Assembly: GCF_900109225.1 (NCBI RefSeq)
Contig: NZ_FNZK01000006.1
Location: 62,001-126,000, forward strand
DNA from: Propionispira arboris
Lineage (GTDB): Bacteria > Bacillota > Negativicutes > Selenomonadales > Selenomonadaceae
Length of the DNA stretch: 64,000 nucleotides
Reading direction: 5' to 3'
Part shown: in pieces, positions 1-64,000 of the stretch
Layout of the letters: each line of letters opens with the position of its first letter
Numbering within the stretch: the first letter of the stretch is position 1
Notes under the pieces: generated by a model
Seen by the model: the letters and a program-made list of their open reading frames with translations, nothing else
Database searches by the model: none
Told to the model about the DNA's origin: nothing
Program-made: the position numbers and the translations under genes

Positions 1-1693
1 TATACACCGATACATCCAAAGCCTTGCCTTTAGTGCCATTTGCCGGGTTCATTACATCTCCCCATTGGGCTTCGGTTATTGCATTTATCACGGCCATTGT
101 CATTCCAGACGTTGCAATGTTTGTCTTATCTATGGTGTGCCAAGCGTTTGCTGAAAAAGCTGACCAAGTTAATCTACCGTCGAAACTTACCAATATTCTA
201 AGGCTCTTGCCAGTTGCCACTAAATTTTGTATGGACAAAATGTTTTTGAGATTTATATTGGTGAAATCGGTAGTGGTTATTACAGCATGATCTCCGTAAT
301 TCGGAACCATTGCACAAGGTGGTGTGCCGACGTTCAATATCTTTGGAGGACACCAGAACTCACCATCAAAACCGCCGTCATAGTCTCGAAACAACCTTTC
401 TGCAGTTGTCCGGCGGGCTTCTTCCTTAAATACTTCGAAGTCCAAGTACTCAAGACAGCCATTGGAATGCTTGATATTAAGCCAGCACTTGTTGACACCC
501 TTAAGCCACTGACCGGACGACAAATTAATGTCAATGGCAGTTATGTCCAATTCCCCCGCTGAATAATCAACTGCTATCGTTCCGTTTATAAGCAATTGAT
601 AAGAACCTCTAAAGTCTGTTCTCCCATAGGTTTTGGCGTGGACATTAACAATTGCAGCCCGGTATTGATGCGTCGCTGTTACCAGCAAAGTATAATGATT
701 GGACGCATAAGAATTTTCTTCTAATACTTTTAGATCTATCCCCATGAAATTTCTCAACAATCGGGGAACTGAGTCAGATTCTCTGGTGTCTTCCAAGAAG
801 CCAAGATACTTATCAACTTTTATTGAGCCAGGTTGGTCTTCAACGAAAACACCGGGAGCATCATGCACATTTGTCTTGCCAAGCTCCTCTTTCTCGAAAG
901 CCATCCCAATCAAGCTTATTGTTGATCTCTTGCCGAATTCTTGAGTTGCCTCCATGCCAATACAGCCGGAACCACCGTATAATCCCGCTTTGTTGCAAAT
1001 TTCATAAGAAAATTTGTTATTTGGAGTTTGAAAGGCTTTATTTGCTTCTATGAGAAAAGCTTTATTGCTCTTCGGCAATACTACGGAGAATTTGTTTTCT
1101 TCTGCATTTGCTACAGCTAAATTAGCTTTGTTTGGTAAATATGACTTAATTTCTTCGGAAGCCTTCCCCAAATGGGAAGATGGAATCAATATATCTGATT
1201 CCATCGGAATTATTTCGTTTCCTCCAAAATTATGTGGTTCTGATACTCCCCACGAGAGATTGGAGATATTTGGCCAACCATCCAACACCCCAGACAAAAC
1301 ATACAATCTATATCCTAAATATGCAGTATTAATTTCAAGGTGCATTTCCATCTCGAAATTTGTGTCCTTTACCCCATTGGCGTTAGTTATATTACTTTGG
1401 ATGTCTATCCAAGAACTCCCATCCCAAGCCTGTACTTTAAAACTAGCAAAACTTCTATAAATCATGGTCATATAATTAACCAAAATAGGGGAGGAATATA
1501 TAATGGAGACCCAACGATTCCCCCCCGCTCCTCCAAAACTTAGTCCAGCCCCACGGTTGGAATCAAAAGCCATGTACGGCATTGATTTGGCATCATAATA
1601 AGAACTGGCTGCGATAGTGAAGGAATAGGTAATTCCCTTGAAAACCAGGCTTCCTGCGGCAGCAGTTGCAACATTTGGTATAAATGATATCAT
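1..1693 (-). CDS. Tail fibre-like protein, C-terminus outside the window
   Basis: Read leftward from an ATG at 1693, the frame is open for 564 codons to the window edge, so this is a 5' partial gene. The start is set by AAGGAGG six bases upstream. Residues about 20-130, with ASSYYDAKSMPYMAFD and later WDGSSWIDIQ, resemble a discoidin or galactose-binding jelly-roll domain, a module phage fibres use to bind surface sugars. The rest is beta-rich and aromatic with no catalytic motif that I can see. It is the last of the tail-tip genes in view and follows the 290-residue gene by 11 bp, so it is probably co-transcribed. A role in receptor contact is inferred from position and domain type. Confidence 0.7.
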   Translation of the reverse strand, partial: MISFIPNVATAAAGSLVFKGITYSFTIAASSYYDAKSMPYMAFDSNRGAGLSFGGAGGNRWVSIIYSSPILVNYMTMIYRSFASFKVQAWDGSSWIDIQSNITNANGVKDTNFEMEMHLEINTAYLGYRLYVLSGVLDGWPNISNLSWGVSEPHNFGGNEIIPMESDILIPSSHLGKASEEIKSYLPNKANLAVANAEENKFSVVLPKSNKAFLIEANKAFQTPNNKFSYEICNKAGLYGGSGCIGMEATQEFGKRSTISLIGMAFEKEELGKTNVHDAPGVFVEDQPGSIKVDKYLGFLEDTRESDSVPRLLRNFMGIDLKVLEENSYASNHYTLLVTATHQYRAAIVNVHAKTYGRTDFRGSYQLLINGTIAVDYSAGELDITAIDINLSSGQWLKGVNKCWLNIKHSNGCLEYLDFEVFKEEARRTTAERLFRDYDGGFDGEFWCPPKILNVGTPPCAMVPNYGDHAVITTTDFTNINLKNILSIQNLVATGKSLRILVSFDGRLTWSAFSANAWHTIDKTNIATSGMTMAVINAITEAQWGDVMNPANGTKGKALDVSVY

Positions 1694-1704
1694 GATTTAC
1701 CTCC

Positions 1705-2577
1705 TTAGTTTATGCGAATTAACAAGGCTCTGCTAGGGAAAGCGGTTGAAACCTGAACCATGGTGATTACCACGTAATATACTTCAGTTCCTATTGTAAT
1801 GGTGTCCCCGGTCGATAAATTGGTTCCTGAGTAGAAAGCACATTTGACTCCGTCTAGTTTGCCTCTAAAGCCTTCCGCTACGCTACCATAATATATAGAA
1901 GAAACCGAAAATTTATTCGCTGCATTTGGATCACCTGGTGGAAGTAAAGCATATGAATTTAAATTATAAGGTGCTGTTACCGCTGCAACAGTATCGGAAG
2001 AATTACAAATGGATAGAAGTGATGCACCTGCCGGATTTTGTGCCGAAGCTGCTACAAGGACGCCTCTAGATGCAGAATCTGCCACGAATAAAGAATCCGG
2101 TTCACCCATATAAATGACCATTGGTCCAAGACCTGATGGATTCGGATATTCAATTTCCAAAATAAGTTTTGAAGCGTCTGCATAAATTTTATAATTTACG
2201 ACCGTATCTTTACCTAACGCTGTGCCAACCGCTGCAACTGGTGCAATATACAAATTACTCCAAGCTAAGGTCGGTCTTCCAAACACACCGGCAACACCTG
2301 TTGCACCTGGTACATACGTATCTTGTAATCTGTAAGACATTGCACAAAAATCCGTGGTAACAATTGAATTGGTTGCTGCAGCGCTGGTATCTCTAATATT
2401 TAACAATAAGTTTTTGTCTCCGGTGTTGCCCGCCGATTTAAAAACTTTAAAGTCTGCACTAGCCAGAGATGCTATATCTGTCCACCCTGCTGCTGTTAAT
2501 TGATCACATATCAACTGGTAGATAGCTGATTTAGCACAACTCCCTGAAGTGAATACATAATTTGTTGGAACTGCCAT
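1705..2577 (-). CDS. Tail-tip structural protein of the repeated beta-rich family
   Basis: This 290-residue protein has no signal peptide and no enzymatic motif. It begins with a short helical part (YQLICDQLTAAGWTDI) and continues as alternating beta segments. Its C-terminal pattern G-K-LDGVKCAFY ... GDTITIGTEVYYVV matches the C-terminus of the 13539-12598 protein (GQFDGVYFIG ... KDTLIHEGKPYKVF). A similar layout is seen in the 10989-9904 and 12586-10997 proteins. I infer a virion component of the tail tip or its fibres. It lies 20 bp downstream of the fibre gene at 3743-2598, in the same transcription direction. The exact role is unknown. Confidence 0.65.
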   Translation of the reverse strand: MAVPTNYVFTSGSCAKSAIYQLICDQLTAAGWTDIASLASADFKVFKSAGNTGDKNLLLNIRDTSAAATNSIVTTDFCAMSYRLQDTYVPGATGVAGVFGRPTLAWSNLYIAPVAAVGTALGKDTVVNYKIYADASKLILEIEYPNPSGLGPMVIYMGEPDSLFVADSASRGVLVAASAQNPAGASLLSICNSSDTVAAVTAPYNLNSYALLPPGDPNAANKFSVSSIYYGSVAEGFRGKLDGVKCAFYSGTNLSTGDTITIGTEVYYVVITMVQVSTAFPSRALLIRIN

Positions 2578-2597
2578 TATAAAATCCCCCTAATTTT

Positions 2598-3743
2598 TTA
2601 ATTATTTTTTATCGTTACATGAAAAACAATGCCGGTATCATCCCCGGCTGTAGCTGCCCTAATCACATCCCCGGCCTTAATAGAATTGTTCTGCGTAAGT
2701 CCCGTGAATTCTTGATAAGCTGTATTTGCCGGAAACGTTAAAATACTGCCGCCAGCAAGAGTCCACTTATCTGCCTTTGCTGCATAGTCCGCTTTCGCTT
2801 GCACTTCTATATTGAATTGTAAAGCTGTCGCCTGCGGCTCTGAACAAACAACTGCAATATTTTGTATGGTTCCATTCCATGGATACATTAATTCGTTATC
2901 CCCGCCTACAAAAACCACGTTTCTTATGTCTTCATAGACAGGATTTCCCTTGTACTGTAACGCACCATTTTTCTCTGACAGCTCTGTCAAAACAACTGGA
3001 ATATCTTGCAGGTTCATCCAATTCAGTACAATGTCCATACTTTCTTTTTCGGCTCTTTTAATCCAAACAGAATTTGCCGCATCATACATGTATTCAGCCC
3101 ATCCAGATTTAACAGTAGGATCAGCCGTAGCGTTTAAAACATGGACCTGCAATCCATCGTAAAGTAAAGATCCTGTTATAGCATCGCGATCAACGATGGT
3201 ATTTAGAACCCGCATTTCTTTAACATTGGGCGGTAGTTGTGACATTGGTATATAGCCACTGTTGTTTAGCTCAGGATAACCGCCTGCTTTTCCTTTGTTT
3301 TGAGGTGTTTCTTTGGAGTCGAGCACCGATTGCAAATCTGTAATGGCTGCAATCGTATGCTGATCCGGTAAATTACGCCCCTGCAGGTCTTGATGCTTTA
3401 TAACCGTTGCCCCGCCAAACAGTTTCAAAATCCAAGTGCAAGTTCCATCTGTGGCAACATCACCTTCACCATAGCCACTTGGTTCGCTTGTTCCTGAAGT
3501 CCCTGGCGTTTTGCACATAAAAAATCCCCAACTAGGACAAGTTGAGGATCGAACGACGTCTTGTTTTTTATAATCTTTATTTGGCTGCCACATATCAAAA
3601 TGAGCTTTTGTATCTGCATGCGTTTTTGGTAAAACGGCTGCATCGATTTTTTGAAAGGTTGCATTTATTTTTTCTTTCATTACAAGATCTGATTTTAAAA
3701 TCAAAGGTAAGCCTAATTCTTTTGTTGTGCTCTCTTCAGCCAT
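2598..3743 (-). CDS. Tail fibre protein with carbohydrate-binding-like N-terminal module
   Basis: A 381-residue protein. Residues about 50-110 (WQPNKDYKKQDVV, then WGFFMCK and GTCTWILK) resemble the WQxNTxYxxGDxV beta module common in tail fibres and carbohydrate-binding modules. The segment HQDLQGRNLPDQH followed by AITDLQSVLDSK is a frequent fibre shaft motif, and LNNSGYIPMSQLP is another typical fibre linker. The C-terminal 100 residues (YPWNGTIQNIAVV onward) look like a beta-sandwich head domain. It follows the tail-tip hub gene by 12 bp, the usual place for host-recognition proteins. The receptor cannot be told from the sequence. Confidence 0.8.
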   Translation of the reverse strand: MAEESTTKELGLPLILKSDLVMKEKINATFQKIDAAVLPKTHADTKAHFDMWQPNKDYKKQDVVRSSTCPSWGFFMCKTPGTSGTSEPSGYGEGDVATDGTCTWILKLFGGATVIKHQDLQGRNLPDQHTIAAITDLQSVLDSKETPQNKGKAGGYPELNNSGYIPMSQLPPNVKEMRVLNTIVDRDAITGSLLYDGLQVHVLNATADPTVKSGWAEYMYDAANSVWIKRAEKESMDIVLNWMNLQDIPVVLTELSEKNGALQYKGNPVYEDIRNVVFVGGDNELMYPWNGTIQNIAVVCSEPQATALQFNIEVQAKADYAAKADKWTLAGGSILTFPANTAYQEFTGLTQNNSIKAGDVIRAATAGDDTGIVFHVTIKNN

Positions 3744-3755
3744 CGTGTATCCTCC

Positions 3756-6700
3756 TTAATTAAAGTCAACAAATTCTGTACCATTCCACTGTATATATTT
3801 TTCTACAGTTTCCCCGACTTCTTTAAATTTCGTTTTCAAAACAAACCCTATGTCTAACGTAACCACATCATATTCCGTTTCATTTTTAATCAGCAGAGCT
3901 TGACCGTTCGGAATCAGGTATGTGCCATCATAGCACAAAACCGTATTGGCTCCAGCCTGTATTGCGGGCATTCCAAGCAGAATCACCGGAAGACTTGCAT
4001 AGGATATTTTCTGTACATCAGAGGACGCATTTGGCGGCACAATGATTTCTGTTGAATCAGCCCAAGCCGTAATAAACTGCATTGCCGTCAGCGCATCGGC
4101 AGTCCCTTGCACCATCGTTGGTGTAATCCAATGGAACGTTCTTTTTTGCGCCTGATATGACAATAGATCATTGCGCTTTGCATAAATCTCGATGGTAGTT
4201 TCTCCTTGAATTTGCGCCAGAGTGCCACCATCCATTGCCCGCTGTGCCCAAGAATACGGTAATTCCAGCTGTGTGCCTGGCAGCGTATATTCTTTTATGA
4301 GCGTACTATCCGCATATATATTGACCTTATATTCCAGTCCATCGGGTATAGAAAAATCGGCATTCGTCCAGTATGCTTTTTCATCAGCCTGACTTACACA
4401 GCCAAAACTCAACTGCTTGTTGCGTGTCACCCATTTGATACCGAAATTGCCGGCAATATCATCTGCATGCACCTGATCTGAAAGTAAATGCCCACTGATA
4501 CGAATTCGGCCCGGTGGAGAAGGTCGTTCAGCGCGGCGCACCGTTGTAAGATTCTTAACTTTACTTGCGTCAAAGTCTTCTTTCTTATCAACCGTATTCG
4601 CCGTAATATTATAACTTTCAGCCACAACGTTTCCTTCGCTGCAAACCGGACCACCCGTCGTAACATTGGCACAATGCCCGGATTCAATAAAATAGAGAAT
4701 TTCTCCATTTCCATGGTTCACCGGAACTGTATCATATACGCCACGGATCAGACCTTCAAGTTGCCAATGTCCATTTGGCATCTCGGTAAGATTACTCCAT
4801 GCCATAATTTCCGTACCGATCAAAACAAGTTTTCCGCCACGTCTTGCGGATATAATATCTGTGGAGGAATCAGCACTTGTATTGAAACGCAAATCTTCAA
4901 TTCCTCCCAAATCAACGATTTCAATACCGATTAAATCTTCGGCATTACTAAATTCAGCATAGTCATACACCAATCGCCCTGCAGCAGTCCATTTGCTCAT
5001 GGTATTGGTTGTTTCAAAGGCTGCTCCCATACGCTTTCGCCAGACTGTCCAAGACTGCATTTTTAAATCGGGTTTTACGGCAAGCGCAAAGACATAGGTA
5101 TCTTTAATTTGCCGAATTTCATAGGGCAATTCGAAATACTGAAAGAGCTGAACCCCCGTTGGATAAAGTGGTTCTGGTTTCCAATCAGACGAATCGGAAT
5201 AGTTAAAATCTGTTTTGGCCAGACTGAAAATATCTTCCATTGCTTCTATTTTGACGATTCCTTCTGTAAACTTTCCCGAATTCGTATTTGTAATGCGAAG
5301 CAGCATGTTTTTGATCCCATATGCCGGAAAATCCAATCGACACACATCTCCAATTCGAAGTTTATAGAGCATTCGATTGCCTTCAATGGATACAGTCGCT
5401 AAAGGATAGCCCTGCTGCATAAGCTCTCGTTTTGCAGCCCATAAAGCATTTTCGGCTTTTGTGAAATATGGATAGGAATATGTTTTTGTTGTCAAAATAC
5501 CATTATTTATCTCAACATTAGCCGGATCCGTATCGGACAAGGAACCTGTTTCATATAAAGAAGCTCGATCGGTGTACGTAGCCGATATTTCTGATATCGT
5601 TTCGCGCCAATCCAATCGGGAAAAGGAAATGGTTGAAATATTGCTTTCATTTAGCAAAAAGATACCATCTGGATCTGTAAAATCGGTATCATTTCGAATG
5701 AGTTTATATTTTAATTTTCCTGTCTTAGGCTCGATATATTTCACAGCATTAATATGTTCACAAATAGAGGATAACAAACTGCCGGCCGTAAGTTTACTAT
5801 TTAAATTTGTGGTAATCCCTATCTTTTCTGTTTTTAACGTTTCACCAATTTCTTTCAGTGATGCCAAATCTAACAGTTCCTCTGATTCTGCCAAGCCCCA
5901 ATTTTTATTGACATGTGTTTCATAAAAAAATTCTGCTGGATTTGCATCTTCGTCAATCCCGCCTAACCCCAAAGCATCCGGTATATTTTCAATGTCATAC
6001 CACATCGTCGGTACCGTTGCCTGTTTACCAACATAAGCCGTCGGAACTACAACCGATATAAACGGTCGATAAGCCGGTGTAAGCCCGCGCAGTTCTTCCT
6101 GCACCGTATCGGCTTGCATTTGATTGGACATCCATGGATCGGGTTTTTGATTTGTGCCACCCAAATACACATGTATTTCACCAACAAAGCCGCCTTCCTC
6201 GTCCGGGCCGCCAAATAATTGGTCATTATCGATTTTTATAATAAACGGTGCTCCATTTTGCTCACGAGCACTAATACTACCTTCCCAAGCAAGCTTTTCA
6301 TTCATATATATTTTTTTGAGCTTTGCATTCGGACTGGACCAACAAAGAATTTGTTGATACCCCAGATAATATTTAAAGCCTTTTTGAATGGTTGTTTTAA
6401 GATTCCGTCCATTGATGAGCCAGGATAGCAGCCACATGAAAAGTGAATTAATCAAAGGACCTACCGCCATATCTTTACCTAGAATTTCTACATGAGCATA
6501 GCCTCCTTCACCACCAGTAACTGTCCCGCCGCCTTTTCCTTTTGTTGTTGCCGGCGATGCAATATATTGTGCTATCAAAGTAAAAACTAACGGCCATGCA
6601 TTAAAATTTGCATGAGCCGCATAGGTTTCTGTATAAATTTCAGATTTAAAATCACCATAATAACTTGTAATCGGAGATTTTACCAGGCCCGTTCCTATAA

Positions 6701-6845
6701 CAGCCGGAATCACATCACCTAATTTTGTTGCAGTTACATTGAGTGTACTTGGTGAACTGGAATCACTATTTGAATTTGAACTTTTATTGACCAGCTGTGA
6801 CAAGAACGTTGTAATGCCCCAGCCTACATATGGATCTAATGACAT
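3756..6845 (-). CDS. Tail-tip / central fibre protein (phage tail protein, TipJ-like)
   Basis: A 1029-residue protein, the usual size for tail-tip attachment proteins. The N-terminal region holds a small hydrophobic stretch (INSLFMWLLSWLI, about residues 140-152). Residues about 330-600 (AGSLLSSICEHINAVKYIE, then KLRIGDVCRLDFPAYGI and MLLRITN) correspond to the hub fold of the putative phage tail protein family (Phage-tail_3). The C-terminal third (ATVWRKR-like segments, GLEYKVNIYADS, WIQWNGTEFVDFN) is beta-rich, fibronectin-like. The gene is directly downstream of the DUF2163 protein, the order seen in GTA-like siphovirus tails. It likely forms the distal tail hub that carries the fibres. 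An ATG at 6845 is preceded by AGGTGATG. Confidence 0.8.
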   Translation of the reverse strand: MSLDPYVGWGITTFLSQLVNKSSNSNSDSSSPSTLNVTATKLGDVIPAVIGTGLVKSPITSYYGDFKSEIYTETYAAHANFNAWPLVFTLIAQYIASPATTKGKGGGTVTGGEGGYAHVEILGKDMAVGPLINSLFMWLLSWLINGRNLKTTIQKGFKYYLGYQQILCWSSPNAKLKKIYMNEKLAWEGSISAREQNGAPFIIKIDNDQLFGGPDEEGGFVGEIHVYLGGTNQKPDPWMSNQMQADTVQEELRGLTPAYRPFISVVVPTAYVGKQATVPTMWYDIENIPDALGLGGIDEDANPAEFFYETHVNKNWGLAESEELLDLASLKEIGETLKTEKIGITTNLNSKLTAGSLLSSICEHINAVKYIEPKTGKLKYKLIRNDTDFTDPDGIFLLNESNISTISFSRLDWRETISEISATYTDRASLYETGSLSDTDPANVEINNGILTTKTYSYPYFTKAENALWAAKRELMQQGYPLATVSIEGNRMLYKLRIGDVCRLDFPAYGIKNMLLRITNTNSGKFTEGIVKIEAMEDIFSLAKTDFNYSDSSDWKPEPLYPTGVQLFQYFELPYEIRQIKDTYVFALAVKPDLKMQSWTVWRKRMGAAFETTNTMSKWTAAGRLVYDYAEFSNAEDLIGIEIVDLGGIEDLRFNTSADSSTDIISARRGGKLVLIGTEIMAWSNLTEMPNGHWQLEGLIRGVYDTVPVNHGNGEILYFIESGHCANVTTGGPVCSEGNVVAESYNITANTVDKKEDFDASKVKNLTTVRRAERPSPPGRIRISGHLLSDQVHADDIAGNFGIKWVTRNKQLSFGCVSQADEKAYWTNADFSIPDGLEYKVNIYADSTLIKEYTLPGTQLELPYSWAQRAMDGGTLAQIQGETTIEIYAKRNDLLSYQAQKRTFHWITPTMVQGTADALTAMQFITAWADSTEIIVPPNASSDVQKISYASLPVILLGMPAIQAGANTVLCYDGTYLIPNGQALLIKNETEYDVVTLDIGFVLKTKFKEVGETVEKYIQWNGTEFVDFN

Positions 6846-6855
6846 CTCATCACCT

Positions 6856-7758
6856 CTATAGTTTTATTGTTCCCACAAACCCTTTTGAATCTCGATTTAC
6901 CACCTGTGAATCAACCCAGTAGATTCCTTTACCAACTGGATTTTTTTCGCTGTCCGTTGGTTTGATATACGGAAACCCCGTAAAATTATCGGTATTTTTA
7001 AATCGCTTTGCACAAATTGAAAATAGATGTGAGCATCCCGGTGTAACGATCGCATCATTATATGGATTTCTTAAAAATGGATACCGAATGGTGATTACTT
7101 CCCCTTTGTGGGACTCGATCATTCTGACCTGATTGTCATAATAAAAGCGACCTCCCACAAAATATCCATCTTCAAAGTTTGTAAACTGCGCGGAATAGAT
7201 TGTAAGCTCACTGACTTTATCAACGAAAATTTTAACCTGCCAGTCTTCTTTTCGTAATTGGCAGTTTTGATCAAAGATCGAATTGCTGCAAGAATATCGA
7301 TATGTACCGTTTGGTAATTCTTTTTCAAGCCAATTTTCTAGTTTTGCTGTCAGTGTGCATTTTGATTCTTCAAAATTCGCCTGACTGATTTTTCCATAAA
7401 AAACAACATCGTATTTATCAACATTGGCGGCATGGAGACGATAGATTTTAACAACAACCGTTTTTTCCGGTGGCGCACCTTGGAACAGCTTTGCAACCGG
7501 ATGATCTTTCCAAACCGTAATTTCCATATTCGTCGCGGAGGATCCACTCGTATTTGGGGTAATTTCTGCACGTTCGATATAATCTGCAAAATAGGTTTCC
7601 GTACGAACACCTGCAGTGGTCGGAATGGTAATGCTAACATCTTCGAAATTCGAAGTATACAAATAACTGATATCGTTTTGCGTAAAAGCATACAGTTCAA
7701 TCGGCTCACCGTCTTCAATGGATTGTTCATAGAGCGTAATATTGCTGTCATCTTTCAT
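6856..7758 (-). CDS. DUF2163 / BR0599-type tail-tip hub protein with four-cysteine motif
   Basis: A 300-residue protein of the DUF2163 plus Phage_BR0599 family, which forms part of the tail-tip hub in gene-transfer-agent-like siphoviruses. The C-terminal half carries the family pattern with two cysteine pairs, C157-C166 and C242-C249, followed by NFTGFPYIKP. The 9-residue and 7-residue spacings match the layout of the iron-sulfur-binding C-terminal part of lambda tail-tip protein L as I remember it, so a metal cluster is likely. The start overlaps the stop of the upstream gene, suggesting translational coupling. Family assignment is firm; cluster binding is inferred. Confidence 0.85.
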   Translation of the reverse strand: MKDDSNITLYEQSIEDGEPIELYAFTQNDISYLYTSNFEDVSITIPTTAGVRTETYFADYIERAEITPNTSGSSATNMEITVWKDHPVAKLFQGAPPEKTVVVKIYRLHAANVDKYDVVFYGKISQANFEESKCTLTAKLENWLEKELPNGTYRYSCSNSIFDQNCQLRKEDWQVKIFVDKVSELTIYSAQFTNFEDGYFVGGRFYYDNQVRMIESHKGEVITIRYPFLRNPYNDAIVTPGCSHLFSICAKRFKNTDNFTGFPYIKPTDSEKNPVGKGIYWVDSQVVNRDSKGFVGTIKL

Positions 7759-8970
7759 TTACTCGGTCACCTCCGCAAATTCCAAATTCATATTTGCGAT
7801 TCCCGTTGTTTGATAATTTGTTGTTAGCGTATCGCTGTTATGCCGATATAAGCACAAGAATGATATCATCCTTATTTGTGTTCTGTTTAAAGCTCTTTGA
7901 ATCGGCATTTCCAAATATATTTTTGCATAAGTTTGGCTATCATCAAGGCTAAAGCCAGCTATTTTCAAAATAGCAATGGTTCCATCTCTGAAAAACACAA
8001 TCAGAGTCTTTCGTCTTTTATTGCTGGCATAATATTTCCAATATAAACTAAAACGAGCCAGTAAAATACTGCCCGATACCACATCCGCCACAAGCTCTAC
8101 ATCATTCACCCAAGTGGGAGCATAAAACGATTTAAGCCGACCTTTGCACCGATAAAAGAAGCGCTGTAAAAACTGTATTTCTTCCCGGGCAATTGCCGTG
8201 TATTCTATCGATCGAATCTCGGTTGTTTCTTTTGATTTTAGATCATAGCGAATTGGACCGGATTGATTGTCGAGTCGATTGGCATTTCGGCGGTAACTAC
8301 TGCCGATGTCGTCATTCCACGTTGGCGGCATCATAAAGAGTTCGCGTCCCACATATTCGCCTGGTGCATTTTTAGATTCGGCAAACGATATTCTTGGGTA
8401 TTGATACGCGTCAATCGCATCAGGCAATTTGATCTGCAGCCCACGATTTATAAATTCAACATTAATTGTCATTGTCGTTACATTCGATGTTTCATTCGTA
8501 TATTTATCTTCTTGCTGTAAAATCCCCCAAAAGACCGGCACAACAACCGTCTTGCGCGGTAAAAAATCATGGGTGACTTGTTTTGCTAAGTGCAATACAC
8601 CATCTGCTGTTGTATTTATAATAGAAAAATATTCCCCACCGTCTTGATCGTTCGACCAAAGCATTGTGCCTGTACAACCCCTATAATTCCACATATCATC
8701 TTTTGTCACTTCCACAATAGTTTGCTCGGCATAGATTTTTTTACGCAGCCGACTATTTGCATGCCAGAGCGGAAATTGCAAGGTTTGTGTTTGTGTGCTG
8801 CAGGTTAATGCCCGTAAATACTGACTTTGCTTACTCTCTAATCCGATATATTCATACCCGACGTAACGTCGCGGATTGCCCCGAAGAGCAGAGCGTTGTT
8901 CGGTATTATCCCAAGCGGTTAAAATTTGGGTTAGATATTCAATTCGTTCTGTTATTGTTTCTTCACTCAA
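7759..8970 (-). CDS. Tail assembly protein of the distal tail module
   Basis: A 403-residue protein that starts with TTG at 8970, supported by GGTGG about nine bases upstream. Its N-terminus (WDNTEQRSALRGNPRRYVGY) is a pattern found in tail proteins that sit next to DUF2163 genes, and the middle segment FFYRCKGRLKSFYAPTW resembles the distal tail region where a platform domain is built. No enzyme motif, signal peptide or membrane segment is present. It overlaps the next gene by its stop codon and lies between an uncharacterised structural protein and the hub, so a role in connecting tail tube to hub is plausible. Confidence 0.65.
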   Translation of the reverse strand: MSEETITERIEYLTQILTAWDNTEQRSALRGNPRRYVGYEYIGLESKQSQYLRALTCSTQTQTLQFPLWHANSRLRKKIYAEQTIVEVTKDDMWNYRGCTGTMLWSNDQDGGEYFSIINTTADGVLHLAKQVTHDFLPRKTVVVPVFWGILQQEDKYTNETSNVTTMTINVEFINRGLQIKLPDAIDAYQYPRISFAESKNAPGEYVGRELFMMPPTWNDDIGSSYRRNANRLDNQSGPIRYDLKSKETTEIRSIEYTAIAREEIQFLQRFFYRCKGRLKSFYAPTWVNDVELVADVVSGSILLARFSLYWKYYASNKRRKTLIVFFRDGTIAILKIAGFSLDDSQTYAKIYLEMPIQRALNRTQIRMISFLCLYRHNSDTLTTNYQTTGIANMNLEFAEVTE

Positions 8971-8976
8971 TAAAAC

Positions 8977-9891
8977 TCACCACCTTGGCGACAAATCAAA
9001 GATTCGTTCAACCGATTCTGTAATACTACCACTGCCAAGCCATTTCCATAGAGACCATAACATCCATGGTTCGTAAACAGGTTTACTCATATTCATAATG
9101 GACGCAAAAAATGCAACCATCATAAATTCTCCTAAAACGAGATCGATGGCTGCATTTCTTTGTTTCGTTGCCAATGAGAAAATACTATCGGGTCCTTTTA
9201 TTGCCATTGCCGTATAATCACCCGTTGCATTTCGCATTGGTGTTTTCGACCGCAAATCATGGATTCCAATCGCCTCTTGCAAAGATTGTGTCACTGTATT
9301 TTTTAAATTTACGGATTCGGATTCACTCCGCACAATCCGATCACAACGATTATGCAATGTTTCATTAAAATATTGATCCACATAGGCTAATTTATAACCC
9401 TGTGAAATTGACATGTCATCCTTGGGATTCGTTGGATCATAATCACTGCCCCGCCTTTTAATCCAAGCAATCAAAAATGCATCATCGATAAACTTTGCTG
9501 AAAAATAGATTTTAAACTGATGCGAACTTAAAATCTCCCATACAATCCCCATATCAGACAACGTATGAATCTTTTCTTCTACTACATTACCCTTATCATC
9601 CGTCACGGTAAAGATGCCGCCAACTGCATCATAATAATACGTCCAGCCTGCATTAAGTTGCGGATATTTTACAATGGTACTGTTGCCATGAACGATCCCG
9701 ATTGATTCAAATTCGGTCCATGTCATTTCATCCCCATAATACTCTGCGTGATAGTTAACACCAATTTGTCCTAATGCTTTCATCCGGATTCGATCAATAC
9801 CGCGAGGACAACGATTTAAACTTGAGGATACGTTTGGTAGATATCCGCCCGATAACATATCGAGCATAGCGCTGCCTCTTTCCGTAGACAT
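8977..9891 (-). CDS. Uncharacterised tail-tip module protein
   Basis: I do not recognise a family. The 304-residue product has a mixed alpha/beta composition and a C-terminal hydrophobic, tryptophan-rich part (FMMVAFFASIMNMSK, then PWMLWSLWKWLGSG, about residues 255-290) that may be membrane-interacting or may pack against the tail. The start ATG at 9891 is preceded by AAAGGAGTGAGG. It lies 6 bp upstream of the TTG-started tail assembly gene and 12 bp downstream of a beta-rich structural gene, so it is part of the late tail operon. A structural role is inferred from position alone. Confidence 0.55.
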   Translation of the reverse strand: MSTERGSAMLDMLSGGYLPNVSSSLNRCPRGIDRIRMKALGQIGVNYHAEYYGDEMTWTEFESIGIVHGNSTIVKYPQLNAGWTYYYDAVGGIFTVTDDKGNVVEEKIHTLSDMGIVWEILSSHQFKIYFSAKFIDDAFLIAWIKRRGSDYDPTNPKDDMSISQGYKLAYVDQYFNETLHNRCDRIVRSESESVNLKNTVTQSLQEAIGIHDLRSKTPMRNATGDYTAMAIKGPDSIFSLATKQRNAAIDLVLGEFMMVAFFASIMNMSKPVYEPWMLWSLWKWLGSGSITESVERIFDLSPRW

Positions 9892-9903
9892 TGCCTCACT
9901 CCT

Positions 9904-10989
9904 TTACTGCATGATGGACAATCCATCATACCCAAACATTCCTGCTCGCTTCACGTGTGGAAAAACTTGATGCAGATTGCCCGATTTTCGATAGGCTATT
10001 TCATAAAAACTGGTCGGCGCTACATTTCGCATTGAGATGGAATAAAGCGTCGAAACATATCCAACCTGTGAAAAGTTCATCAGTGAATCCGGATCGCGTT
10101 GGATATAAAGAACGATCGGCAAATTAACACTAATGCAGTTTGCTGTGTTAACATTTCGTCCATAATCACCCACCGACTGCGACTGTAAATAGGCGTAATG
10201 CGGTACCTTCGGAAACCAGCCCGCACTAAATGCATCTAAATTGGTCAAAGGCGTTGCTAATATTTTCCCAGTGCTGCAAACACCGCTCGCAGGACCGGCT
10301 GCAGCCCAAAGAACCGGCTTTAATCGAAGTGGTGCTGCATCCACATCAATTCTCAAAAATGTACTTGGATTGGCGGACATTCCAAATAAATGGTTTGATC
10401 CGGCAAAAAGTTCATCTACCGACCAGCCTGTCGGAAACATCGTATATGAATTTTTACTGCCACTGACGAGCATTCCACCTGTCCAGGCTCCAACTTTCTG
10501 TGTTTCTCCAAAAGCGAGATGTTGAAACAGTCCTTTTTGAAGTTCCAAAGAAATCATTACCATATACGTAGAATTTTTTGCATCGACTGCATAATTGCAC
10601 CATAAGCGATAATTTCCATTTTGGTTGACTGGAATTCCCGCACCGATTACCTGCTGTGCATTATTAACGGTTGCATTTGGTTGATCAAACCACTTTCCAC
10701 TCGGAGGGTTGACCGTATAATTTGTTGCTCCGATCAGCCCTATTCCATAGGCTTGTTGGGAATTTTGCTGACTATCAAAAATCACTTTGCCATTTGCCGA
10801 TCGAAAGACAGCGTAAATATCATTTTTCTTAACAGCTAAAACTTTACCATCGCTGGATCCGCTGCCATTAATATCTAAATCTGCTGTGCAGTTATTTAAA
10901 ATCGTAAAATCTTTACTTAGAAGAAAATCTCTTATTTTACTCAGAACGTCATCCGGCCCGCCCAGATTTTCATATAATACATAAGCCAT
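9904..10989 (-). CDS. Tail-tip structural protein of the repeated beta-rich family
   Basis: The frame is open to 11010, but I place the start at the ATG at 10989 (MAYVLYENLGG) because AGGAAGTGAG lies just upstream and this begins after the previous gene's stop, giving 361 residues. The layout matches its neighbours: a short N-terminal helix (DVLSKIRDFLLSKDF), then beta segments with KWFDQPNATV (compare LEWFEQPG in the 13539-12598 protein) and YRLWCNYAVDAKNSTYMVMISLE (compare LNCWVTANPARFILVVQMS). It is one of several related proteins in the tail-tip module, probably virion components. No catalytic motif is seen. Confidence 0.65.
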   Translation of the reverse strand: MAYVLYENLGGPDDVLSKIRDFLLSKDFTILNNCTADLDINGSGSSDGKVLAVKKNDIYAVFRSANGKVIFDSQQNSQQAYGIGLIGATNYTVNPPSGKWFDQPNATVNNAQQVIGAGIPVNQNGNYRLWCNYAVDAKNSTYMVMISLELQKGLFQHLAFGETQKVGAWTGGMLVSGSKNSYTMFPTGWSVDELFAGSNHLFGMSANPSTFLRIDVDAAPLRLKPVLWAAAGPASGVCSTGKILATPLTNLDAFSAGWFPKVPHYAYLQSQSVGDYGRNVNTANCISVNLPIVLYIQRDPDSLMNFSQVGYVSTLYSISMRNVAPTSFYEIAYRKSGNLHQVFPHVKRAGMFGYDGLSIMQ

Positions 10990-10996
10990 AAGGAGC

Positions 10997-12586
10997 TCAC
11001 TTCCTTTCATCTATTTTTATGATGCAATTCATATTGCGTGAGAGCCGCTCAATCCGATTGAGTTCGGCAATTTGTCGTTCATTGGATTGCTGTTCGCCAA
11101 ATAGAACCGAAAAAAAGTTTTTGATATGAAACTTTCTGCCGACCCATCCACTTGGTATCGCAAGATACGTATTACCATTTTCTTCATATAACCCATAGCG
11201 CGTAATTGGACTGGCTGTCCAATATATATTGGGGATTTTACCAAGAATATTTTGCTCTGTATTGGCTGCTGTTGCCATCACAAGCAGTAACGGTTCTAAT
11301 TCATATTGCTCACTATTTTCCTTATCGATCGTATCAATCGGTCCATTGTAGATAGAACGCACCGCGCTGAAATCAGTCAGAAATGGCGCTATATAATACT
11401 TTGAACCAGGTAGGCGTTCCGGCTCTTTGTGCGCGGAATAATATTGACCCAGCTTTTTATTATAATAAGCATCTTCCTGCAATCCAATATTTGCAAAGGA
11501 TTGCCAGTTCCCGTTTGGCAGCATCGCCTGCACTTGTGAGTATATAGATCCATCTAAAAAAGAATTCGATCCATCCCACCAAGTAGCAGGTAACATCGGA
11601 ATCCCGTGAGAAAGCGACCAATTTTTTTCCGTGTAATCCAATCTAAAACCATATTCAACAGACTCTTTAAATATCTCAGTGAGTGGTAAAACGCCACTCG
11701 TTCCGCCCAGTGCCATCGCTGGAAATGAATATTCTTTTTGGCTGTCAAATGGCTCAAAAAAACCAACACTCGCCATGTCCCAGTGATCAAGCCAATGAAT
11801 GATAAGAGTAAGCCGATGTCGATCTTTGCAAATATATACGGTTCGGGTACGTTCGGCAGCGTCTTGTGTTTCTTCATTTTTTACCATATCAAAACAAGTT
11901 GGACTATACCCGATTGCCGGACAGCCCACGCCAGGATAATTTGGTGCATCAAAGAGAAAGGGTATCCTCATTTCTTTTGTATTGTAGTATTTCAAAGGCT
12001 TCGCTTTTATCTTGTTGCGCTCATTCCCCATAAGTTCCGACCAATCAAAATCAGCCTGGTATTGTTTAAACATCGAAAAAAACAAGACGTTCGCATCACT
12101 CGCAAAAATATCTGGTGTTGGTTGAAAAACAAAAGAATCGGCTTCATTAAAGGTGTAATTTGTACTATATTCGCGAATCGGTTTACCATCCGCCCCATAT
12201 TTTGTACGAATCACCACATCATGCGGGATTCGTATTTTTGTAGTTACCTTGCCATTTAAGATAGAAAAATCTGTTTGATCTGATATTCCCAGTCCATTTT
12301 TGTTCAAAGCAAACTCTTTGCGTAAAATATCATCCTGCTTAAACCAGTTTGCGTAGGATGACCCTACACGGATTTTGTCGGTCATGAGCCCCATATATCC
12401 ATATTCCCCATCTTGATGATTCGGTATTTTGAGCACTGTTCCAAAAGGCCAGCTTAGACTTCGTATGAGTTGCCACGTATCATCGCCATGGATGGTTTTA
12501 TCTGTTACATAAGCGATGACGTCTGTAAGGACCTCATCCAAAAATGAATCCGATGGACCTTGATATTTTTTTTTAATAAAAGGCAT
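10997..12586 (-). CDS. Large tail-tip structural protein of the repeated beta-rich family
   Basis: A 529-residue protein with start ATG at 12586 after GAGGTGG. Its N-terminus (LTDVIAYVTDKTIHGDDTWQLIRS) parallels that of the 13539-12598 protein (VKQVVAFLIDP ... MAWQLIRP), and the core HRLTLIIHWLDHWDMASVGFF parallels ARFILVVQMSTQYESAYIGF. A C-terminal segment NIYWTASPITRYG corresponds to the DGVYFIG region of the relatives. The last 40 residues are basic and helical. I infer a duplicated and diverged structural protein, larger through insertions. Function is otherwise unknown. Confidence 0.6.
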   Translation of the reverse strand: MPFIKKKYQGPSDSFLDEVLTDVIAYVTDKTIHGDDTWQLIRSLSWPFGTVLKIPNHQDGEYGYMGLMTDKIRVGSSYANWFKQDDILRKEFALNKNGLGISDQTDFSILNGKVTTKIRIPHDVVIRTKYGADGKPIREYSTNYTFNEADSFVFQPTPDIFASDANVLFFSMFKQYQADFDWSELMGNERNKIKAKPLKYYNTKEMRIPFLFDAPNYPGVGCPAIGYSPTCFDMVKNEETQDAAERTRTVYICKDRHRLTLIIHWLDHWDMASVGFFEPFDSQKEYSFPAMALGGTSGVLPLTEIFKESVEYGFRLDYTEKNWSLSHGIPMLPATWWDGSNSFLDGSIYSQVQAMLPNGNWQSFANIGLQEDAYYNKKLGQYYSAHKEPERLPGSKYYIAPFLTDFSAVRSIYNGPIDTIDKENSEQYELEPLLLVMATAANTEQNILGKIPNIYWTASPITRYGLYEENGNTYLAIPSGWVGRKFHIKNFFSVLFGEQQSNERQIAELNRIERLSRNMNCIIKIDERK

Positions 12587-12597
12587 GTTCTACCACC

Positions 12598-13539
12598 TCA
12601 AAACCATTCAATCGCAAAATATTCATCATTATCTCTCCGGAAGATATTATTAAAAACTTTATAAGGTTTCCCCTCATGAATCAGTGTATCTTTTGCGGAA
12701 AGATCTTCGCGATTGCCGATGAAATATACACCGTCAAACTGCCCAACAATTCCTGGATTATCACATTCATAAAGAAGCACTGGAAATTCGATTACATTTT
12801 CTATCGTTAGAGAATTATCCAGCACTGTTAAAACGTTTGTCGGTTTCGTATTTTGTGGCCATGTGCAAAGTTTTCCTTTTATAGGACTGCTGCCTTTATT
12901 TTGTCCCGCCCGCCAAGTTCCATCCATTCGGCGCATTCGCAGAGATGTATTATCTCCATCTCCGCCCGGATTCATAAAAGCACTATGTGCATCTGACGTA
13001 GCTGACCAAGCCACACCATCATAAGCACTCGCACCAATTACCAACGGATATGGATACTGCCTTTCTACTGATACCGTTTTTACAAAACCAATATAGGCTG
13101 ACTCGTATTGCGTAGACATCTGCACGACTAAAATAAAGCGTGCCGGATTGGCTGTTACCCAGCAGTTCAAACGTGTCCCGTCGGCCAGTGGAATAATTGG
13201 CAATGTTGCATGATAAATACAGCCTGGTTGTTCAAACCACTCAAGACCTGGGTCATATCCTGCGAAACCATTGAATCTAATATCTGTTTGTTCGCCTTTA
13301 TTAACGACCTGAATGCCTACATAAATCTCATCCTCACCATCACCAACACCTTTTAATATAAGCTCACCGCCAATGCCCGTGCCCTGGTCATAAGCCGCAT
13401 TTGCAAATTCTGCTAAAGTAGCAGGACGTATCAACTGCCAAGCCATGCCTGGTGCAAAATTAGCCGGATCTATTAAAAATGCTACCACTTGTTTTACAAA
13501 ATCTTTTGCGCTATTCGCAACAAAATCTATACAGGCCAT
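12598..13539 (-). CDS. Tail-tip structural protein of the repeated beta-rich family
   Basis: The frame opens at 13566, but the ATG at 13539 (MACIDFVANSAKDF) has an ideal AAGGAGGT eight bases upstream, so I take a 313-residue product. It has the N-terminal helix VKQVVAFLIDPANF, the WFEQPG loop, the strand ARFILVVQMS, and the C-terminal GQFDGVYFIG ... DTLIHEGKPYKVF pattern that define this local family. Its start lies just downstream of the moron terminator at 13566-13593, so it may depend on read-through or on a promoter I cannot see. A virion role is inferred from company. Confidence 0.65.
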   Translation of the reverse strand: MACIDFVANSAKDFVKQVVAFLIDPANFAPGMAWQLIRPATLAEFANAAYDQGTGIGGELILKGVGDGEDEIYVGIQVVNKGEQTDIRFNGFAGYDPGLEWFEQPGCIYHATLPIIPLADGTRLNCWVTANPARFILVVQMSTQYESAYIGFVKTVSVERQYPYPLVIGASAYDGVAWSATSDAHSAFMNPGGDGDNTSLRMRRMDGTWRAGQNKGSSPIKGKLCTWPQNTKPTNVLTVLDNSLTIENVIEFPVLLYECDNPGIVGQFDGVYFIGNREDLSAKDTLIHEGKPYKVFNNIFRRDNDEYFAIEWF

Positions 13540-13561
13540 TTCATCAACCTCCTTTATTTTT

Positions 13562-13593
13562 GGCATAAGAAAAGCGCCCCTATAGAGGCGCTA
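13562..13593 (-). terminator. Rho-independent terminator closing the moron pair
   Basis: On the minus strand AGCGCC and GGCGCT pair around a short loop and are followed by TTTTCTT. It begins six bases after the stop of the 14384-13599 gene. The downstream flank (TTATGCC then AAAAAT) recurs after two other terminators in this prophage. Confidence 0.85.
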
Positions 13594-13598
13594 CATCA

Positions 13599-14384
13599 TC
13601 AAACCTTTTCAAGTTTATTTCCAATATCAATATCTGATAAAACTTCTATTAAACTTTTATGTATGGCTTCTTTTGTGGCTCTCACCCAACTTGGGGAACC
13701 AAATGCATTACCCGCCTCTCCCTGTTTTACTATATCCATACGGTATAAATATTCAGCACTATTTACATCTACGATACGAGCTCGCAATGTAACATTTTGC
13801 TGAAGAATATTCGTCCAACCACTAGTCGTTGCAGTCCATCCTGAAAAATAGACTGGTAAAACTATGACATAATCATATCCATACTTCGCGCCAGCCGAAA
13901 TAAAATCCATCTTTTTTAGAGCATCTAATTGTGTAATGCTTTTATCTTCAGCATACTCTTGTAATTTCGTATAGACTTTTTTATCTTTTACTAATTCAAA
14001 TTGTTTACTTGGAAATTTTTGATTTAAAATTTTATCTATCTCATCAATTATTTTTTTCTCAGCTAAAATCTGATTATCACCGGCAAGCACTATAGCAATT
14101 CTTTTCCGATCAGAATGATTTAAAAGAACAATATTATCTTTTGATTGATTCTTTGAAGTTACAATTGGCTCTTCATTAGATTCACTAATTTCGGTAACAG
14201 CGACATTTTTTGATACTTTTACAGTATCTTCATTCTCTTTATTTTCAACCTGATTTGCTTGCACAGCTACTTCTTGTTGATGCTTCATTGCGACTTGATC
14301 ATGTAATCGTTGGGCCCCAGTTTCTCCTTGTATAAAGATGATAGTACAAAAAATTATTCCTAATAATATCGATATCCTTTTCAC
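13599..14384 (-). CDS. Secreted/periplasmic protein of unknown function (moron)
   Basis: The frame is open to 14462, but the most likely start is GTG at 14384, with GGAGGT eight bases upstream, giving 261 residues. It begins with KR and a hydrophobic stretch ending near GETGAQ, a typical Sec signal peptide without a lipobox. Then follow a charged, low-complexity linker (about residues 30-90) and a folded domain beginning RIAIVLAGDNQILAE, with YDYVIVLPVYFSGW near its middle. I do not recognise the family. It has its own consensus promoter and terminator and does not belong to the tail operon that surrounds it, so it is probably expressed in the lysogen as a cell-surface or periplasmic factor. 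Confidence 0.7.
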   Translation of the reverse strand: MKRISILLGIIFCTIIFIQGETGAQRLHDQVAMKHQQEVAVQANQVENKENEDTVKVSKNVAVTEISESNEEPIVTSKNQSKDNIVLLNHSDRKRIAIVLAGDNQILAEKKIIDEIDKILNQKFPSKQFELVKDKKVYTKLQEYAEDKSITQLDALKKMDFISAGAKYGYDYVIVLPVYFSGWTATTSGWTNILQQNVTLRARIVDVNSAEYLYRMDIVKQGEAGNAFGSPSWVRATKEAIHKSLIEVLSDIDIGNKLEKV

Positions 14385-14412
14385 GTAAACTAACCTCCAT
14401 GTTTTTACTTTA

Positions 14413-14441
14413 ATTATACAATGTCGTATATTTGTTATCAA
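14413..14441 (-). promoter_or_regulatory. Sigma-70 promoter of the secreted moron protein
   Basis: On the minus strand TTGATA and TATAAT are separated by 17 bases, and the GTG start at 14384 follows by about 28 bases. An imperfect GTCG-ATAT / ATAT-CGAC inverted arrangement overlaps the -35 side and might be an operator. Confidence 0.75.
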
Positions 14442-14487
14442 TATCGACACAAAAGAAGGCACTCACATATTTGCAAGCACTTAATGA

Positions 14488-15201
14488 CTATTTACCCGAA
14501 TGAATAATAGCTTTAAAAATACCATTCCACAAGTCCGCTTTTTTCATTATATCTTGATGAACCAGTCCATTTTCCTCGGTCTTACCCACATATAATGTAA
14601 TCGAATTAACTGGATTCTGCATGTCATTTACCATTAATTTCAGCTCAACTTTATTTACATATGTAGTCGTTTTTGCTTTTGATCGTTTTGATCCTGTTAC
14701 TCCGCCAACAATCAAACCTGCTCCCCCTAAGAGAATACCGCCAACTGCTGCACCAAGGACCTGACTTCCACGGTTTGTTTTAGTTATTGTTCTTGTTTCG
14801 GAATCAGTAGTTTCGCTTACCTCAATTGATATAATATCCTTGCTATCAAAAAAGTGAATATCTGGCATTCCACTACTGTTTTTCCTAATAATACAAGTTC
14901 TTCGGGTAGTATTATCAACACCAATAAATAAGTTATTACTAGTTACGCAATTAGATAATTCAAAATCAGTAAATACATCTGTAATAAACTTTGACGATTT
15001 CTCATTTATCACACCAAATTTTTGTATGGATTTATCCTTTACTATCCATAGATTAGATCCCTTTAAAGGATACAGTTGATATGATTTGCTAAATCCATTT
15101 TTCAATAAGGCAGGTTTCAATTGGTCTTGAAAATTTTTGCGTGATATAAAAAAATACGCAAATAAAGCAAACACTAAGAATGATACGACAAATATAAACA
15201 T
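14488..15201 (-). CDS. Membrane-anchored protein of unknown function (moron)
   Basis: An in-frame ATG at 15291 exists, but the ATG at 15201 is the better start: GGAGG lies ten bases upstream and the promoter at 15261-15233 lies between the two. The 237-residue product starts with a transmembrane helix (FIFVVSFLVFALFAYFFI), followed by a cytoplasmic part containing a PH-like beta region (about 40-140) and a glycine-rich hydrophobic hairpin (GAAVGGILLGGAGLIVGG, about 165-182). I do not recognise a named family. Position in a late operon with its own promoter fits a lysogenic-conversion or superinfection-exclusion gene, but that is inference. Confidence 0.7.
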   Translation of the reverse strand: MFIFVVSFLVFALFAYFFISRKNFQDQLKPALLKNGFSKSYQLYPLKGSNLWIVKDKSIQKFGVINEKSSKFITDVFTDFELSNCVTSNNLFIGVDNTTRRTCIIRKNSSGMPDIHFFDSKDIISIEVSETTDSETRTITKTNRGSQVLGAAVGGILLGGAGLIVGGVTGSKRSKAKTTTYVNKVELKLMVNDMQNPVNSITLYVGKTEENGLVHQDIMKKADLWNGIFKAIIHSGK

Positions 15202-15202
15202 C

Positions 15203-15282
15203 TTGATAGCGCCTCCATGCTTTTTTATTCTGATTATACAATATACCAAAATCCTAGTCAAAAAGACTGAAGGCGCTATCAA
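15203..15282. repeat. 12-bp perfect inverted repeat flanking the moron promoter
   Basis: TTGATAGCGCCT at 15203-15214 and its exact reverse complement at 15271-15282 flank the promoter. The inner arm overlaps the Shine-Dalgarno sequence and abuts the ATG at 15201; the outer arm lies upstream of the -35 box. Only mRNA reading through from the tail operon contains both arms and could hide the ribosome site. Confidence 0.85.
15233..15261 (-). promoter_or_regulatory. Sigma-70 promoter of the membrane moron protein
   Basis: On the minus strand TTGACT, a 17-base spacer and TATAAT form a near-perfect promoter. The predicted start of transcription is near 15226, downstream of the distal arm of the inverted repeat and upstream of the ribosome site. 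Confidence 0.85.
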
Positions 15283-15313
15283 ATGAAACACATAATCCTT
15301 CCATAATGATTCA

Positions 15314-18300
15314 TTAGAATTTCTTATTTATCTTACTATATAACTTTGCATTTTCTATATTTTCTTTTCGAACTTCACTCCGAATAAGAGAACGTCCATA
15401 TGTATCAAAAACACGTTGGCCATCAACATAGTTTTCAATACGAACAGGCGAACTGACCTGCGTACCAAGATCTGCTGTAAAGGATGTCAACCCTTTACCT
15501 GCTGTTTGTGAGCCAGTCCGACCTACAAACCCGCCACTTGCAAAAGCGGGAAGATTCACACGCATATTACCAAAAGTTCCATTATTGATACGATCCAAAA
15601 CATTTAACCCATAGCGCTTAACCGCTGATGCTTTCACAACAAATTCGCCATGAGATAGTCTTGATAATATGCTGTCACTAGTTCCAGTTCCCGGTCCTGT
15701 AATCAAGCCACCATCTGCATGTTTTTCTAAATTGAACCCATTCCATGAAAAATCATATGGATTTGATTTAGAAGTTGAACCCGATGAAGCTGTTGATAAA
15801 TTCAATCCAGATCCATTTGGAATCGAGTTCACGGCTGACTGCATAATTTGTGATATATTCGAAAAGAATGACTGTGTTCGCGTCGCAAAATCTTGAGTCT
15901 GCCCACTAAAAGTTGATAAAAATTCACTTGTATTATTTGTTATCGAACCAAATTGTGTTGATAAACCATTTAAATAAGATACCGTTTGATCTGCATCCGC
16001 CGTCGTCTTTTTATCCTTTGAAATTTCCTTTTGTGGGTACCATTTATCCATAAGGTTTCCAACAATATCTTCAGCAAACACTTTTTGCATTGATTTTAAG
16101 ATCGTTGATGCCAAATTTCGGAAAGCTTCGCCCAACGATGCAGCTTGCGTAATACCATCGGTCAAAAAAGTAACTAAACCATCTTCAAGAGATTGTTTCG
16201 CCGCCATACGGATTTTATCCAACAGTGGTGGAATTTTTTTCAACTGTTCATTATAAGCAATTAATCGTTGATTTTTATCAATTTCCTCGGAAAAGATAGT
16301 TTGTTTTTCGTTGTTCCCATTTTCAATAATTTCCGCCCGATCTTCAGGCGTTTGTGCAGCTTTCAATCTATCAGCTAACTTTTTTTGAGCATCCGCATAA
16401 TGACCGCGACCCGCATCCAGCCTTGCTTGTGCAATATCCTGCTCTTGCTGATACTCCCAAGAATTTACTTGCTGTTTTGCCCTGGTCTTTTGACCAGTCG
16501 TTCGCCAAAAATCAGAATCGATCATATTATTTTGCCAGGTTGCATATTCCTTAACGGATTGCTGAAATTTATCAAGCATAGCATTTAAGTCTTTTTTGAC
16601 ATTATCAATAACTTTTTTTATGCTTTCAGCTAAACCAAGATCCCCCATATTAGCTGCTTCATCAGCAATATTTTTAAGTTTTTCAACCCACACATTTATT
16701 TGTTGGCCATAATTTCCTTTGTTTATATAATCAATATAGCTCTTCGCAGCATCACCAGCCGTATAAAAACCTGCAGCAATTTTATAATACATATCGTCAG
16801 CATTATCTTTGACCGTCTGCATTCCTCTTGTCAGATAACGCTGTGCCTGCGTAGACTCAAGATCCAGTTCTTTTGCATTCAAAATAATTTGTTCTTTGCC
16901 TACAGCATCTGTATTGCTTTCTGCCTTATATGTTTTGATTTTTTCTTGAGATGCCTGTATTGCTTGTTTTTTGGGAATCGTAGAAATATCATCAATTAAT
17001 TCCAGAAAGGCTTTTGTGGTTTCATCCGTACGTTTTTCATTTTCCTTGGCTCTTTCACTAGTTTTAATGCCTAATTCAGAATTCACAGTAGGCGCTTGAA
17101 ACGTCATGAACGATTCTTTTTTGAAGTTTGTAGCATCAAAATCCAAATGACCAGCCGTTGCTTTTTCTGATGGGTTTTTATATTCATCCAGAACATGCAA
17201 CCCTATATTTTCTGCATATTGGATAATTTGATCCCGAATTTCATTTTGATTCTTTTCCAAAAGAGTAGAATCGGCATCGTCTACAACATCAAATTTGTTT
17301 CCGCTGACATGACCACCCCAATCTCGGTACCCAGAAGATACTACCATTTGGTTTCCTGTCAGTTCCTGATATTTTTGACTGACTGCAGAAATTGCTTGTT
17401 TTGCAACATCACTCAACCCTTCGATATTTACACCATCAACTTCTCTATGCCAAGTACTTCCCTCCGGCATAGCTGTCGCAGCCGATCTTGTTTCTTGAAT
17501 TTTAGGTGCATTCATCAGTTCCGTTGCTCGTGCAAGCAGATCTGAAGCATGACCTTCTACACTATTAGCATACGCTTCAGCTGCTGGACCACTCCCATTA
17601 TAGCGAGATAACGCCGTATGTTGATTCCCATATTGATTTAATAGCTCTATAAGATAACGAACCCCACCATTTGCATTGGATTGCAAGTCCCAAGGGTTTC
17701 CATTGTCAGCTAAGCTCCTAGCATGATCTGATGTCAACTGCATTAATCCAATACCGCCATCAAAGGAGGTCTTAACGCTTCCGTCATCAGACCAATGGCG
17801 ACGTGATGATTCTTGCTCTGCCATTCCAAGAACTAGATCATACGTCAATTGTCCCGTCTTATCTTGATCTTTAAGGCTTTGATAAGCATTATATAATGCC
17901 GCCTCTTCGGGCGTAGACCCTTGTGGAATTTCTCGGCCGGTTGGAACCATACCATTTGCATCGGCATGCATCTGATCACTTACACCCTGAACATGTTGGC
18001 TATAAGCAGCAATAACATTTGCCACGTCTTGCTGGGCCTCAACAGCTTTTTGCAAAGCACCTGTATGCTTATTCAATTCTGTATTTAGTTTTTGCAGAGC
18101 AACGTCTTTTTCATTCTGCGTTTTATAAACGGTATTGTTTACGGCTTCAATTTGTTGATTTATATTGTCAATGTAAGCCTGTTCGCTATTAATTTTATTC
18201 TGTGCTTCACCTTGCGAATAATCCTGCCATGAAATATTATCCTGCTTATATTGAAGCGATAATTTTTCTAAGGAATCTTTATATGCTTGGAGTTCTTGAT

Positions 18301-19993
18301 CAAGGAAATCTTTCAACTGCGCCTGCAGAACTTTTAGAGCTTCCTGTGAATCTTTAGCGCTTATCTGCCCACTCATAGAATTCGGCTTTGGACCAGCGTA
18401 TGGCACGCTATTATTATTGTTCTTTAACTTATCAAGCAATTTCTGTAGTTCAGAGTCTTCTTTTGTACTATCGTGCGTACTTTTTATGCTGCCAAGATCA
18501 AAAACGCCTGATTTATCAAGCGCATAACCTGCGCCAACGGCTACTGCACTCACGGCTAATGCTGCAGCAACACCAGCAGGTCCGCCCATTGCTCCCGTTA
18601 ATACATTTAGTGCAACTTGTGCAACCGAAGCTGCCTTTATAGCCGCCTGAACTTCCACAATCGCTGTTTTCACAAGTCGAAAAGCAGTGCACATGCCTTG
18701 AACCATGGTTATGATTTTTTCAATAATAAAAAAGCTCATCAACGTATCAACAATAACATCAATGATAACTTTCGTTGCAGCAAAAGATCCGTTTGCCTTA
18801 TCCACGCCACCTTTTAAAAGATTAACAACCGCATCCGCTACTGCAATAATTCCATCAAGCCATTCTCCGATTCGGCTTGTAATCTCACCAGCCGTCGGTC
18901 CTAACGCAAGAATCAAACTTCCAACATCACCAAGCAAATTAATAATTCCACTCAACAACTGGCTTGCTTTATCAAAAGAAGCAAGTGCCTCCTCTGAAAA
19001 ATAAAACTTTCCATCATCATCGTATGCACCGAAAAGTTCCGTGAACTCAACAAATAGATCTTTTGCTTTTTCTATTCCTACTTGAATTTTTACGATCGTA
19101 AGCAAAACCCCAGTATCTTCCGGAGCATCACCTTGCCCATTAATTGCATCAGCAAATTGATTTGACCAATTACGTACTTTCGTCAAACCTGTTTCCAGCG
19201 ACTGAAAAAGTGGATCCAAAATGAATCCACCCATTGACATGAAGTTATCTTTAATTGTCGAAAGCAATCCCAGCATCCGATCTGACATTTTCTGAGACAT
19301 ACCGGCAAATTTATCATTCATGCCTTCCATTAAGGCACTAATCGCGGTATCTGCATCAATACCGGCATCCCCGATGTTTTTCACCTGATCTGCAGTTAAA
19401 TGCAGCTTATCTGCCAGAATTGTATAAGCCGGAATACCTGCCTCGGTCAGTTGCAGGAGTTCATCACCCATAACGCGCCCTTTGGCTTTGATTTGACCGA
19501 GTGCAAGTGTAATTCGCTGAACACCTTCTGTACCAAGCCCAAGACCAGCAGACGCATCACCAATAGACCGCAGAAGTTTTAAGGACGTTTCCGCATCAAA
19601 ACCAAAAGCCAGAAGTTTTTTACCCGCATCGGTTACACCTGGAAGATCAAACGGTGTATCGGCGGCAATCTTCTTTAGATCTCCAAGATACTGCTGTGCC
19701 AATTGCGTACTGCCCAAAAATACTTCAAAAGCCGCTTCATTGTTTTCAAGACCCGCATTGTATTTTAAAATAGAACCTACCGTTCCATCAATCGCCGCTT
19801 TTAGCATATTCAGTCCCGCATAGGCTCCCGTGACAATCATGCCAAGATTTGCTAGTTTTGAGGAAAATCCACTGACAGCCTGCGAACTTTTTTCCGAAGA
19901 TTCTTTTGTACCTTTGATTGCATTAACAACCTGCTGCAGCTTTTCAACAAAGCCTTCATTTTCCGCAGTAATATGAACTTGAATATCTGGCAT
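15314..19993 (-). CDS. Tail tape measure protein with lytic transglycosylase and M15-like peptidase domains
   Basis: At 1559 residues this is the longest phage gene, as expected for the ruler of tail length. Residues about 65-260 are the conserved tape measure domain (FDLPGVTDAGKKLLAFG, GRVMGDELLQLTEAG). Hydrophobic helices lie around 345-490 and coiled coils around 550-670. Residues about 700-830 form a soluble lytic transglycosylase domain (catalytic Glu probably E728 in EQES, GGIGLMQL, SRYNGSG). Residues about 850-955 look like a D-Ala-D-Ala / L,D peptidase of the M15 type (H895-VSG, D902, and H949-L-D951). Both would cut peptidoglycan during DNA entry. The start overlaps nothing and follows the -1 frame of the tail chaperone by six bases. 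Confidence 0.93.
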   Translation of the reverse strand: MPDIQVHITAENEGFVEKLQQVVNAIKGTKESSEKSSQAVSGFSSKLANLGMIVTGAYAGLNMLKAAIDGTVGSILKYNAGLENNEAAFEVFLGSTQLAQQYLGDLKKIAADTPFDLPGVTDAGKKLLAFGFDAETSLKLLRSIGDASAGLGLGTEGVQRITLALGQIKAKGRVMGDELLQLTEAGIPAYTILADKLHLTADQVKNIGDAGIDADTAISALMEGMNDKFAGMSQKMSDRMLGLLSTIKDNFMSMGGFILDPLFQSLETGLTKVRNWSNQFADAINGQGDAPEDTGVLLTIVKIQVGIEKAKDLFVEFTELFGAYDDDGKFYFSEEALASFDKASQLLSGIINLLGDVGSLILALGPTAGEITSRIGEWLDGIIAVADAVVNLLKGGVDKANGSFAATKVIIDVIVDTLMSFFIIEKIITMVQGMCTAFRLVKTAIVEVQAAIKAASVAQVALNVLTGAMGGPAGVAAALAVSAVAVGAGYALDKSGVFDLGSIKSTHDSTKEDSELQKLLDKLKNNNNSVPYAGPKPNSMSGQISAKDSQEALKVLQAQLKDFLDQELQAYKDSLEKLSLQYKQDNISWQDYSQGEAQNKINSEQAYIDNINQQIEAVNNTVYKTQNEKDVALQKLNTELNKHTGALQKAVEAQQDVANVIAAYSQHVQGVSDQMHADANGMVPTGREIPQGSTPEEAALYNAYQSLKDQDKTGQLTYDLVLGMAEQESSRRHWSDDGSVKTSFDGGIGLMQLTSDHARSLADNGNPWDLQSNANGGVRYLIELLNQYGNQHTALSRYNGSGPAAEAYANSVEGHASDLLARATELMNAPKIQETRSAATAMPEGSTWHREVDGVNIEGLSDVAKQAISAVSQKYQELTGNQMVVSSGYRDWGGHVSGNKFDVVDDADSTLLEKNQNEIRDQIIQYAENIGLHVLDEYKNPSEKATAGHLDFDATNFKKESFMTFQAPTVNSELGIKTSERAKENEKRTDETTKAFLELIDDISTIPKKQAIQASQEKIKTYKAESNTDAVGKEQIILNAKELDLESTQAQRYLTRGMQTVKDNADDMYYKIAAGFYTAGDAAKSYIDYINKGNYGQQINVWVEKLKNIADEAANMGDLGLAESIKKVIDNVKKDLNAMLDKFQQSVKEYATWQNNMIDSDFWRTTGQKTRAKQQVNSWEYQQEQDIAQARLDAGRGHYADAQKKLADRLKAAQTPEDRAEIIENGNNEKQTIFSEEIDKNQRLIAYNEQLKKIPPLLDKIRMAAKQSLEDGLVTFLTDGITQAASLGEAFRNLASTILKSMQKVFAEDIVGNLMDKWYPQKEISKDKKTTADADQTVSYLNGLSTQFGSITNNTSEFLSTFSGQTQDFATRTQSFFSNISQIMQSAVNSIPNGSGLNLSTASSGSTSKSNPYDFSWNGFNLEKHADGGLITGPGTGTSDSILSRLSHGEFVVKASAVKRYGLNVLDRINNGTFGNMRVNLPAFASGGFVGRTGSQTAGKGLTSFTADLGTQVSSPVRIENYVDGQRVFDTYGRSLIRSEVRKENIENAKLYSKINKKF

Positions 19994-19999
19994 GACCTA

Positions 20000-20709
20000 T
20001 CACTCTCCTATCCGGCGCATTTTCTGCAGCATCGTCGCAATCTTATCGTAGTCACCAAAAGCACCGCCAATGCCGGCAACCACACCTTCAATAAAATCTG
20101 CCTGTTCAAACATTTCTTCCGCAATAATTTTCTCATAAAACAATTTAACTTCTGGCATACTATACTCATGTAAAATCACAGTTTTTGTATGCCCGTGCGA
20201 AATTAATTTTTGTAATACTTCATATGGGGTTACTTCTCTTGTTTTTTGCTCGGACTCTTCATCATCGGGACCAAGCGTTTGTCGAAAAAAGCTTTATTTA
20301 CCTCATAGACTGCCTTTGATACTTTATACATATCGTCTATCAGCAAAGCTTCAACCTCATCTGTAGAAAGTGCTGTACTTGCTGAAACCAATTCAGATAG
20401 TGCCTGAATAATATCTGTCGGATTTTGTACGCCATCTATAAAATCAGCGATCGCCATCAATTGTCCTGAAATGCCTTCCTCTTCTTTTGGTTCTTCCGTA
20501 TTCTCTGCAATCTCTTTCTTTCTCAACGTTTTCAGTACCAAATTGAGTGCATCTACGTTTTCCACAACCGTTTTCATAATTACCGCCAACGGTTTTGCCA
20601 CTAGAATTGCCCCAGCCCAAGAATATGGATGAACAATGATATCTTTCCCATTAACCGAAATTTTTTCTTGTGCAAAAAGAATTTCGGATTCATTCTGTTT
20701 TTTTGCCAT
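20000..20709 (-). CDS. Tail assembly chaperone, -1 frameshift product (GT-like fusion)
   Basis: The chaperone frame contains C-AAA-AAA at 20248-20242, nine bases before its stop. A shift into the -1 frame there opens 80 further codons ending with TGA at 20002-20000, just before the tape measure start. The extension (starting TREVTPYEVLQKLISHGH and ending QKMRRIGE) has no start codon of its own with a ribosome site. The result is a 236-residue fusion, 156 plus 80. This is the G/GT arrangement conserved in long-tailed phages, where the extended form recruits the tape measure and tail tube. The frameshift itself is inferred, not shown. Confidence 0.75.
20230..20709 (-). CDS. Tail assembly chaperone (gpG-like)
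   Basis: A 159-residue, largely helical protein in the canonical slot between tail tube and tape measure. It starts with MAKKQNESEILFAQEKISV, has a hydrophobic middle (GAILVAKPLAVIMKTVV) and a lysine-rich end where the slippery site lies. Proteins of this class coat the tape measure before tube polymerisation and are not in the mature virion. Start ATG at 20709 follows AAGGAGGAAAAACC. It is separated from the tail tube gene by a strong hairpin terminator, so its level is probably lower than that of the tube protein. Confidence 0.8.
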   Translation of the reverse strand: MAKKQNESEILFAQEKISVNGKDIIVHPYSWAGAILVAKPLAVIMKTVVENVDALNLVLKTLRKKEIAENTEEPKEEEGISGQLMAIADFIDGVQNPTDIIQALSELVSASTALSTDEVEALLIDDMYKVSKAVYEVNKAFFDKRLVPMMKSPSKKQEK

Positions 20710-20727
20710 GGTTTTTCCTCCTTATGT

Positions 20728-20750
20728 AAAAGCCGCCCCGAAAGGCGGCT
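20728..20750 (-). terminator. Attenuating terminator between tail tube and chaperone genes
   Basis: AGCCGCC and GGCGGCT pair around a six-base loop (20731-20750), followed on the minus strand by TTTTACAT. It would lower transcription into the chaperone and tape measure relative to the abundant tail tube. Confidence 0.75.
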
Positions 20751-20755
20751 TTGTT

Positions 20756-21874
20756 TTATGCATTTGTAAGTTTAAAAAACGGCTCGTCAGGGTGATTGAT
20801 TCGGTCAGCCATAACCGTCATTTCCACAGTAAATACGCCCCAATCGTCGCCAATTAACCCTATATCTCCACTTGGTGAAATTAATACATGCCAAAACTCA
20901 CCTACATAGGCACGTCCCATTGATGGATCGCCGATAAAGAGCAAATCACCTTCAATTTTCTTTACGGTTCCACCCATAACCTTTGGATAAAGTCCTTCTG
21001 GTACTGTATAACTTACTTTTACTTTTGCACCATCGGGAATACTGGACGTTTCTGGAACAGGGATAATCCCTGCACGCAATTGCGATTTATCCAAAATATA
21101 GTCCTTACTAGCAACATAGGAAGTTCCCGCTGCTATCACTTTGATTTCATAAATTTCACCAACAACTAAATCTTGACCACTGACGCCTGGAGCAAACGCA
21201 ATTTTCACGCCTTCATCCAGCGTTTGTGCTAAACCAGTGATTTTTGTTGGTACGCTCACGGTACCGCCCAACCCTTTCTGCCACGTGAACTCTCCATCTG
21301 TAATGGTTCCTTGCACCGCGTTTGCTTTCGTGATGGTAATCAAATATGAGCCCGATACTGTTCCTGTAAAAGAGCCGCTTGATGTCGTTTTCGCGGTACC
21401 TGGTATTCCTGTTACGGCATAAGAAACTGCCGCTCCCATACTTGCCGCTAATGCCGTAATAGGCGATACAACAACATCTTTAATATTTTTATATGGTATA
21501 GCAATCGGCGACCCTAGTGCAACGGTATAGACTTCATCCGAAATCGCTTTTGCTTCTTGTTTTTCAACGCCTTCTTCACCATATAAACCTAACGCTAAAT
21601 TATAAGGCGTGATTTCATTAAGATCGACTGTGACCTTATAAAGCTGTGACTTGATTGCTTCTCCGTACAATTCTCTTCCTTCATCCATTGAACTGAACTT
21701 CTGAATTTTTTCTATAGTTGGGGTTAAATTAAATTTAGGTACGTTGCCTAAATTCCGTAAAACAGTAGGCGTTCCATTTAACCAACGACGAAAATATGGT
21801 TTGCCTGCACCAAGCATTAAGTTATCTGCTGATGGTGCATTAGCAAATCTCTGTAAATCAAATTTAAAATCCAT
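20756..21874 (-). CDS. Major tail tube protein
   Basis: A 372-residue protein. The N-terminus DFKFDLQRFA is a common signature of abundant virion proteins in Bacillota phages. The beta-rich body (LTPTIEKIQKFSSMDEGRELYGEAI, then IKSQLYKVTVDL near residues 75-90, and the C-terminal GRAYVGEFWHVLISPSG and VFTVEMTVMADRINHP) fits the phage tail tube family. Residues about 150-290 (SGSYLITITKANAVQG, IKVIAAGTSYVASKDY) look like an inserted Ig-like domain exposed on the tube surface. It is followed by a terminator, as often seen for highly expressed tube genes. Confidence 0.82.
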   Translation of the reverse strand: MDFKFDLQRFANAPSADNLMLGAGKPYFRRWLNGTPTVLRNLGNVPKFNLTPTIEKIQKFSSMDEGRELYGEAIKSQLYKVTVDLNEITPYNLALGLYGEEGVEKQEAKAISDEVYTVALGSPIAIPYKNIKDVVVSPITALAASMGAAVSYAVTGIPGTAKTTSSGSFTGTVSGSYLITITKANAVQGTITDGEFTWQKGLGGTVSVPTKITGLAQTLDEGVKIAFAPGVSGQDLVVGEIYEIKVIAAGTSYVASKDYILDKSQLRAGIIPVPETSSIPDGAKVKVSYTVPEGLYPKVMGGTVKKIEGDLLFIGDPSMGRAYVGEFWHVLISPSGDIGLIGDDWGVFTVEMTVMADRINHPDEPFFKLTNA

Positions 21875-22305
21875 TAACTATTCCTCCATTCTATTTTTAC
21901 AACGATACGTGATGTTGAAGTTGGTCGATCTATATCTCCATCCGAAATAATATCTGGTATGCTTACTTTCGATGCGATCCCAAGTTCATTCAAAACCTGC
22001 TCTGGCCATTCTTTGATTGCGCAAAGTACTTTATTTTGGTAAATATCTTGCAGCTCATAGGCTTGTACCGGGTCCGAACTATTGCATTTCAAAGCAATAT
22101 CAACCCATAGCTTAACGTTACTGTTTGTAGGTTTTTGAATGAAAATATCCGTTTCATCATCCCATGTAATTTCCATACTGGGATATTTTTTCCCAGTTCC
22201 TTTTGTTCCTGGATAAATTGAAAGACCCTCTTCTATAATTTGAGTATTCAAAAAGGCCGCTAGACTTTTCGCCAGCGGCCACCACATTGTTATTCTATTA
22301 TCCAT
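21874..22305 (-). CDS. Tail terminator / tail completion protein
   Basis: A 143-residue protein directly upstream of the tail tube. It starts with MDNRITMWWPLAKSLAAFLN and ends in a beta strand pair (SRIVVKIEWRNS), matching the size and place of tail terminator proteins that cap the tube and join it to the head connector. Sequence motifs for this class are weak, so the call rests mainly on order: capsid, gp10-like, connector-like, this gene, tail tube. Its stop overlaps the start of the tail tube by one base. Confidence 0.6.
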   Translation of the reverse strand: MDNRITMWWPLAKSLAAFLNTQIIEEGLSIYPGTKGTGKKYPSMEITWDDETDIFIQKPTNSNVKLWVDIALKCNSSDPVQAYELQDIYQNKVLCAIKEWPEQVLNELGIASKVSIPDIISDGDIDRPTSTSRIVVKIEWRNS

Positions 22306-22307
22306 AC

Positions 22308-22715
22308 TTACCCCCGATATACTGGAGCAGACATTGGGAACGTTCTACGACTTGCTGATTTTCCGCCAGTAAAGGTGTCCGCTGTAATCTGTGCTTCCAG
22401 CCGATTGACCTCAGACGCATATACTCGCCGTTTCAACTCATAGGAGTCTGCTCCCTCTGCTGTTCCGGTTGTATTCATCATAGATTGCTTTTTCGCTGTT
22501 TCCATAAGTGCATAGGATTCAGCAAGTTCGGCGATTTTAAAAGGGGTCGGATCTAGTATTTCATCAATATCAACATTCAGACTTTCGGCTAAATCCTCAA
22601 TATACTTGCTAGATTTTGCAATATGTTTTTGTAAAATACAATCTTTCAGCATTTCATCATCTACCGTGGCTGCATCAAAATAAACACGGCCAAGGTATTT
22701 TTCTTCATCTGCCAT
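22308..22715 (-). CDS. Head-tail connector (gp6-like adaptor)
   Basis: A 135-residue, mainly helical protein (DEMLKDCILQKHIAKSSKYI, then FKIAELAESYALMETAKK) with a long middle helix and a polar C-terminal tail. This matches head-tail adaptor proteins that bind the portal after packaging. Its gene overlaps the preceding gp10-like gene by one base and is two bases from the following gene, so all three are likely translated together. The call is inferred from predicted secondary structure and gene order. Confidence 0.6.
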   Translation of the reverse strand: MADEEKYLGRVYFDAATVDDEMLKDCILQKHIAKSSKYIEDLAESLNVDIDEILDPTPFKIAELAESYALMETAKKQSMMNTTGTAEGADSYELKRRVYASEVNRLEAQITADTFTGGKSASRRTFPMSAPVYRG

Positions 22716-23185
22716 TAAAGCCCCGCCTCCTTTGTTGCCTTATCAATATGCCTGGCAAATATTGAATTGATTTCTATGCGGCTGCGCTCTGCCGCCTCGT
22801 AAAGGAATTCATCTTTTTTTGTTCCTGGGTGATGCACTTTTTTAGCAAAAATGAATTTACCGCCCGCACCAGCCCACCGAAGTGATTGTTTATTTTTCGG
22901 AACGATAAGATGTGGACGCGTACCTTGATGCACCCATTTTCCATAAGGTGCCAGGGCTGGATCGATCTCAATAACCCCTTCGCACTTACTGCCGTCCACA
23001 TGATAATCAATTGCCCGTTCTAGCATTCCTGTCCTTGCTCTAAATTTATGTTTTTCTCTAGCACCTTGCTGCACAAGCCGGCAAGATTCTAAAAGGGCTC
23101 GCCGCATTTCTTCAGCAGTGCTATCGGGAGCACGTTCCATGGTGCGCAATACGGCTGCCGCATCAAATTGAATTTTAAGGTCCAT
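22715..23185 (-). CDS. HK97 gp10-like head closure / tail completion protein
   Basis: A 156-residue protein with the hallmarks of the HK97-gp10 family: an N-terminal helical half (MERAPDSTAEEMRRALLESC), the segment KFRARTGMLERAIDYHV, and the loop APYGKWVHQGTRPHLI near the middle followed by a basic strand. Such proteins finish the tail or close the head. A 26-base translational neighbour relation (stop/start overlap) with the next gene supports a joint connector operon. There are no unusual features. Confidence 0.8.
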   Translation of the reverse strand: MDLKIQFDAAAVLRTMERAPDSTAEEMRRALLESCRLVQQGAREKHKFRARTGMLERAIDYHVDGSKCEGVIEIDPALAPYGKWVHQGTRPHLIVPKNKQSLRWAGAGGKFIFAKKVHHPGTKKDEFLYEAAERSRIEINSIFARHIDKATKEAGL

Positions 23186-23187
23186 AA

Positions 23188-24243
23188 TCAGCCAACCTTT
23201 GCGATAAATACGCTGTCGATGGCTTCAAAAGACGGTAATACAATTTCAGATACAATCGTCTGTGTATTGACTGGATGCGGTTCTTTGATTGTTGTCACCG
23301 CAATACCTGTATTAACGATACTGGTCTCTGCTACCGATTGCCCACTCATCAAGTCAGCTTCCTCTGGTGTAGTACCATAATAAGACTTGCCAAGATTTCC
23401 ATCTGGCATTAATGTAAAATAATTATCCGGATAGAACTGTTCACCAGCACCACCGACTTCCATCGCAAATTTCTTGTTGTATACGGAAACTTTCAAGCCA
23501 AGTTTTTCTGAAATATAGGATTTCAGCATACTATCGGTCATGATGATATTTTGCCCGCCAATCGGATTCATATCTAACCGGATTTTCTTATTTTTAAGCA
23601 GATATCCCCAAGTTTTACGTGTGCAAAGACCGAGTGATGGCCGATTCCCTGTATCCGTTTCCACTTGATCCTGCCATCCTTGAATCAGTTCAACAGCATC
23701 TGCATTTTCTGTATCTGAAAATTTATCCGTACCGGTAAGTGCTGCCCGGTGTTTATTAGGAAATTTGTAATCATAAGAATAACCCTGACCATCTTTCCCC
23801 ACGACTTGAATTTTCCCCATAGACAAAAGCTGCATTCTCATGCGCTCAGCCACGACATCTGCACCATCAATAAGATTTTGCGCATCGTTATAAATTTTCT
23901 TAATAATCGGCTCTACGATAGCCCTGTTCATCCCCGCTAGAACCTTTAAAAGTTCCATGCGTTCTTTTTCACCAATCCTAAAGCTTTCACGAAAGAACGG
24001 CATTTCTGTTTCGATTTTTGCAAGTCCAATACGTTCTCTAACTGGGGCTTTGGCATCAAATGCACTTGGTGCCAAAGATACCGCTAACCCATTAAATCCA
24101 CGAATCCATGAAAGATCTAGCCCCACTTGTTTTTCTGCTGGAAAAAGTAAGCTCCCAAGATACGGAATCTTATTGCTTGGATTTTCTATATAATATGTGC
24201 TTATGAGCGGCGCCGCAACTAAATCAAAAATTGTTTTTGGCAT
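23188..24243 (-). CDS. Major capsid protein, lambda gpE type
   Basis: A 351-residue capsid protein of the lambda gpE family (phage major capsid protein E): N-terminal segment IFDLVAAPLISTYYIENP, the conserved FRESFRIGEKERMELLKVL helix region around residue 90, a central ELIQGWQDQVETDTGNRPSLG, and the C-terminal EQFYPDNYFTLMPDGNLG strand. It assembles the HK97-fold shell. Upstream lie the decoration and scaffold genes, giving the full lambda-like head order. Start ATG at 24243 is preceded by GAGGAGGATAT. Confidence 0.92.
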   Translation of the reverse strand: MPKTIFDLVAAPLISTYYIENPSNKIPYLGSLLFPAEKQVGLDLSWIRGFNGLAVSLAPSAFDAKAPVRERIGLAKIETEMPFFRESFRIGEKERMELLKVLAGMNRAIVEPIIKKIYNDAQNLIDGADVVAERMRMQLLSMGKIQVVGKDGQGYSYDYKFPNKHRAALTGTDKFSDTENADAVELIQGWQDQVETDTGNRPSLGLCTRKTWGYLLKNKKIRLDMNPIGGQNIIMTDSMLKSYISEKLGLKVSVYNKKFAMEVGGAGEQFYPDNYFTLMPDGNLGKSYYGTTPEEADLMSGQSVAETSIVNTGIAVTTIKEPHPVNTQTIVSEIVLPSFEAIDSVFIAKVG

Positions 24244-24258
24244 ATAAATATCCTCCTC

Positions 24259-24972
24259 TTATCCTAAAAATGTAATTTGTTTGAGAGCCGCAATATCTGC
24301 GGCACTCGGTGGTACCGGAATCTTATTAACATCAATATAGCCATGAATGATCATGGCGCTTAAAGCCGAACCATACGTAACGTCGGTGTCATTCATCAAA
24401 ACGCCCTCTGCGCTTCCACCGGCCCCAGCGGTCCCACCACTAAGTGCAGTAGCCGCGAGAGCTCCGACAACACCCGCACCAGTATTGCCTTTTGCAGGTT
24501 TCACATCAATCAGTTTACGTGCCACTGCATCATCCATGATCGCACCAACCACATCATTTGCAGTCGTAATGATGGCTTTACTATCATCGGTTGCAAGATT
24601 AACGGTGATTGTTTTATCTGTAACGGCAATCGCTAAAGTCTGATCAGCCGCTGCCGGATCCACAAGAGCCACTTTGATAGCATTTCCCGGAGTTCCTTCT
24701 GCCTTTGCTGTAAATAGCAAATTGCTGTTTTTAGCTGCAAAAGCAGTTGTAAGCGATGCTGCAACAATTCCCAGATTCACATCTGATACCACCTTACTCG
24801 AATCAAGCAGTACACCATTACCGCCCACAATCGTACCTGCCGGTACAATCTTATTACCATCTTCATCGGCAATAACTCCGGTATCATCGACCGTTACCGT
24901 CATCGCAACATAGTGATCCGGAAATTTCAAAATCTGCTTTGTTCCTAAATAATTTGTTTGCGTAAATTTCAA
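24259..24972 (-). CDS. Head decoration protein with an inserted beta domain
   Basis: A 237-residue protein in the lambda gpD position, between scaffold and capsid. Its ends (TVDDTGVIADEDGNKIVPAGTIV and the C-terminal SALSAMIIHGYIDVNKIP) fit a gpD-like decoration fold that stabilises the shell at three-fold points. Between them, residues about 85-165 (LLFTAKAEGTPGNAIKVAL, ITVNLATDDSKAIITTANDV) form an extra domain similar to one found in tail sheath proteins and exposed virion domains. This makes it about twice the usual size. A surface-displayed insert is likely. Confidence 0.7.
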   Translation of the reverse strand: MKFTQTNYLGTKQILKFPDHYVAMTVTVDDTGVIADEDGNKIVPAGTIVGGNGVLLDSSKVVSDVNLGIVAASLTTAFAAKNSNLLFTAKAEGTPGNAIKVALVDPAAADQTLAIAVTDKTITVNLATDDSKAIITTANDVVGAIMDDAVARKLIDVKPAKGNTGAGVVGALAATALSGGTAGAGGSAEGVLMNDTDVTYGSALSAMIIHGYIDVNKIPVPPSAADIAALKQITFLG

Positions 24973-24985
24973 TTTTTATTCCCCC

Positions 24986-25708
24986 TTACTCAAAATATCC
25001 GGCTAATGCTTTTGCATTGCCTTCTGATTGCTCATTACCTTTTGCCAGAGATTTCACAAAAGCTACATCCGGTGAATCGTCACCAACACCGCCTTTATTG
25101 CCTAACAAACTTCCTGCACCTGGATTTTGCGTATTCGCTACAAGTTTCGGATGTGCCATCAAAAAGTCTTTAACGAAATCATCAACTTTGGAGTTTTTAT
25201 CATCATTAAATGTGATAGACTCATCCTCTTCACTAACAACCATTTTTCCTAGCAGCATGTCCACAATAAGCGACGGATCATCTGCATTATTTTTCGCAAG
25301 TGCTTCCATAAGTGTGGTTCGCTTCATACCGTCAAAACGTTTACCACGTTCATCGGCAAGCTGCGTTTTATAGGTTGTTTCCTGTTCCGAAATCTTGCCC
25401 TTAAGTTTCGCAATTTGTTTTTGTAACGCTGGATCCGCTGACTTATCTTTTAAAGCTTTAGAAATTGCTTCATCAAGATCAGCCGCGTCTGCATCTACAT
25501 CAACACCCAGAGCTTCCAAAACCTTTTCTGCTTTTTCACTGGCAGCCATTGCTTTGTCAGCATCATCCTTGGCTTTTGTTTTCAGCGTCTTAAAATCTCC
25601 CTTTACTTTAGAAATTTCGCCATCTTTCGCAGCCACAAAGTCTCGTAAAGCCTTAGCTGCTGCCACATCTGTTTTTTCTAAAAGTGCTACAATCTGTTCA
25701 AATGTCAA
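24986..25708 (-). CDS. Capsid scaffolding protein
   Basis: The frame is open to an ATG at 25741, but that ATG abuts the run of T of a terminator; a TTG at 25708 preceded by AAGGAG at a 9-10 base distance is the better start, giving 240 residues. The product is highly charged with a long coiled coil (about residues 35-130, many KAK/DAD repeats, LQKQIAKLKGKISEQETTY) and a C-terminal part ending GNAKALAGYFE, as usual for phage scaffolds (DUF4355-like or gp20-like). It lies upstream of decoration and capsid genes. It would line the prohead and leave before maturation. Confidence 0.75.
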   Translation of the reverse strand: MTFEQIVALLEKTDVAAAKALRDFVAAKDGEISKVKGDFKTLKTKAKDDADKAMAASEKAEKVLEALGVDVDADAADLDEAISKALKDKSADPALQKQIAKLKGKISEQETTYKTQLADERGKRFDGMKRTTLMEALAKNNADDPSLIVDMLLGKMVVSEEDESITFNDDKNSKVDDFVKDFLMAHPKLVANTQNPGAGSLLGNKGGVGDDSPDVAFVKSLAKGNEQSEGNAKALAGYFE

Positions 25709-25740
25709 ATTTATCGACTCCTTTTTTCTAAAAATAAACA

Positions 25741-25774
25741 TAAAAAATACCGCTAGGAGAATTCTCCCGCGGTA
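25741..25774 (-). terminator. Strong hairpin terminator in front of the scaffold gene
   Basis: On the minus strand TACCGC and GCGGTA enclose a GGAGAATTCTCC palindrome and are followed by six T. It lies just upstream of the scaffold gene, so transcription into the capsid genes must read through it or be antiterminated. Confidence 0.75.
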
Positions 25775-25819
25775 ACTTGTTCAAACAATGGCACCACCAC
25801 CTTATTTGATTTTTGGGCA

Positions 25820-25966
25820 TAAGAAAACCGCTATGCATTTAGCAAGCGGTTAAATATCAATATAAAAATAGAGATTCCTTGGCAGGCGTGCCTTCTCCTG
25901 CATCTCTCGGGTTGCCCCTGTCGGTACCATCGGCGTGTGGTTCACACGAAATTTACCACCTCAAAG
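25820..25966 (-). ncRNA. Candidate structured RNA with its own terminator, in the head operon
   Basis: This GC-richer block in an AT-rich gap carries no open reading frame of note. On the minus strand it has a hairpin CGTGTG-AAC-CACACG (25948-25934), a GGG-loop-CCC hairpin near 25918-25908, a stem GCAGG/CCTGC inside AGAGAT/ATCTCT (about 25906-25870), and then a terminator AACCGCT/AGCGGTT with TTCTT (25851-25821). The compact series of helices with purine-rich joints (GGGGCAACCCGAGAGATGCA) looks like a folded cis-acting or small RNA rather than spacer. I cannot assign an Rfam family. It sits between the MuF-type head gene and the scaffold gene, and a second terminator follows at 25774-25741. 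Confidence 0.5.
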
Positions 25967-25980
25967 AATTCTCTTTTTTC

Positions 25981-26115
25981 TCAAACTGCTATATCAGAGG
26001 TTTTCTTTTTTCTAGTAGGTTTGTTGGTAGGATTATTGGAATGATCCATATCGTTTTTTTGTGCCATCAAATCCTTAAACAGTTTCTTTAACTCGTCTTT
26101 TGTTGCGGCATCATT
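25981..26115 (-). CDS. Small basic protein after the MuF-type gene
   Basis: A 44-codon frame from ATG 26115 (second ATG at 26112) to TGA at 25983-25981. It starts MMPQQKDELKKLFKDLMAQK and ends in a lysine/arginine-rich tail (TRKKKTSDIAV). The ribosome site is weak (CAGG). It starts 14 bp inside the gap after overlapping the C-terminal region of the previous gene's end, position 26129. I do not recognise it. Genes next to MuF toxins sometimes encode immunity proteins, but this one is short and unremarkable, so I only note the position. Confidence 0.35.
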   Translation of the reverse strand, partial: NDAATKDELKKLFKDLMAQKNDMDHSNNPTNKPTRKKKTSDIAV

Positions 26116-26128
26116 AATACCTGGTATT

Positions 26129-27934
26129 TTATTTAGATTTCCCATACTCTACCCCTCCTTCAGAACATACAGATAAGAATTCATTAATTGCTTCCCTCTC
26201 TGTATAAACCTCATCTTCATATTTATTATAAATTATACTAAATAATTCTCTTATCCTATTATAAGCATACTTTTGAGTTTTATTCAATAGATAAATTTCG
26301 CCTTGATTCGTTACTACTGACATTATTTTTATCTGTCCATAGCTAATAAAAGTCATGATATCTGCTAAAGAAAGATTCGTAGTATTGGGATGATTATGGA
26401 TATACAAAAGTTCTCGTTCCCTGGAAGTACTAACCAAAGCAAAGGCTTGCGGATTTCTCCCAGGATTAACACTGTTTCTACTACCTAAAACTTGTACATG
26501 CTCAGCAAAATCCACTTTATAAATACCTAATACTTCATTACTTTTGTTGTGGTCCTTTGCTGTTTTCAATACCGATTGATGTGCTTCTTGCAATAGAATT
26601 TTTTGTTCTTCTGAAAAACCGTCAACTTCTACCAACCCAACTTTATCAATGGCAATATCTGTTATAAAAATTTTATGATCTCGTTTTTTCGATTGTTCCA
26701 ATGACTCCAACGACTCCACTCCTTCAAGATTAATTATATCACCTTCACCTGCATTATGTGGATCGTGTTTATCAAAATATTTTTTATTCAAGCGACTTTG
26801 GGGTTTATTAAACCCATCCCAGCCACGCAAAATCTTTTCCCAATCACTTCCTAAATGATAAGCCTCAACACCAGCTTTTCCAAAGAGTTGCTGCTGTTTT
26901 CCTTCTGGTAAAGCATCAATATATTCTCGTGCTTTTTTCGGCTGAAATTCTTGATCTGCTTTAACTTCCCAAACATAAATAACCTGCAGCATGCACATGC
27001 AGTGCGGATGCCGTGGAATACTTGGCACCTTATTTTTCGGATAAACGCCTTTACCAAACCCCACATTCATGTTTGCACAAACATCACACTGATCAAATGG
27101 TACAAGAGCGTGTCGGCTAGATAACACCCAACGATATCCCCAGACATCGGAATCATTTTGATTTTTAGCAATAAATCCATCAAACCAAGCACGTGCCGAT
27201 TCTGTACGGGCGATACGTTCTGCATGATAGCGTAACTTTTCTTCAAGAGCCGTATGCACAGCTTTATTAATTGTCTCGACACTAAATGTCTTGCAAGCGT
27301 TCACAAGCTCACTATACGCAGTCCGCAAATTCGGTGTTTTTCCCATATTTATTTTCTTTTTTATATCATCTGATAAAGCCAATATAGTCTGAGCCATTTG
27401 CATATCGCCATCGGCGGCCCAACGGGCATACATTTCTATTTTTTTCAGATATTGAGGTAACTCCGCTTGCTGAATAACTGTTTTCCCACTATTATAGCCA
27501 TCATATAAATTTATGGCCATATCTTTTACCGTTTGAGCCGCCAACATACTTTTACGGATTGTTGTTACGATGGATTCTCGCATCAAAGGTGTTGTGCCAT
27601 GCAATCGCTTCGAAAGTGGCATATCATCACCGGTCCAGGCATCAGAAAGCAATGTGTTTTTTATCTTTTCACTATTAACAACAAGCTTTGGCAAAACACC
27701 ATAGCCGGCACAAGCAGCAAGATAAATGGCATTTACCGTTGCCTCTTTGTTGGCATCAAAAAAAGACGTTTCCGAAAGTGCATCGGATACCGCCTTCACC
27801 AAAGATTTGCCGGTTTGAATGTCCTGGATGATTTTTTCGACAACCGGCTGCGCAATCGACTGATATTCTTTTTGATAGTCCTGAAGAATGTTTCTTACCG
27901 CTTCGCGAAAGTCTTCGCTCTTAAACGTTGCCAT
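26129..27934 (-). CDS. MuF-type minor head protein fused to a JAMM-like C-terminal domain
   Basis: The N-terminal 330 residues are a phage head morphogenesis (SPP1 gp7 / Mu gpF) protein: helical region, then RYHAERIARTESARAWFDG (about 235-253), C283-DVC and the closing SIPRHPHCMCML with C312 and C314. After a linker (about 380-420) comes a second domain with the JAMM/RadC-like metal pattern: E467 in NEVLGIYKVD, H513-N-H515-P, then S522-LAD525, followed by QIKIMSVVTNQGEIYLL. MuF proteins with variable C-terminal domains are known temperate-phage polymorphic toxins. Here the added domain could be a metallopeptidase, for example for self-processing or as an injected effector. It overlaps the portal gene by 14 bases. 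Confidence 0.85.
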   Translation of the reverse strand: MATFKSEDFREAVRNILQDYQKEYQSIAQPVVEKIIQDIQTGKSLVKAVSDALSETSFFDANKEATVNAIYLAACAGYGVLPKLVVNSEKIKNTLLSDAWTGDDMPLSKRLHGTTPLMRESIVTTIRKSMLAAQTVKDMAINLYDGYNSGKTVIQQAELPQYLKKIEMYARWAADGDMQMAQTILALSDDIKKKINMGKTPNLRTAYSELVNACKTFSVETINKAVHTALEEKLRYHAERIARTESARAWFDGFIAKNQNDSDVWGYRWVLSSRHALVPFDQCDVCANMNVGFGKGVYPKNKVPSIPRHPHCMCMLQVIYVWEVKADQEFQPKKAREYIDALPEGKQQQLFGKAGVEAYHLGSDWEKILRGWDGFNKPQSRLNKKYFDKHDPHNAGEGDIINLEGVESLESLEQSKKRDHKIFITDIAIDKVGLVEVDGFSEEQKILLQEAHQSVLKTAKDHNKSNEVLGIYKVDFAEHVQVLGSRNSVNPGRNPQAFALVSTSRERELLYIHNHPNTTNLSLADIMTFISYGQIKIMSVVTNQGEIYLLNKTQKYAYNRIRELFSIIYNKYEDEVYTEREAINEFLSVCSEGGVEYGKSK

Positions 27935-29354
27935 TATTAGCCCCTGGCGTTTCTGATTCTAAATAGGTTTTATCGTCTGGCTGCGCATCAATATCGCCGA
28001 TAACTGCATTCACTACTTTATCGTCTTGATTATTCAGCATGGTTCGTGCAGCAATCTTCTTGACTTCTTTATCGAATTTACCACCAATCCCAAGCAGTAA
28101 GGCTTTTGTGACTTTATCGAGCTCCGTAGAGACATCGACAACACCATAATCATCGTTATACTTTGATATGAATGCCAAATTTGTCTTTATATATAGTCCA
28201 AAAATCTCAGCAATTTTCTCTTCAAAAGCTTCTAAATTTTTAGCAAAATCTGCAATGGTCTGATTTGACGACTGATTATCCCATTCCTTTGATAACCCGG
28301 ATGTCTGTTGTTGCACCCCTGTGACATTCGCCCGTTCTGCCATGCGGTAAATCTCCTGAATCATGTTCTGGATTTCGCTAAGCAGCATTTCGGATGGTCC
28401 ACTTTCTGGAGTAATAAAGTCTGGTTTAGCTCCGGATATGCTCTTAAATAAAAGCATATCGGTTGTACTAACAACCAACTCATTCGCATCATTATAATCA
28501 TCATCTTCAGCAATCGGGTAAATCAGTAAGCTAAATGCTTGATTTCGATTTCGTTCTCGAAGTTCGCTGCAGGCATTATATATAGCAAGATTTGTTTTCG
28601 CAATCGAATAATATTCTGACTGTGGCAATTCATTTTCATCATCATCATTCAGTGCGCCATAAAGCGGCACAATGGGCAATACCCCAATCGTATTGACACC
28701 ATCTGTTTTCCCGTGCTCATCTTCCCTGATCCATTGCTCCGCAGTCCAAGTCCAGGTCACTGTTTTCTGCATTTTATTGCCATCAACAACATCGGTATAT
28801 TTCATAGTGTATTTCAACAGAGATAAATTACCGAATCGATCCATAGCCCAGGCTCTAACTTGATCCGGTTTAACAATATATATGAACGGGTATTGCCGAT
28901 TTTTCAGTGCAGCTGCCAAGTCTTCCTCTGTCTTAGAAAAATTATCAACAACACCAAATACGCACCCAAACAGCTTTGCCCGATCAGCCACCCGCTTCAT
29001 GAATCGATCTAATCTCGTTCCTTTACCATCCACATTTTGCAAGAATCCATCAAAGAGAGCATTCTTTGTATATTCCCTGACTGGCGGTTCTTTAAAAATC
29101 GGATTAACGTGCGCCTCAATGCAGGGTTTAAGATAATTGCAATAATATGCCATAAATCGCCGACGTACATATTTCCCCATACTTTCGCGGGGATGAGGAA
29201 CTAAGTATTCTCCATCTTCAAAGCCGCCCGTACCAGCATACGCATCTTTTAAGAAAATATATTTATCCGGAATGCCTCCACCAAAAGGTACCGCATTTTT
29301 TACGATCTCATATTCCGTCATTTGTCGTGCTTTCTTTTTCTGCCTTGGTCTCAA
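27921..29354 (-). CDS. Portal protein (SPP1 gp6 / DUF4055-like)
   Basis: A 477-residue protein with a TTG start at 29354, supported by GGGAGTAGGTGA upstream. Typical portal elements are seen: YYCNYLKPCIEAHVNPIF near residue 70, the segment GVLPIVPLYGALNDDDENELP (about 228-248), long helices around 300-400 (EIQNMIQEIYRMAERANV) and a polar C-terminus. It forms the DNA entry ring at one capsid vertex and docks the terminase. The order TerS-TerL-portal-MuF is standard. Overlap with the following MuF gene suggests coupled translation. Confidence 0.88.
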   Translation of the reverse strand: MRPRQKKKARQMTEYEIVKNAVPFGGGIPDKYIFLKDAYAGTGGFEDGEYLVPHPRESMGKYVRRRFMAYYCNYLKPCIEAHVNPIFKEPPVREYTKNALFDGFLQNVDGKGTRLDRFMKRVADRAKLFGCVFGVVDNFSKTEEDLAAALKNRQYPFIYIVKPDQVRAWAMDRFGNLSLLKYTMKYTDVVDGNKMQKTVTWTWTAEQWIREDEHGKTDGVNTIGVLPIVPLYGALNDDDENELPQSEYYSIAKTNLAIYNACSELRERNRNQAFSLLIYPIAEDDDYNDANELVVSTTDMLLFKSISGAKPDFITPESGPSEMLLSEIQNMIQEIYRMAERANVTGVQQQTSGLSKEWDNQSSNQTIADFAKNLEAFEEKIAEIFGLYIKTNLAFISKYNDDYGVVDVSTELDKVTKALLLGIGGKFDKEVKKIAARTMLNNQDDKVVNAVIGDIDAQPDDKTYLESETPGANNGNV

Positions 29355-29372
29355 TCTATCACCTACTCCCTT

Positions 29373-29401
29373 TTCTCACAGATCAAACCCTATGTTATAA
29401 T
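29373..29401 (+). promoter_or_regulatory. Promoter for the plus-strand cysteine-rich small protein
   Basis: TTCTCA, 17 bases, TATAAT on the plus strand. The -10 box is perfect and the -35 box weak. The start codon at 29437 follows by 36 bases with a full AAGGAGGTGATTCC site. Confidence 0.6.
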
Positions 29402-29436
29402 TTAATTGCAGCTGAAGTTGACAAGGAGGTGATTCC

Positions 29437-29643
29437 TTGGAACATTTTAAAACATCATGTACTTATCTGAACAAGCAAGTAAACGCGGAAGGCTTAAAAA
29501 AAGTAAAGCGAAGTTCCATGAGCGTTACTCATGAAATTCTTGCTACAGCCTATCTACATTTAAACTGCCTTGATCGATGCGATAACTCAAACTGCACTTT
29601 CAATGGCGGATCTGTAAGTTTTCTTGAAAAACCTAATACTTAA
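29437..29643 (+). CDS. Small cysteine-rich protein transcribed against the late operon
   Basis: A 68-residue product from a TTG start with an exceptionally good ribosome site (AAGGAGGTGATTCC, 29423-29436). Cysteines lie at the N-terminus (TSCTYLNK) and in a CLDRCDNSNC cluster, so metal binding is possible. It has its own promoter and runs opposite to all neighbouring packaging genes, and its last 11 bases overlap the end of the 29980-29633 gene tail to tail. This is the behaviour of a lysogen-expressed moron. I do not recognise the family. Confidence 0.65.
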   Translation: MEHFKTSCTYLNKQVNAEGLKKVKRSSMSVTHEILATAYLHLNCLDRCDNSNCTFNGGSVSFLEKPNT

Positions 29644-29980
29644 CGGGACTCGTTAAAAACAATGTTTCGAGAAATTTCATAAATAACAATGCCTCTGCCA
29701 CAGAAAAGTCCATTTTCTTAATAATCTGCATTACATCTTCGGCTGCTTTATTAATATCATCAAATTGGCGACCACGCGCCGCCAATTCAAATAAATAACT
29801 ATCTTCGCCATGGTCAACTTGATTATTGATATATTCCATTGAAAAATGAAAGTCTTTAGCTGGATATAATCCAGCATTGTTTTTTTTCAGTCCTTGAGAC
29901 TGATATGTTTTATCTAAATCTTGATAAAATCTTTCTACACATTCCTGTAATAAAATTTTAGGAATTGATAAATGTTCCAT
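29633..29980 (-). CDS. Uncharacterised small protein between TerL and portal
   Basis: A 115-residue, mainly helical and charged protein (LLQECVERFYQDLDKTYQSQ at the start, DINKAAEDVMQIIKKMDFSVAEALLFMKFLE at the end). No motif is recognisable. It follows the large terminase gene by 12 bp and converges with the plus-strand cysteine-rich gene. The start ATG at 29980 has GGGGGG upstream within AGGGGGGAATAATT. It could be an accessory packaging factor or an accessory gene; nothing in the sequence decides. Confidence 0.6.
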   Translation of the reverse strand: MEHLSIPKILLQECVERFYQDLDKTYQSQGLKKNNAGLYPAKDFHFSMEYINNQVDHGEDSYLFELAARGRQFDDINKAAEDVMQIIKKMDFSVAEALLFMKFLETLFLTSPVKY

Positions 29981-29992
29981 AATTATTCCCCC

Positions 29993-31276
29993 CTAGAACT
30001 TGCCTGTCTGCAAGCCATAATTTTTATAACTGCCCTTAATGTCAGCCACTTCATAACCATCAAGCCCATACCACGTTGCACTAAATGTATGCGGATCAAT
30101 ACTGAATTCATCTTCAATAAGTTCACCATCTTTATTTACGGCATACGTTAGATCCTGTAATTCATCAATCGTATGCACGCATTCGGCTGAACAAATAATT
30201 TTCTTAAACCGCTTTACCTTCTTTGTGTTTTGTGTTCGACTACCTGGCGGCTTTTTGGCACCGATCATCCGAAAACCTTCTTGATTATAATATTTAATCG
30301 TTTTCGGTTCGGCCGAATCTGCCCGAATCAACTCTCTACTTTCAGCAAACTCCTGCAAGTCGACGGCGGTAGCATCATCAGTCATATGATTTTTGTAATA
30401 TTCCCAGTAAATATAAAGATATTTACGTTTATCATCGATGGCAATGCGAAGCACTGCATTATAGGAATCTTCAAAACCAAAATCCATTCCAACACGTAAA
30501 AAACGCGAAGGGATATCTCCCACCGCATTCATAACTTTTGTATGTGATTGTACTATAAATTGTGGCAATACGAGCGTCCCATTCACGCCAAACTGGCCCT
30601 TACGAGCAATCCGGTATAAATCCATATCATATGCCTTAAGAGCATCCAATTGCTCAATATAACTGTAAGGCAAAAAGTAATTATCATCCGCTACCGAATG
30701 ATGATAATAGGTATCGCCAATTCGCATAATACGTTGTTTATAAAGCATGGTGTCTTTAATTTTCGGTACCTTAAAGAAATGCTTATACGTCCAATTTGAT
30801 TTTGCCACTGGATTTGTAGACAAAATCATGTGAAGCTTTAACGTTGGATGACGTAAACGTCCGATAAGTTCTTTAAACCCCGCATACTTTATTTCACTGC
30901 ACTCTTCAAGCCAGATAATGCTGATGTTATGGATTGACTTGAGTTTTTGCGGTTTATCCATCCCTTTGAAAATAATCTTGCTGCCATTCGGAAAGCGGAT
31001 CTGCATCGGGGATGTAACAAAGCGGATCTTATCGTCTAAACCAAGATCGATTACAATTTCTTCAAACAACGAAAAACAGCTATCACGAATTGTGTCATAT
31101 ACATCACGGACCACTAAGGCGGTTCGTTTTTCAGCCAATAATTTCAAAATGATCTTTAAAGCAACATGATATGACTTCGATGAACCATAGCCGCCCACAA
31201 GGAAATAGAACTTACTGTCCCAATCAAAAAGAAAATCTTCAAAATGTGGATTTACCTCTTTATTGACTTCCATCAT
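29993..31276 (-). CDS. terL: Terminase large subunit
   Basis: A 427-residue packaging motor. The ATPase half has Walker A GGYGSSKS (residues 28-35) and Walker B IIWLEE (E124/E125), followed by the coupling motif STNP. The nuclease half has the metal-binding MDFGFED (D265) and RADSAEP segments. The family is the PBSX/XtmB-like group. It cuts concatemeric DNA and translocates it into the prohead through the portal. It overlaps the TerS gene by 17 bases, so the two are likely co-translated. Two ATGs stand in tandem at the start (31276 and 31273). Confidence 0.95.
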
Positions 31277-32084
31277 CGCGGCGTTCCTTTCTGCCTATAG
31301 TGATGTGGATAGGTTCATCTTTATCTCTAGCCCCCTGTGTTGCCGTCAATATTCGATGTTTACTTTCAATTGCCCGAGTCTTTGCCATTTGTACACGCGT
31401 CAATGCTTCTTCAATACGAAGGATTTGACTGATTAACATTTTCTTATGCTCTTCATGCGCAACCATTGATTTTTCTTCCTGGTAGGTTTTAACCTGACGA
31501 ACGATCCCTGTACGATCATCGTAGACATCCGTAATAATTGGTATTTTCCTAATTTCATACATCGTTTTGGTTTCGACCAATTCTTTTTGATCTTTTAAAT
31601 CTTTAAGATGCTGCAGCATACGGCGCTCACGAAATGTTAAAAGCCGGATATCTTCATCCATCTGTGTGATTGGATCGGTATTAATAGCCGCAAGCAGGTT
31701 TTGTTCCGTTTCATCCATCATATCTAACCAAATAGTTTGATATTCACCGGTAGCGACCGCATTCGTATTTTTAGGTGGTGCACCGCCGGAATTTCCTAAA
31801 GCATTTTTGTTACCGGGCGGTGCCCCATGCCCTTTTGCATTTTTATTACCAGGTGGGGCTCCCTTTTTTATTGGAGCGTTCCCTTTTTCCAATGGGAGCG
31901 CTCCCTTATTTGAATTGGAGCGCTCCTTTATTTTTTCGTCCCATTTATCTACCGTTTTCCACTTACGAATTTTTGAATCAGTAAGATTTAACTCTCCGGC
32001 AATGTCTTTAAGCAGCTTCTTACCGCCGCTATCTTGCCAAAGCTGAAATGCTTTATCTCTGTCTGGACTTCTCGCTCTTCCCAT
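31260..32084 (-). CDS. terS: Terminase small subunit (PBSX type)
   Basis: A 274-residue protein. The N-terminus ([16 protein letters not shown], then [22 protein letters not shown]) is the HTH DNA-recognition domain of the Phage_terminase small subunit family. A flexible linker with GAPPGNKNA repeats (about residues 75-110) is a normal feature of this family. The C-terminal part is a long coiled coil ([16 protein letters not shown] ... [16 protein letters not shown]) for oligomerisation. It recognises the packaging site. The gene starts the late module; upstream lie only decayed and accessory genes. Confidence 0.9.
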
Positions 32085-32120
32085 TTTACATAGTCACCAC
32101 CATCCTAAAACAAAATACAG

Positions 32121-32316
32121 CTATTCATCATCTTTCTGTAGCTGTAAATCCATTTCAATCAACTGACGAAGATCAGTAACTGAATTTATAACAATATTTC
32201 CTTTTTGAAAATCTGATATCCATTTTGCAATTCCGGCCTGAACAAGTTTTCGATACTTTTTTAATTCAGTAATGTCTTGCTAAATAGCTAACCCATTTTC
32301 AAATAATAACTCATCT
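32121..32316 (-). pseudogene. Amber-interrupted gene remnant upstream of terS
   Basis: On the minus strand a frame encoding KDELLFENGLAI meets an in-frame TAG at 32282-32280 and then continues for 52 codons (QDITELKKYRKLVQAGIAKW ... DLQLQKDDE) to a natural stop at 32123-32121. The downstream part has no usable start codon. The protein-like composition on both sides of the stop suggests a small gene inactivated by a nonsense change. The parent family is not recognised. The rest of the 32123-32499 gap holds the plus-strand promoter described separately. Confidence 0.4.
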
Positions 32317-32341
32317 TTAGATCATCTCGTATTATTAATTA

Positions 32342-32370
32342 TTGACACTCCCTGCACAATTCTGTAAAAT
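32342..32370 (+). promoter_or_regulatory. Sigma-70 promoter for the YcxB-like gene
   Basis: TTGACA, a 17-base spacer and TAAAAT on the plus strand. Between it and the ATG at 32500 lie a CGTCCTA/TAGGACG inverted pair and two GTTAC-containing repeats that might bind a regulator or form leader structure. Confidence 0.75.
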
Positions 32371-32499
32371 TGGCAAAGGATAGTAGGCGTCCTAATCGGT
32401 GGTCACACACCTATTAACAATTGCCGTAAGTGTTACCCAAATAGGACGGATGTTACACATAGTCTCATAACATTTTAATAAATTTACTGGGGGAATTTT

Positions 32500-33003
32500 A
32501 TGAATAACGTTGAAATCAAAATAACAGGAACTCTATCTTTCAATAACGTACTAAATTTTTCAATTTTTTCATCCTTTACAAGACATTTTTTTAGCGTCTT
32601 ATTCCTACTTGCTATGGTTATGTCTTACGGTAGTAACCAACATGGACCTTTTTATATTTTCGTCCCTGTTTTTTCGTTAATTTTCTACTATTGGGCTATA
32701 AGAAGATCAATAAAGAAAAGCTACAAGAGCAACAAGGTTTTACAATCACAATTTAAATATCTCTTTTCTAGTAAAGGTGTAGATGTTTCTTTTGAATCTG
32801 GTAGCTCTACAACCTCCTGGAATGATATTTATAAAGTAGTAATATTAAAGGATCTCATCGCAATTTTTATATCGAGTAATCAATCTTTTATAATTCCCAA
32901 AAGTTGGTTTAGTAGTTCAATTGAAATAGAAAATTTCGAGAATATTTTAACCAATAGTTTGCCAAAAAATAAAATTAAGACAAAAACATTTTTTATATTT
33001 TAA
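32500..33003 (+). CDS. YcxB-like membrane protein (moron)
   Basis: A 167-residue protein with two closely spaced transmembrane segments (VLFLLAMVMSYG and FYIFVPVFSLIFYYWAI, about residues 34-66) and a C-terminal soluble domain. The domain carries the YcxB-like pattern: YLFSSKGVDVSF, TSWNDIYKVVILKD, and SFIIPKSWF. The gene is AT-rich and lies on the plus strand within a minus-strand region, with its own consensus promoter and a GGGGGAA ribosome site. Its stop overlaps the stop of a decayed methyltransferase on the other strand. A role in lysogen surface defence is possible, but the biochemical role of YcxB proteins is unknown. Confidence 0.75.
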   Translation: MNNVEIKITGTLSFNNVLNFSIFSSFTRHFFSVLFLLAMVMSYGSNQHGPFYIFVPVFSLIFYYWAIRRSIKKSYKSNKVLQSQFKYLFSSKGVDVSFESGSSTTSWNDIYKVVILKDLIAIFISSNQSFIIPKSWFSSSIEIENFENILTNSLPKNKIKTKTFFIF

Positions 33004-33440
33004 TACTCATACATAGCTTTCTGTCCACTAAGTTCTTCCCAATACCAGACTTTCACCAGGTCTAATTCCATGTAATAACATGAGCGCCCCATCTGTTTAG
33101 TAGCTATTAACGTATTACCGAAACCGTAAAAAACCAGAGGGCATGTTATCGTTTTTGATAGTCAGTTTTTCTTTGTTACCATCTTGATAGGTGACAGTGG
33201 CAGATTCGTAAAGATCATTAAACGTCCATGACCACGAACAACAAAGCCAGAGCGTTTGGATACCGTCACCGATGTCCTCCAGCCCTGGCTTTGTATGATT
33301 TTTGCTAAAAGCTCTATTTGTTTTTTAGGATGCTGATTCGGATTACGCGGATTCGGCACCAGTTCCGTTGGATCAATAAGATCCGTGTATGAGCAATGTA
33401 TTGGTATTTCTTGCATTTCTTCACCCTCTTTCATTGTCAA
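33000..33440 (-). pseudogene. Decayed ParB-domain DNA methyltransferase
   Basis: The first 70 codons from 33440 encode a good ParB-like domain (DPTELVPNPRNPNQHPKKQ, SGFVVRGHGRLM), which then runs out of frame into IFTNLP and stops at 33162. In another frame, 33148-33000 encodes the C-terminal end of an adenine methyltransferase: FGNTLIATKQMGRSCYYMELD, then WEELSGQKAMYEY and a stop. The catalytic DPPY part and most of the fold are missing. I read this as a fused ParB-methyltransferase gene, common in phages next to terS, that lost its middle by deletion. It is not expected to be active. Confidence 0.65.
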
Positions 33441-33483
33441 TAAAAATAAGTCTCGTTGGCATTACGTAAGCAAATGAATATAA

Positions 33484-33524
33484 AAATGCAGATAACACTT
33501 GTTTTTAAAGTATTATCTGCATTT
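33484..33524. terminator. Bidirectional hairpin terminator in the accessory region
   Basis: AAATGCAGATAA and TTATCTGCATTT pair over 12 bp (33484-33495 with 33513-33524) around a 17-base loop, with T-rich flanks on both strands. It lies in the 210-bp gap between the methyltransferase remnant and the DUF2971 gene terminator, which holds no gene. Confidence 0.6.
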
Positions 33525-33615
33525 ATTTTCGATAACACTTGATTATTGGAACCTCATTTTATGGCTTGTTCATCTTTTGATTTATACTTTCAAATTACAC
33601 ATAATCCTTGATTTT

Positions 33616-33645
33616 CGGCATAAAAAAGCACCTCATACGAGGTGC
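33616..33645 (-). terminator. Terminator of the DUF2971 gene
   Basis: GCACCTC and GAGGTGC pair with a four-base loop, followed by TTTTTT on the minus strand and then by TATGCCGAAAATC, a flank shared with two other terminators of this prophage. Confidence 0.88.
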
Positions 33646-33651
33646 CTATAC

Positions 33652-34410
33652 TCAGTTAAGCGTATAAAGTTTTGACTGCCCAAACTCTATATTTTGAGCG
33701 TTAAAATCTCTATTTTTACAATATTCCTCAAATGTTTCTTTATGGTGTCCGGGAGCCCTTGGGTCTAATAATACTTCTTTTAATCCGTCCATCGAATATT
33801 TATATTCTAACGTTGGGCCTTTACTATCTGTAAATGCTCTTAATAAACGATCATAATCGCTTGTATCTTTACGTTTAATTATGCTTTGTAAGAAATTGAT
33901 CTCAGGTAAATAACAAGCAACAAATCTATACTCTTTTTCATGACAAAAAGCAGGTCTCTTATTTTGAAGTGCATATATTAATCCGTCTTTAGTGATATTA
34001 CTTAATGTTAGTTGACTATTTACTGATATTTGCTTATCATATGTCACTGCAAAAGGATTAACTATTTCTATTGATTTAGTTGCTATTCTTTTAATATCTT
34101 CCTGAATTTTAGCACACTCGAACTTGACCCTTACGCCATTTTTATTTTGACTATAAATTCGCCACATTGCATCTGATTCATTCTCATCAGAACACCATGA
34201 TTGTGCATAAAGACAATGAAAAGCTAAATTTTTCAACATTTTTATTTTCTCTGGACAAAAACTCAACTGTATATTTATATGATTAAATAAATGTGTAATG
34301 AGGTATCCTTCAAACACATCATCCCAACAATCAACCCGAGTTAAATACATTTTTTGTTTTTCAATCATTGCTACAAAATTCTCAAAAGACATATACTTAT
34401 AAATAAACAA
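33652..34410 (-). CDS. DUF2971 family protein, accessory
   Basis: A 252-residue protein with a TTG start at 34410 supported by GGAAGTGG. It shows the DUF2971 pattern: YKYMSFENFVAMIEKQKMYL near the N-terminus, CWDDVFEG, then the conserved CLYAQSWCSDENESDAMWRIYS block around residues 67-88, GVRVKFE, and HEKEYRFVACYL near residue 160. The family is frequent in mobile and defence-linked loci, with no agreed activity. The gene is AT-rich, ends in its own terminator, and is neighbour to a two-TM protein. I infer an accessory, possibly anti-phage, function. Confidence 0.75.
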   Translation of the reverse strand: MFIYKYMSFENFVAMIEKQKMYLTRVDCWDDVFEGYLITHLFNHINIQLSFCPEKIKMLKNLAFHCLYAQSWCSDENESDAMWRIYSQNKNGVRVKFECAKIQEDIKRIATKSIEIVNPFAVTYDKQISVNSQLTLSNITKDGLIYALQNKRPAFCHEKEYRFVACYLPEINFLQSIIKRKDTSDYDRLLRAFTDSKGPTLEYKYSMDGLKEVLLDPRAPGHHKETFEEYCKNRDFNAQNIEFGQSKLYTLN

Positions 34411-34487
34411 AAAACCACTTCCAAATATAAATTTTTATTAAGTCACTTTTTTCAAGATGAAACAACTTCCCAGTTTAAGAAGAAACG

Positions 34488-35252
34488 TCAATCACTGCTT
34501 TGAATGAAATCCGATTGAGTTATATCTATTTTTTGCTTATCTAAGCCTAATTTTTCCAGTGAATCATTATAACCTGATATAATTTCTTCACATAACTGTC
34601 TTTCTACCTTTTTAAGTTCATCATCGATGCCTCTACATTCCATATATATTTTAGAATTAAATATTTGCGTTTCTCTATATTTAGTCTTCACCTTGGAATA
34701 AATATCTGGATAGTTTTTTAGAAGGATTTCCCAATGTTCCTCTTTATAAGGTAAAAGAAATTTGTATTTTGAAATAAGTGTTAATAGCATAGGCCTTGCT
34801 AGCCCTAAATAAGTACTTTCACAAGTTGCTAAAAAAATTTTTCTCGACATATATTTTTTCTCTTCATTTTCACGAGTCTCATAAAATACTGTTTTTCCAT
34901 CAGCATTACGTTTATAATGCGTTTGATATTTTGAATCTCCAAATATGGGATGGTTTTCTCTGCTAATATCTACCGATTCAACATCTTGCAAAATACCCCT
35001 ATAAGTTTCTTGAAATATATAAACACTAGTTAATGGGGCGTATACCTTTTGGATTCTCTCTTCATAAAACTTTCTTCCTTTTTCATCATTCCATTTCCAA
35101 TAAACCCCCCACGCCGTAACAATTCCACCAAAACACGTTAAAAATTTTACAAAAGCATCTAAGTCATTGTAATTCCAATTATTTTTTATAAAATTTTCAA
35201 AAATCAATAAACCTATAAGTGAAATTAGCACTCCGACCAAAACTTTTAACAT
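34488..35252 (-). CDS. Two-TM protein with cytoplasmic helical domain, accessory
   Basis: The frame opens at 35312 but would then read through a terminator hairpin; the ATG at 35252 (MLKVLVGVLISLIG) with GGATGTG upstream is the likely start, giving 254 residues. Two transmembrane helices (about 1-18 and 37-55) are followed by a charged cytoplasmic domain with long helices (EERIQKVYAPLTSVYIFQE, and the C-terminal DDELKKVERQLCEEIISGY). I do not recognise the family; similar architectures occur in phage-encoded exclusion and defence proteins. It lies between the ArpU terminator and the DUF2971 gene, and the two may form one accessory cassette. Confidence 0.65.
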   Translation of the reverse strand: MLKVLVGVLISLIGLLIFENFIKNNWNYNDLDAFVKFLTCFGGIVTAWGVYWKWNDEKGRKFYEERIQKVYAPLTSVYIFQETYRGILQDVESVDISRENHPIFGDSKYQTHYKRNADGKTVFYETRENEEKKYMSRKIFLATCESTYLGLARPMLLTLISKYKFLLPYKEEHWEILLKNYPDIYSKVKTKYRETQIFNSKIYMECRGIDDELKKVERQLCEEIISGYNDSLEKLGLDKQKIDITQSDFIQSSD

Positions 35253-35263
35253 TTTATCACATC

Positions 35264-35300
35264 CATATAAAAGAGCCGCTCGAATCAATCGAACGGCTCT
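35264..35300 (-). terminator. Terminator of the early operon after the ArpU-like gene
   Basis: AGAGCCGTTCGA and TCGAGCGGCTCT pair over 12 bp with one G-T type mismatch and a short loop, followed on the minus strand by TTTTATA. A weak promoter-like pair (TTTACA, 17 bases, TAATAT) lies about 35 bp before it. Confidence 0.8.
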
Positions 35301-35366
35301 ATTTCTACTCACAAATTTTTATAGTACCATATTACCACCTTAAAAGTGACATGTAAAGTGACAACT

Positions 35367-35873
35367 TTATGACATTACGGCTAGACCATCAACCCCGAAA
35401 ATCAAGGCACTCAGCTTTTCTATTGCGAAATTAATGTCACGATAGACAGTTCGACGTTCTACATTTTCACGTTTTGCAATATCAATTAGAGTATCACCAT
35501 CAACATAATGCCTGGACAAAACTCTATAACACCGACTTTTATCTGTGCGCTCGCAATATATTTCTAAAAGCTGAAGCATCGACTCAATGTGCTGCAAAAT
35601 AATGTATGTCCTTAAATTGCTACGCTTAATTGTTTCGATGTAAAGTTCCCGATTCGTATCGTCAATACTATCCAAAATGTCAATTGCACTCTCATTTTGT
35701 TCTATATCCTGAATTGCAGTGATGGATTGATTACAGTGATCCATCAATACTTTATAATTTTTCATCAGCAGCCGCGTGTTGTAAAGCCGTCTATCATGCC
35801 TAACCTTTTTCTGTTTGGCGTCATGTTTCCGGACAGTCTCAACGACCAATTCTATTATTTCCTCTTTCGTCAT
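35367..35873 (-). CDS. ArpU-like late transcription regulator
   Basis: A 168-residue protein that ends the early operon. The C-terminal part has a sigma-70 region-4-like HTH (DIAKRENVERRTVYRDINFAIEKL, about 131-154) preceded by the segment SRHYVDGDTLI. This is the ArpU / phage late-operon activator class, which in Bacillota phages switches on terminase and structural genes. The N-terminal half is helical with no motif. Its place just before the packaging genes supports the role. A terminator follows it. Confidence 0.78.
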   Translation of the reverse strand: MTKEEIIELVVETVRKHDAKQKKVRHDRRLYNTRLLMKNYKVLMDHCNQSITAIQDIEQNESAIDILDSIDDTNRELYIETIKRSNLRTYIILQHIESMLQLLEIYCERTDKSRCYRVLSRHYVDGDTLIDIAKRENVERRTVYRDINFAIEKLSALIFGVDGLAVMS

Positions 35874-35874
35874 C

Positions 35875-36144
35875 CTACGACCTCCTGATCTTCCATTCCG
35901 ATTTTACCATTATGCCAGTGATTTTCACCGCTGGCATTTTCTTTTTATCTGCTACATATCGCTCAAACAACCCTATGTCCAACCACTTCTCTTTCCAGTG
36001 ATCCGCATAATCAAACTTGTATCCTCGAACCTGCCCGATACTATCTTCGTAAGCCACTGTCACGTGCGACAAGCGATAAAGCTTGAAATACGATACCGCG
36101 ATAAACACGACTGGCACCAACAAAACCATATACATCATTTCCAT
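35875..36144 (-). CDS. Small membrane protein of unknown function
   Basis: An 89-residue protein with an N-terminal transmembrane helix (MVLLVPVVFIAVSYFKLY, about residues 6-23) and a charged C-terminal part (GYKFDYADHWKEKWLDIGLFERY). It ends one base before the ArpU-like gene. It is too short for a typical holin with its single TM and long cytosolic tail. The AGGAGGTTTCGGA sequence upstream of the ATG is a good ribosome site. No family is recognised. Confidence 0.6.
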   Translation of the reverse strand: MEMMYMVLLVPVVFIAVSYFKLYRLSHVTVAYEDSIGQVRGYKFDYADHWKEKWLDIGLFERYVADKKKMPAVKITGIMVKSEWKIRRS

Positions 36145-36158
36145 TCCGAAACCTCCTC

Positions 36159-36503
36159 TTAATCAACATCCAATCCGGCTTGATACTTAGCCCAAATTTT
36201 GCAATCATTTCGATTGCAACGCTTTTCTATTGAGTCATTTGGGCATCCTGAACATCCGAGTATTTTATCAGACATAATTTCCAATGCCTTTTCATACTTA
36301 ACAATCTCTTCCAATGCCCATTGGCTGCGCTTTGTTAAAATTTCGTTTTCCTGCTCCAACACTTCTATTTTGTGTTTGCTAAATTGCTTATGATCTAAGG
36401 CTTTGATGGCTTCATCACATGCATCACCAAATTCAGGCTTTGGAAATGGCGATGAATTCATATAGTCTCGTATTTGCTTTAATTTTCCGATCGTGTCCAT
36501 CAT
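36159..36503 (-). CDS. Small cysteine-containing early protein
   Basis: A 114-residue protein, starting at ATG 36503 or the adjacent ATG at 36500; its start overlaps the stop of the preceding gene. The middle is a coiled coil (HKIEVLEQENEILTKRSQWALEEI) and the C-terminus has four cysteines (CSGCPNDSIEKRCNRNDC) that could hold zinc. No named family is recognised. It belongs to the run of small, overlapping early genes between HNH and ArpU, often auxiliary host-takeover factors. Confidence 0.6.
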   Translation of the reverse strand: MMDTIGKLKQIRDYMNSSPFPKPEFGDACDEAIKALDHKQFSKHKIEVLEQENEILTKRSQWALEEIVKYEKALEIMSDKILGCSGCPNDSIEKRCNRNDCKIWAKYQAGLDVD

Positions 36504-36844
36504 TCTTCACCTTCTAACGCTTTATTCCAGCACTCCTGACAATCACTTGTAGGATAATTGCAATCTTTTCTTACTTCTAAATCAACAGAACCTGCGCAAT
36601 CTGGGCCATTACATATTCTTATATAAATATCCGGGCATTTATCTCTAATCAGCCGCAACTGCCCTTTGATATCCAACGACATTATATTGCTGGTGTCAGC
36701 AACATTGTCGGCTTCGCGGCGTTCCTTTAGCTCTATGAGCGCAAGGAATACGTTTTTATTGTGTTCGTGCCTGCATGACATCCTCTGCCTTATACCTTTT
36801 GTCTTTTCTATTGTCTTTTGCAGTATTTCATCACTTAATCGCAT
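36500..36844 (-). CDS. Small cysteine-rich early protein
   Basis: The start is placed at ATG 36844 (MRLSDEILQKTIEK) because GGAGGG lies six bases upstream, giving 114 residues. The N-terminal half is helical, and the C-terminal half contains C-GPDCAGSV, DCNYPTSDCQEC and likely binds zinc. It overlaps the zinc-ribbon gene upstream by 14 bases and the next gene by four, so the three are translationally coupled. Function is unknown. Confidence 0.6.
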   Translation of the reverse strand: MRLSDEILQKTIEKTKGIRQRMSCRHEHNKNVFLALIELKERREADNVADTSNIMSLDIKGQLRLIRDKCPDIYIRICNGPDCAGSVDLEVRKDCNYPTSDCQECWNKALEGEE

Positions 36845-37001
36845 TATCAGCCCTCCGATTCCACGATTCACTAACTTGCCTTTCCGTCATATAGCATTCA
36901 GTCTCTTTTCCGCACTTATGGCAATGCACATAATAACCGTACACGCACACTCGAACAATACAAATATTACCGCATTTACATGGCTTAAGCTTTTCCATCA
37001 T
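36831..37001 (-). CDS. Lar-like zinc-ribbon protein
   Basis: A 56-residue protein starting MMEKLKPCKCGN; the ATG at 37001 overlaps the stop of the small basic gene (ATGA). It matches the Lar-type restriction-alleviation family pattern: PCKCG near the start, VHCHKCGKET in the middle and the final TERQVSESWNRRA. Two CxxC or CxC pairs bind zinc. In other phages such proteins modulate host restriction; here that role is inferred from the family. Confidence 0.72.
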   Translation of the reverse strand: MMEKLKPCKCGNICIVRVCVYGYYVHCHKCGKETECYMTERQVSESWNRRADNAIK

Positions 37002-37144
37002 TCCGCGCCTCGCTTTGTTTGAGTTGTTTCCGCTGCCAAGATCTCGGCAAATCGTTTGCTTGCTTTTTTGTTCTTCCGATTCCATTCCCGAAAAGACTTT
37101 ATTCGATGCCTAATTCGGTGAATCGGCAATATTCTATTTATCAT
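36998..37144 (-). CDS. Small very basic protein
   Basis: A 48-residue frame with ATG 37144 and TGA at 37000-36998. Of the 48 residues about a third are Lys or Arg (INRILPIHRIRHRIKS, WNRKNKKASKRFAEI). It starts six bases after the HNH stop, with AAAGGA close by, and its stop overlaps the next start as ATGA. This tight coupling to both neighbours is the main evidence that it is a gene. A nucleic-acid-binding role would fit its charge. Confidence 0.5.
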   Translation of the reverse strand: MINRILPIHRIRHRIKSFREWNRKNKKASKRFAEILAAETTQTKRGAE

Positions 37145-37150
37145 TTTCCT

Positions 37151-37744
37151 TTATTTTCCTTTCTTTTTCCGTTCATTGAGTTTTGAGTATAGTTTTGCTA
37201 GGTTCAATCCAGATTTCGTAAGCTCTGTATTTTGAGTAATTAACGACCTTTTGTTCATGATCAGAAATTCTATTCGTTGCACTAACACCAAATTATCCAA
37301 CTCAAAATTCTTCGTATTTCTGTCCGCAAATATGATTACATGGCCTCGGGGTTTCTTGCCATGCGCCGCTTCCCAAAGAAGAATATGCTTACCAACCCAT
37401 TTATGAGGGTCCGCAACTTTTATATCTACATAGCCATCACCATTAACCCGTTCCGACCCCACCGGCAGATAGTTGTGCGGTTTCTGACCCTTTTTAAACA
37501 TTCCAGCATTTCTCGGCATATCAGGATATTTTTTCCCCTTATTTACGGGAATGTGTCCTTTGGTAAAATGCCCATTAAGACCACTGCTAAGATTATGATT
37601 CTTCTTGTAAGTATTAATTTGCCGACACGTTAGAGATAACCCGAAGCGCGTATTCATCAAATCGGCAAGATCGCTGTTTGAAATATTTTTTACATGTTGC
37701 TTTAGATATTCTGATTGATCCGAAGAAAAAAGATTATCCGCCAT
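37151..37744 (-). CDS. HNH endonuclease
   Basis: The start is ATG 37744 (MADNLFSSDQSEYLKQH) after GGAGGGATAAA, giving 197 residues. The N-terminal part is a DNA-binding segment (DLADLMNTRFGLSLTCRQI). The HNH core covers about residues 105-165: GDGYVDIKVADP, then KHILLWEAAHGKKPRGH and FADRNTKNFELDNLVL. Such free-standing nucleases in early phage operons may be homing or recombination enzymes. It lies between a small helical gene and the basic microprotein. Confidence 0.82.
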   Translation of the reverse strand: MADNLFSSDQSEYLKQHVKNISNSDLADLMNTRFGLSLTCRQINTYKKNHNLSSGLNGHFTKGHIPVNKGKKYPDMPRNAGMFKKGQKPHNYLPVGSERVNGDGYVDIKVADPHKWVGKHILLWEAAHGKKPRGHVIIFADRNTKNFELDNLVLVQRIEFLIMNKRSLITQNTELTKSGLNLAKLYSKLNERKKKGK

Positions 37745-37745
37745 T

Positions 37746-37979
37746 TTATCCCTCCAGCATTTTCGGGCGATCCGTTTTATCTGCACTTAAATTATCTTCA
37801 TACGCGACCTTTGCTTTTAAAACCAGAGCACCATTGGCAATAATTTGCGACGCTACATCCGTTACAGCTTCAGTCCTTCGGATCTCTTCGGCTAGCTTAT
37901 CACCCGTTAAATCTTCATCGTTTAGTCTTTCAAGCTGTGCAAACAAATGATTATTTAAATCACCAAGAGTATTTTTCAC
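37746..37979 (-). CDS. Small helical early phage protein
   Basis: A 77-residue helical protein (MKNTLGDLNNHLFAQLERL, RRTEAVTDVASQIIANGALVL). Proteins of exactly this pattern are frequent in siphophages of anaerobic Bacillota next to RusA or HNH genes, always without an assigned function. Its stop is two bases before the HNH start. It may be a DNA- or protein-binding adaptor; nothing in the sequence shows more. Confidence 0.65.
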   Translation of the reverse strand: MKNTLGDLNNHLFAQLERLNDEDLTGDKLAEEIRRTEAVTDVASQIIANGALVLKAKVAYEDNLSADKTDRPKMLEG

Positions 37980-37992
37980 GCTTTATCGCTCC

Positions 37993-38394
37993 TCACACTT
38001 TTTCAATTTTTACGTAAATGCCTTGCCTGTCACTCCAAAACTTTTCAGTGATCTCACTTGCCACCTGGGCATCATCACCCCAAAACTCAAGCTTGGTCAT
38101 AACATCTTTTAGCAGCTTAATCATATTGTCCGTATCTGGCTTTGTAGCTTTATACTCACCAGATCGATGCTTACCTGTGACTGGAAATAACCACTTTGTC
38201 ATAAGCCTCACAGTCCCAGTAAACGGTTTTTCCGGTCTATGCGGGGCAAAATATGTCTCGAACTTGTTTCGCGCGTCTGCAAGCTCAGGCGGTTCATAAA
38301 AATGTGGTTTACCATTTACCACAGACACTTTCTTTTCCTGATGAGTTACAGTCGGCACCCGCATCGTAATAAAAAATTCAATTGTCTGGTTCAT
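37993..38394 (-). CDS. rusA: RusA-like Holliday junction resolvase
   Basis: A 133-residue endonuclease with the RusA signature: KPDTDNMIKLLKDVMTKL with acidic residues D87 and D89, and WGDDAQV with D108, at the same spacing as the catalytic aspartates of the E. coli enzyme. It would resolve branched DNA before packaging. It overlaps the preceding small gene by 17 bases. No part of the family core is missing. Confidence 0.88.
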   Translation of the reverse strand: MNQTIEFFITMRVPTVTHQEKKVSVVNGKPHFYEPPELADARNKFETYFAPHRPEKPFTGTVRLMTKWLFPVTGKHRSGEYKATKPDTDNMIKLLKDVMTKLEFWGDDAQVASEITEKFWSDRQGIYVKIEKV

Positions 38395-38617
38395 AATCTA
38401 CCCCCTGCCATTTACCAGTTTCATGATTATAAAAAACATCACCGGATTGCTTGATCTGATCCCAAATGAAATCAAGAATAGATGGTCTTTCGATCAGCCA
38501 TTTAATAACCTGGCTATTTTTAGGCGAATACTCACACTTTGGTAATTTATGAAAAAGCGGTGGAAGATTTCTGGCAACAATTAATTTTCCGCTACGCCTC
38601 TTTGCTGTATTTTTCAT
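38378..38617 (-). CDS. Small protein preceding RusA
   Basis: The preferred start is ATG 38617 (MKNTAKRRSGKLIV), with AAAGGGTGAT upstream, giving 79 residues. The sequence (FHKLPKCEYSPKNSQVIKWLIERP, then FIWDQIKQSGDVFYNHETGKWQGV) has the look of a small phage replication accessory protein but matches no family that I can name. It is the first gene after the repeat cluster at 38790-38941, and overlaps RusA. Confidence 0.6.
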   Translation of the reverse strand: MKNTAKRRSGKLIVARNLPPLFHKLPKCEYSPKNSQVIKWLIERPSILDFIWDQIKQSGDVFYNHETGKWQGVDYEPDN

Positions 38618-38705
38618 TTTTAAAATCACCCTTTCACTATTGAGAATTATTTCCATTTACCGTTTTGGAAGAAATTTTTATTTTGTCAAGGATAGTGAAA
38701 AGTAT

Positions 38706-38739
38706 GTCGGGGGGCTTTCTACGCCCCCGACTATTTTTT
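38706..38739. terminator. GC-rich hairpin beside the repeat cluster
   Basis: GTCGGGGG and CCCCCGAC pair around a ten-base loop (38706-38731). On the plus strand it is followed by TATTTTTT; on the minus strand the T-run is weaker. It may be a terminator or part of the replication-origin structure. The remaining 38618-38923 gap holds no gene. Confidence 0.5.
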
Positions 38740-38789
38740 CCCTTGACCCGCAGGTGGAAAAACAGTTTGTATTATTTATAATAATAGGG

Positions 38790-38941
38790 TTTTCCGCCAA
38801 TTCGGAAAAAGTCGATTTTTTACCGATATTTTCCGCTTCTTCCTTTCTCGATAAAACACGTTATGTTTAAATCGGAAAAAGTCGAAAATCGTTCGATATT
38901 TTCCGAATAAGAAAAACTTTTCCCTATTCGACTTTTTCCGT
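38790..38941. repeat. Iteron-like cluster, candidate replication origin
   Basis: TCGGAAAAAGTCGA occurs at 38802-38815 and 38872-38885 and in inverse orientation (13 of 14) at 38928-38941. The close relatives CGATATTTTCCG occur inverted at 38824-38835 and 38894-38905. A TTTTCCG-N5-CGGAAAA palindrome overlaps the first copy. The cluster lies at the 3' end of the primase-helicase gene, in AT-rich DNA. This layout fits an initiator-binding origin. Confidence 0.55.
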
Positions 38942-41182
38942 TTTCCGCATTACCTCACCCTGGTTCGTTATGATGAAATCGCCATGCTCTTTTAGATGGT
39001 TTTTTACAGTTTTTTCCGTTACACCACCATACTCAGCCATCCCTTTTAATGTAACTTTTTCACCAAAGGATTTCACAATATCATACGTGGAGTCAACCGA
39101 TTTCCTGCGATCATTCTTATGATCATCCGGTGATTTTTTCTTTTTAAAGTTTTTTTTCCAGCTTGGCTGGTCACCTTCTGCATCAATATCCTTAAGAACA
39201 CCAATCTCATCAACATGATGAACTGGATAGTCAAACCAAAGGTCAATGGGTGGAAACTTCGGAAACTCACGAAGTGTACCTTCAATGCGCCAAGCTGTCC
39301 GCTGCCGAACCTTTTGCCTGGCAACATACACATAGTTATTCGTAAGTGAAGCGTACGCATCTACCGTCAAAACCTTATGACAGTAGTCGAGCATAACCCG
39401 TTCGCTGCATTGATCATCTTGCGAGATATCATCTTCCCACTTTGGATAATGTTCTTCGAGAAAAGCCACACAGGCCGCACAAACAGCTTTATTTTCTTCT
39501 TGCTTCACTAAATCCTCTGTGATCTCAAGTTCAATCAGATCCAGTAATGCATCCGGATCGCGGGCAAATACGCCTGATCCAGATGCCCTGTCCATGGAGC
39601 GTTTGCCGCCTTGTGCACCTTTGCTGTGATGATGGCAATAAATAACCGCACATCCAAGTTCAGTACATACCTTATCAAATTGGTTACAAAAGTTGGCCAT
39701 CTGATCTGCGCTGTTTTCGTCACCGGTAATGACCTTGTAGATTGGATCGATAATGATGGCAAGATAATTTTTCTTAGCAGCACGTCGTATAAGTTTTGGT
39801 GCTAATTTATCCATGGGTACGGACTTGCCTCTGAGATTCCAAATATCAATATTGGAAAGATGCTCGGGCCGTAACCCTAGCTCTTCATAAACATCTTTGA
39901 ATCGATGCAGACAGCTTGCCCTATCTAACTCGAGATTTACATATAGAATTCGCCCTTGGGCGCAATCCCATTGAATCCATTTCTTACCTTCAGCAATTGC
40001 TATACATAACTCAATAAGACTAAAGGACTTACCTGCTTTTGATGGTCCTGCAATCAGCATTTTATGACCTTGGCGCAGCATATTGTCAATCAGCGGTGGT
40101 GCGAGATCCGGCAGATTGTCCCAGGCATCCGCCATGCTTTCGGGATTGGGTAAATCATCATTCACCGCCTCAATCCATTCCTGCCATTCAGCAAAACTTG
40201 TTTTCCCGATGTTGGTATCGACAAGCCATTGTTTGCGGGCATTGCGGATAACACCAGGCATTCTCGAAAGCCTCGAGGGATTGCGGTTTTGACTATCGAT
40301 TTCTAATCCATTTTTCTTACATACCGCATAGAGATAATCCACGCGTTTACGGTATTCTTCATAACTTCCCGCATCGATCCGAACGATTGCATGCAGACTC
40401 TTACCGCCAGAATGCACCAGACAGGCAACAGGAAGCTCCAGTGTACGAATAATTTCATTTTGCTTATCAATCTCCATGCTATCGGATTCAACCAGCGCAA
40501 AACGAAATTCTGTCACATTCTCGTTTTTTACGCCTTTCCCATCTAGCGGATTAAAACGGATCCACGCGCCGCATGCTTCGTTATAATCACCAAATACACC
40601 GCCAACATCGCCATCACAAATATTTAAAAGTTCAATAAGTTCACCTGCAGTCCGATCAAAATTCCCTTTTGTGGGGAGATATTTATTGTCGCCTTCTTTT
40701 TGCCAGGAAGTTGTAACATAGCCTACATTTTCGGTACTGTCAAAGAGTGTTTCTAAATATTTGATAAGATCTTTGACCGGATTCCATGTTTGCGGTTCAA
40801 TCACTTCTTTGCCTTCCAGCCAATTCTTATCGATGAGGACTTTATTTTCTTTGGTGCTGCCAATAAAATCATCCCAGTCAAGTTCTTTATCTTCTCCACT
40901 AGAATAAGGTGGCTGCCAGCCGCTGCGTTTTGCCATATCAACAATCGTGCCGGCCGTCACTAGATTGGTTGTTGTTCCTAAAAAGCTGGTCCATTTTTTA
41001 AAACATTCGCCGGCATGATACCGAGCAGTATCTCTTGCACTCCACTGATCCCAATCGGATGCCGTATAGCCTTCTTCTTTTAAGGCCATCCCAACATTTA
41101 CCCAATCTTGATAGGTAAGAGCTGCCGGATCAATATACGCCAATAACGGCAGCAAATCATTTTTGTTATCATCCAAAGTCAA
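38924..41182 (-). CDS. RepA-like primase-helicase
   Basis: A 752-residue replication protein. Residues about 12-90 form a PriCT-type domain (LTYQDWVNVGMALKEEGY, WTSFLG). Residues about 225-310 look like an archaeo-eukaryotic primase-like region (EFRFALVESDS, VHSGGKSLHAIVRIDA, SRLSRMPGVIR). Residues about 370-560 form a RecA-fold AAA domain with Walker A GPSKAGKS (379-386), Walker B IIIDP (476-480) and CHHHSKG (516-522). The C-terminus has an HTH (LKGMAEYGGVTEKTVKNHL). Such fused proteins open and prime the phage origin. The gene overlaps the SF2 helicase gene by four bases and runs into the repeat cluster. Confidence 0.85.
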   Translation of the reverse strand: MTLDDNKNDLLPLLAYIDPAALTYQDWVNVGMALKEEGYTASDWDQWSARDTARYHAGECFKKWTSFLGTTTNLVTAGTIVDMAKRSGWQPPYSSGEDKELDWDDFIGSTKENKVLIDKNWLEGKEVIEPQTWNPVKDLIKYLETLFDSTENVGYVTTSWQKEGDNKYLPTKGNFDRTAGELIELLNICDGDVGGVFGDYNEACGAWIRFNPLDGKGVKNENVTEFRFALVESDSMEIDKQNEIIRTLELPVACLVHSGGKSLHAIVRIDAGSYEEYRKRVDYLYAVCKKNGLEIDSQNRNPSRLSRMPGVIRNARKQWLVDTNIGKTSFAEWQEWIEAVNDDLPNPESMADAWDNLPDLAPPLIDNMLRQGHKMLIAGPSKAGKSFSLIELCIAIAEGKKWIQWDCAQGRILYVNLELDRASCLHRFKDVYEELGLRPEHLSNIDIWNLRGKSVPMDKLAPKLIRRAAKKNYLAIIIDPIYKVITGDENSADQMANFCNQFDKVCTELGCAVIYCHHHSKGAQGGKRSMDRASGSGVFARDPDALLDLIELEITEDLVKQEENKAVCAACVAFLEEHYPKWEDDISQDDQCSERVMLDYCHKVLTVDAYASLTNNYVYVARQKVRQRTAWRIEGTLREFPKFPPIDLWFDYPVHHVDEIGVLKDIDAEGDQPSWKKNFKKKKSPDDHKNDRRKSVDSTYDIVKSFGEKVTLKGMAEYGGVTEKTVKNHLKEHGDFIITNQGEVMRKTEKVE

Positions 41183-42768
41183 AAGTCACCTCCTGGACAA
41201 TATTCCTGCGGAACGATTCCCTTGGGAATATGCCATCCTCCTCCTGCGATTCGATCAATTAAGTGTTTTGCGTGGTCAAACTGCCATGTTCCGACATGTT
41301 GAAACCCGCGGCTTTCTAAAAAGCGGATCTGTTTCGGTGTGGTAAGTCCGTCTACTTTCCGCTTATCCAAACGATCCAAAAGTTTCGCCGCTTTCCCTGC
41401 ATTTTCAATTTCATCAGGAAAGATGCCTAACTTTTCAAGCGTTTTTGCCTGTTTATCACTTGGCGGCCCCATTTCCCAACCAAAAGCCGGTACATATCCT
41501 GAAAGATCTTCCGATTGTATCGACATTTCAAATTGCAAGGGATCCACAAGTTTCCGTTTTCTCTTTTTCATTTCTGCCAGTTTTTTGGCCAAAGCTTCTT
41601 CGCGCTGCGCTATAACATCTTCCGCTGCTTGTTTTTCCACAACTTCCAAATCAAGCGGGCATGGCGCTTCTTCTATTTTTTCCGTCATTTTCTTTGCAAT
41701 ATCTTCACTGGACGCAAGTAAATTCGCTGGCCGGCAAAGCTCATGGCGTTCTGTCATCCATAAAAAATCTAAGAGTAATAATTCTTTCTTACCAGGAAAC
41801 AACCGCGTACCACGCCCCACCATTTGGCAATAAAGGCTGCGTACTTTAGTTGGTCTTAAAACAATGACACAATCAACACTCGGACAATCCCAGCCTTCGG
41901 TAAGTAGCATAGAATTGCAAAGCACATTATATTTTCCTGCTTGAAAATCCTGCAGTACTTCGGCACGATCTTCACTATTGCCATTCACTTCGGCCGCTTT
42001 AAAGCCGGCTTCATTTAAAATATCTCTAAATTTCTGGCTGGTCTTTACAAGCGGCAAAAATATAACAATCTTACGATCAATACAATACTTAACCATTTCC
42101 TGTGCGATCTGAAAAAGATACGGATCTAGCAGCGTTCCGAGATCACCTGCTTTAAAATCACCGCTTTGCATTCCCACACCTGTAAGATCCAATTTCAGCG
42201 GTATGGTCTGTGCTTGAATCTTGCAAAGATATCCTTCGCGAATTGCTTTCGGCAGTGTATATTCATAAGCCATGCTGTTAAAATAGGCGCCAAGGTTTTG
42301 CATATCACCCCGATCGGGCGTAGCAGTTACGCCGAGCACATCTGCTTCCTCAAAATATTGCAAAACATTTTGATAGCTGTCTGATATGCAGTGATGTGCT
42401 TCATCCACAATAATTACGTCAAAATAATTTTTGCTGAAACGCTTCAGCCTTTTTTCTCTTGTTAAAGTTTGTACCGAGCCGACAACGACCCGGTACCAGC
42501 TGCCAATACAGCTTTCTTCTGCTTTTTCCACCGAACATGTAAGTCCGGTGGCTTTTTTTATCTTGTCACTTGCCTGATCGAGAAGTTCTCCGCGATGCGC
42601 CATAATTAGTACACGGCTGCCATTACGGACACAATCTTCGGTGACCTTAGCAAATACGATGGTCTTTCCGCACCCCGTCGGAAGTACGAGAAGCGTGCGC
42701 TTATTGCCTTTTCCCCACTCATCATGTATAGCAGCCCGCGCTTCCTCCTGGTACGTGCGAAGTTCCAT
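41179..42768 (-). CDS. SF2 DEAH-box helicase
   Basis: A 529-residue helicase with Walker A LPTGCGKT (residues 29-36), the DEAH box (122-125), TATPDRGD, and the motif VI segment QMVGRGTRLF. This is the two-domain SF2 group (UvsW/RecG-like or type III res-like without nuclease) that phages use for branch migration or origin remodelling. The C-terminal 150 residues are specific, with a tail LTTPKQIRFLESRGF also seen in phage versions. It overlaps DUF669 and primase genes at both ends, indicating one translated block. Confidence 0.88.
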   Translation of the reverse strand: MELRTYQEEARAAIHDEWGKGNKRTLLVLPTGCGKTIVFAKVTEDCVRNGSRVLIMAHRGELLDQASDKIKKATGLTCSVEKAEESCIGSWYRVVVGSVQTLTREKRLKRFSKNYFDVIIVDEAHHCISDSYQNVLQYFEEADVLGVTATPDRGDMQNLGAYFNSMAYEYTLPKAIREGYLCKIQAQTIPLKLDLTGVGMQSGDFKAGDLGTLLDPYLFQIAQEMVKYCIDRKIVIFLPLVKTSQKFRDILNEAGFKAAEVNGNSEDRAEVLQDFQAGKYNVLCNSMLLTEGWDCPSVDCVIVLRPTKVRSLYCQMVGRGTRLFPGKKELLLLDFLWMTERHELCRPANLLASSEDIAKKMTEKIEEAPCPLDLEVVEKQAAEDVIAQREEALAKKLAEMKKRKRKLVDPLQFEMSIQSEDLSGYVPAFGWEMGPPSDKQAKTLEKLGIFPDEIENAGKAAKLLDRLDKRKVDGLTTPKQIRFLESRGFQHVGTWQFDHAKHLIDRIAGGGWHIPKGIVPQEYCPGGDF

Positions 42769-43229
42769 TAAAAGGATCCGGGTTTAAAAGTAGTTGGTTG
42801 AGTGGTTTCTTCATCAGGATATATAAACTGTTTCACTTCATTGAATTTTTTACCATCATAAATTCGAATTCCAATTTTTGCTCGACCTATAGAACCCATC
42901 ACTTTATTCCAGTCCATTTTGAGTTTTTCTCCATGTTTTTTCTGACCAATCCCACGGAAGAATGCACATAATAAACCTTCGCATTTACTGTGTAAGAAAA
43001 GATTATGGCGAATCGATGCCACACCTTCCGGTGATTCAACTTCCAGTACGATTTTTGCCTGGTTACACGGTCCAATCTTATCACTGCCAGGATATCTGGA
43101 ACGTTCAAAACTTGCTACGCGAAACGCATATTCCCCTTCCGGTAACAAGATAAACTCGTTTTCCTTCTCGATTGTGTCATCCCATGCAAGTTCTGCTCCC
43201 ATATCTGTTCCCATTTGTTCAAATCCCAT
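42768..43229 (-). CDS. DUF669 protein, likely ssDNA-binding
   Basis: A 153-residue protein of the phage DUF669 family: N-terminal FILLPEGEYAFRVASFERSR, and the C-terminal GIRIYDGKKFNEVKQFIYP. DUF669 genes nearly always stand between a RecA-like ATPase and a helicase, as here. They are thought to be single-stranded-DNA-binding or recombination accessory proteins. The acidic-to-polar tail (TTQPTTFKPGSF) is consistent with an SSB-like role. Stop and next start overlap (TAATG). Confidence 0.82.
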   Translation of the reverse strand: MGFEQMGTDMGAELAWDDTIEKENEFILLPEGEYAFRVASFERSRYPGSDKIGPCNQAKIVLEVESPEGVASIRHNLFLHSKCEGLLCAFFRGIGQKKHGEKLKMDWNKVMGSIGRAKIGIRIYDGKKFNEVKQFIYPDEETTQPTTFKPGSF

Positions 43230-43252
43230 ATTTGTATCCTCCTAAAATTTCA

Positions 43253-44464
43253 TTAAAACGGTATTTTTTGTTGTTCAATCATATTAAATACTTGATCCCA
43301 GGCTGCAATCAGGCAGCCATCAATAAAGCTTTGATCATAGTTTTCAAGCGGCGTTCCGGCCGGATAATATCCCTTACTGGATACCGCTTCCTGAATCTCT
43401 TGAACCGTCACATTATTATGTTTCATAAGGTCAGCAAGCTTAGGCGGAATTCCGCTTAAATCATTTTGTGCCGGTGGCTCTTTTTGTGGAACCTCATGTG
43501 TTTGTATTGGTGCAGGTTCTTTTTGTTTTTTGATTCCTACTTCATATTCTGCCTTACTAATTTCATGTGACATGCCGTCACCATCCAGTAAAGGCTCCCC
43601 TTTTTTCAAAATCCAATACGCATCTGATTCGGGGTGGTACATATACATGTCATGATCCGCTATATTTTTATTTTGCACTGGTTTCGGTGTTTCAGCTTTC
43701 TTTTCCACTTTCACCGGCACAGGTGTAGATTGTTGCATCGATTTATCATTCGGAATGCAATACGCAATCGCTGCATAATCAAATGCTAACTCTGGTGCAA
43801 GATCGTGCCGATTCTTTGCATCCCAGCAAGGATGATGCTGCGAATGCATAACGCGCGTGCCGCCTTGGGCTTTTTTCTTTTTATCGACCTCGACTACATA
43901 TTGCTTATAGTTTGCAAAAAGGACCATATCGGCCCATTCTTTTACAAGTGCCGATGTTTGGGAACCGGTCTTGTTCCCAAGTTTCAATTCATATCGATCA
44001 TAGCTGCCACATTCATCCGGCAATTCAAATTTGCGAATGGTTGAATGTGCTGTAAGTACAATATTGATGCCAACCTCCGTTACATCACTTAAAAGATTGA
44101 GCAGCTTGCCAAACTCTTCTTTTACGAAAATATATCCTTTGCCATAGCCAAAATCCTCAATACCTTTTTTATCATAGATAGAGCAAACATGCGCCACGCA
44201 AAGCTGTTCTGCCCAATCGATTGTGTCGATAATAAGTGTCTTGCAACAGCCAGGCGTTTTTTTCACTTCGTGGATCGTTTGCATCATCATCGTCCAGCTG
44301 CTCGGTTTTGGTACCCGAGCAACATCCATTAAATTTGTACTGCCTTCCGTATCGATAAATAATGGCTCCGGAAACGAAGCGGCAAAGGTTGATTTGCCAA
44401 TGCCTTCTGGACCGTATACCACAACTTTTTGCGCTTTAAAAACTGGACCTCTAATAATTTCCAT
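43253..44464 (-). CDS. Sak4-like RecA-fold ATPase
   Basis: A 403-residue protein. The N-terminal 235 residues are an AAA_24/Sak4-type ATPase: Walker A YGPEGIGKS (residues 17-25), Walker B TLIIDT, and the sensor segment NIVLTAHSTI. The rest is a proline-rich linker (about 260-340) with a C-terminal helical domain (IPPKLADLMKHNNVTVQEI). Sak4 proteins act as single-strand annealing or strand-invasion factors with a phage SSB, matching the DUF669 neighbour. The fusion to a long C-terminal tail is larger than most Sak4 proteins. Confidence 0.85.
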   Translation of the reverse strand: MEIIRGPVFKAQKVVVYGPEGIGKSTFAASFPEPLFIDTEGSTNLMDVARVPKPSSWTMMMQTIHEVKKTPGCCKTLIIDTIDWAEQLCVAHVCSIYDKKGIEDFGYGKGYIFVKEEFGKLLNLLSDVTEVGINIVLTAHSTIRKFELPDECGSYDRYELKLGNKTGSQTSALVKEWADMVLFANYKQYVVEVDKKKKAQGGTRVMHSQHHPCWDAKNRHDLAPELAFDYAAIAYCIPNDKSMQQSTPVPVKVEKKAETPKPVQNKNIADHDMYMYHPESDAYWILKKGEPLLDGDGMSHEISKAEYEVGIKKQKEPAPIQTHEVPQKEPPAQNDLSGIPPKLADLMKHNNVTVQEIQEAVSSKGYYPAGTPLENYDQSFIDGCLIAAWDQVFNMIEQQKIPF

Positions 44465-44476
44465 AATGACTCTCTC

Positions 44477-44668
44477 CTACTCTTCTACTTTTGTATGCGC
44501 TAAAGCGAACTCAATAAGTTGACAGGCTATTTTGCTTAATGGTTGATTGGCTTGTGTCGCAATTTCTTTTACTTTTGTATGAAGATCAACCGTAATTTTT
44601 AAAGGAAGCATATACTCCGTATTGCCAGCACTCCATTTTTTTATAAGCAAGCTATTGTCTTTATCCAT
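44477..44668 (-). CDS. Small ribbon-helix-helix-like protein
   Basis: A 63-residue protein with a short strand (TEYMLPLKITVD) followed by two helices (LHTKVKEIATQANQ, LSKIACQLIEFALAH). This looks like an Arc/MetJ-type ribbon-helix-helix DNA-binding domain. It lies between the two ATPase genes, sharing a base with the upstream stop. It could regulate the recombination genes; no target is apparent. Confidence 0.6.
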   Translation of the reverse strand: MDKDNSLLIKKWSAGNTEYMLPLKITVDLHTKVKEIATQANQPLSKIACQLIEFALAHTKVEE

Positions 44669-45975
44669 TAAAATTTACCCTCTTCCCATATTTTTTTGCT
44701 AGTAGGCACCGCCGTTTCAAACGGCATTTCGTCCCCCTTAATATAACCATCCTCAATAATGATGCTGCATTCATCCGATGTACTGACTCTGGTAGCGATA
44801 GCCTGCAAACCTTCTGCTTCAAGCCATGTACCAAATTCTTGCAGCGTTTCAATATCCATCTGCTCAAGCTTATCCATAAGAACGAAACCACACTCCGGAT
44901 TCAGTTTGCGAATAATCGCCGTGGCAACTTTAAGTTGTTCACTGGCACTCATGTTGTCCCATTTATATCCTTTATAAGTAAGTTCCCCTTTATCTACCGA
45001 TAAATCTGGCAATGGAAGATCGGCGTTATTCAAAAGAGCTGTGCGCTGTTTACGGATATCCGCAATTTCCTGCGTAATACCATCTACCTGCTTAGAATAT
45101 TCTTCGGCATCCATTTCAGCCTTTTCGCGGTCCATATTGGCACGAATTTTCATATTGAGCATATCGATATTATTAATACTTTTTTCAAGTTCCGCTGTAT
45201 TTTCATCGTAGAGATCCAGTGCAGATTTTTGAGCAATCACTAGATCGGCCGATACTTTTGCTTGTTCTTCTTTTTTAATAGTCAAGGCTTCTTCCATACG
45301 AATTACTTCTTGCTGTAAAATCACGGCTCGCTGTTTTAAAATATCAACCGACTGCCGTTTACGAGCATTCTCACCATTTCTAGCAAGAATGTCCTGCTGC
45401 TTCCGGATCAATTCAGCTGCCGATACAGGCTCTTTCGGAACATCTGGATGCATATCCAGCTCGGCTGCATATTTCTTTTTCTGATCGGCAATACGTCCAA
45501 TTTCAGTACGGCGATTATAAAGCTGTTGTTCTTTGAGATCAAGTGCCCCCAGTTTGTCACCGACACCGATAATCTGTAATAAGGAATCCCCTTTTTCTTT
45601 ATTGGATGCCTGCATAAACTTTGGCAGGTTCAGCGCCAGTTGTTCGACAAGTTCATCCAAAAGCCGCTGCCCACTTTTATTCCCTTTCGAATCGATTACT
45701 TTCAAATCGCTATTTTTTCCCTTACGTTCTACAATCAAACCATTCGAAAGTTCAATATGAAGATGTGGTGGTGTCATAGATCCATTACGCTGCGCCTGCG
45801 ACGGCTGAAATTTATTACCGCCAAGTACCCAGGCAATCGCATCAAGGACAGATGTTTTCCCCTGCCCATTTTTACCACCAATAATAGTCAAACCATTTTG
45901 AGAAGGCTCCAACCTTACTGCCTTTACACGCTTTACATTTTCTATCTCAAGATTATTAATCTTAATCATTTCCAA
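44668..45975 (-). CDS. SMC/RecF-like AAA ATPase
   Basis: A 435-residue protein. It has an N-terminal ATPase half with Walker A GGKNGQGKTS (about residues 33-42), a central coiled coil (about 150-320, RKQQDILARNGENARKRQ and so on), and a C-terminal half with the ABC-like signature MSASEQLKV and a Walker B FVLMDKLEQ. The layout is that of SbcC/RecF relatives found in phage recombination cassettes, where they are paired with Sak4-like or exonuclease proteins. No nuclease partner (SbcD-like) is seen nearby. Confidence 0.82.
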   Translation of the reverse strand: MEMIKINNLEIENVKRVKAVRLEPSQNGLTIIGGKNGQGKTSVLDAIAWVLGGNKFQPSQAQRNGSMTPPHLHIELSNGLIVERKGKNSDLKVIDSKGNKSGQRLLDELVEQLALNLPKFMQASNKEKGDSLLQIIGVGDKLGALDLKEQQLYNRRTEIGRIADQKKKYAAELDMHPDVPKEPVSAAELIRKQQDILARNGENARKRQSVDILKQRAVILQQEVIRMEEALTIKKEEQAKVSADLVIAQKSALDLYDENTAELEKSINNIDMLNMKIRANMDREKAEMDAEEYSKQVDGITQEIADIRKQRTALLNNADLPLPDLSVDKGELTYKGYKWDNMSASEQLKVATAIIRKLNPECGFVLMDKLEQMDIETLQEFGTWLEAEGLQAIATRVSTSDECSIIIEDGYIKGDEMPFETAVPTSKKIWEEGKF

Positions 45976-46017
45976 GCCTCCTATAATATGTTATAATTCT
46001 TTAATAAATATTTTTAT

Positions 46018-46314
46018 TTATCCCTTGAAATCCGCATTGGTTGCCGCCAATGCGGATTTTTCTATGAGTTCTTCCATTAAATGAATATCTTGCATATTCA
46101 GGCTAATCGCGTTCATTATCATAGATGGCGGCTCCGATGCTCTTTCATTAGCCACACAAAAATCGGATGTAATTTTGCTACGTGCGATAACTCTGCACCA
46201 AAGCTTTTTCCCACCGCCGATCTTTACGATCGTGTAATCACTTGGCTGTGCAAAATATATACGTAACCCTCTAAACTTGTCTGGAATATCATCGACTGTT
46301 AATTCCTCTGACAA
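46018..46314 (-). CDS. Uncharacterised early protein
   Basis: A GTG at 46323 lies inside the ribosome site itself; a TTG at 46314 with GGAGG eight bases upstream is the more likely start, giving 98 residues. The product has beta-rich segments (RGLRIYFAQPSDYTIVKIGG, LWCRVIARS) followed by a helical end (LNMQDIHLMEELIEKSALAAT). I recognise no family. It stands between a small zinc protein and the SMC-like ATPase within the early operon. Confidence 0.55.
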   Translation of the reverse strand: MSEELTVDDIPDKFRGLRIYFAQPSDYTIVKIGGGKKLWCRVIARSKITSDFCVANERASEPPSMIMNAISLNMQDIHLMEELIEKSALAATNADFKG

Positions 46315-46346
46315 ACTGCTCACCTCCTCTCAATAGTGAAATCTTG

Positions 46347-46502
46347 TTACCAATTCCTGAACTTTTTCGACTTGGATGATTTTCTCGGTATACACATTCG
46401 ATCATCATGGCAAACCGGAAGAAGCCGATCACGAACCACTAACAAATCATAATTGTCTTCCGACTCAAATCTACGCCCACAACGGTAACAATGTGTTTTC
46501 AT
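46347..46502 (-). CDS. Small zinc-ribbon protein
   Basis: A 51-residue frame (ATG 46502 to TAA 46349-46347). It starts MKTHCYRCGRRFESED, with a clear CxxC at residues 5-8, and has a second cysteine pair at C31 and C37, so a zinc ribbon is likely. Its ATG overlaps the TGA of the preceding microprotein as ATGA. The coupled position between lipoprotein, TM peptide and later genes supports that it is real. Confidence 0.55.
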   Translation of the reverse strand: MKTHCYRCGRRFESEDNYDLLVVRDRLLPVCHDDRMCIPRKSSKSKKFRNW

Positions 46503-46585
46503 CGAAACATCACAAGCCCTAAAATAACGCCAATCATAAATACAACCAGGTAACCTCTTGGCATTAAAATGTTAAACCGTCTCAT
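46499..46585 (-). CDS. 28-residue membrane microprotein
   Basis: The frame from ATG 46585 to TGA 46501-46499 encodes a basic start (MRRFNILMPRGY) and a single hydrophobic helix (LVVFMIGVILGLVMF). The start overlaps the stop of the LysM lipoprotein gene (GAATGAG) and its stop overlaps the next start, so translation would be coupled on both sides. Such microproteins often tune a partner membrane protein, here possibly the lipoprotein. This is inferred only from placement. Confidence 0.45.
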   Translation of the reverse strand: MRRFNILMPRGYLVVFMIGVILGLVMFR

Positions 46586-46896
46586 TCCTCATCCACCTTT
46601 ACCCAATAATTAATACGCAGTTCATCACCAGGATAAATTTCGCATTCACTCGGTCGCTCTAAAAGCCAAGGGTTAAGTTCTTTGATTCCAGATTTAAATT
46701 CCAAAATGTAACGTCGACCACCAGTATTTTTCTGTATAAACTCCTCAGAAATACTCCAAAGCGAATCCCCTTTCTGAACTGTGTACGTATCCTCTACAAG
46801 TTGCTGGCGACTAGAGCAGGCGCCTGTCGAAAATGTGACAAAGGCTGTCAGTGCTACACCTAATAGAATTTTTTTGGATATGGTTTTTAAATTCAT
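46582..46896 (-). CDS. LysM-domain lipoprotein
   Basis: A 104-residue protein with a signal sequence (basic MNLKTISKK, hydrophobic to STGAC) and a likely lipid-modified cysteine C27. The mature part has a single LysM domain (YTVQKGDSLWSISEEFI ... IYPGDELRI), which binds peptidoglycan. It is encoded early in the operon controlled by the Cro side promoter, which is unusual: envelope lipoproteins in phages are typically exclusion factors or lysis spanins. In a host with an outer membrane it could be exported. A superinfection-exclusion role is my guess. Confidence 0.75.
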   Translation of the reverse strand: MNLKTISKKILLGVALTAFVTFSTGACSSRQQLVEDTYTVQKGDSLWSISEEFIQKNTGGRRYILEFKSGIKELNPWLLERPSECEIYPGDELRINYWVKVDEE

Positions 46897-46909
46897 TCAG
46901 ACCATCCTC

Positions 46910-47098
46910 TCATAAATCTTCTTTGCTGATTCCAACGTACTTACAAAACAGCTCTGGTGAAATATAATAATTCCATTTTGTAGTTACTTTTACAGCTGTT
47001 CCAAATGGAAGATTCTCACGTTGCAAGCCAACTCTTACGAATTGCTGGCATTTCCCCATTATTTCCGCAGCTCGTTTTATAGAAACATTTTGTGCCAT
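46910..47098 (-). CDS. HTH excisionase-like DNA-binding protein
   Basis: A 62-residue protein of the winged-HTH (HTH_17/Xis-like) type: VSIKRAAEIMGKCQQFVRVGLQRE forms the helix-turn-helix and the strand pair KVTTKWNYYISPELFCKYVG the wing. It would bind DNA as an excision factor or an early regulator. The ATG at 47098 is preceded by GGGGGG. It begins the operon stretch that includes the LysM lipoprotein. Confidence 0.7.
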   Translation of the reverse strand: MAQNVSIKRAAEIMGKCQQFVRVGLQRENLPFGTAVKVTTKWNYYISPELFCKYVGISKEDL

Positions 47099-47223
47099 CC
47101 TATTGCCCCCCTCTCATGCGGATTTGTTTTTGGATTGAATAGGTTTTTTGTCCTCCATGTCGAATACTGATATCGAAAGGAGATGTTATTATTCGTTATC
47201 AATACAACCTCGCCACGAAGAGA

Positions 47224-47430
47224 ATGACCTCCGCTGAAATTGCTAATGTCGATAAAACTTTTACTGATAAAGGATGGACCGTTATTGGTACTAGTACGTT
47301 GTTGCCAGAGCACTTTCGCACATACCAGTGGGAACATATTGACCTTGAACCCGATTTCCCCGATGGGTATGAACCAGCCGAATCACAAATGGAACCAATC
47401 GTCCTACCTCACTTTGACGGTTGGAAATAG
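47224..47430 (+). CDS. Possible small plus-strand protein opposed to the early operon
   Basis: The frame encodes MTSAEIANVDKTFTDKGWTV followed by a protein-like acidic part (HIDLEPDFPDGYEPAES). Upstream in frame at 47191 is an ATT codon placed seven bases after AAAGGAGAT, so translation might start there and add IRYQYNLATKR. It lies antisense to the end of the 47608-47291 frame, overlapping it by 140 bp; both cannot be typical genes along this length. The composition favours this one. No family is recognised. Confidence 0.4.
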   Translation: MTSAEIANVDKTFTDKGWTVIGTSTLLPEHFRTYQWEHIDLEPDFPDGYEPAESQMEPIVLPHFDGWK

Positions 47431-47608
47431 CAGAGAATAAAGCAGGATGGCATAACAGCACACCGCCATCATTAATGAGTTTTTCTGCATGTGCTTCATC
47501 ATTAGTCGTGATGTAGCAATAAATTCCGTTTATTGATTCACAACAGTAAAACTTTTCTTCAGGGACATCATTGGATTGATTTGTGGTGTCCCTAGATTTT
47601 TCTCTCAT
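47291..47608 (-). CDS. Uncharacterised early protein, C-terminus doubtful
   Basis: The likely start is ATG 47608 (MREKSRDTTNQSND) after GGGGTGAGTGAT, giving 105 residues. The first 65 residues (EEKFYCCESINGIYCYITTND, ALFSAI) look like a normal protein. The last 40 read like antisense of the plus-strand gene at 47224-47430 and may be random sequence after a recombination junction. It lies downstream of one of three copies of a repeated leader. Confidence 0.45.
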   Translation of the reverse strand: MREKSRDTTNQSNDVPEEKFYCCESINGIYCYITTNDEAHAEKLINDGGVLLCHPALFSAISNRQSEVGRLVPFVIRLVHTHRGNRVQGQYVPTGMCESALATTY

Positions 47609-47633
47609 ATCACTCACCCCCCTCATGCTGATT

Positions 47634-47933
47634 TTATTTTTGGTTTAATAGGTTTTTTTTGTCCATTTTTTCAGAAAGAAGTATAGCAATCAATAAACCA
47701 ATCATTTCAAAATAATCATGAAATTCTTGTTTTAAATTTTCTTTCTCCGATACTTCATGTTTTTGAAAATCTATTGGTATTTCATGAATTGCAACGCTCA
47801 AGTAAATCATAAAATTCCCAATCTGTTGGTAAGTTGTCATTTCGTGCTGAACTCCAAGTTGCTGCTTGAGTTCAGTATTTTCTTTTTCGACCTGTTTGAC
47901 ACGTTCTTCCAATGTCATCTCGTGTTTATCCAT
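47634..47933 (-). CDS. Small coiled-coil early protein
   Basis: The start is ATG 47933 (MDKHEMTLEERVKQVEKENTELKQQ) with GGAGGTGAACAGG upstream, giving 99 residues. The first 30 residues form a coiled coil, followed by YQQIGNFMIYLSVAIHEIP and an amphipathic or membrane helix FEMIGLLIAILLSEK near the end. No family is recognised. It is second in the Cro-side operon. Confidence 0.6.
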   Translation of the reverse strand: MDKHEMTLEERVKQVEKENTELKQQLGVQHEMTTYQQIGNFMIYLSVAIHEIPIDFQKHEVSEKENLKQEFHDYFEMIGLLIAILLSEKMDKKNLLNQK

Positions 47934-47984
47934 CCTGTTCACCTCCTCTCGTACTGATTTTCTTTTGGATTGAATTGAAACTTT

Positions 47985-48191
47985 TTAAGTTACTTTTTTA
48001 GCAAAAAAAATAGGTCTTGGGTCTTCAATTTTCAGTGCATCAATTATTACCTCTATTTCATCTAATCCAAATATCCCCTTTTTCATTTTTGCATAAAATG
48101 TTTTTGGTGTAATTCCTATACGTTTAGCCATCATTTTCCCAGAAATCCCTTTTTCAGCCATAACACCAACGAGTTTATTTGTTGCAATCAC
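47985..48191 (-). CDS. Cro-like transcriptional regulator
   Basis: The longer frame to 48275 crosses the promoter, so I place the start at GTG 48191, with AAAGGGGGTGG upstream, giving 68 residues. The product has an HTH (GKMMAKRIGITPKTFYAKM) preceded by KLVGVMAEKG, typical of phage Cro-type or DUF739-like small regulators. It is the first gene of the minus-strand early operon and faces the repressor gene across the operator region. It would compete with the repressor for the operators. Confidence 0.78.
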   Translation of the reverse strand: MIATNKLVGVMAEKGISGKMMAKRIGITPKTFYAKMKKGIFGLDEIEVIIDALKIEDPRPIFFAKKVT

Positions 48192-48207
48192 GTTGCCACC
48201 CCCTTTC

Positions 48208-48304
48208 GTAACTTCAAAGGTTACTTTTATTATATCATTGTAAAGTAACTTGTCAAGATTATTTTTTCGTTCCAAGTTACTTTTTTGTTGCTTTTAAAGT
48301 TATT
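48208..48304. promoter_or_regulatory. Operator cluster between Cro and repressor
   Basis: AAAGTAACTTG at 48242-48252 and its perfect inverse CAAGTTACTTT at 48273-48283 flank the early promoter; further copies GTAACTTC/AAGGTTACTTT lie at 48208-48228 and TTAAAGTTATTT at 48294-48305. The GTTAC/GTAAC core repeated about five times is the likely binding site of the cI-type repressor and the Cro-like protein. Confidence 0.75.
48229..48256 (-). promoter_or_regulatory. Early (lytic) promoter pR-like
   Basis: On the minus strand TTGACA, 16 bases, TATAAT. It lies between operator-like sequences and about 38 bp upstream of the GTG of the Cro-like gene, so the bound repressor would occlude it. Confidence 0.85.
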
Positions 48305-48315
48305 TATGTTATTAT
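48288..48315 (+). promoter_or_regulatory. Repressor maintenance promoter pRM-like
   Basis: TTGCTT, 16 bases, TATTAT on the plus strand, with AAGGGGGG before the ATG at 48337. The -35 box overlaps an operator half-site, so autoregulation is plausible. Confidence 0.6.
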
Positions 48316-48336
48316 ATTTGTAAGGGGGGATTAAAT

Positions 48337-48792
48337 ATGGATTTTTCAACAATAGGCGAAAAGTTAAAATATTTAAGATTAAACAATTCGTTAACACAAG
48401 AAGAAGTTGGTAAGAAAATAAATGTTTCTAAACAAACTTTATACAAATATGAAAATGGAATTATTACTAATATTCCATCCGATAAAATAGAAATACTAGC
48501 AGAAATATATCATGTTTCTCCTGCATATTTAATGGGTTGGGAAAATACATCATCCGTTCCAAATCTAGTAGAAATTATCCGTAATGATTCCTATACTCTT
48601 GCCGGACGCACTCCTACACCAGCAGACAGAGCATACTTATCCGATATGGTTGATACCTATATAGATGAATCAGCCGATCAAACGATTGCTGCACATCGTA
48701 CAGATAGTCCATCAGCTGATCTTCCTGAAGAGGCACTTCAATCTATTGAAGAATTTAAAAATTTCGTCAGAGCAAAATACAAAAAGGACTGA
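48337..48792 (+). CDS. cI-type repressor without a peptidase domain
   Basis: A 151-residue repressor. Residues about 6-60 are an HTH_3 domain (IGEKLKYLRLNNSLTQEEVG, KKINVSKQTLYKYENG). The C-terminal part (LPEEALQSIEEFKNFVRAKYKK) lacks the S24 LexA-like self-cleavage domain, so RecA-stimulated autoproteolysis is not expected. Instead the next gene encodes an ImmA/IrrE-like protein, as in ICEBs1-type control where the protease removes the repressor. It likely keeps the prophage silent by binding the GTTAC operators. Confidence 0.85.
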   Translation: MDFSTIGEKLKYLRLNNSLTQEEVGKKINVSKQTLYKYENGIITNIPSDKIEILAEIYHVSPAYLMGWENTSSVPNLVEIIRNDSYTLAGRTPTPADRAYLSDMVDTYIDESADQTIAAHRTDSPSADLPEEALQSIEEFKNFVRAKYKKD

Positions 48793-48796
48793 GACC

Positions 48797-49222
48797 ATGG
48801 AAGGTATGATTACGCTCGCAGAAAGCGAACATATAAAAATTGATTATTATTCTTTTAATGACCCGCTAAAAGGAATCTATTTTGTGGAGCAAGGCTTACC
48901 ACCTGTTATTGGACTTGATTATTCCCTGCAAAATGATTTGCCACTGCTTCGTTCCGTTCTGGCTGAAGAACTTGGACACCATTTTACCAGCGTGGGAAAT
49001 TGTATTCCTCGGCAGTTTTATAATTACTCTGCGCGGCAGCATATTGATAAAGCTGAGTATAAAGCTTTAAGATGGGCCGCAAATTATTTGATCACGGATG
49101 ATGCCTTATTAAATGCTTTCCAAAATTGCATTGACACCGTCAGCGAATTGGCAGAACATTTTATGGTAACACCAGAAATGATTAATTTACGATTAAAACT
49201 ATTTGAAAAACCTATTCATTAA
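48797..49222 (+). CDS. ImmA/IrrE-like metallopeptidase
   Basis: I choose ATG 48797, four bases after the repressor stop, with AAGGACTGAG upstream, giving 141 residues; the longer frame from 48665 lies inside the repressor gene. The core LAEELGHHFTSVGN holds the peptidase motif at residues 57-62, but the first ligand position of HExxH is Glu (E57) rather than His. This EELGHH variant is common among phage ImmA-like proteins, and activity may be kept with H62 or other ligands. It probably cleaves the repressor upon a host signal. Confidence 0.82.
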   Translation: MEGMITLAESEHIKIDYYSFNDPLKGIYFVEQGLPPVIGLDYSLQNDLPLLRSVLAEELGHHFTSVGNCIPRQFYNYSARQHIDKAEYKALRWAANYLITDDALLNAFQNCIDTVSELAEHFMVTPEMINLRLKLFEKPIH

Positions 49223-49274
49223 AATAAAGAATCGCCCCTGCAGCAACAAGAACGATCGAAAGGAATTGATTCAT

Positions 49275-49913
49275 TTGAATAAAACCATGTGGATGGCAAA
49301 AAAGATGTTGCCGGAATACGTATTTGACGCTGCTCAACTTGAAGGAAACCCAATGACTTTCCCAGAAGTACAAACTTTGCTGGATGGAGTCACTGTCGGT
49401 GGACACAAGATTAGTGATGCCCAACAAATTTTAAATCTCCAAGAAGCCTGGCAAAAAGCGTTTGCTTACGCCAATAAAAATACACTTGTTATCGATAAGA
49501 TACTCTACCTTGATATACATAGCAGCGTTGCTAAAGAAGAAGCGATGGAATGGGGCGTCTTCCGTTCTGGATCTGTTGGGATTGCTGGGACAACATCTTA
49601 TTCCGCCCCAGATGCTTCCTGCCTGAATGATATTTTCGACAAAGAACTACCATCGATTTTATCTATCAAAAATATTGAGGAACGCGCGATTCGACTTTTT
49701 CTCTGGGGTGCTTATAATCAGTTCTTTTGGGATGGAAATAAACGCACTAGTCGTATTGTTACTAACATTGTGTTAATGCATTATGATGTGGGCATCTTCA
49801 ATATAAAAGCAAAAGATATTGTTGAATTTAATACATTGATGGTAGATTTTTATAATACAAATGAAACCACCTACATTTACCCCTTTTTGAAAGAAAAATG
49901 CATTGTAAAATAA
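49275..49913 (+). CDS. Fic domain protein with degenerate catalytic motif
   Basis: The frame starts at 49203, but TTG 49275 with AAAGGA ten bases upstream avoids overlap with the previous gene and gives 212 residues. The Fic loop is Q149-FFWDGNKRTSR instead of HPFxDGNGRTGR: the catalytic His is replaced by Gln, while GN and R are kept. An inhibitory-type motif is present near the start (AAQLEGN, E23). Fic proteins usually transfer AMP from ATP to target Ser/Thr/Tyr; this one may be inactive or have a different activity. It lies directly before an intact Fic gene. Confidence 0.82.
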   Translation: MNKTMWMAKKMLPEYVFDAAQLEGNPMTFPEVQTLLDGVTVGGHKISDAQQILNLQEAWQKAFAYANKNTLVIDKILYLDIHSSVAKEEAMEWGVFRSGSVGIAGTTSYSAPDASCLNDIFDKELPSILSIKNIEERAIRLFLWGAYNQFFWDGNKRTSRIVTNIVLMHYDVGIFNIKAKDIVEFNTLMVDFYNTNETTYIYPFLKEKCIVK

Positions 49914-49961
49914 AAAAACATTCCTGGATAAAAGGAACGTACAAAACTAGGAAGTGATCAT

Positions 49962-50696
49962 ATGGATTTCACAAAAATAGAAGAACTCCGTACAACGCTT
50001 AAAATGATACAACCACTAAATACTGGTGAACTGAAACGTTTGCGCGATGAATTCATGATTGATAATACCTACAACTCAAATGCAATCGAAGGAAACGTCT
50101 TAACGCTGGAAGAAACAGCACTTATCCTTCAATTAGGTATTACTATTGCAGAAAAACCAATCAAGGATCATCTAGAAGCAATCGGTCACAAGGATGCTTT
50201 TGAATACATCATGCAGCTTGCTGCTGACGAAACCGACCTCACTGAACACGTCATCAAAACCGTTCATTCTCTTGTACTTATAAATGATGCAAACAACCGT
50301 GGAGTCTACCGTAGCTTACCAGTGAAAATCCTTGGTTCTGAGCATATACCCCCGCAACCATATTTAGTACCGGTACAAATGGAAGAACTTGTCCACGACT
50401 ACACAAAGATGCAACAAGAAAAACATATCATTGAAGCAATTGCTGAATTTCACCTGCGCTTTGAAAGTATCCATCCGTTCATTGATGGCAATGGTCGTAC
50501 TGGGCGTCTTCTTATGAACCTGGAACTTATCAAAGCGGGTATGATGCCAGTCAATATTAAATTTACAGATCGTCTTAAGTATTATAATACCTTTGATGCT
50601 TATCGAAACGGCAATGCTATCGAAGCAATGACGACTCTTATTGCCAATTATGAAGTTGAGGAATTAGAAAAACATATTCAAATTTTAGCTCAATAA
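49962..50696 (+). CDS. Fic family adenylyltransferase (class II, N-terminal inhibitory motif)
   Basis: A 244-residue protein with the full Fic motif HPFIDGNGRTGR (H171 to R182). Near the N-terminus is the inhibitory helix motif SNAIEG (S39 to G44), the [S/T]xxxE[G/N] element that blocks ATP gamma-phosphate placement in class II Fic proteins. The substrate is unknown; typical reactions are AMPylation of GTPases, gyrase or elongation factors. Start ATG 49962 follows GGAAGTGATCAT. It is 48 bp behind the degenerate Fic, in the lysogenic region between repressor and integrase, so it is likely made in the lysogen. Confidence 0.9.
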   Translation: MDFTKIEELRTTLKMIQPLNTGELKRLRDEFMIDNTYNSNAIEGNVLTLEETALILQLGITIAEKPIKDHLEAIGHKDAFEYIMQLAADETDLTEHVIKTVHSLVLINDANNRGVYRSLPVKILGSEHIPPQPYLVPVQMEELVHDYTKMQQEKHIIEAIAEFHLRFESIHPFIDGNGRTGRLLMNLELIKAGMMPVNIKFTDRLKYYNTFDAYRNGNAIEAMTTLIANYEVEELEKHIQILAQ

Positions 50697-50697
50697 T

Positions 50698-50739
50698 ACA
50701 AAAAAAAAGACCATCCAGTGCTACAACACTGAATGATCT
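50698..50739 (-). terminator. Terminator facing the integrase, minus orientation
   Basis: AGACCATCCAGTG and CACTGAATGATCT pair over 13 positions (two G-T pairs). On the minus strand it is followed by nine T, so it stops transcription coming from the integrase/rpsI side into the Fic genes. On the plus strand no T-run follows. Confidence 0.65.
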
Positions 50740-50827
50740 ATGGGGTAACTAACCTGGAGGTCAATCACCTTACACACTTAAATTATACTTGATTGGCCTC
50801 TCATATACAAATGAAAGGTTGATTATA

Positions 50828-51856
50828 TTGAAAAATCCTAACGGATATGGATCCGTTTATAAATTAAGCGGTAAACGTCGCCACCCATTTGTAGCGAAAA
50901 AAACATTGGGCTTTGACGATAACGGAAAACAGTTATATCAAGTAATAGGATATTATGAAAAGCGTGAACAAGCAATGCTGGCTCTTGCCGAATATAATAA
51001 AAATCCATTACTGATTGATAATGAAAAAATAACCTTCGAAGAAGTATTTGTTTTATGGAAAGCTAAAAAATTTGAAGGCGCTACTACTTCCACTATTAAC
51101 GGATATAACGCAGCATATAAGAATTCACCATCACTTCATAACATGAAATTCAAAGATATTAAGACAATGCATATGGATGCTGCCATAAGCAATTGTAAAT
51201 TAGGCTATGGCTCATTACGTAAAATGAAAATATTATATCAACAAATGTATGAATATGCTATGGCTAATGACCTGATTCAAAAGGACTATTCTGAATATGT
51301 AAAGCTTGGTGAAAATACTTCAAATCCTGACCGTCAACCATTCAGCGTTGAAGAAATTAATATGTTATTTGAAATTGAACCAACTTTACCATTCGTTGAT
51401 ACTATTTTGATTCTAATTTATTCTGGAATCCGTCCAGGTGAACTTTTGAATATTAAACACGAAGATATTAATTTAGATGAAGAATATTTTACTGTTACTG
51501 ATTCAAAAACCGAAGCAGGTCAAAACCGGTTAGTTCCAATTAGTAAAAAAACATTACCTTATTTCAGGCGCAGGTTTGAATTAAATACACCTTATTTGAT
51601 AATGCATCCAAGTAAGAATAAAAAAATGGGATATGATTATTATTATCGTGCAACATTTCAGCCTATTATGGACGAATTAAATATAAAGCATCGTCCTCAT
51701 GATTGTCGCCATACTTTTGCAACACTTTTAAATAATGCAGAGGCTAATAAAACTTCTATTAAAAATCTTATTGGGCATAATTCATTTATAACAACAGAAA
51801 AAACATATACTCATAAAGATATAAATGAATTGCGAAAAGCCATTGATTTAATCTAA
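50828..51856 (+). CDS. int: Tyrosine recombinase integrase
   Basis: The start is placed at TTG 50828 (AAAGG nine bases upstream), giving 342 residues. The N-terminal arm-binding segment begins NPNGYGSVYKLSGK, a core-binding domain spans about 65-165, and the catalytic domain has R202 (SGIRPGEL), H291-xx-R294 (HDCRHTF), H317 (GHNSF) and the nucleophile Y327 (KTYTH). It catalyses insertion and excision. A GAGG-CAATCA inverted repeat lies just upstream at about 50757-50799. The gene ends about 125 bp from the rpsI stop, beside three tandem repeats that could be arm sites. Confidence 0.92.
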   Translation: MKNPNGYGSVYKLSGKRRHPFVAKKTLGFDDNGKQLYQVIGYYEKREQAMLALAEYNKNPLLIDNEKITFEEVFVLWKAKKFEGATTSTINGYNAAYKNSPSLHNMKFKDIKTMHMDAAISNCKLGYGSLRKMKILYQQMYEYAMANDLIQKDYSEYVKLGENTSNPDRQPFSVEEINMLFEIEPTLPFVDTILILIYSGIRPGELLNIKHEDINLDEEYFTVTDSKTEAGQNRLVPISKKTLPYFRRRFELNTPYLIMHPSKNKKMGYDYYYRATFQPIMDELNIKHRPHDCRHTFATLLNNAEANKTSIKNLIGHNSFITTEKTYTHKDINELRKAIDLI

Positions 51857-51859
51857 AAA

Positions 51860-51893
51860 TTTGTTTGTTACCTGTTTGTTACTTGTTTGTTAC
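51860..51893 (+). repeat. Three tandem TTGTTTGTTAC repeats next to the integrase
   Basis: TTGTTTGTTAC, CTGTTTGTTAC and TTGTTTGTTAC follow each other directly after the integrase stop. Position and repetition fit integrase arm-binding sites at the prophage end. The attachment core cannot be defined because the other prophage end is outside the window. Confidence 0.5.
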
Positions 51894-51932
51894 CGTTGAA
51901 ATTCGGGCTGATTTTATATGTTTTTATATGAA

Positions 51933-51969
51933 GAAAAGCCCCAAGAACACTGGGTTCTTGGGGCTTTTC
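51933..51969. terminator. Bidirectional terminator shared by integrase and rpsI
   Basis: A perfect 16-bp stem (GAAAAGCCCCAAGAAC with its complement, five-base loop) with T-runs on both strands. It ends the rplM-rpsI operon from the right and the integrase transcript from the left, at the prophage-host boundary. Confidence 0.9.
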
Positions 51970-51981
51970 ATTTCGTTATTA

Positions 51982-52374
51982 TTAACGTTTCGAGAACTGA
52001 GAAGCCTTACGAGCTTTTTTCAAGCCGTATTTGCGACGTTCTTTTTCACGTGGATCACGTGTTAAGAAACCTGCTTTTTTCAAAGCAGCACGTAAATCGA
52101 TATCAACTTTTAGAAGTGCACGAGAAATGCCATGACGAATTGCTCCGGCTTGTCCCGACGAACCGCCACCTTCTACTTGTGCTATTACATCATATTTATC
52201 AACTGTTTCAGTTAAATGTAATGGCTGTCTAACGATCAATTCAAGAGTTTTAAGACCAAAGTACTCTTTCATTTCACGACCATTGATAGTTACATTGCCT
52301 TCACCTGGAACCAGACGAACTCTGGCAACCGAAGTCTTTCTGCGGCCTGTACCGTAATAGATAGCTAATGCCAT
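51982..52374 (-). CDS. rpsI: 30S ribosomal protein S9
   Basis: A 130-residue S9: N-terminal [19 protein letters not shown], the GREMKEYFG segment, [15 protein letters not shown], and the conserved basic tail [16 protein letters not shown] whose last Arg touches P-site tRNA. It is complete and intact despite prophage integration right after its terminator. It follows rplM by 24 bp in the usual L13-S9 operon. Confidence 0.98.
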
Positions 52375-52398
52375 AAATAATGTTCCTCCTTCCAGATA

Positions 52399-52839
52399 TT
52401 ATCTGATATTTAATTCAAGTACTTCTGGTTTCTGAGCAGCATGAGGATGTTCAGGACCAGCATATACGTTCAATTTTGTGTAAATTTGTGAACCAAGTCT
52501 GTTTTTAGGGATCATGCCCTTAACAGCTATTTCAATTACTCTTTCAGGATGAGTTTCAAACATTTTACCAGCTGGTGTAAATGTAGTACCCCCAGTATAT
52601 CCTGAATGACGGAAATATGTTTTATTAATTAATTTTTTACCTGTGAATACAGCTTTTTCTGCATTGACTACAATTACGAAGTCTCCAGTATCAACATGAG
52701 GCGTAAAGGTCGGTTTATGTTTACCGCGAAGTACTTTCGCAACTTCAGCAGCTAATCTACCTACAGTTTTACCTTCAGCGTCTACAACATACCATTTACG
52801 TTCGATGTTGGACTCATTTGCCATAAACGTTGTTTTCAT
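52399..52839 (-). CDS. rplM: 50S ribosomal protein L13
   Basis: The frame is open to 52899, but ATG 52839 ([21 protein letters not shown]) follows AAGGAGGG and matches the family start, giving 146 residues. It contains the L13 core [24 protein letters not shown] and the [10 protein letters not shown] motif. It is an early assembly protein of the 50S subunit. A 110-base leader and a consensus promoter precede it, separating it from the activase gene. Confidence 0.98.
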
Positions 52840-52955
52840 TCGATATCCCTCCTTGTTTATTAACTTTTCTAAATTTCCATTATTAAAGTTATTATACAAA
52901 GGTTCGCCCTGATCTCCGGGGCTAGTGGAAATCTCGGTTAAAGCCTCATATAAAC
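52840..52955 (-). promoter_or_regulatory. Candidate L13 leader region
   Basis: The 5' region of rplM has a GC-richer core (CCACTAGCCCCGG then GATCAGGGCGAACC) flanked by AT-rich DNA, able to form a CCC/GGG stem. L13-S9 operons in Bacillota often carry a leader RNA for feedback control; I cannot verify the family consensus here. Confidence 0.4.
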
Positions 52956-52958
52956 TAT

Positions 52959-52987
52959 ATTTTAATAAAAATAGAACCTAAAGTCAA
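52959..52987 (-). promoter_or_regulatory. rplM-rpsI promoter
   Basis: On the minus strand TTGACT, 17 bases, TAAAAT, located about 120 bp upstream of the rplM start. Confidence 0.8.
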
Positions 52988-53100
52988 GTTATTTTTCTTT
53001 TTTTGTTATCCACATTTAAACTGTGGATAAAGAGCAACAAAAAATATTATACCAGTCCCAGACAAATTTGTATAGCGTTATTTGCTTTTTCTACAATAAA

Positions 53101-53142
53101 AAAGCCAAAAAACAGATGAAGCTTTGGCCTCATCTGTTTTTT
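53101..53142 (-). terminator. Terminator of the activase gene
   Basis: AAAAAACAGATGA and TCATCTGTTTTTT pair around a GGCCAAAGC-type loop, overlapping the end of the activase gene, with a T-run on the minus strand. The remaining gap to rplM holds no gene. Confidence 0.85.
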
Positions 53143-53143
53143 C

Positions 53144-56100
53144 TTATAATATTGCCTCCGTTACGCTCAGCGGCTTTTTTTCTTTTGCTACAGATAACAT
53201 TAGCTTGATACGATTAAGCTGGTTGACCTCGCTTACACCCGCATCACAGTCGACAGCAATAACATTACTGTCGGGATAGGATCGTAAAATTTCCCGAATC
53301 ATCCCTTTTCCGGTAATATGATTCGGCAAACAGCCAAAAGGCTGTAAGCAAATGATATTTTTCGTGCCACTTTCAATCAGCTTTAACATTTCACCAGTTA
53401 GGAACCAACCTTCTCCGGCCATATTACCAAGTGATACATGTTTTTTAGCAAGTTCGGCAATGTCGCGAATCCGATTTGGTGCTGTAAAACGCTGGCTTTT
53501 TTTCAAGGCGTGTCGAATTGGATGACGAATCATCTCCATCACTTTGATAAATACTTCCGATTTCATTTTATCTGAAAGTTTCCCCGCCAAAAGACGATAT
53601 TTTACAATATCATCAACTGCCATATAAAATAAAAAATCCATCATATCTGGCATAATCACTTCTGCACCTTCATTCGCCAATATTTTTTCGAGATGATTAT
53701 TGGCTACAGGATGATATTTTACTAAAATCTCGCCAACTACCCCTACTTTTGGTTTCCAAAGATGTTCATGGATAATACAATGATCAAATTCATGGACAAT
53801 TTTTTGTACAGTTCGCTTAAATTTAACATAGTTGCCGTTCAAGATTTCTTTTTTGCAACTTGCCAAACATTTTTCATATAATCGCTGCGTAGACCCATCT
53901 TCAACTTCATAAGGTCGAATCCGATTGACCAGCCGCATTAGCAAATCTCCGTACATAATGCTTTTAATTACATCTGTAAAACTAGCTATATTTAAGGAGA
54001 ACGCATCTTGTTCTGGTCCCCAGCAAGCAAAAACAGCAACCTGTGGATAACCTGCATCTTTTAAAGCCTTGCGCATCAAGCTCAAATAATTTGTCGCCCG
54101 ACAAGCACCACAGGTTTGAAATAACATAATGGAGGTCTTATCTGGGTCACAGACACCTGACTTCAAGGCTGCTAAAAGTTGTCCAACAATAACAATCGCC
54201 GGATAGCACATATCATTGTTGACATAACGGAGCCCCAAATCAATCGCGGCCCGATTAGGCAGTTCAGGAATCATAACTTGATAACCATATTTACGCAATG
54301 CCGTAGTTATCAAAGAAAAATGAATTGGCGATAACTGTGGCGCCAGAATAGTATTGGTTTCCTTTTTATCATCACCAAAGATTGGCCGAGCTTCAATTAA
54401 TTTGGGTTCACTTTTATGATGTGGTCCTTTTTGTAAGGCTGCCATGAGCGAACGCAAACGAATTCGTGCTGCCCCCAGGTTCGTTACTTCATCCAGTTTT
54501 ATCATGGTATAGATACGTTGATGCTGTTCCATTATTTCCTTGACTTGCCCAATCGTAATGGCATCCAAACCACAGCCAAATGAACTTAACTGGATCAGCG
54601 TAAGATTCTCATGCGCCGCAACATAACTTGCAGCATGATAAAGTCTGGCATGATAACTCCATTGGTTCATAATCTGTAATTTTTCAGGTTCAACATGAAG
54701 ATGATAAATTACATCTTCTGATAATACTGCGAGTCCATAGGCTTGGATCATTTCAGCGATACCGTGATTAATCTCAGGATCTAAATGATAGGGGCGACCT
54801 GCTAAAACAATTCCATGTAAATTATCTGTTTCAATCTGCTCGAGAATCTTCATCCCCTGTACTCGGATCGCTTTTTTATATTTTTCAAGTTCAATATAAG
54901 CAGCATCCACTGCTGACAAAATTTCTTTTTTACTGATATGTTCAATTGCAAACTCTTCCGTCAATCGTGTTATGAGACGAAGTCTATCATCTATTGGCAA
55001 AAATGGCTGCATAAATTGGATATTTTCAGTACGTAAAATATCCATATTAGCGCGGATATTTTCTGCATAGGAAGCCACAACCGGACAATTGTAATGGTTA
55101 TCACCTGGATTCATCGTATCTTTCATATTATAGGGGATACATGGATAAAAAATCTTCTTAATTCCCTGATGGATTAAATCCATAATATGTCCATGCACCA
55201 ATTTAGCTGGATAACATAAAGAATCAGAAGGAATTGTTGCCATCCCTTTATGATACATTTCCGGTGTTGATTTTCCTGATAAAATCACTTTATACCCAAG
55301 TATTGTAAAAAAAGTAAACCAGAATGGATAATCTTCATACATATTCAAAACCCGCGGCAGACCGATCGTTCCGCGACTTGGATGCGCTAACGGCTTATAA
55401 AAATCAAATAAACGATAATATTTATATTCATAAATATTCGGCACTTTATTTTCTTTTTTATGCTGCCCAATGCCACGTTCACAACGATTGCCAATATGAT
55501 ATTTTTCTCCATTCGAAAATTTTTGAGTTGTAATCAAGCATTGATTGCCGCAAATTTTACAACGATGTGACGTTGTTGTCACAGTAAAATTGGTTATCTC
55601 TTGCTCTGGTAGAATGGCAGATGTCCCTGTTGAACGTTCCTCTGCTAAAATAGCTGCACCATAGGCTCCCATAAGGCCTGAAATATCAGGGCGTATGACG
55701 GGACGTTCAAGCAGTAATTCCATAGACCGCAAGACGGCATCATTATAAAAAGTACCACCTTGTACAACAATTGAATTGCCTAGCTCATTTACATCTTTTA
55801 TTTGAATCACTTTAAATAAAGCATTTTTAATGATCGACAATGCGATTCCCGCAGAAATATCACTAACATCTGCTCCTTCTTTTTGCACCTGCTTCACTTT
55901 TGAATTCATAAACACCGTACAGCGTGTACCAAGATCAACCGGTTTATGCGACTGCATTGCTTTTTGAGCAAATTCACCCGCCGTTAGATTCAGGCTTTGA
56001 GCAAAATTTTCAATAAAGGACCCGCAGCCGGCCGAACATGCTTCATTTAGAACAATCTGGTCAATCGTGCCATCTTTCACAAAAAAGCACTTCATATCCT

Positions 56101-57367
56101 GACCACCAATATCAAGCACAAACGATACATCTGGACAAACTTCTTGAGCTGCCCGTAAATGAGCAAATGTTTCAACTTCACCAAAATCAGCATGAATTGC
56201 CGCTTTTACAAGGTATTCACCATAACCAGTCGTACCCGTACAAGCAATGTGAGTGTCTGAATTTAGTTTCGCATAAAGGTCTTGCAGTTCAGTAATCACG
56301 GTTTTTAATGGTGACCCCTGATTACTACCATAAGAAGAATATAAAATTTCTTTATTTTGACCAATTGCAACAAGTTTTGTCGTTGTCGAACCAGCATCAA
56401 TGCCCAGATAAATCTTACCTTTATATTGGCTAAGATCGCCACGAGCTATTTTATCTTTTTCATGTCGTTTCGTAAATTCTTGACGAGCTTCGTCATCCTT
56501 AAATAAAATAAAATTATTCGCAGCCGATTTCTCTATCCATTGTCCACTATCGGCAAATCGAGCCGCTAAAGTTTCATAATCCATTATTTCAGTTTCATTA
56601 GACAGCACTGCTCCCATTGCCACAAAATAACAACCTTCGGAAAAATCGACTACATGTGCTGTATCAAGCTCCAAAGTTTCAATGAAACGTTTTTTTAACT
56701 GTGGCAAAAAATATAGCGGACCACCCAAAAATGCCACATTTCCGGTTATAGGTCGGCCTTGGGCAAGATTTCCGATCGTCTGATTCACTACTGCTTGAAA
56801 AACAGACTGGGCGATATCTTCTTTTTCCACGCCATCATTCATCAGGGCCTGAATATCTGTTTTCGCAAATACCCCACAACGTGAGGCAATCGGATAAATC
56901 TGTTGCCCTTTCGCTGCAAGTTTATCAAGTCCTTGTGCATCCGTATGTAACAATGATGCCATATGATCAATAAAAGACCCTGTTCCACCGGCACAAACAC
57001 CATTCATACGTTGTTCTTGCGCTGAGCCAAAGTAGGTTATTTTTGCATCTTCACCACCGAGCTCCACCGCTGTATCAGTTTGTGGCACAAAAGCCTTAAC
57101 AGCCGCACTGCATGCAATAACTTCTTGCACAAATGGCAAGCTAAATTTCTGAGCAATTCCCATTCCCGCCGACCCTGTCAGCGCAAAAGAAAACGAGCTA
57201 GCCCCTACCACATTTCTTAAAGCAAGAAAATTATCTTGCAAGGCCGCCGTGATTTCAGAAAAATGTCGCACATATTTTTTATAAAGCAAGTGATTTTTTG
57301 CATCTAAAACAATTACCTTAATTGTCGTTGATCCTATATCAATCCCAACTTTTAATAATGATTGCAT
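53144..57367 (-). CDS. Giant acyl-CoA dehydratase activase-related protein (two BadF/BcrAD ATPase domains plus DUF2229)
   Basis: I take ATG 57367 (AGGTGG eight bases upstream), giving 1407 residues. Two ASKHA ATPase domains follow one another: the first starts LKVGIDIGSTTIKVIVLD (about 8-25) and the second GKIYLGIDAGSTTTKLVAIG (about 325), each with glycine motifs and conserved cysteines (GVCAGGTGSFIDHMA, ACSAGCGSFIENFA) that in HgdC-type activases hold a [4Fe-4S] cluster between subunits. A cysteine-rich link CKICGNQC ... CERGIG follows, then a DUF2229 and a 2-hydroxyacyl-CoA dehydratase-like part to the C-terminus. Small relatives drive ATP-coupled electron transfer to dehydratases; the substrate of the fused giant form is unknown. 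It is common in anaerobic Bacillota. Confidence 0.9.
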   Translation of the reverse strand: MQSLLKVGIDIGSTTIKVIVLDAKNHLLYKKYVRHFSEITAALQDNFLALRNVVGASSFSFALTGSAGMGIAQKFSLPFVQEVIACSAAVKAFVPQTDTAVELGGEDAKITYFGSAQEQRMNGVCAGGTGSFIDHMASLLHTDAQGLDKLAAKGQQIYPIASRCGVFAKTDIQALMNDGVEKEDIAQSVFQAVVNQTIGNLAQGRPITGNVAFLGGPLYFLPQLKKRFIETLELDTAHVVDFSEGCYFVAMGAVLSNETEIMDYETLAARFADSGQWIEKSAANNFILFKDDEARQEFTKRHEKDKIARGDLSQYKGKIYLGIDAGSTTTKLVAIGQNKEILYSSYGSNQGSPLKTVITELQDLYAKLNSDTHIACTGTTGYGEYLVKAAIHADFGEVETFAHLRAAQEVCPDVSFVLDIGGQDMKCFFVKDGTIDQIVLNEACSAGCGSFIENFAQSLNLTAGEFAQKAMQSHKPVDLGTRCTVFMNSKVKQVQKEGADVSDISAGIALSIIKNALFKVIQIKDVNELGNSIVVQGGTFYNDAVLRSMELLLERPVIRPDISGLMGAYGAAILAEERSTGTSAILPEQEITNFTVTTTSHRCKICGNQCLITTQKFSNGEKYHIGNRCERGIGQHKKENKVPNIYEYKYYRLFDFYKPLAHPSRGTIGLPRVLNMYEDYPFWFTFFTILGYKVILSGKSTPEMYHKGMATIPSDSLCYPAKLVHGHIMDLIHQGIKKIFYPCIPYNMKDTMNPGDNHYNCPVVASYAENIRANMDILRTENIQFMQPFLPIDDRLRLITRLTEEFAIEHISKKEILSAVDAAYIELEKYKKAIRVQGMKILEQIETDNLHGIVLAGRPYHLDPEINHGIAEMIQAYGLAVLSEDVIYHLHVEPEKLQIMNQWSYHARLYHAASYVAAHENLTLIQLSSFGCGLDAITIGQVKEIMEQHQRIYTMIKLDEVTNLGAARIRLRSLMAALQKGPHHKSEPKLIEARPIFGDDKKETNTILAPQLSPIHFSLITTALRKYGYQVMIPELPNRAAIDLGLRYVNNDMCYPAIVIVGQLLAALKSGVCDPDKTSIMLFQTCGACRATNYLSLMRKALKDAGYPQVAVFACWGPEQDAFSLNIASFTDVIKSIMYGDLLMRLVNRIRPYEVEDGSTQRLYEKCLASCKKEILNGNYVKFKRTVQKIVHEFDHCIIHEHLWKPKVGVVGEILVKYHPVANNHLEKILANEGAEVIMPDMMDFLFYMAVDDIVKYRLLAGKLSDKMKSEVFIKVMEMIRHPIRHALKKSQRFTAPNRIRDIAELAKKHVSLGNMAGEGWFLTGEMLKLIESGTKNIICLQPFGCLPNHITGKGMIREILRSYPDSNVIAVDCDAGVSEVNQLNRIKLMLSVAKEKKPLSVTEAIL

Positions 57368-57476
57368 TTCATTCACCACCTAAAGTACACTTCTGTTTTT
57401 TATAAACCCATGTTTATATTATAACAAGATAAAGAAGAGATTTCTAATTTTTTTATCAAGAAATCTAAATACAACG

Positions 57477-57516
57477 AAAAATAGGCTCAAAAGGTTTAAA
57501 CCGCTGAGCCTATTTT
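57477..57516 (-). terminator. Terminator after truA
   Basis: AAAAATAGGCTCA and TGAGCCTATTTTT pair over 13 bp around a 15-base loop, overlapping the truA stop region. It separates the ribosomal/ecf/truA operon from the activase gene. The gap from 57368 to 57476 holds no gene. Confidence 0.85.
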
Positions 57517-58287
57517 TCAATAATTAACTTGCTTTAAATACAATCCTTGTGCTGGCGCCGTCGCACCAGCTTTTTTTCGATCTTTTCCATCCATGATTTC
57601 TTTAAAGCGAATTGGTGTTGTTTTACCAATCCCGACATTTACCAAAGTTCCTACCATATTACGCACCATGTGGTATAAAAACCCATTACCAAAAAAACTA
57701 AATTCAATGATAGAACCCTTTTGTTCACAAGTTGCTTCATAGATAGTCCGAATCGGCAGCATTGGTACACTCCCAGTGGCTTGAAAAGCAGAAAAATCAT
57801 GTTCCCCCACAACATAAGCTAAAGCTTCCTGTATAGCAGCTAAATTTAATTTGGAACGAATATACCAGGTATAGTTGCGTAAAAATGGATCTGGTATTTC
57901 ACCTTGTTGTATACGGTATATATAGATTTTACTAATTGCTGAATGACGAGCACTGAAATCAAAGTCTACTTCGTCTGCTGCTTTTACGACAATATCATTG
58001 GGCAATAAACTATTCGCAGCTCGTACTACTCGATCAATTGGAATAGTTCCATCCGTGAAAAAATTAACGACTTGTCCATAGGCATGAACACCAGCATCCG
58101 TTCGCCCCGATGCCGCCATTTCAATTGTATCGCCAAACAAAATCTCAAGTTTTTTTTCCAAAATATTTTGCACCGCTAATGAATTGTTTTGTCTTTGAAA
58201 TCCATGATAGTTTCCACCATCATAACTAATTAAAAGTTTTATATTGCGTTTTCTTTGTTTCATACTATCTTTGTTTTCTGTTTTCAT
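57517..58287 (-). CDS. truA: tRNA pseudouridine synthase A
   Basis: A 256-residue TruA that isomerises uridines 38-40 of the tRNA anticodon arm. The catalytic aspartate is in GRTDAGVHA (D64), the substrate-binding RNYTW... and the later GNGFLYHMVRNMVGTL strand are conserved. The N-terminal 12 residues (KTENKDSMKQRKRN) are a basic extension; an alternative start at the internal Met 9 is possible. Usual position behind ecfT, two bases apart. Confidence 0.97.
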   Translation of the reverse strand: MKTENKDSMKQRKRNIKLLISYDGGNYHGFQRQNNSLAVQNILEKKLEILFGDTIEMAASGRTDAGVHAYGQVVNFFTDGTIPIDRVVRAANSLLPNDIVVKAADEVDFDFSARHSAISKIYIYRIQQGEIPDPFLRNYTWYIRSKLNLAAIQEALAYVVGEHDFSAFQATGSVPMLPIRTIYEATCEQKGSIIEFSFFGNGFLYHMVRNMVGTLVNVGIGKTTPIRFKEIMDGKDRKKAGATAPAQGLYLKQVNY

Positions 58288-58289
58288 AT

Positions 58290-59096
58290 TTATAACCCAC
58301 TACATTTTAGTACACTAAGTCCTACCAGCACGACTGCTAGAAACGAATATGCCACATAATCAATCCGATCAATTTTCAGTACCTTCATACGCGTACGATT
58401 CGCCCCGCCACGATAGCATCTTGCTTCCATCGCTATAGCAAGTTCATCGGCCCGACGAAAAGCACCAATAAATAGAGGAACTAAAATCGGGATGAGACTT
58501 TTTAGTCGTTTCACAATATTTCCTGATGAAAAATCCGCTCCGCGTGATTTTTGTGCTTTCATAATTTTATCTGTTTCTTCAAGCAATGTTGGAATAAAAC
58601 GTAAGGCTATTGTCATCATCATGGCTAATTCATGCGCTGGTAAGCCAAGTCGCTTAAATGGATTCATCAAATTTTCAAGTGCATCCGTCAACGCAATTGG
58701 TGATGTCGTAAAAGTCAAAAGTGAAGACAATAAAATCAACAGGACTAAACGTATTGAAATAAAAACCCCCTGCTTCAAGCCTTGTCCGGTAATAGAAAAA
58801 ATCCAGCCTTGCCAAATAATATCACCCTGTGTTGTAAATAAATGAATAAGAAATGTAAATAAAAGAATCCAAAAAAGCGGTTTCAATGATTTAATCATCA
58901 TATTTAATGGTACACCGGATACACGAATAATAAGAAATGTAAATCCGCATAAGCCCACATAGGCCCATGGTGTATCAAGTAAAAAAATAGCAACGATCAA
59001 CAAAAGCAGCACAATAACTTTTGTTCGCGGATCGAGACGATGAATAAATGAATTTCCCGGGAAATATTGACCAATTGTTATATCTGTCAACATCAT
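58290..59096 (-). CDS. ecfT: ECF transporter transmembrane subunit T
   Basis: A 268-residue membrane protein. After the conserved ITIGQYFPGNSFIHRLDPRTK start come five to six transmembrane helices and the coupling motifs A-R-G near MKAQKSRGADF and AMEARCYRGG that contact the ATPases. It forms, with EcfA1, EcfA2 and exchangeable S subunits, a vitamin or metal uptake transporter. Tandem ATGs at 59096 and 59093; the first overlaps the ecfA2 stop (ATGA). Confidence 0.95.
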   Translation of the reverse strand: MMLTDITIGQYFPGNSFIHRLDPRTKVIVLLLLIVAIFLLDTPWAYVGLCGFTFLIIRVSGVPLNMMIKSLKPLFWILLFTFLIHLFTTQGDIIWQGWIFSITGQGLKQGVFISIRLVLLILLSSLLTFTTSPIALTDALENLMNPFKRLGLPAHELAMMMTIALRFIPTLLEETDKIMKAQKSRGADFSSGNIVKRLKSLIPILVPLFIGAFRRADELAIAMEARCYRGGANRTRMKVLKIDRIDYVAYSFLAVVLVGLSVLKCSGL

Positions 59097-59950
59097 TTCC
59101 GCCTCCTTATTGCCGCCAAAATGCTATCGACCCCAGCACTAAGTGTAAGTGGTGTTGTATCGACTGCCAAACCTTTTTGTTTTAGCTGCTCTAAAAGAGC
59201 TGTCATATGCGGTACGGCTAAGCCAGCTTCTGTTATTTTTTCGATTTGAGAAAAAGCTTGCTTTGGTTTCGCATCAATGGTGATTTCTCCATGATTCATA
59301 ACGATAATTCGATCGGCCAGAGCAGCCACATCATCCATATTATGTGATACAAGTACAATCGCTATCTTTTCTTTTTTATGAATTTGCTGTATTTTTTTAA
59401 ATAAATCTTTTCTGCCAACGGGGTCCAGTCCGGCTGTTGGCTCATCCAAAATAAGATATTGTGGATTTAAGGCAATGACCCCCGCAATGGCAACACGCCG
59501 CATCTGCCCACCACTTAATTGAAAGGGAGAACGATCTTTATATTCAGCAAAATCTAAATTAACAAACTCCATAGCTTTTTTTACATGATTTTCAACCAGC
59601 TCTTCTGAAAGCCCCATATTATGTGGTCCAAATGCAATGTCTTCATAAACCGTTTCTTCAAACAACTGATGTTCAGGATATTGAAAAACCATACCAACTT
59701 TTCGACGGGCTGTTTTTGCCGCTTCGTTTTTTGTATTAATATCATTCCCATCCACCAGTACAGACCCAATAGTTGGCGTAAGCAGTGCATTAAGATGTTG
59801 CACCAGCGTAGATTTACCAGAGCCAGTATGTCCGATAATAGCGACAAATTCACCCTGTTCAATGGTTAGATCTATATTTTTCAAGGCAACTCTTTCAAAA
59901 GGAGTTTTTGCCATATATGTATATGTTATATTCTTCACTTCAATTGACAT
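59093..59950 (-). CDS. ecfA2: ECF transporter ATP-binding protein A2
   Basis: The better start is ATG 59950 (MSIEVKNITYTYM), giving 285 residues. ABC ATPase with Walker A GHTGSGKST, Q-loop FQYPEHQLFEETV, signature LSGGQMRRVAIAG, Walker B YLILDEPTAGLD and the H-loop LVSHNMDDV. Energises the ECF transporter with EcfA1. It overlaps ecfA1 by 16 bases and ecfT by a few, all translated as one block. Confidence 0.96.
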   Translation of the reverse strand: MSIEVKNITYTYMAKTPFERVALKNIDLTIEQGEFVAIIGHTGSGKSTLVQHLNALLTPTIGSVLVDGNDINTKNEAAKTARRKVGMVFQYPEHQLFEETVYEDIAFGPHNMGLSEELVENHVKKAMEFVNLDFAEYKDRSPFQLSGGQMRRVAIAGVIALNPQYLILDEPTAGLDPVGRKDLFKKIQQIHKKEKIAIVLVSHNMDDVAALADRIIVMNHGEITIDAKPKQAFSQIEKITEAGLAVPHMTALLEQLKQKGLAVDTTPLTLSAGVDSILAAIRRRK

Positions 59951-60771
59951 AAACACACCGCCAGTTCTTCATTGGTAATAATATAAGGAGGTAACGAAAT
60001 TCCCCGTTCACGAAGCTTTGCAGCGACCTCTGTAGCCAGTGGAACCTCAAGACCTAACTTTTTCAATTTTTCTACCTGCGTGAAAATTTCTGTTGGTGTT
60101 CCTTGATCACAAATCTGTCCTTCTTTCATAACCACAACCCGATCTGCCATGACTGCTTCTTCCATAAAATGAGTGATATAGATAATCGTAATACCTGCTT
60201 CTTCATGCAGATTTTTCACAGTTGCCATAACTTCCGCACGCCCTATTGGATCAAGCATTGCTGTTGGCTCATCAAGCACCAGACAACGTGTATGCATCGC
60301 AAGTGCCCCCGCAATTGCAACGCGTTGTTTTTGTCCGCCTGATAAAAGGTGAGGGGCAAATTTTCGGTATTTTTCCATGCCAACTACTTGAAGAGCTTCT
60401 GTTACACGTTTTTTTATTTCTTCACTTGGAACCCCTAAATTTTCCGGACCAAATGCAATATCTTCTTCGACCAAAGTAGCGACAATCTGATTATCCGGAT
60501 TTTGAAAGACCATTCCTATGTGCTGCCTTATTTTCCACAAATTCGCTTCAGAGCTTGTTTCCATTCCAGCCACTCGACAAATCCCACTTGTTGGCAATAA
60601 GAGTGCATTAAAATGTTTTGCCAAGGTTGACTTACCAGATCCGTTTGTACCGATAATAGCAACAAATTCGCCCTCTTGAACCGTTAAATTAATATCATCG
60701 AGTGCTTTATATTCATGATCCATATCCTTATGATATAGATGACTTAAATGTTCTACTTGAATTAACTCCAC
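59935..60771 (-). CDS. ecfA1: ECF transporter ATP-binding protein A1
   Basis: A GTG at 60771, ten bases after AAGGAG, is a better start than the ATG at 60780, which lies next to the ribosome site. ABC ATPase with Walker A GTNGSGKST, Q-loop FQNPDNQIVATLV, signature LSGGQKQRVAIAG, Walker B CLVLDEPTAMLD and H-loop YITHFMEEA. It follows rplQ, separated by two hairpins, the standard order in Bacillota. Confidence 0.96.
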   Translation of the reverse strand: MELIQVEHLSHLYHKDMDHEYKALDDINLTVQEGEFVAIIGTNGSGKSTLAKHFNALLLPTSGICRVAGMETSSEANLWKIRQHIGMVFQNPDNQIVATLVEEDIAFGPENLGVPSEEIKKRVTEALQVVGMEKYRKFAPHLLSGGQKQRVAIAGALAMHTRCLVLDEPTAMLDPIGRAEVMATVKNLHEEAGITIIYITHFMEEAVMADRVVVMKEGQICDQGTPTEIFTQVEKLKKLGLEVPLATEVAAKLRERGISLPPYIITNEELAVCLCQLK

Positions 60772-60802
60772 TATTGTCATACTCCTTTTAAGAAAATCCG
60801 CT

Positions 60803-60838
60803 AAAATAAAGAGGTACTGCTTTAAGCAATACCTCTTT
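60803..60838 (-). terminator. Terminator between rplQ and ecfA1
   Basis: AAAGAGGTA-TGCT and AGCA-TACCTCTTT pair around a short loop, followed on the minus strand by ATTTTAG. It partly insulates the ecf genes from the ribosomal operon. Confidence 0.7.
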
Positions 60839-60868
60839 ATTATACTTGATACAATTTGTTAACGCAAT

Positions 60869-60942
60869 CGCCTTTCTTGGTAAACGAAAAGAATTTATTT
60901 TCTTTTCGCTTAACAAGAAAGGCGACCGAATGGCCGCCCTTT
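60869..60942 (-). terminator. Long hairpin pair downstream of rplQ
   Basis: CGCCTTTCTTG...CGAAAAGAA and its near-perfect inverse (60869-60893 with 60900-60924) form a long stem of about 25 bp; a second small GGCG/CGCC stem follows towards rplQ. Together with the next terminator it forms a double stop or processing site after the ribosomal operon. Confidence 0.6.
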
Positions 60943-60947
60943 GCGAA

Positions 60948-61286
60948 TTACACTAATTCAAGAATTGCCATCGGAGCAGCATCGCCGCGACGAGGACCAA
61001 GTTTGAGTACACGAGTGTAACCACCTTGGCGATCATTGTATTTAGGTGCAATTTCATCAAATAATTTTCTTACTACTTCTTCATCAATGAGACGCGCAAT
61101 AGCCTGACGGCGTGAATGTAAATCCCCGCGTTTTCCTAAAGTAATGAGTTGCTCAGCAAGTCCGCTGATTTCTTTTGCTTTAGCTTCTGTAGTTTCAATG
61201 CGTTCATATTTAAAGAAAGAAGTTAAAATGTGGCGAAACAAAGCTTTACGTGCACTAGAGTCACGTCCTAATTTTCTATAGCCCAT
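60948..61286 (-). CDS. rplQ: 50S ribosomal protein L17
   Basis: A 112-residue L17 with the family start [20 protein letters not shown], the central [25 protein letters not shown], and the closing [16 protein letters not shown]. Part of the alpha operon, 11 bp after rpoA. No unusual feature. Confidence 0.98.
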
Positions 61287-61297
61287 ATCTTCCTCTC

Positions 61298-62257
61298 CTA
61301 TTCTTCAATTTCAACAAGTGCCAAATCAAGCTCTTGCAATTTTTTCTTAACCTCTTCAAGGGACTTACGACCGAGATTTCTAACTTTCATCATATCATCT
61401 TCGCTTTTTTGTGCAAGATCTGAAACTGTATTAATACCAGCCCTTTTCAAGCAGTTATATGAACGAACTGATAGATCCAAGTCCTCGATAGTCATTTCTA
61501 AAACTTTAGAAACGTCACTTTCTGGAGCTTCCGTAAATGTTCCTTCAGTTTCTTCGTCTTCTTCAGGAAGGCCAGCCATATTCTGGAACAGTTTCAAATG
61601 TGCAACCAATATGCTTGCAGATTTGCTTACTGCTTCTTCCGGTCGAATAGAGCCATCGGTCCAAACTTCCAGAGTCAACTTATCGTAATCTGTAACGTTA
61701 CCTACACGAGTATCAGATACTGTATAGTTCACTCTCTGGATTGGCGAAAAAAGTGAATCGATAGGAATAATACCAATTACGTGATCTGGTCTTTTATTCT
61801 TATCGGCTGGAACATAACCACGACCGCGTTCAACAGTCAGTTCCATTTTCAGAGAACCACTTGCATCTACTGTAGCAATGTGTAATTCAGGGTTGAGGAT
61901 TTCGACATCAGCATCTGTGATAATATCAGCAGCTGTGATGTCTTTTTCACCTTCAACATCAATCCGAATTACTTTTGGTTCTTCACTATGCATTTTAAGG
62001 CAAAGCGATTTTAAGTTTAGAATGATATTCGTAACGTCATCCCGAACACCAGGAATGGTGGAAAACTCATGGAGAACCCCATCAACCCTAATGGAGGTAA
62101 TTGCAGCACCCTGTAAAGACGATAATAATATGCGACGCAGACTGTTACCAAGCGTAGTACCATAACCACGTTCTAACGGCTCACAGATAAACTTGCCATA
62201 ATGATTGTCTTCACTGATTTCCACTATCTCAATCTTCGGTTTTTCGATTTCGATCAT
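61298..62257 (-). CDS. rpoA: DNA-directed RNA polymerase subunit alpha
   Basis: The start is ATG 62257 ([11 protein letters not shown]) after GGAGGG, giving 319 residues. N-terminal dimerisation domain (about 1-230, with [19 protein letters not shown]), a short linker rich in Glu ([10 protein letters not shown]), and the C-terminal domain (about 250-315, [32 protein letters not shown]) that contacts promoter UP elements and activators. Complete. Confidence 0.98.
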
Positions 62258-62328
62258 CTGGAATACCCTCCTCAATTTTGCGTAATAGAATACCTTACGC
62301 TATGTCAATATTGATACATAAAGACATA

Positions 62329-62922
62329 TTATCTGGAGTACAATTCAACAATCGCCTGTTCATCGATAGGAACATCGATTTCATCACGATTCGGAAATCT
62401 TGTAACTGTACCGCTCAAGTTTGGAGCATCTGCAGAAATCCAAGCAGGTGTGCTTAATGAATCATATGATTCTACAACACCTTTAAAGAATTCATTGCCA
62501 CGGCTAGTTTCTTTAATCGTAACAACGTCATTCACTTTAACTAAAGCAGATGGAATATCAAGACGTTTACCATTTACAGCAATATGACCATGGGAAACAA
62601 TTTGACGAGCTTGTCTGCGAGTAGCAGCAAGACCTAAACGGAAAACAACATTATCAATTCTTCTTTCCAGAAGACCTAATAAGTTTTCACCTGTAACACC
62701 TGGCATTTTTTTTGCTTTATCATAATAAGATCTAAATTGTTTTTCTAAAACACCATAGATAAATTTTGCTTTTTGTTTTTCTTTAAGCTGTGTACCATAT
62801 TCGCTTACTTTTTTATTCGTACGTCTTGGTTGACGTTTCGATTCTTTATTTAAGCCAACAACAGCTGGTTCGATACCGAGGGATCGGCATCTTTTGAGAG
62901 CCGGGACTCTATCAATTGCCAT
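62329..62922 (-). CDS. rpsD: 30S ribosomal protein S4
   Basis: A 197-residue S4 with the S4 RNA-binding domain (NVVFRLGLAATRRQARQIV, HGHIAVNGKRLDIPS). The N-terminus (MAIDRVPALKRCRSLGIEP) lacks the zinc-binding cysteine set, so this is the zinc-free form. S4 nucleates 30S assembly and often represses its operon. 71 bp separate it from rpoA. Confidence 0.98.
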   Translation of the reverse strand: MAIDRVPALKRCRSLGIEPAVVGLNKESKRQPRRTNKKVSEYGTQLKEKQKAKFIYGVLEKQFRSYYDKAKKMPGVTGENLLGLLERRIDNVVFRLGLAATRRQARQIVSHGHIAVNGKRLDIPSALVKVNDVVTIKETSRGNEFFKGVVESYDSLSTPAWISADAPNLSGTVTRFPNRDEIDVPIDEQAIVELYSR

Positions 62923-62939
62923 CTATATTTGCACCTCCA

Positions 62940-63332
62940 TTATACTCTTCTACGTTTTGGCGGACGGCATCCATTATGAGGAACTGGAGTAACATCTTTG
63001 ATTAAGTTAACTTCCAAACCTGTAGCCTGCAATGATCTTATTGCCGCTTCACGTCCGGATCCAGGACCTTTAACGAATACTTCTACTGATTTCAAACCAT
63101 GTTCCATTGCTGCTTTAGCGGCAACTTCTGCTGCCATCTGAGCTGCGAATGGAGTGCTTTTTCTAGAACCTCTAAACCCAAGTCCACCAGCACTTGACCA
63201 TGATAATGCATTACCTTGGACATCCGTAATTGTTACAATCGTATTATTGAAAGTTGAACGAATATGAGCGATACCAAATTCAATATTTTTACGAACTTTT
63301 TTCTTTGTACGCGATACTTTCTTAACTACCAA
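62940..63332 (-). CDS. rpsK: 30S ribosomal protein S11
   Basis: A 130-residue S11, TTG start at 63332 with AAAGGGGG upstream. Contains the conserved [18 protein letters not shown] start, AALGWSSAG-type segment ([20 protein letters not shown]), the middle [14 protein letters not shown] and the C-terminal [13 protein letters not shown]. It lies 13 bp after rpsM. Confidence 0.98.
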
Positions 63333-63345
63333 TGTTTAACCCCCT

Positions 63346-63723
63346 TTACACTATTTTCTTTTTCTTCGCTCCAACTGCTCTTTTTGGACCTTTACGTGTA
63401 CGTGCATTATTTTTCGTGTTCTGACCGCGAACTGGAAGACCCATACGATGTCTTCTTCCACGGTAACAACCGATTTCTACTAAGCGTTTAATATTTAATG
63501 ATTCTTCACGACGTAAATCGCCTTCTACTTTACATTCTTTATCAATGATTTCACGAAGTTTTGCAACTTCATCTTCTGTCAAATCACGAGTACGGGTATC
63601 GGGATTAATACCTGTAGCTGCTAAAATCTTTTTAGAAGTCGTGAGACCAATACCAAAGATATATGTTAAAGCAATTTCGATTCTCTTATCACGCGGCAAA
63701 TCTATTCCGGTAATACGTGCCAT
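63346..63723 (-). CDS. rpsM: 30S ribosomal protein S13
   Basis: A 125-residue S13: [20 protein letters not shown] at the start, the HhH-containing [16 protein letters not shown], and the basic C-terminal tail [20 protein letters not shown] that reaches the decoding centre. Located 17 bp after rpmJ. Confidence 0.98.
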
Positions 63724-63740
63724 ATATCAAGCACCCCCTC

Positions 63741-63854
63741 TTATCCTTGTTTTTGTTTATGTTTCGGATTTTCACAAATAACCATTACGTGACCTTTGCG
63801 CTTAATTACTTTGCATTTTTCACAAATAGCTTTAACCGATGGTTTAACTTTCAT
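63741..63854 (-). CDS. rpmJ: 50S ribosomal protein L36
   Basis: A 37-residue protein starting [20 protein letters not shown]. It keeps the zinc ligands C11, C14, C27 and H32 of the C+ form. Short genes like this are easily missed. It sits between infA and rpsM as usual. Confidence 0.95.
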
Positions 63855-63926
63855 TGCGCTCTGCCCCCTTCTTACAATGTCATTTTGATCGATCTGATGC
63901 CTGTTTGCATCAGACATCAATACGAA

Positions 63927-64000
63927 TTATTTGAAACGGTAGGTTATACGGCCACGAGTTAAATCGTATGGCGTAAGTTCAATTGTAACTTTATCCCCAG
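63927..64000 (-). CDS. infA: Translation initiation factor IF-1, 3' part
   Basis: Only the last 24 codons are in the window: GDKVTIELTPYDLTRGRITY followed by RFK and TAA at 63929-63927. This is the conserved C-terminus of the S1-like OB-fold of IF-1. The start lies beyond position 64000. The 72-bp gap to rpmJ holds no gene. Confidence 0.95.
   Translation of the reverse strand, partial: GDKVTIELTPYDLTRGRITYRFK

Follow-up and report, generated by a model that had tools for sequence, protein, structure and literature searches.

A JAMM-fold domain on a MuF-type prophage head protein of Propionispira arboris as candidate payload of an exchangeable effector-antidote cassette

The window considered here, i.e., the whole stretch of 64,000 nucleotides that was analysed (Propionispira arboris, contig NZ_FNZK01000006.1, positions 62,001 to 126,000), contains a prophage gene in which a MuF-type head protein is fused to a C-terminal domain with a predicted JAMM/MPN fold. 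On balance, we favour the view that this domain is the payload of a temperate-phage MuF polymorphic effector and that it belongs to an effector-antidote cassette of ~0.8 kb, where it would be made in fused form and probably also expressed alone. Since the segment has its own promoter-like site, a partner gene and chromosomal copies, a phage-borne toxin-antidote cassette is likelier than an ordinary head part. The proposed cassette comprises: (i) a junction promoter; (ii) a Shine-Dalgarno sequence; (iii) a TTG start; (iv) a JAMM-fold enzyme; and (v) a small overlapping antidote ORF. During activity of the late operon, the JAMM domain would be made as a MuF fusion, which would probably enter the next host together with the DNA. 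Transcription from the internal promoter would give the JAMM domain alone, together with the small protein, and prophage and stand-alone copies in chromosomes alike would then act as a toxin-antidote pair.

The best-supported description is that of a module with two uses: as a fusion it would serve as virion payload, and when transcribed by itself as a toxin-antidote pair. In a more far-reaching version, which we put forward tentatively, as somewhat less likely than not, one gene would give two products (a JAMM effector in the virion and, from the in-frame promoter, a free effector plus antidote that would keep the prophage), and the ~0.8-kb cassette would escape from phages and be recaptured by unrelated MuF genes. 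If true, (i) the puzzle of how an antidote is expressed in a lysogen with silent late genes would be solved, as the promoter would travel with the payload; (ii) phage payloads would be linked to chromosomal toxin-antidote genes via a cassette with near-base-exact borders; and (iii) the list of effectors that are probably injected would gain a JAMM-fold enzyme. In the literature searched (largely without subscription papers), no description of a MuF-JAMM cassette with an internal promoter was found among the papers listed.

Table 1. Features of the MuF-JAMM region and its prophage (positions within the window).
Feature	Positions	Strand	Basis or remark
MuF-JAMM gene, 601 aa	26129..27934	minus	uninterrupted reading frame
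MuF-type head-protein backbone, residues 1-388	26771..27934	minus	phrog_1657 match; closest relatives align to residue 387-388
Low-confidence linker at junction, residues 391-419	26678..26764	minus	pLDDT <50, full-length model
Promoter-like site within MuF frame	26733..26762	minus	TCCACA, 18 nt, TATAAT preceded by TG
TGATATAAT, extended -10 of this site	26733-26741		
Shine-Dalgarno-like AAGGAG before internal TTG	26719..26724	minus	no better than synonymous shuffles
Internal TTG, first of two	26708..26710	minus	
Second internal TTG	26699-26701	minus	begins LEQSK
JAMM/MPN domain, residues 413-601	26132..26698	minus	AlphaFold2, Foldseek, VIA-align
Catalytic-type E467	26534..26536	minus	motif, alignment
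H513-N-H515	26390..26398	minus	motif, alignment
S522-x2-D525	26360..26371	minus	motif, alignment
54-aa ORF, candidate antidote	25981..26145	minus	17-nt overlap with end of MuF-JAMM gene
Exchange unit (linker, promoter-like site, JAMM domain, small ORF)	25981..26809	minus	DNA identity to L121 ends 26810, resumes 25980
Skipping-rope RNA RF02924, just outside exchange unit, before scaffold gene	25874..25969	minus	56.6 bits, gathering 36.7
Portal protein gene, directly upstream of MuF-JAMM gene	27921..29354	minus	phrog_145, E 7.5e-53
Head scaffolding protein gene, downstream	24986-25741		phrog_194, E 1.5e-8
Major head protein gene, downstream	23188-24243		gene match
Large terminase	29993-31276		
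Terminase small subunit	31260-32084		Pfam match
Fic/DOC protein	49962-50696	plus	PF02661, E 1.4e-21
Integrase	50789-51856		

The features are collected in Table 1; the sequence-only reading had named no strand for the MuF-JAMM gene, and the plus-strand reading of the interval that it occupies is full of stops. Residues 217-319 of the head part match the PHROGs family phrog_1657 ('head morphogenesis', E 1.7e-25) and the gene adjoins a portal gene, which agrees with the MuF fusion claimed by the sequence-only reading. No Pfam MuF model matches the protein at E <= 10, TIGR01641 matches weakly (E 0.47), and the name MuF is, in consequence, based on PHROGs and gene order. Besides the head genes, the prophage has tape measure, tail, capsid, packaging and replication genes; the tail, capsid, packaging and replication genes together with the integrase identify it as the genome of a temperate phage. 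The Fic/DOC gene, which lies just before the integrase gene on the same strand, may be a second gene of toxin type in this prophage.

The C-terminal part of the MuF protein is exchangeable. When the window is aligned with the viral contig L121 (BLAST), DNA identity is 95.2% between 29363 and 26810 and 90.4% between 25980 and 25537, with no match across the 829 nt in between, and in the corresponding slot L121 has a PBECR2 nuclease domain (E 8.4e-14). In the first relatives collected, the MuF backbones are 38-57% identical and the match ends at residue 382-401. In a wider alignment (A6, 21 rows), the toxin family Ntox50 matches three rows (best E 3.5e-24), which the result does not identify one by one, and further tails were read by eye. 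Such related backbones with PBECR2 and Ntox50 tails support the polymorphic-toxin setting that had been proposed. The stop codon of the 54-aa ORF (the stop ends at 25981) closes the swapped segment, and therefore JAMM domain and small ORF are swapped jointly.

This exchange bears on a very improbable reading, according to which the JAMM domain is a head maturation protease and its substrates are the head or scaffold proteins of the assembling particle. The location of the gene between the portal and scaffold genes would suit such a role, and one PHROG matched by the head part, phrog_17987, is annotated as head maturation protease. But the viral contigs L121 and L120, whose backbones are 92% and 91% identical to that of the window, have different tails, and stand-alone copies of the domain occur outside prophages, both of which speak against this reading.

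Conversely, the same domain is found on other backbones. The search for further MuF-JAMM fusions that the earlier reading had suggested was productive: L054, L055 and L074 have the JAMM domain on MuF proteins whose backbones give no significant BLASTP match to that of the window (best E 0.53), and the backbones of L054 and L055 share a weak BLASTP match (1e-6).

Just beyond the exchange unit lies a skipping-rope RNA, also found behind the MuF slot of L121 and of the pair L030/L123, which represents a single MuF type in two copies. Of the 12 sources of one search (which omitted L119, L124, L074, L075, L076, L017, L113 and L114), 9 had no such RNA, and neither had any of the 20 sources of another. 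The RNA may mark where the exchange unit ends on its 3' side; none of the papers listed in a literature search dealt with it.

Regarding structure, the JAB/JAMM fold foreseen from the motif is confidently modelled for residues 413-601: the AlphaFold2 prediction, whose input was an alignment of 27 sequences (the plasmid record L010 being left out), has a mean pLDDT of 95.6 and a pTM of 0.90. In the PDB, Foldseek places RadC first (2qlc; E 0.022, probability 0.84) and a Mov34 MPN domain next, with no PDB match at E <= 0.001. VIA-align gives Z scores of 8.2 for Sst2/AMSH, 8.1 for PfJAMM1, 7.2 for BubCD and 6.5 for RadC, where, as the tool itself warns, a Z of ~8 may reflect the common fold alone. 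Scores are modest in both comparisons, and the top of both lists consists of JAMM/MPN proteins. Among the viral models of BFVD, 18 match at E <= 0.001 (best 5.2e-18), and 8 of these bear the name minor capsid protein. The model of the full-length protein is weaker (pLDDT 75.6, pTM 0.49); Foldseek again lists RadC first for it (E 0.23), with no recognisable head protein among the best 50 matches listed.

The residues E467, H513, H515, S522 and D525 are all located where the sequence-only reading had put them, in JAMM order. Together with P516 they are invariant in all 28 aligned homologue rows, many of which had been selected by the H-x-H...S..D pattern itself, a pattern-less match (L005) having been omitted. 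In six profile matches that were not selected by pattern (L081-L086), the H-x-H and the final Asp are present in 6/6. The Ser is found in 5/6, being replaced by Thr in L083 (which is the locus of L005), and the Pro that follows the second His likewise in 5/6. The putative metal-site set of E, HxH, S and D fits a peptidase, an activity that is itself putative.

The window domain is not a RadC, given that its His-Ser spacing is 7 and no Pfam family matches it at E <= 1. The spacing one residue shorter than in RadC, already claimed, holds: of the 19 RadC-type motifs that 20 loci provided, 18 have a spacing of 8. One of 12 JAMM members is matched by the Pfam RadC model (E 0.0041), and phrog_5057 matches 7 of 27 (best E 1.2e-6). 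In collections of phage and plasmid sequences, (i) no phage sequence matches the C-terminal domain at an E below 0.03, ORF29 of Streptococcus phage MM1 being a weak match (E 3); and (ii) one minor head protein from the plasmid collection matches it at E 7e-7. The Tox-JAB-1 pattern NxxxE, HxH, S, D (PMC3482391) is also present in the window (N463-x3-E467), and the JAB fold is shared; the available text of that source limits Tox-JAB-1 to Bacteroidetes, in combination with RHS repeats. Among the Pfam models listed for the 12 JAMM members there was no toxin-JAB or DUF4329 model.

These comparisons are relevant to an unlikely but not negligible alternative, namely that the domain is a JAB-fold nuclease or nucleotide enzyme and that the cassette is a toxin-antidote pair that works without protein cleavage. 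RadC is the closest PDB match, yet with a His-Ser spacing of 8 versus 7 here, and for both RadC and Tox-JAB the published authors, in the text available, lean to nucleic acids as substrates (PMC5512222; PMC3482391). The residue set E, HxH, S, D, in contrast, is that of metallopeptidases.

Somewhat less probable still is a counter-defence role, where the injected JAMM domain would strip a bacterial ubiquitin-like tag or disarm a host defence and the small ORF would encode a regulator. That the fused form of the window lies beside the portal gene of a temperate prophage is consistent with it, and VIA-align ranks AMSH-type deubiquitinases, PfJAMM1 and BubCD high; yet such values may be due to the shared fold. 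Moreover, 12 members compared with the PADLOC models gave no match at E <= 1, counter-defence is not needed by chromosomal copies that lack a phage, and the slot otherwise holds toxin-type domains (Ntox50, PBECR2). A deubiquitinase function was not accepted on the evidence of AMSH and BubCD in the VIA-align list.

For MuF toxins, delivery along with the phage DNA has been proposed (Jamet 2017; PMC5576092). In the available text of the same source, moderately toxic MuF toxins, peptidases being named among them, are proposed to sway lysogeny or to resist host defence, and 20% of 191 putative MuF toxins have some metallopeptidase domain, of kinds that this text does not specify. The protein described here has in common with those toxins a head protein encoded after the portal gene, exchangeable C-termini, a small downstream ORF and a temperate phage; it differs from them, as they are presented there, in its JAMM payload, its in-frame promoter-like site and start codon, and its stand-alone chromosomal copies. 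In the main text of PMC5576092, none of the words promoter, orphan and JAB is used. A metallopeptidase-type payload had been called uncommon in the sequence-only reading, which is only partly right in view of the 18 viral models in BFVD and of the 20% just mentioned.

A small ORF follows the JAMM gene with great regularity. It was found, with 41-77 aa, behind 27 of 27 JAMM genes scored, versus 4.0 expected from shuffles, in a count made without L007, L010, L040, L044 and the decayed L042, L045 and L064; it is likewise present after 6/6 further JAMM genes. Its start lies from 37 bases before to 21 after the end of the JAMM gene and, in one subgroup, the ATG is at an identical position with a 17-nt overlap (10 loci, plus L072 and L109). 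The small proteins are poorly conserved, with a loose [IL]xD...[ST]xEE pattern as their common feature, and no convincing family was found for them (best single-member E 0.0098 in PHROGs and 0.003 in Pfam). The decayed JAMM copies L041 and L045 retain the small ORF. Most likely, the small overlapping ORF encodes the cognate antidote of a domain that would be toxic on its own.

Stand-alone copies of the domain are located in housekeeping regions of the chromosomes of relatives. Profile matches occur in 12 of 189 genomes of the host family (the window's own genome counted), and 6 of these genomes contain 8 intact stand-alone loci, three of them in G418. Neighbouring genes, assigned by eye, include hisZ/hisG, RadA-like and porin-like genes, a sugar operon and ffh/trmD; the frame of one stand-alone copy (L040) is open upstream into an amidase-like fragment. 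Decayed copies have stops (G476) or are truncated (G479 and G572), and the one in G479 looks like the remainder of a MuF fusion. At the his locus, 89 nt in G550 correspond to 908 nt with the cassette in G411, a genome of the same genus, which implies that the cassette was gained or lost as a ~0.8-kb unit. A tree of 30 domains interleaves fused and stand-alone forms, the labelling of L007 and L044 being uncertain: the stand-alone label takes 7 changes, at least 5 of them forced by strongly supported branches. Since shuffled labels match these 7 changes in 38 of 500 cases, the stand-alone label is weakly clustered.

Regarding the means of dispersal, a mobile element was considered for the stand-alone copies and rejected: the flanks of 13 copies share only matches of 14-23 nt and have no common ends, with the exception of the related group L039, L040 and L064. 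No transposase or integrase adjoining the stand-alone copies was seen by eye in the ORF lists. A dispersed repeat as the source of the resemblance upstream of L034 and L049 was likewise dismissed, as there was one match in G550 (the site of L034 itself) and none in G411 or G418.

A promoter-like site is present within the MuF frame at the junction. The sequence TGNTATAAT stands exactly 22 nt before the domain start (TTG, GTG or ATG) in 10 of 17 copies, versus 0.0013 expected from shuffling, a spacing that was chosen after inspection of the data and three of whose copies (L039, L040 and L064) are near relatives; with at most one mismatch it stands there in 12 of 17, versus 0.018 expected. The exact site is found in (i) fused copies, i.e., the window, L055 and L074 (with one mismatch in L072 and L109); and (ii) separate copies, i.e., L034, L027, L029, L039, L040, L064 and L049. 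Nothing like it is seen at -22 in the other 5 of the 17 (L054, L026, L028, L038 and L042), a count that omits four fused copies lacking a matching start codon (L043, L073, L075 and L076), none of which has the site at -22. In the window, the 22-nt spacing holds only to the first internal TTG, with 31 nt to the second.

The strength of the site differs among copies. L055 and L074 have, in the MuF frame of other backbones, a perfect TTGACA-16-TATAAT with TG, which synonymous shuffles reach in 2 and 1 of 300 cases, respectively. The site of the window scores 12 of 14, as high as 10 of 300 synonymous shuffles, and its -35 matches in 4 of 6 positions. Among 14 fused genes scored from 18 rows (L004, L006, L067 and L068 were not included), the window, L055, L074 and L076 reach 12 of 14 and the other ten remain below. 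Over the whole region, promoter-like sites are no commoner than in shuffles (11 vs 8.2, sd 3.0), and internal Shine-Dalgarno matches show no excess over synonymous shuffles (P 0.2-1.0). From the fixed position of the -10-like site we infer that transcription could start within the MuF gene.

An arrangement of this kind is known from the Rhs toxins of Salmonella, whose toxin parts and immunity genes have internal promoters, act as type II toxin-antitoxin pairs and also occur as orphans, according to the available text of PMC7043789. The present cassette, with its candidate toxin part, promoter-like site, partner gene and stand-alone copies, has a similar anatomy; Rhs, unlike this cassette on a phage head protein, is a host system linked to the T6SS (PMC7043789). 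A putative junction promoter of the Rhs type has its sequence match in the window, with a weak -35. The C-terminal payload claimed in the sequence-only reading is retained, and that claim was too narrow: the domain also belongs to a cassette with a small gene, a promoter-like site, a start codon and stand-alone copies.

Other tails were also inspected for the junction site. A further tail type (L114, L117 and L129-L144), on MuF-fused or other ORFs, occurs in 15 of 189 family genomes, two of the cases being MuF fusions; mostly, an ORF of 77-90 aa lies downstream, and L114, the member scanned, has no Pfam match. It is a candidate orphan toxin-immunity family. Its two fused copies have an exact TGATATAAT at the junction and 0 of 14 other copies do, with a one-mismatch site at a different distance in L132. 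Across other tails, the junction extended -10 is exact in L015, L114 and L117, has one mismatch in L014, L120 and L125, and two in L013, L113, L017 and L121; codons of an NGKI-type linker may explain the one-mismatch sites. The idea of a junction promoter in every MuF toxin was rejected, L012 and L115 having none and the other L114-type copies lacking it. Because 5 of 17 JAMM copies and these L114-type copies are without the site, the promoter claim is confined to this JAMM cassette and does not extend to MuF toxins in general.

Two further proteins were observed alongside. The sister MuF protein L014 has a tail with HEMTH, which we take to be a zincin-like metallopeptidase motif, and an ORF of 100 aa downstream. 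In L148 (6246-7103, minus strand), a JAMM-type protein of 285 aa without a MuF part is encoded near a gene that, by eye, is single-strand-binding-protein-like, and the small ORF downstream of it is unlike the cassette type.
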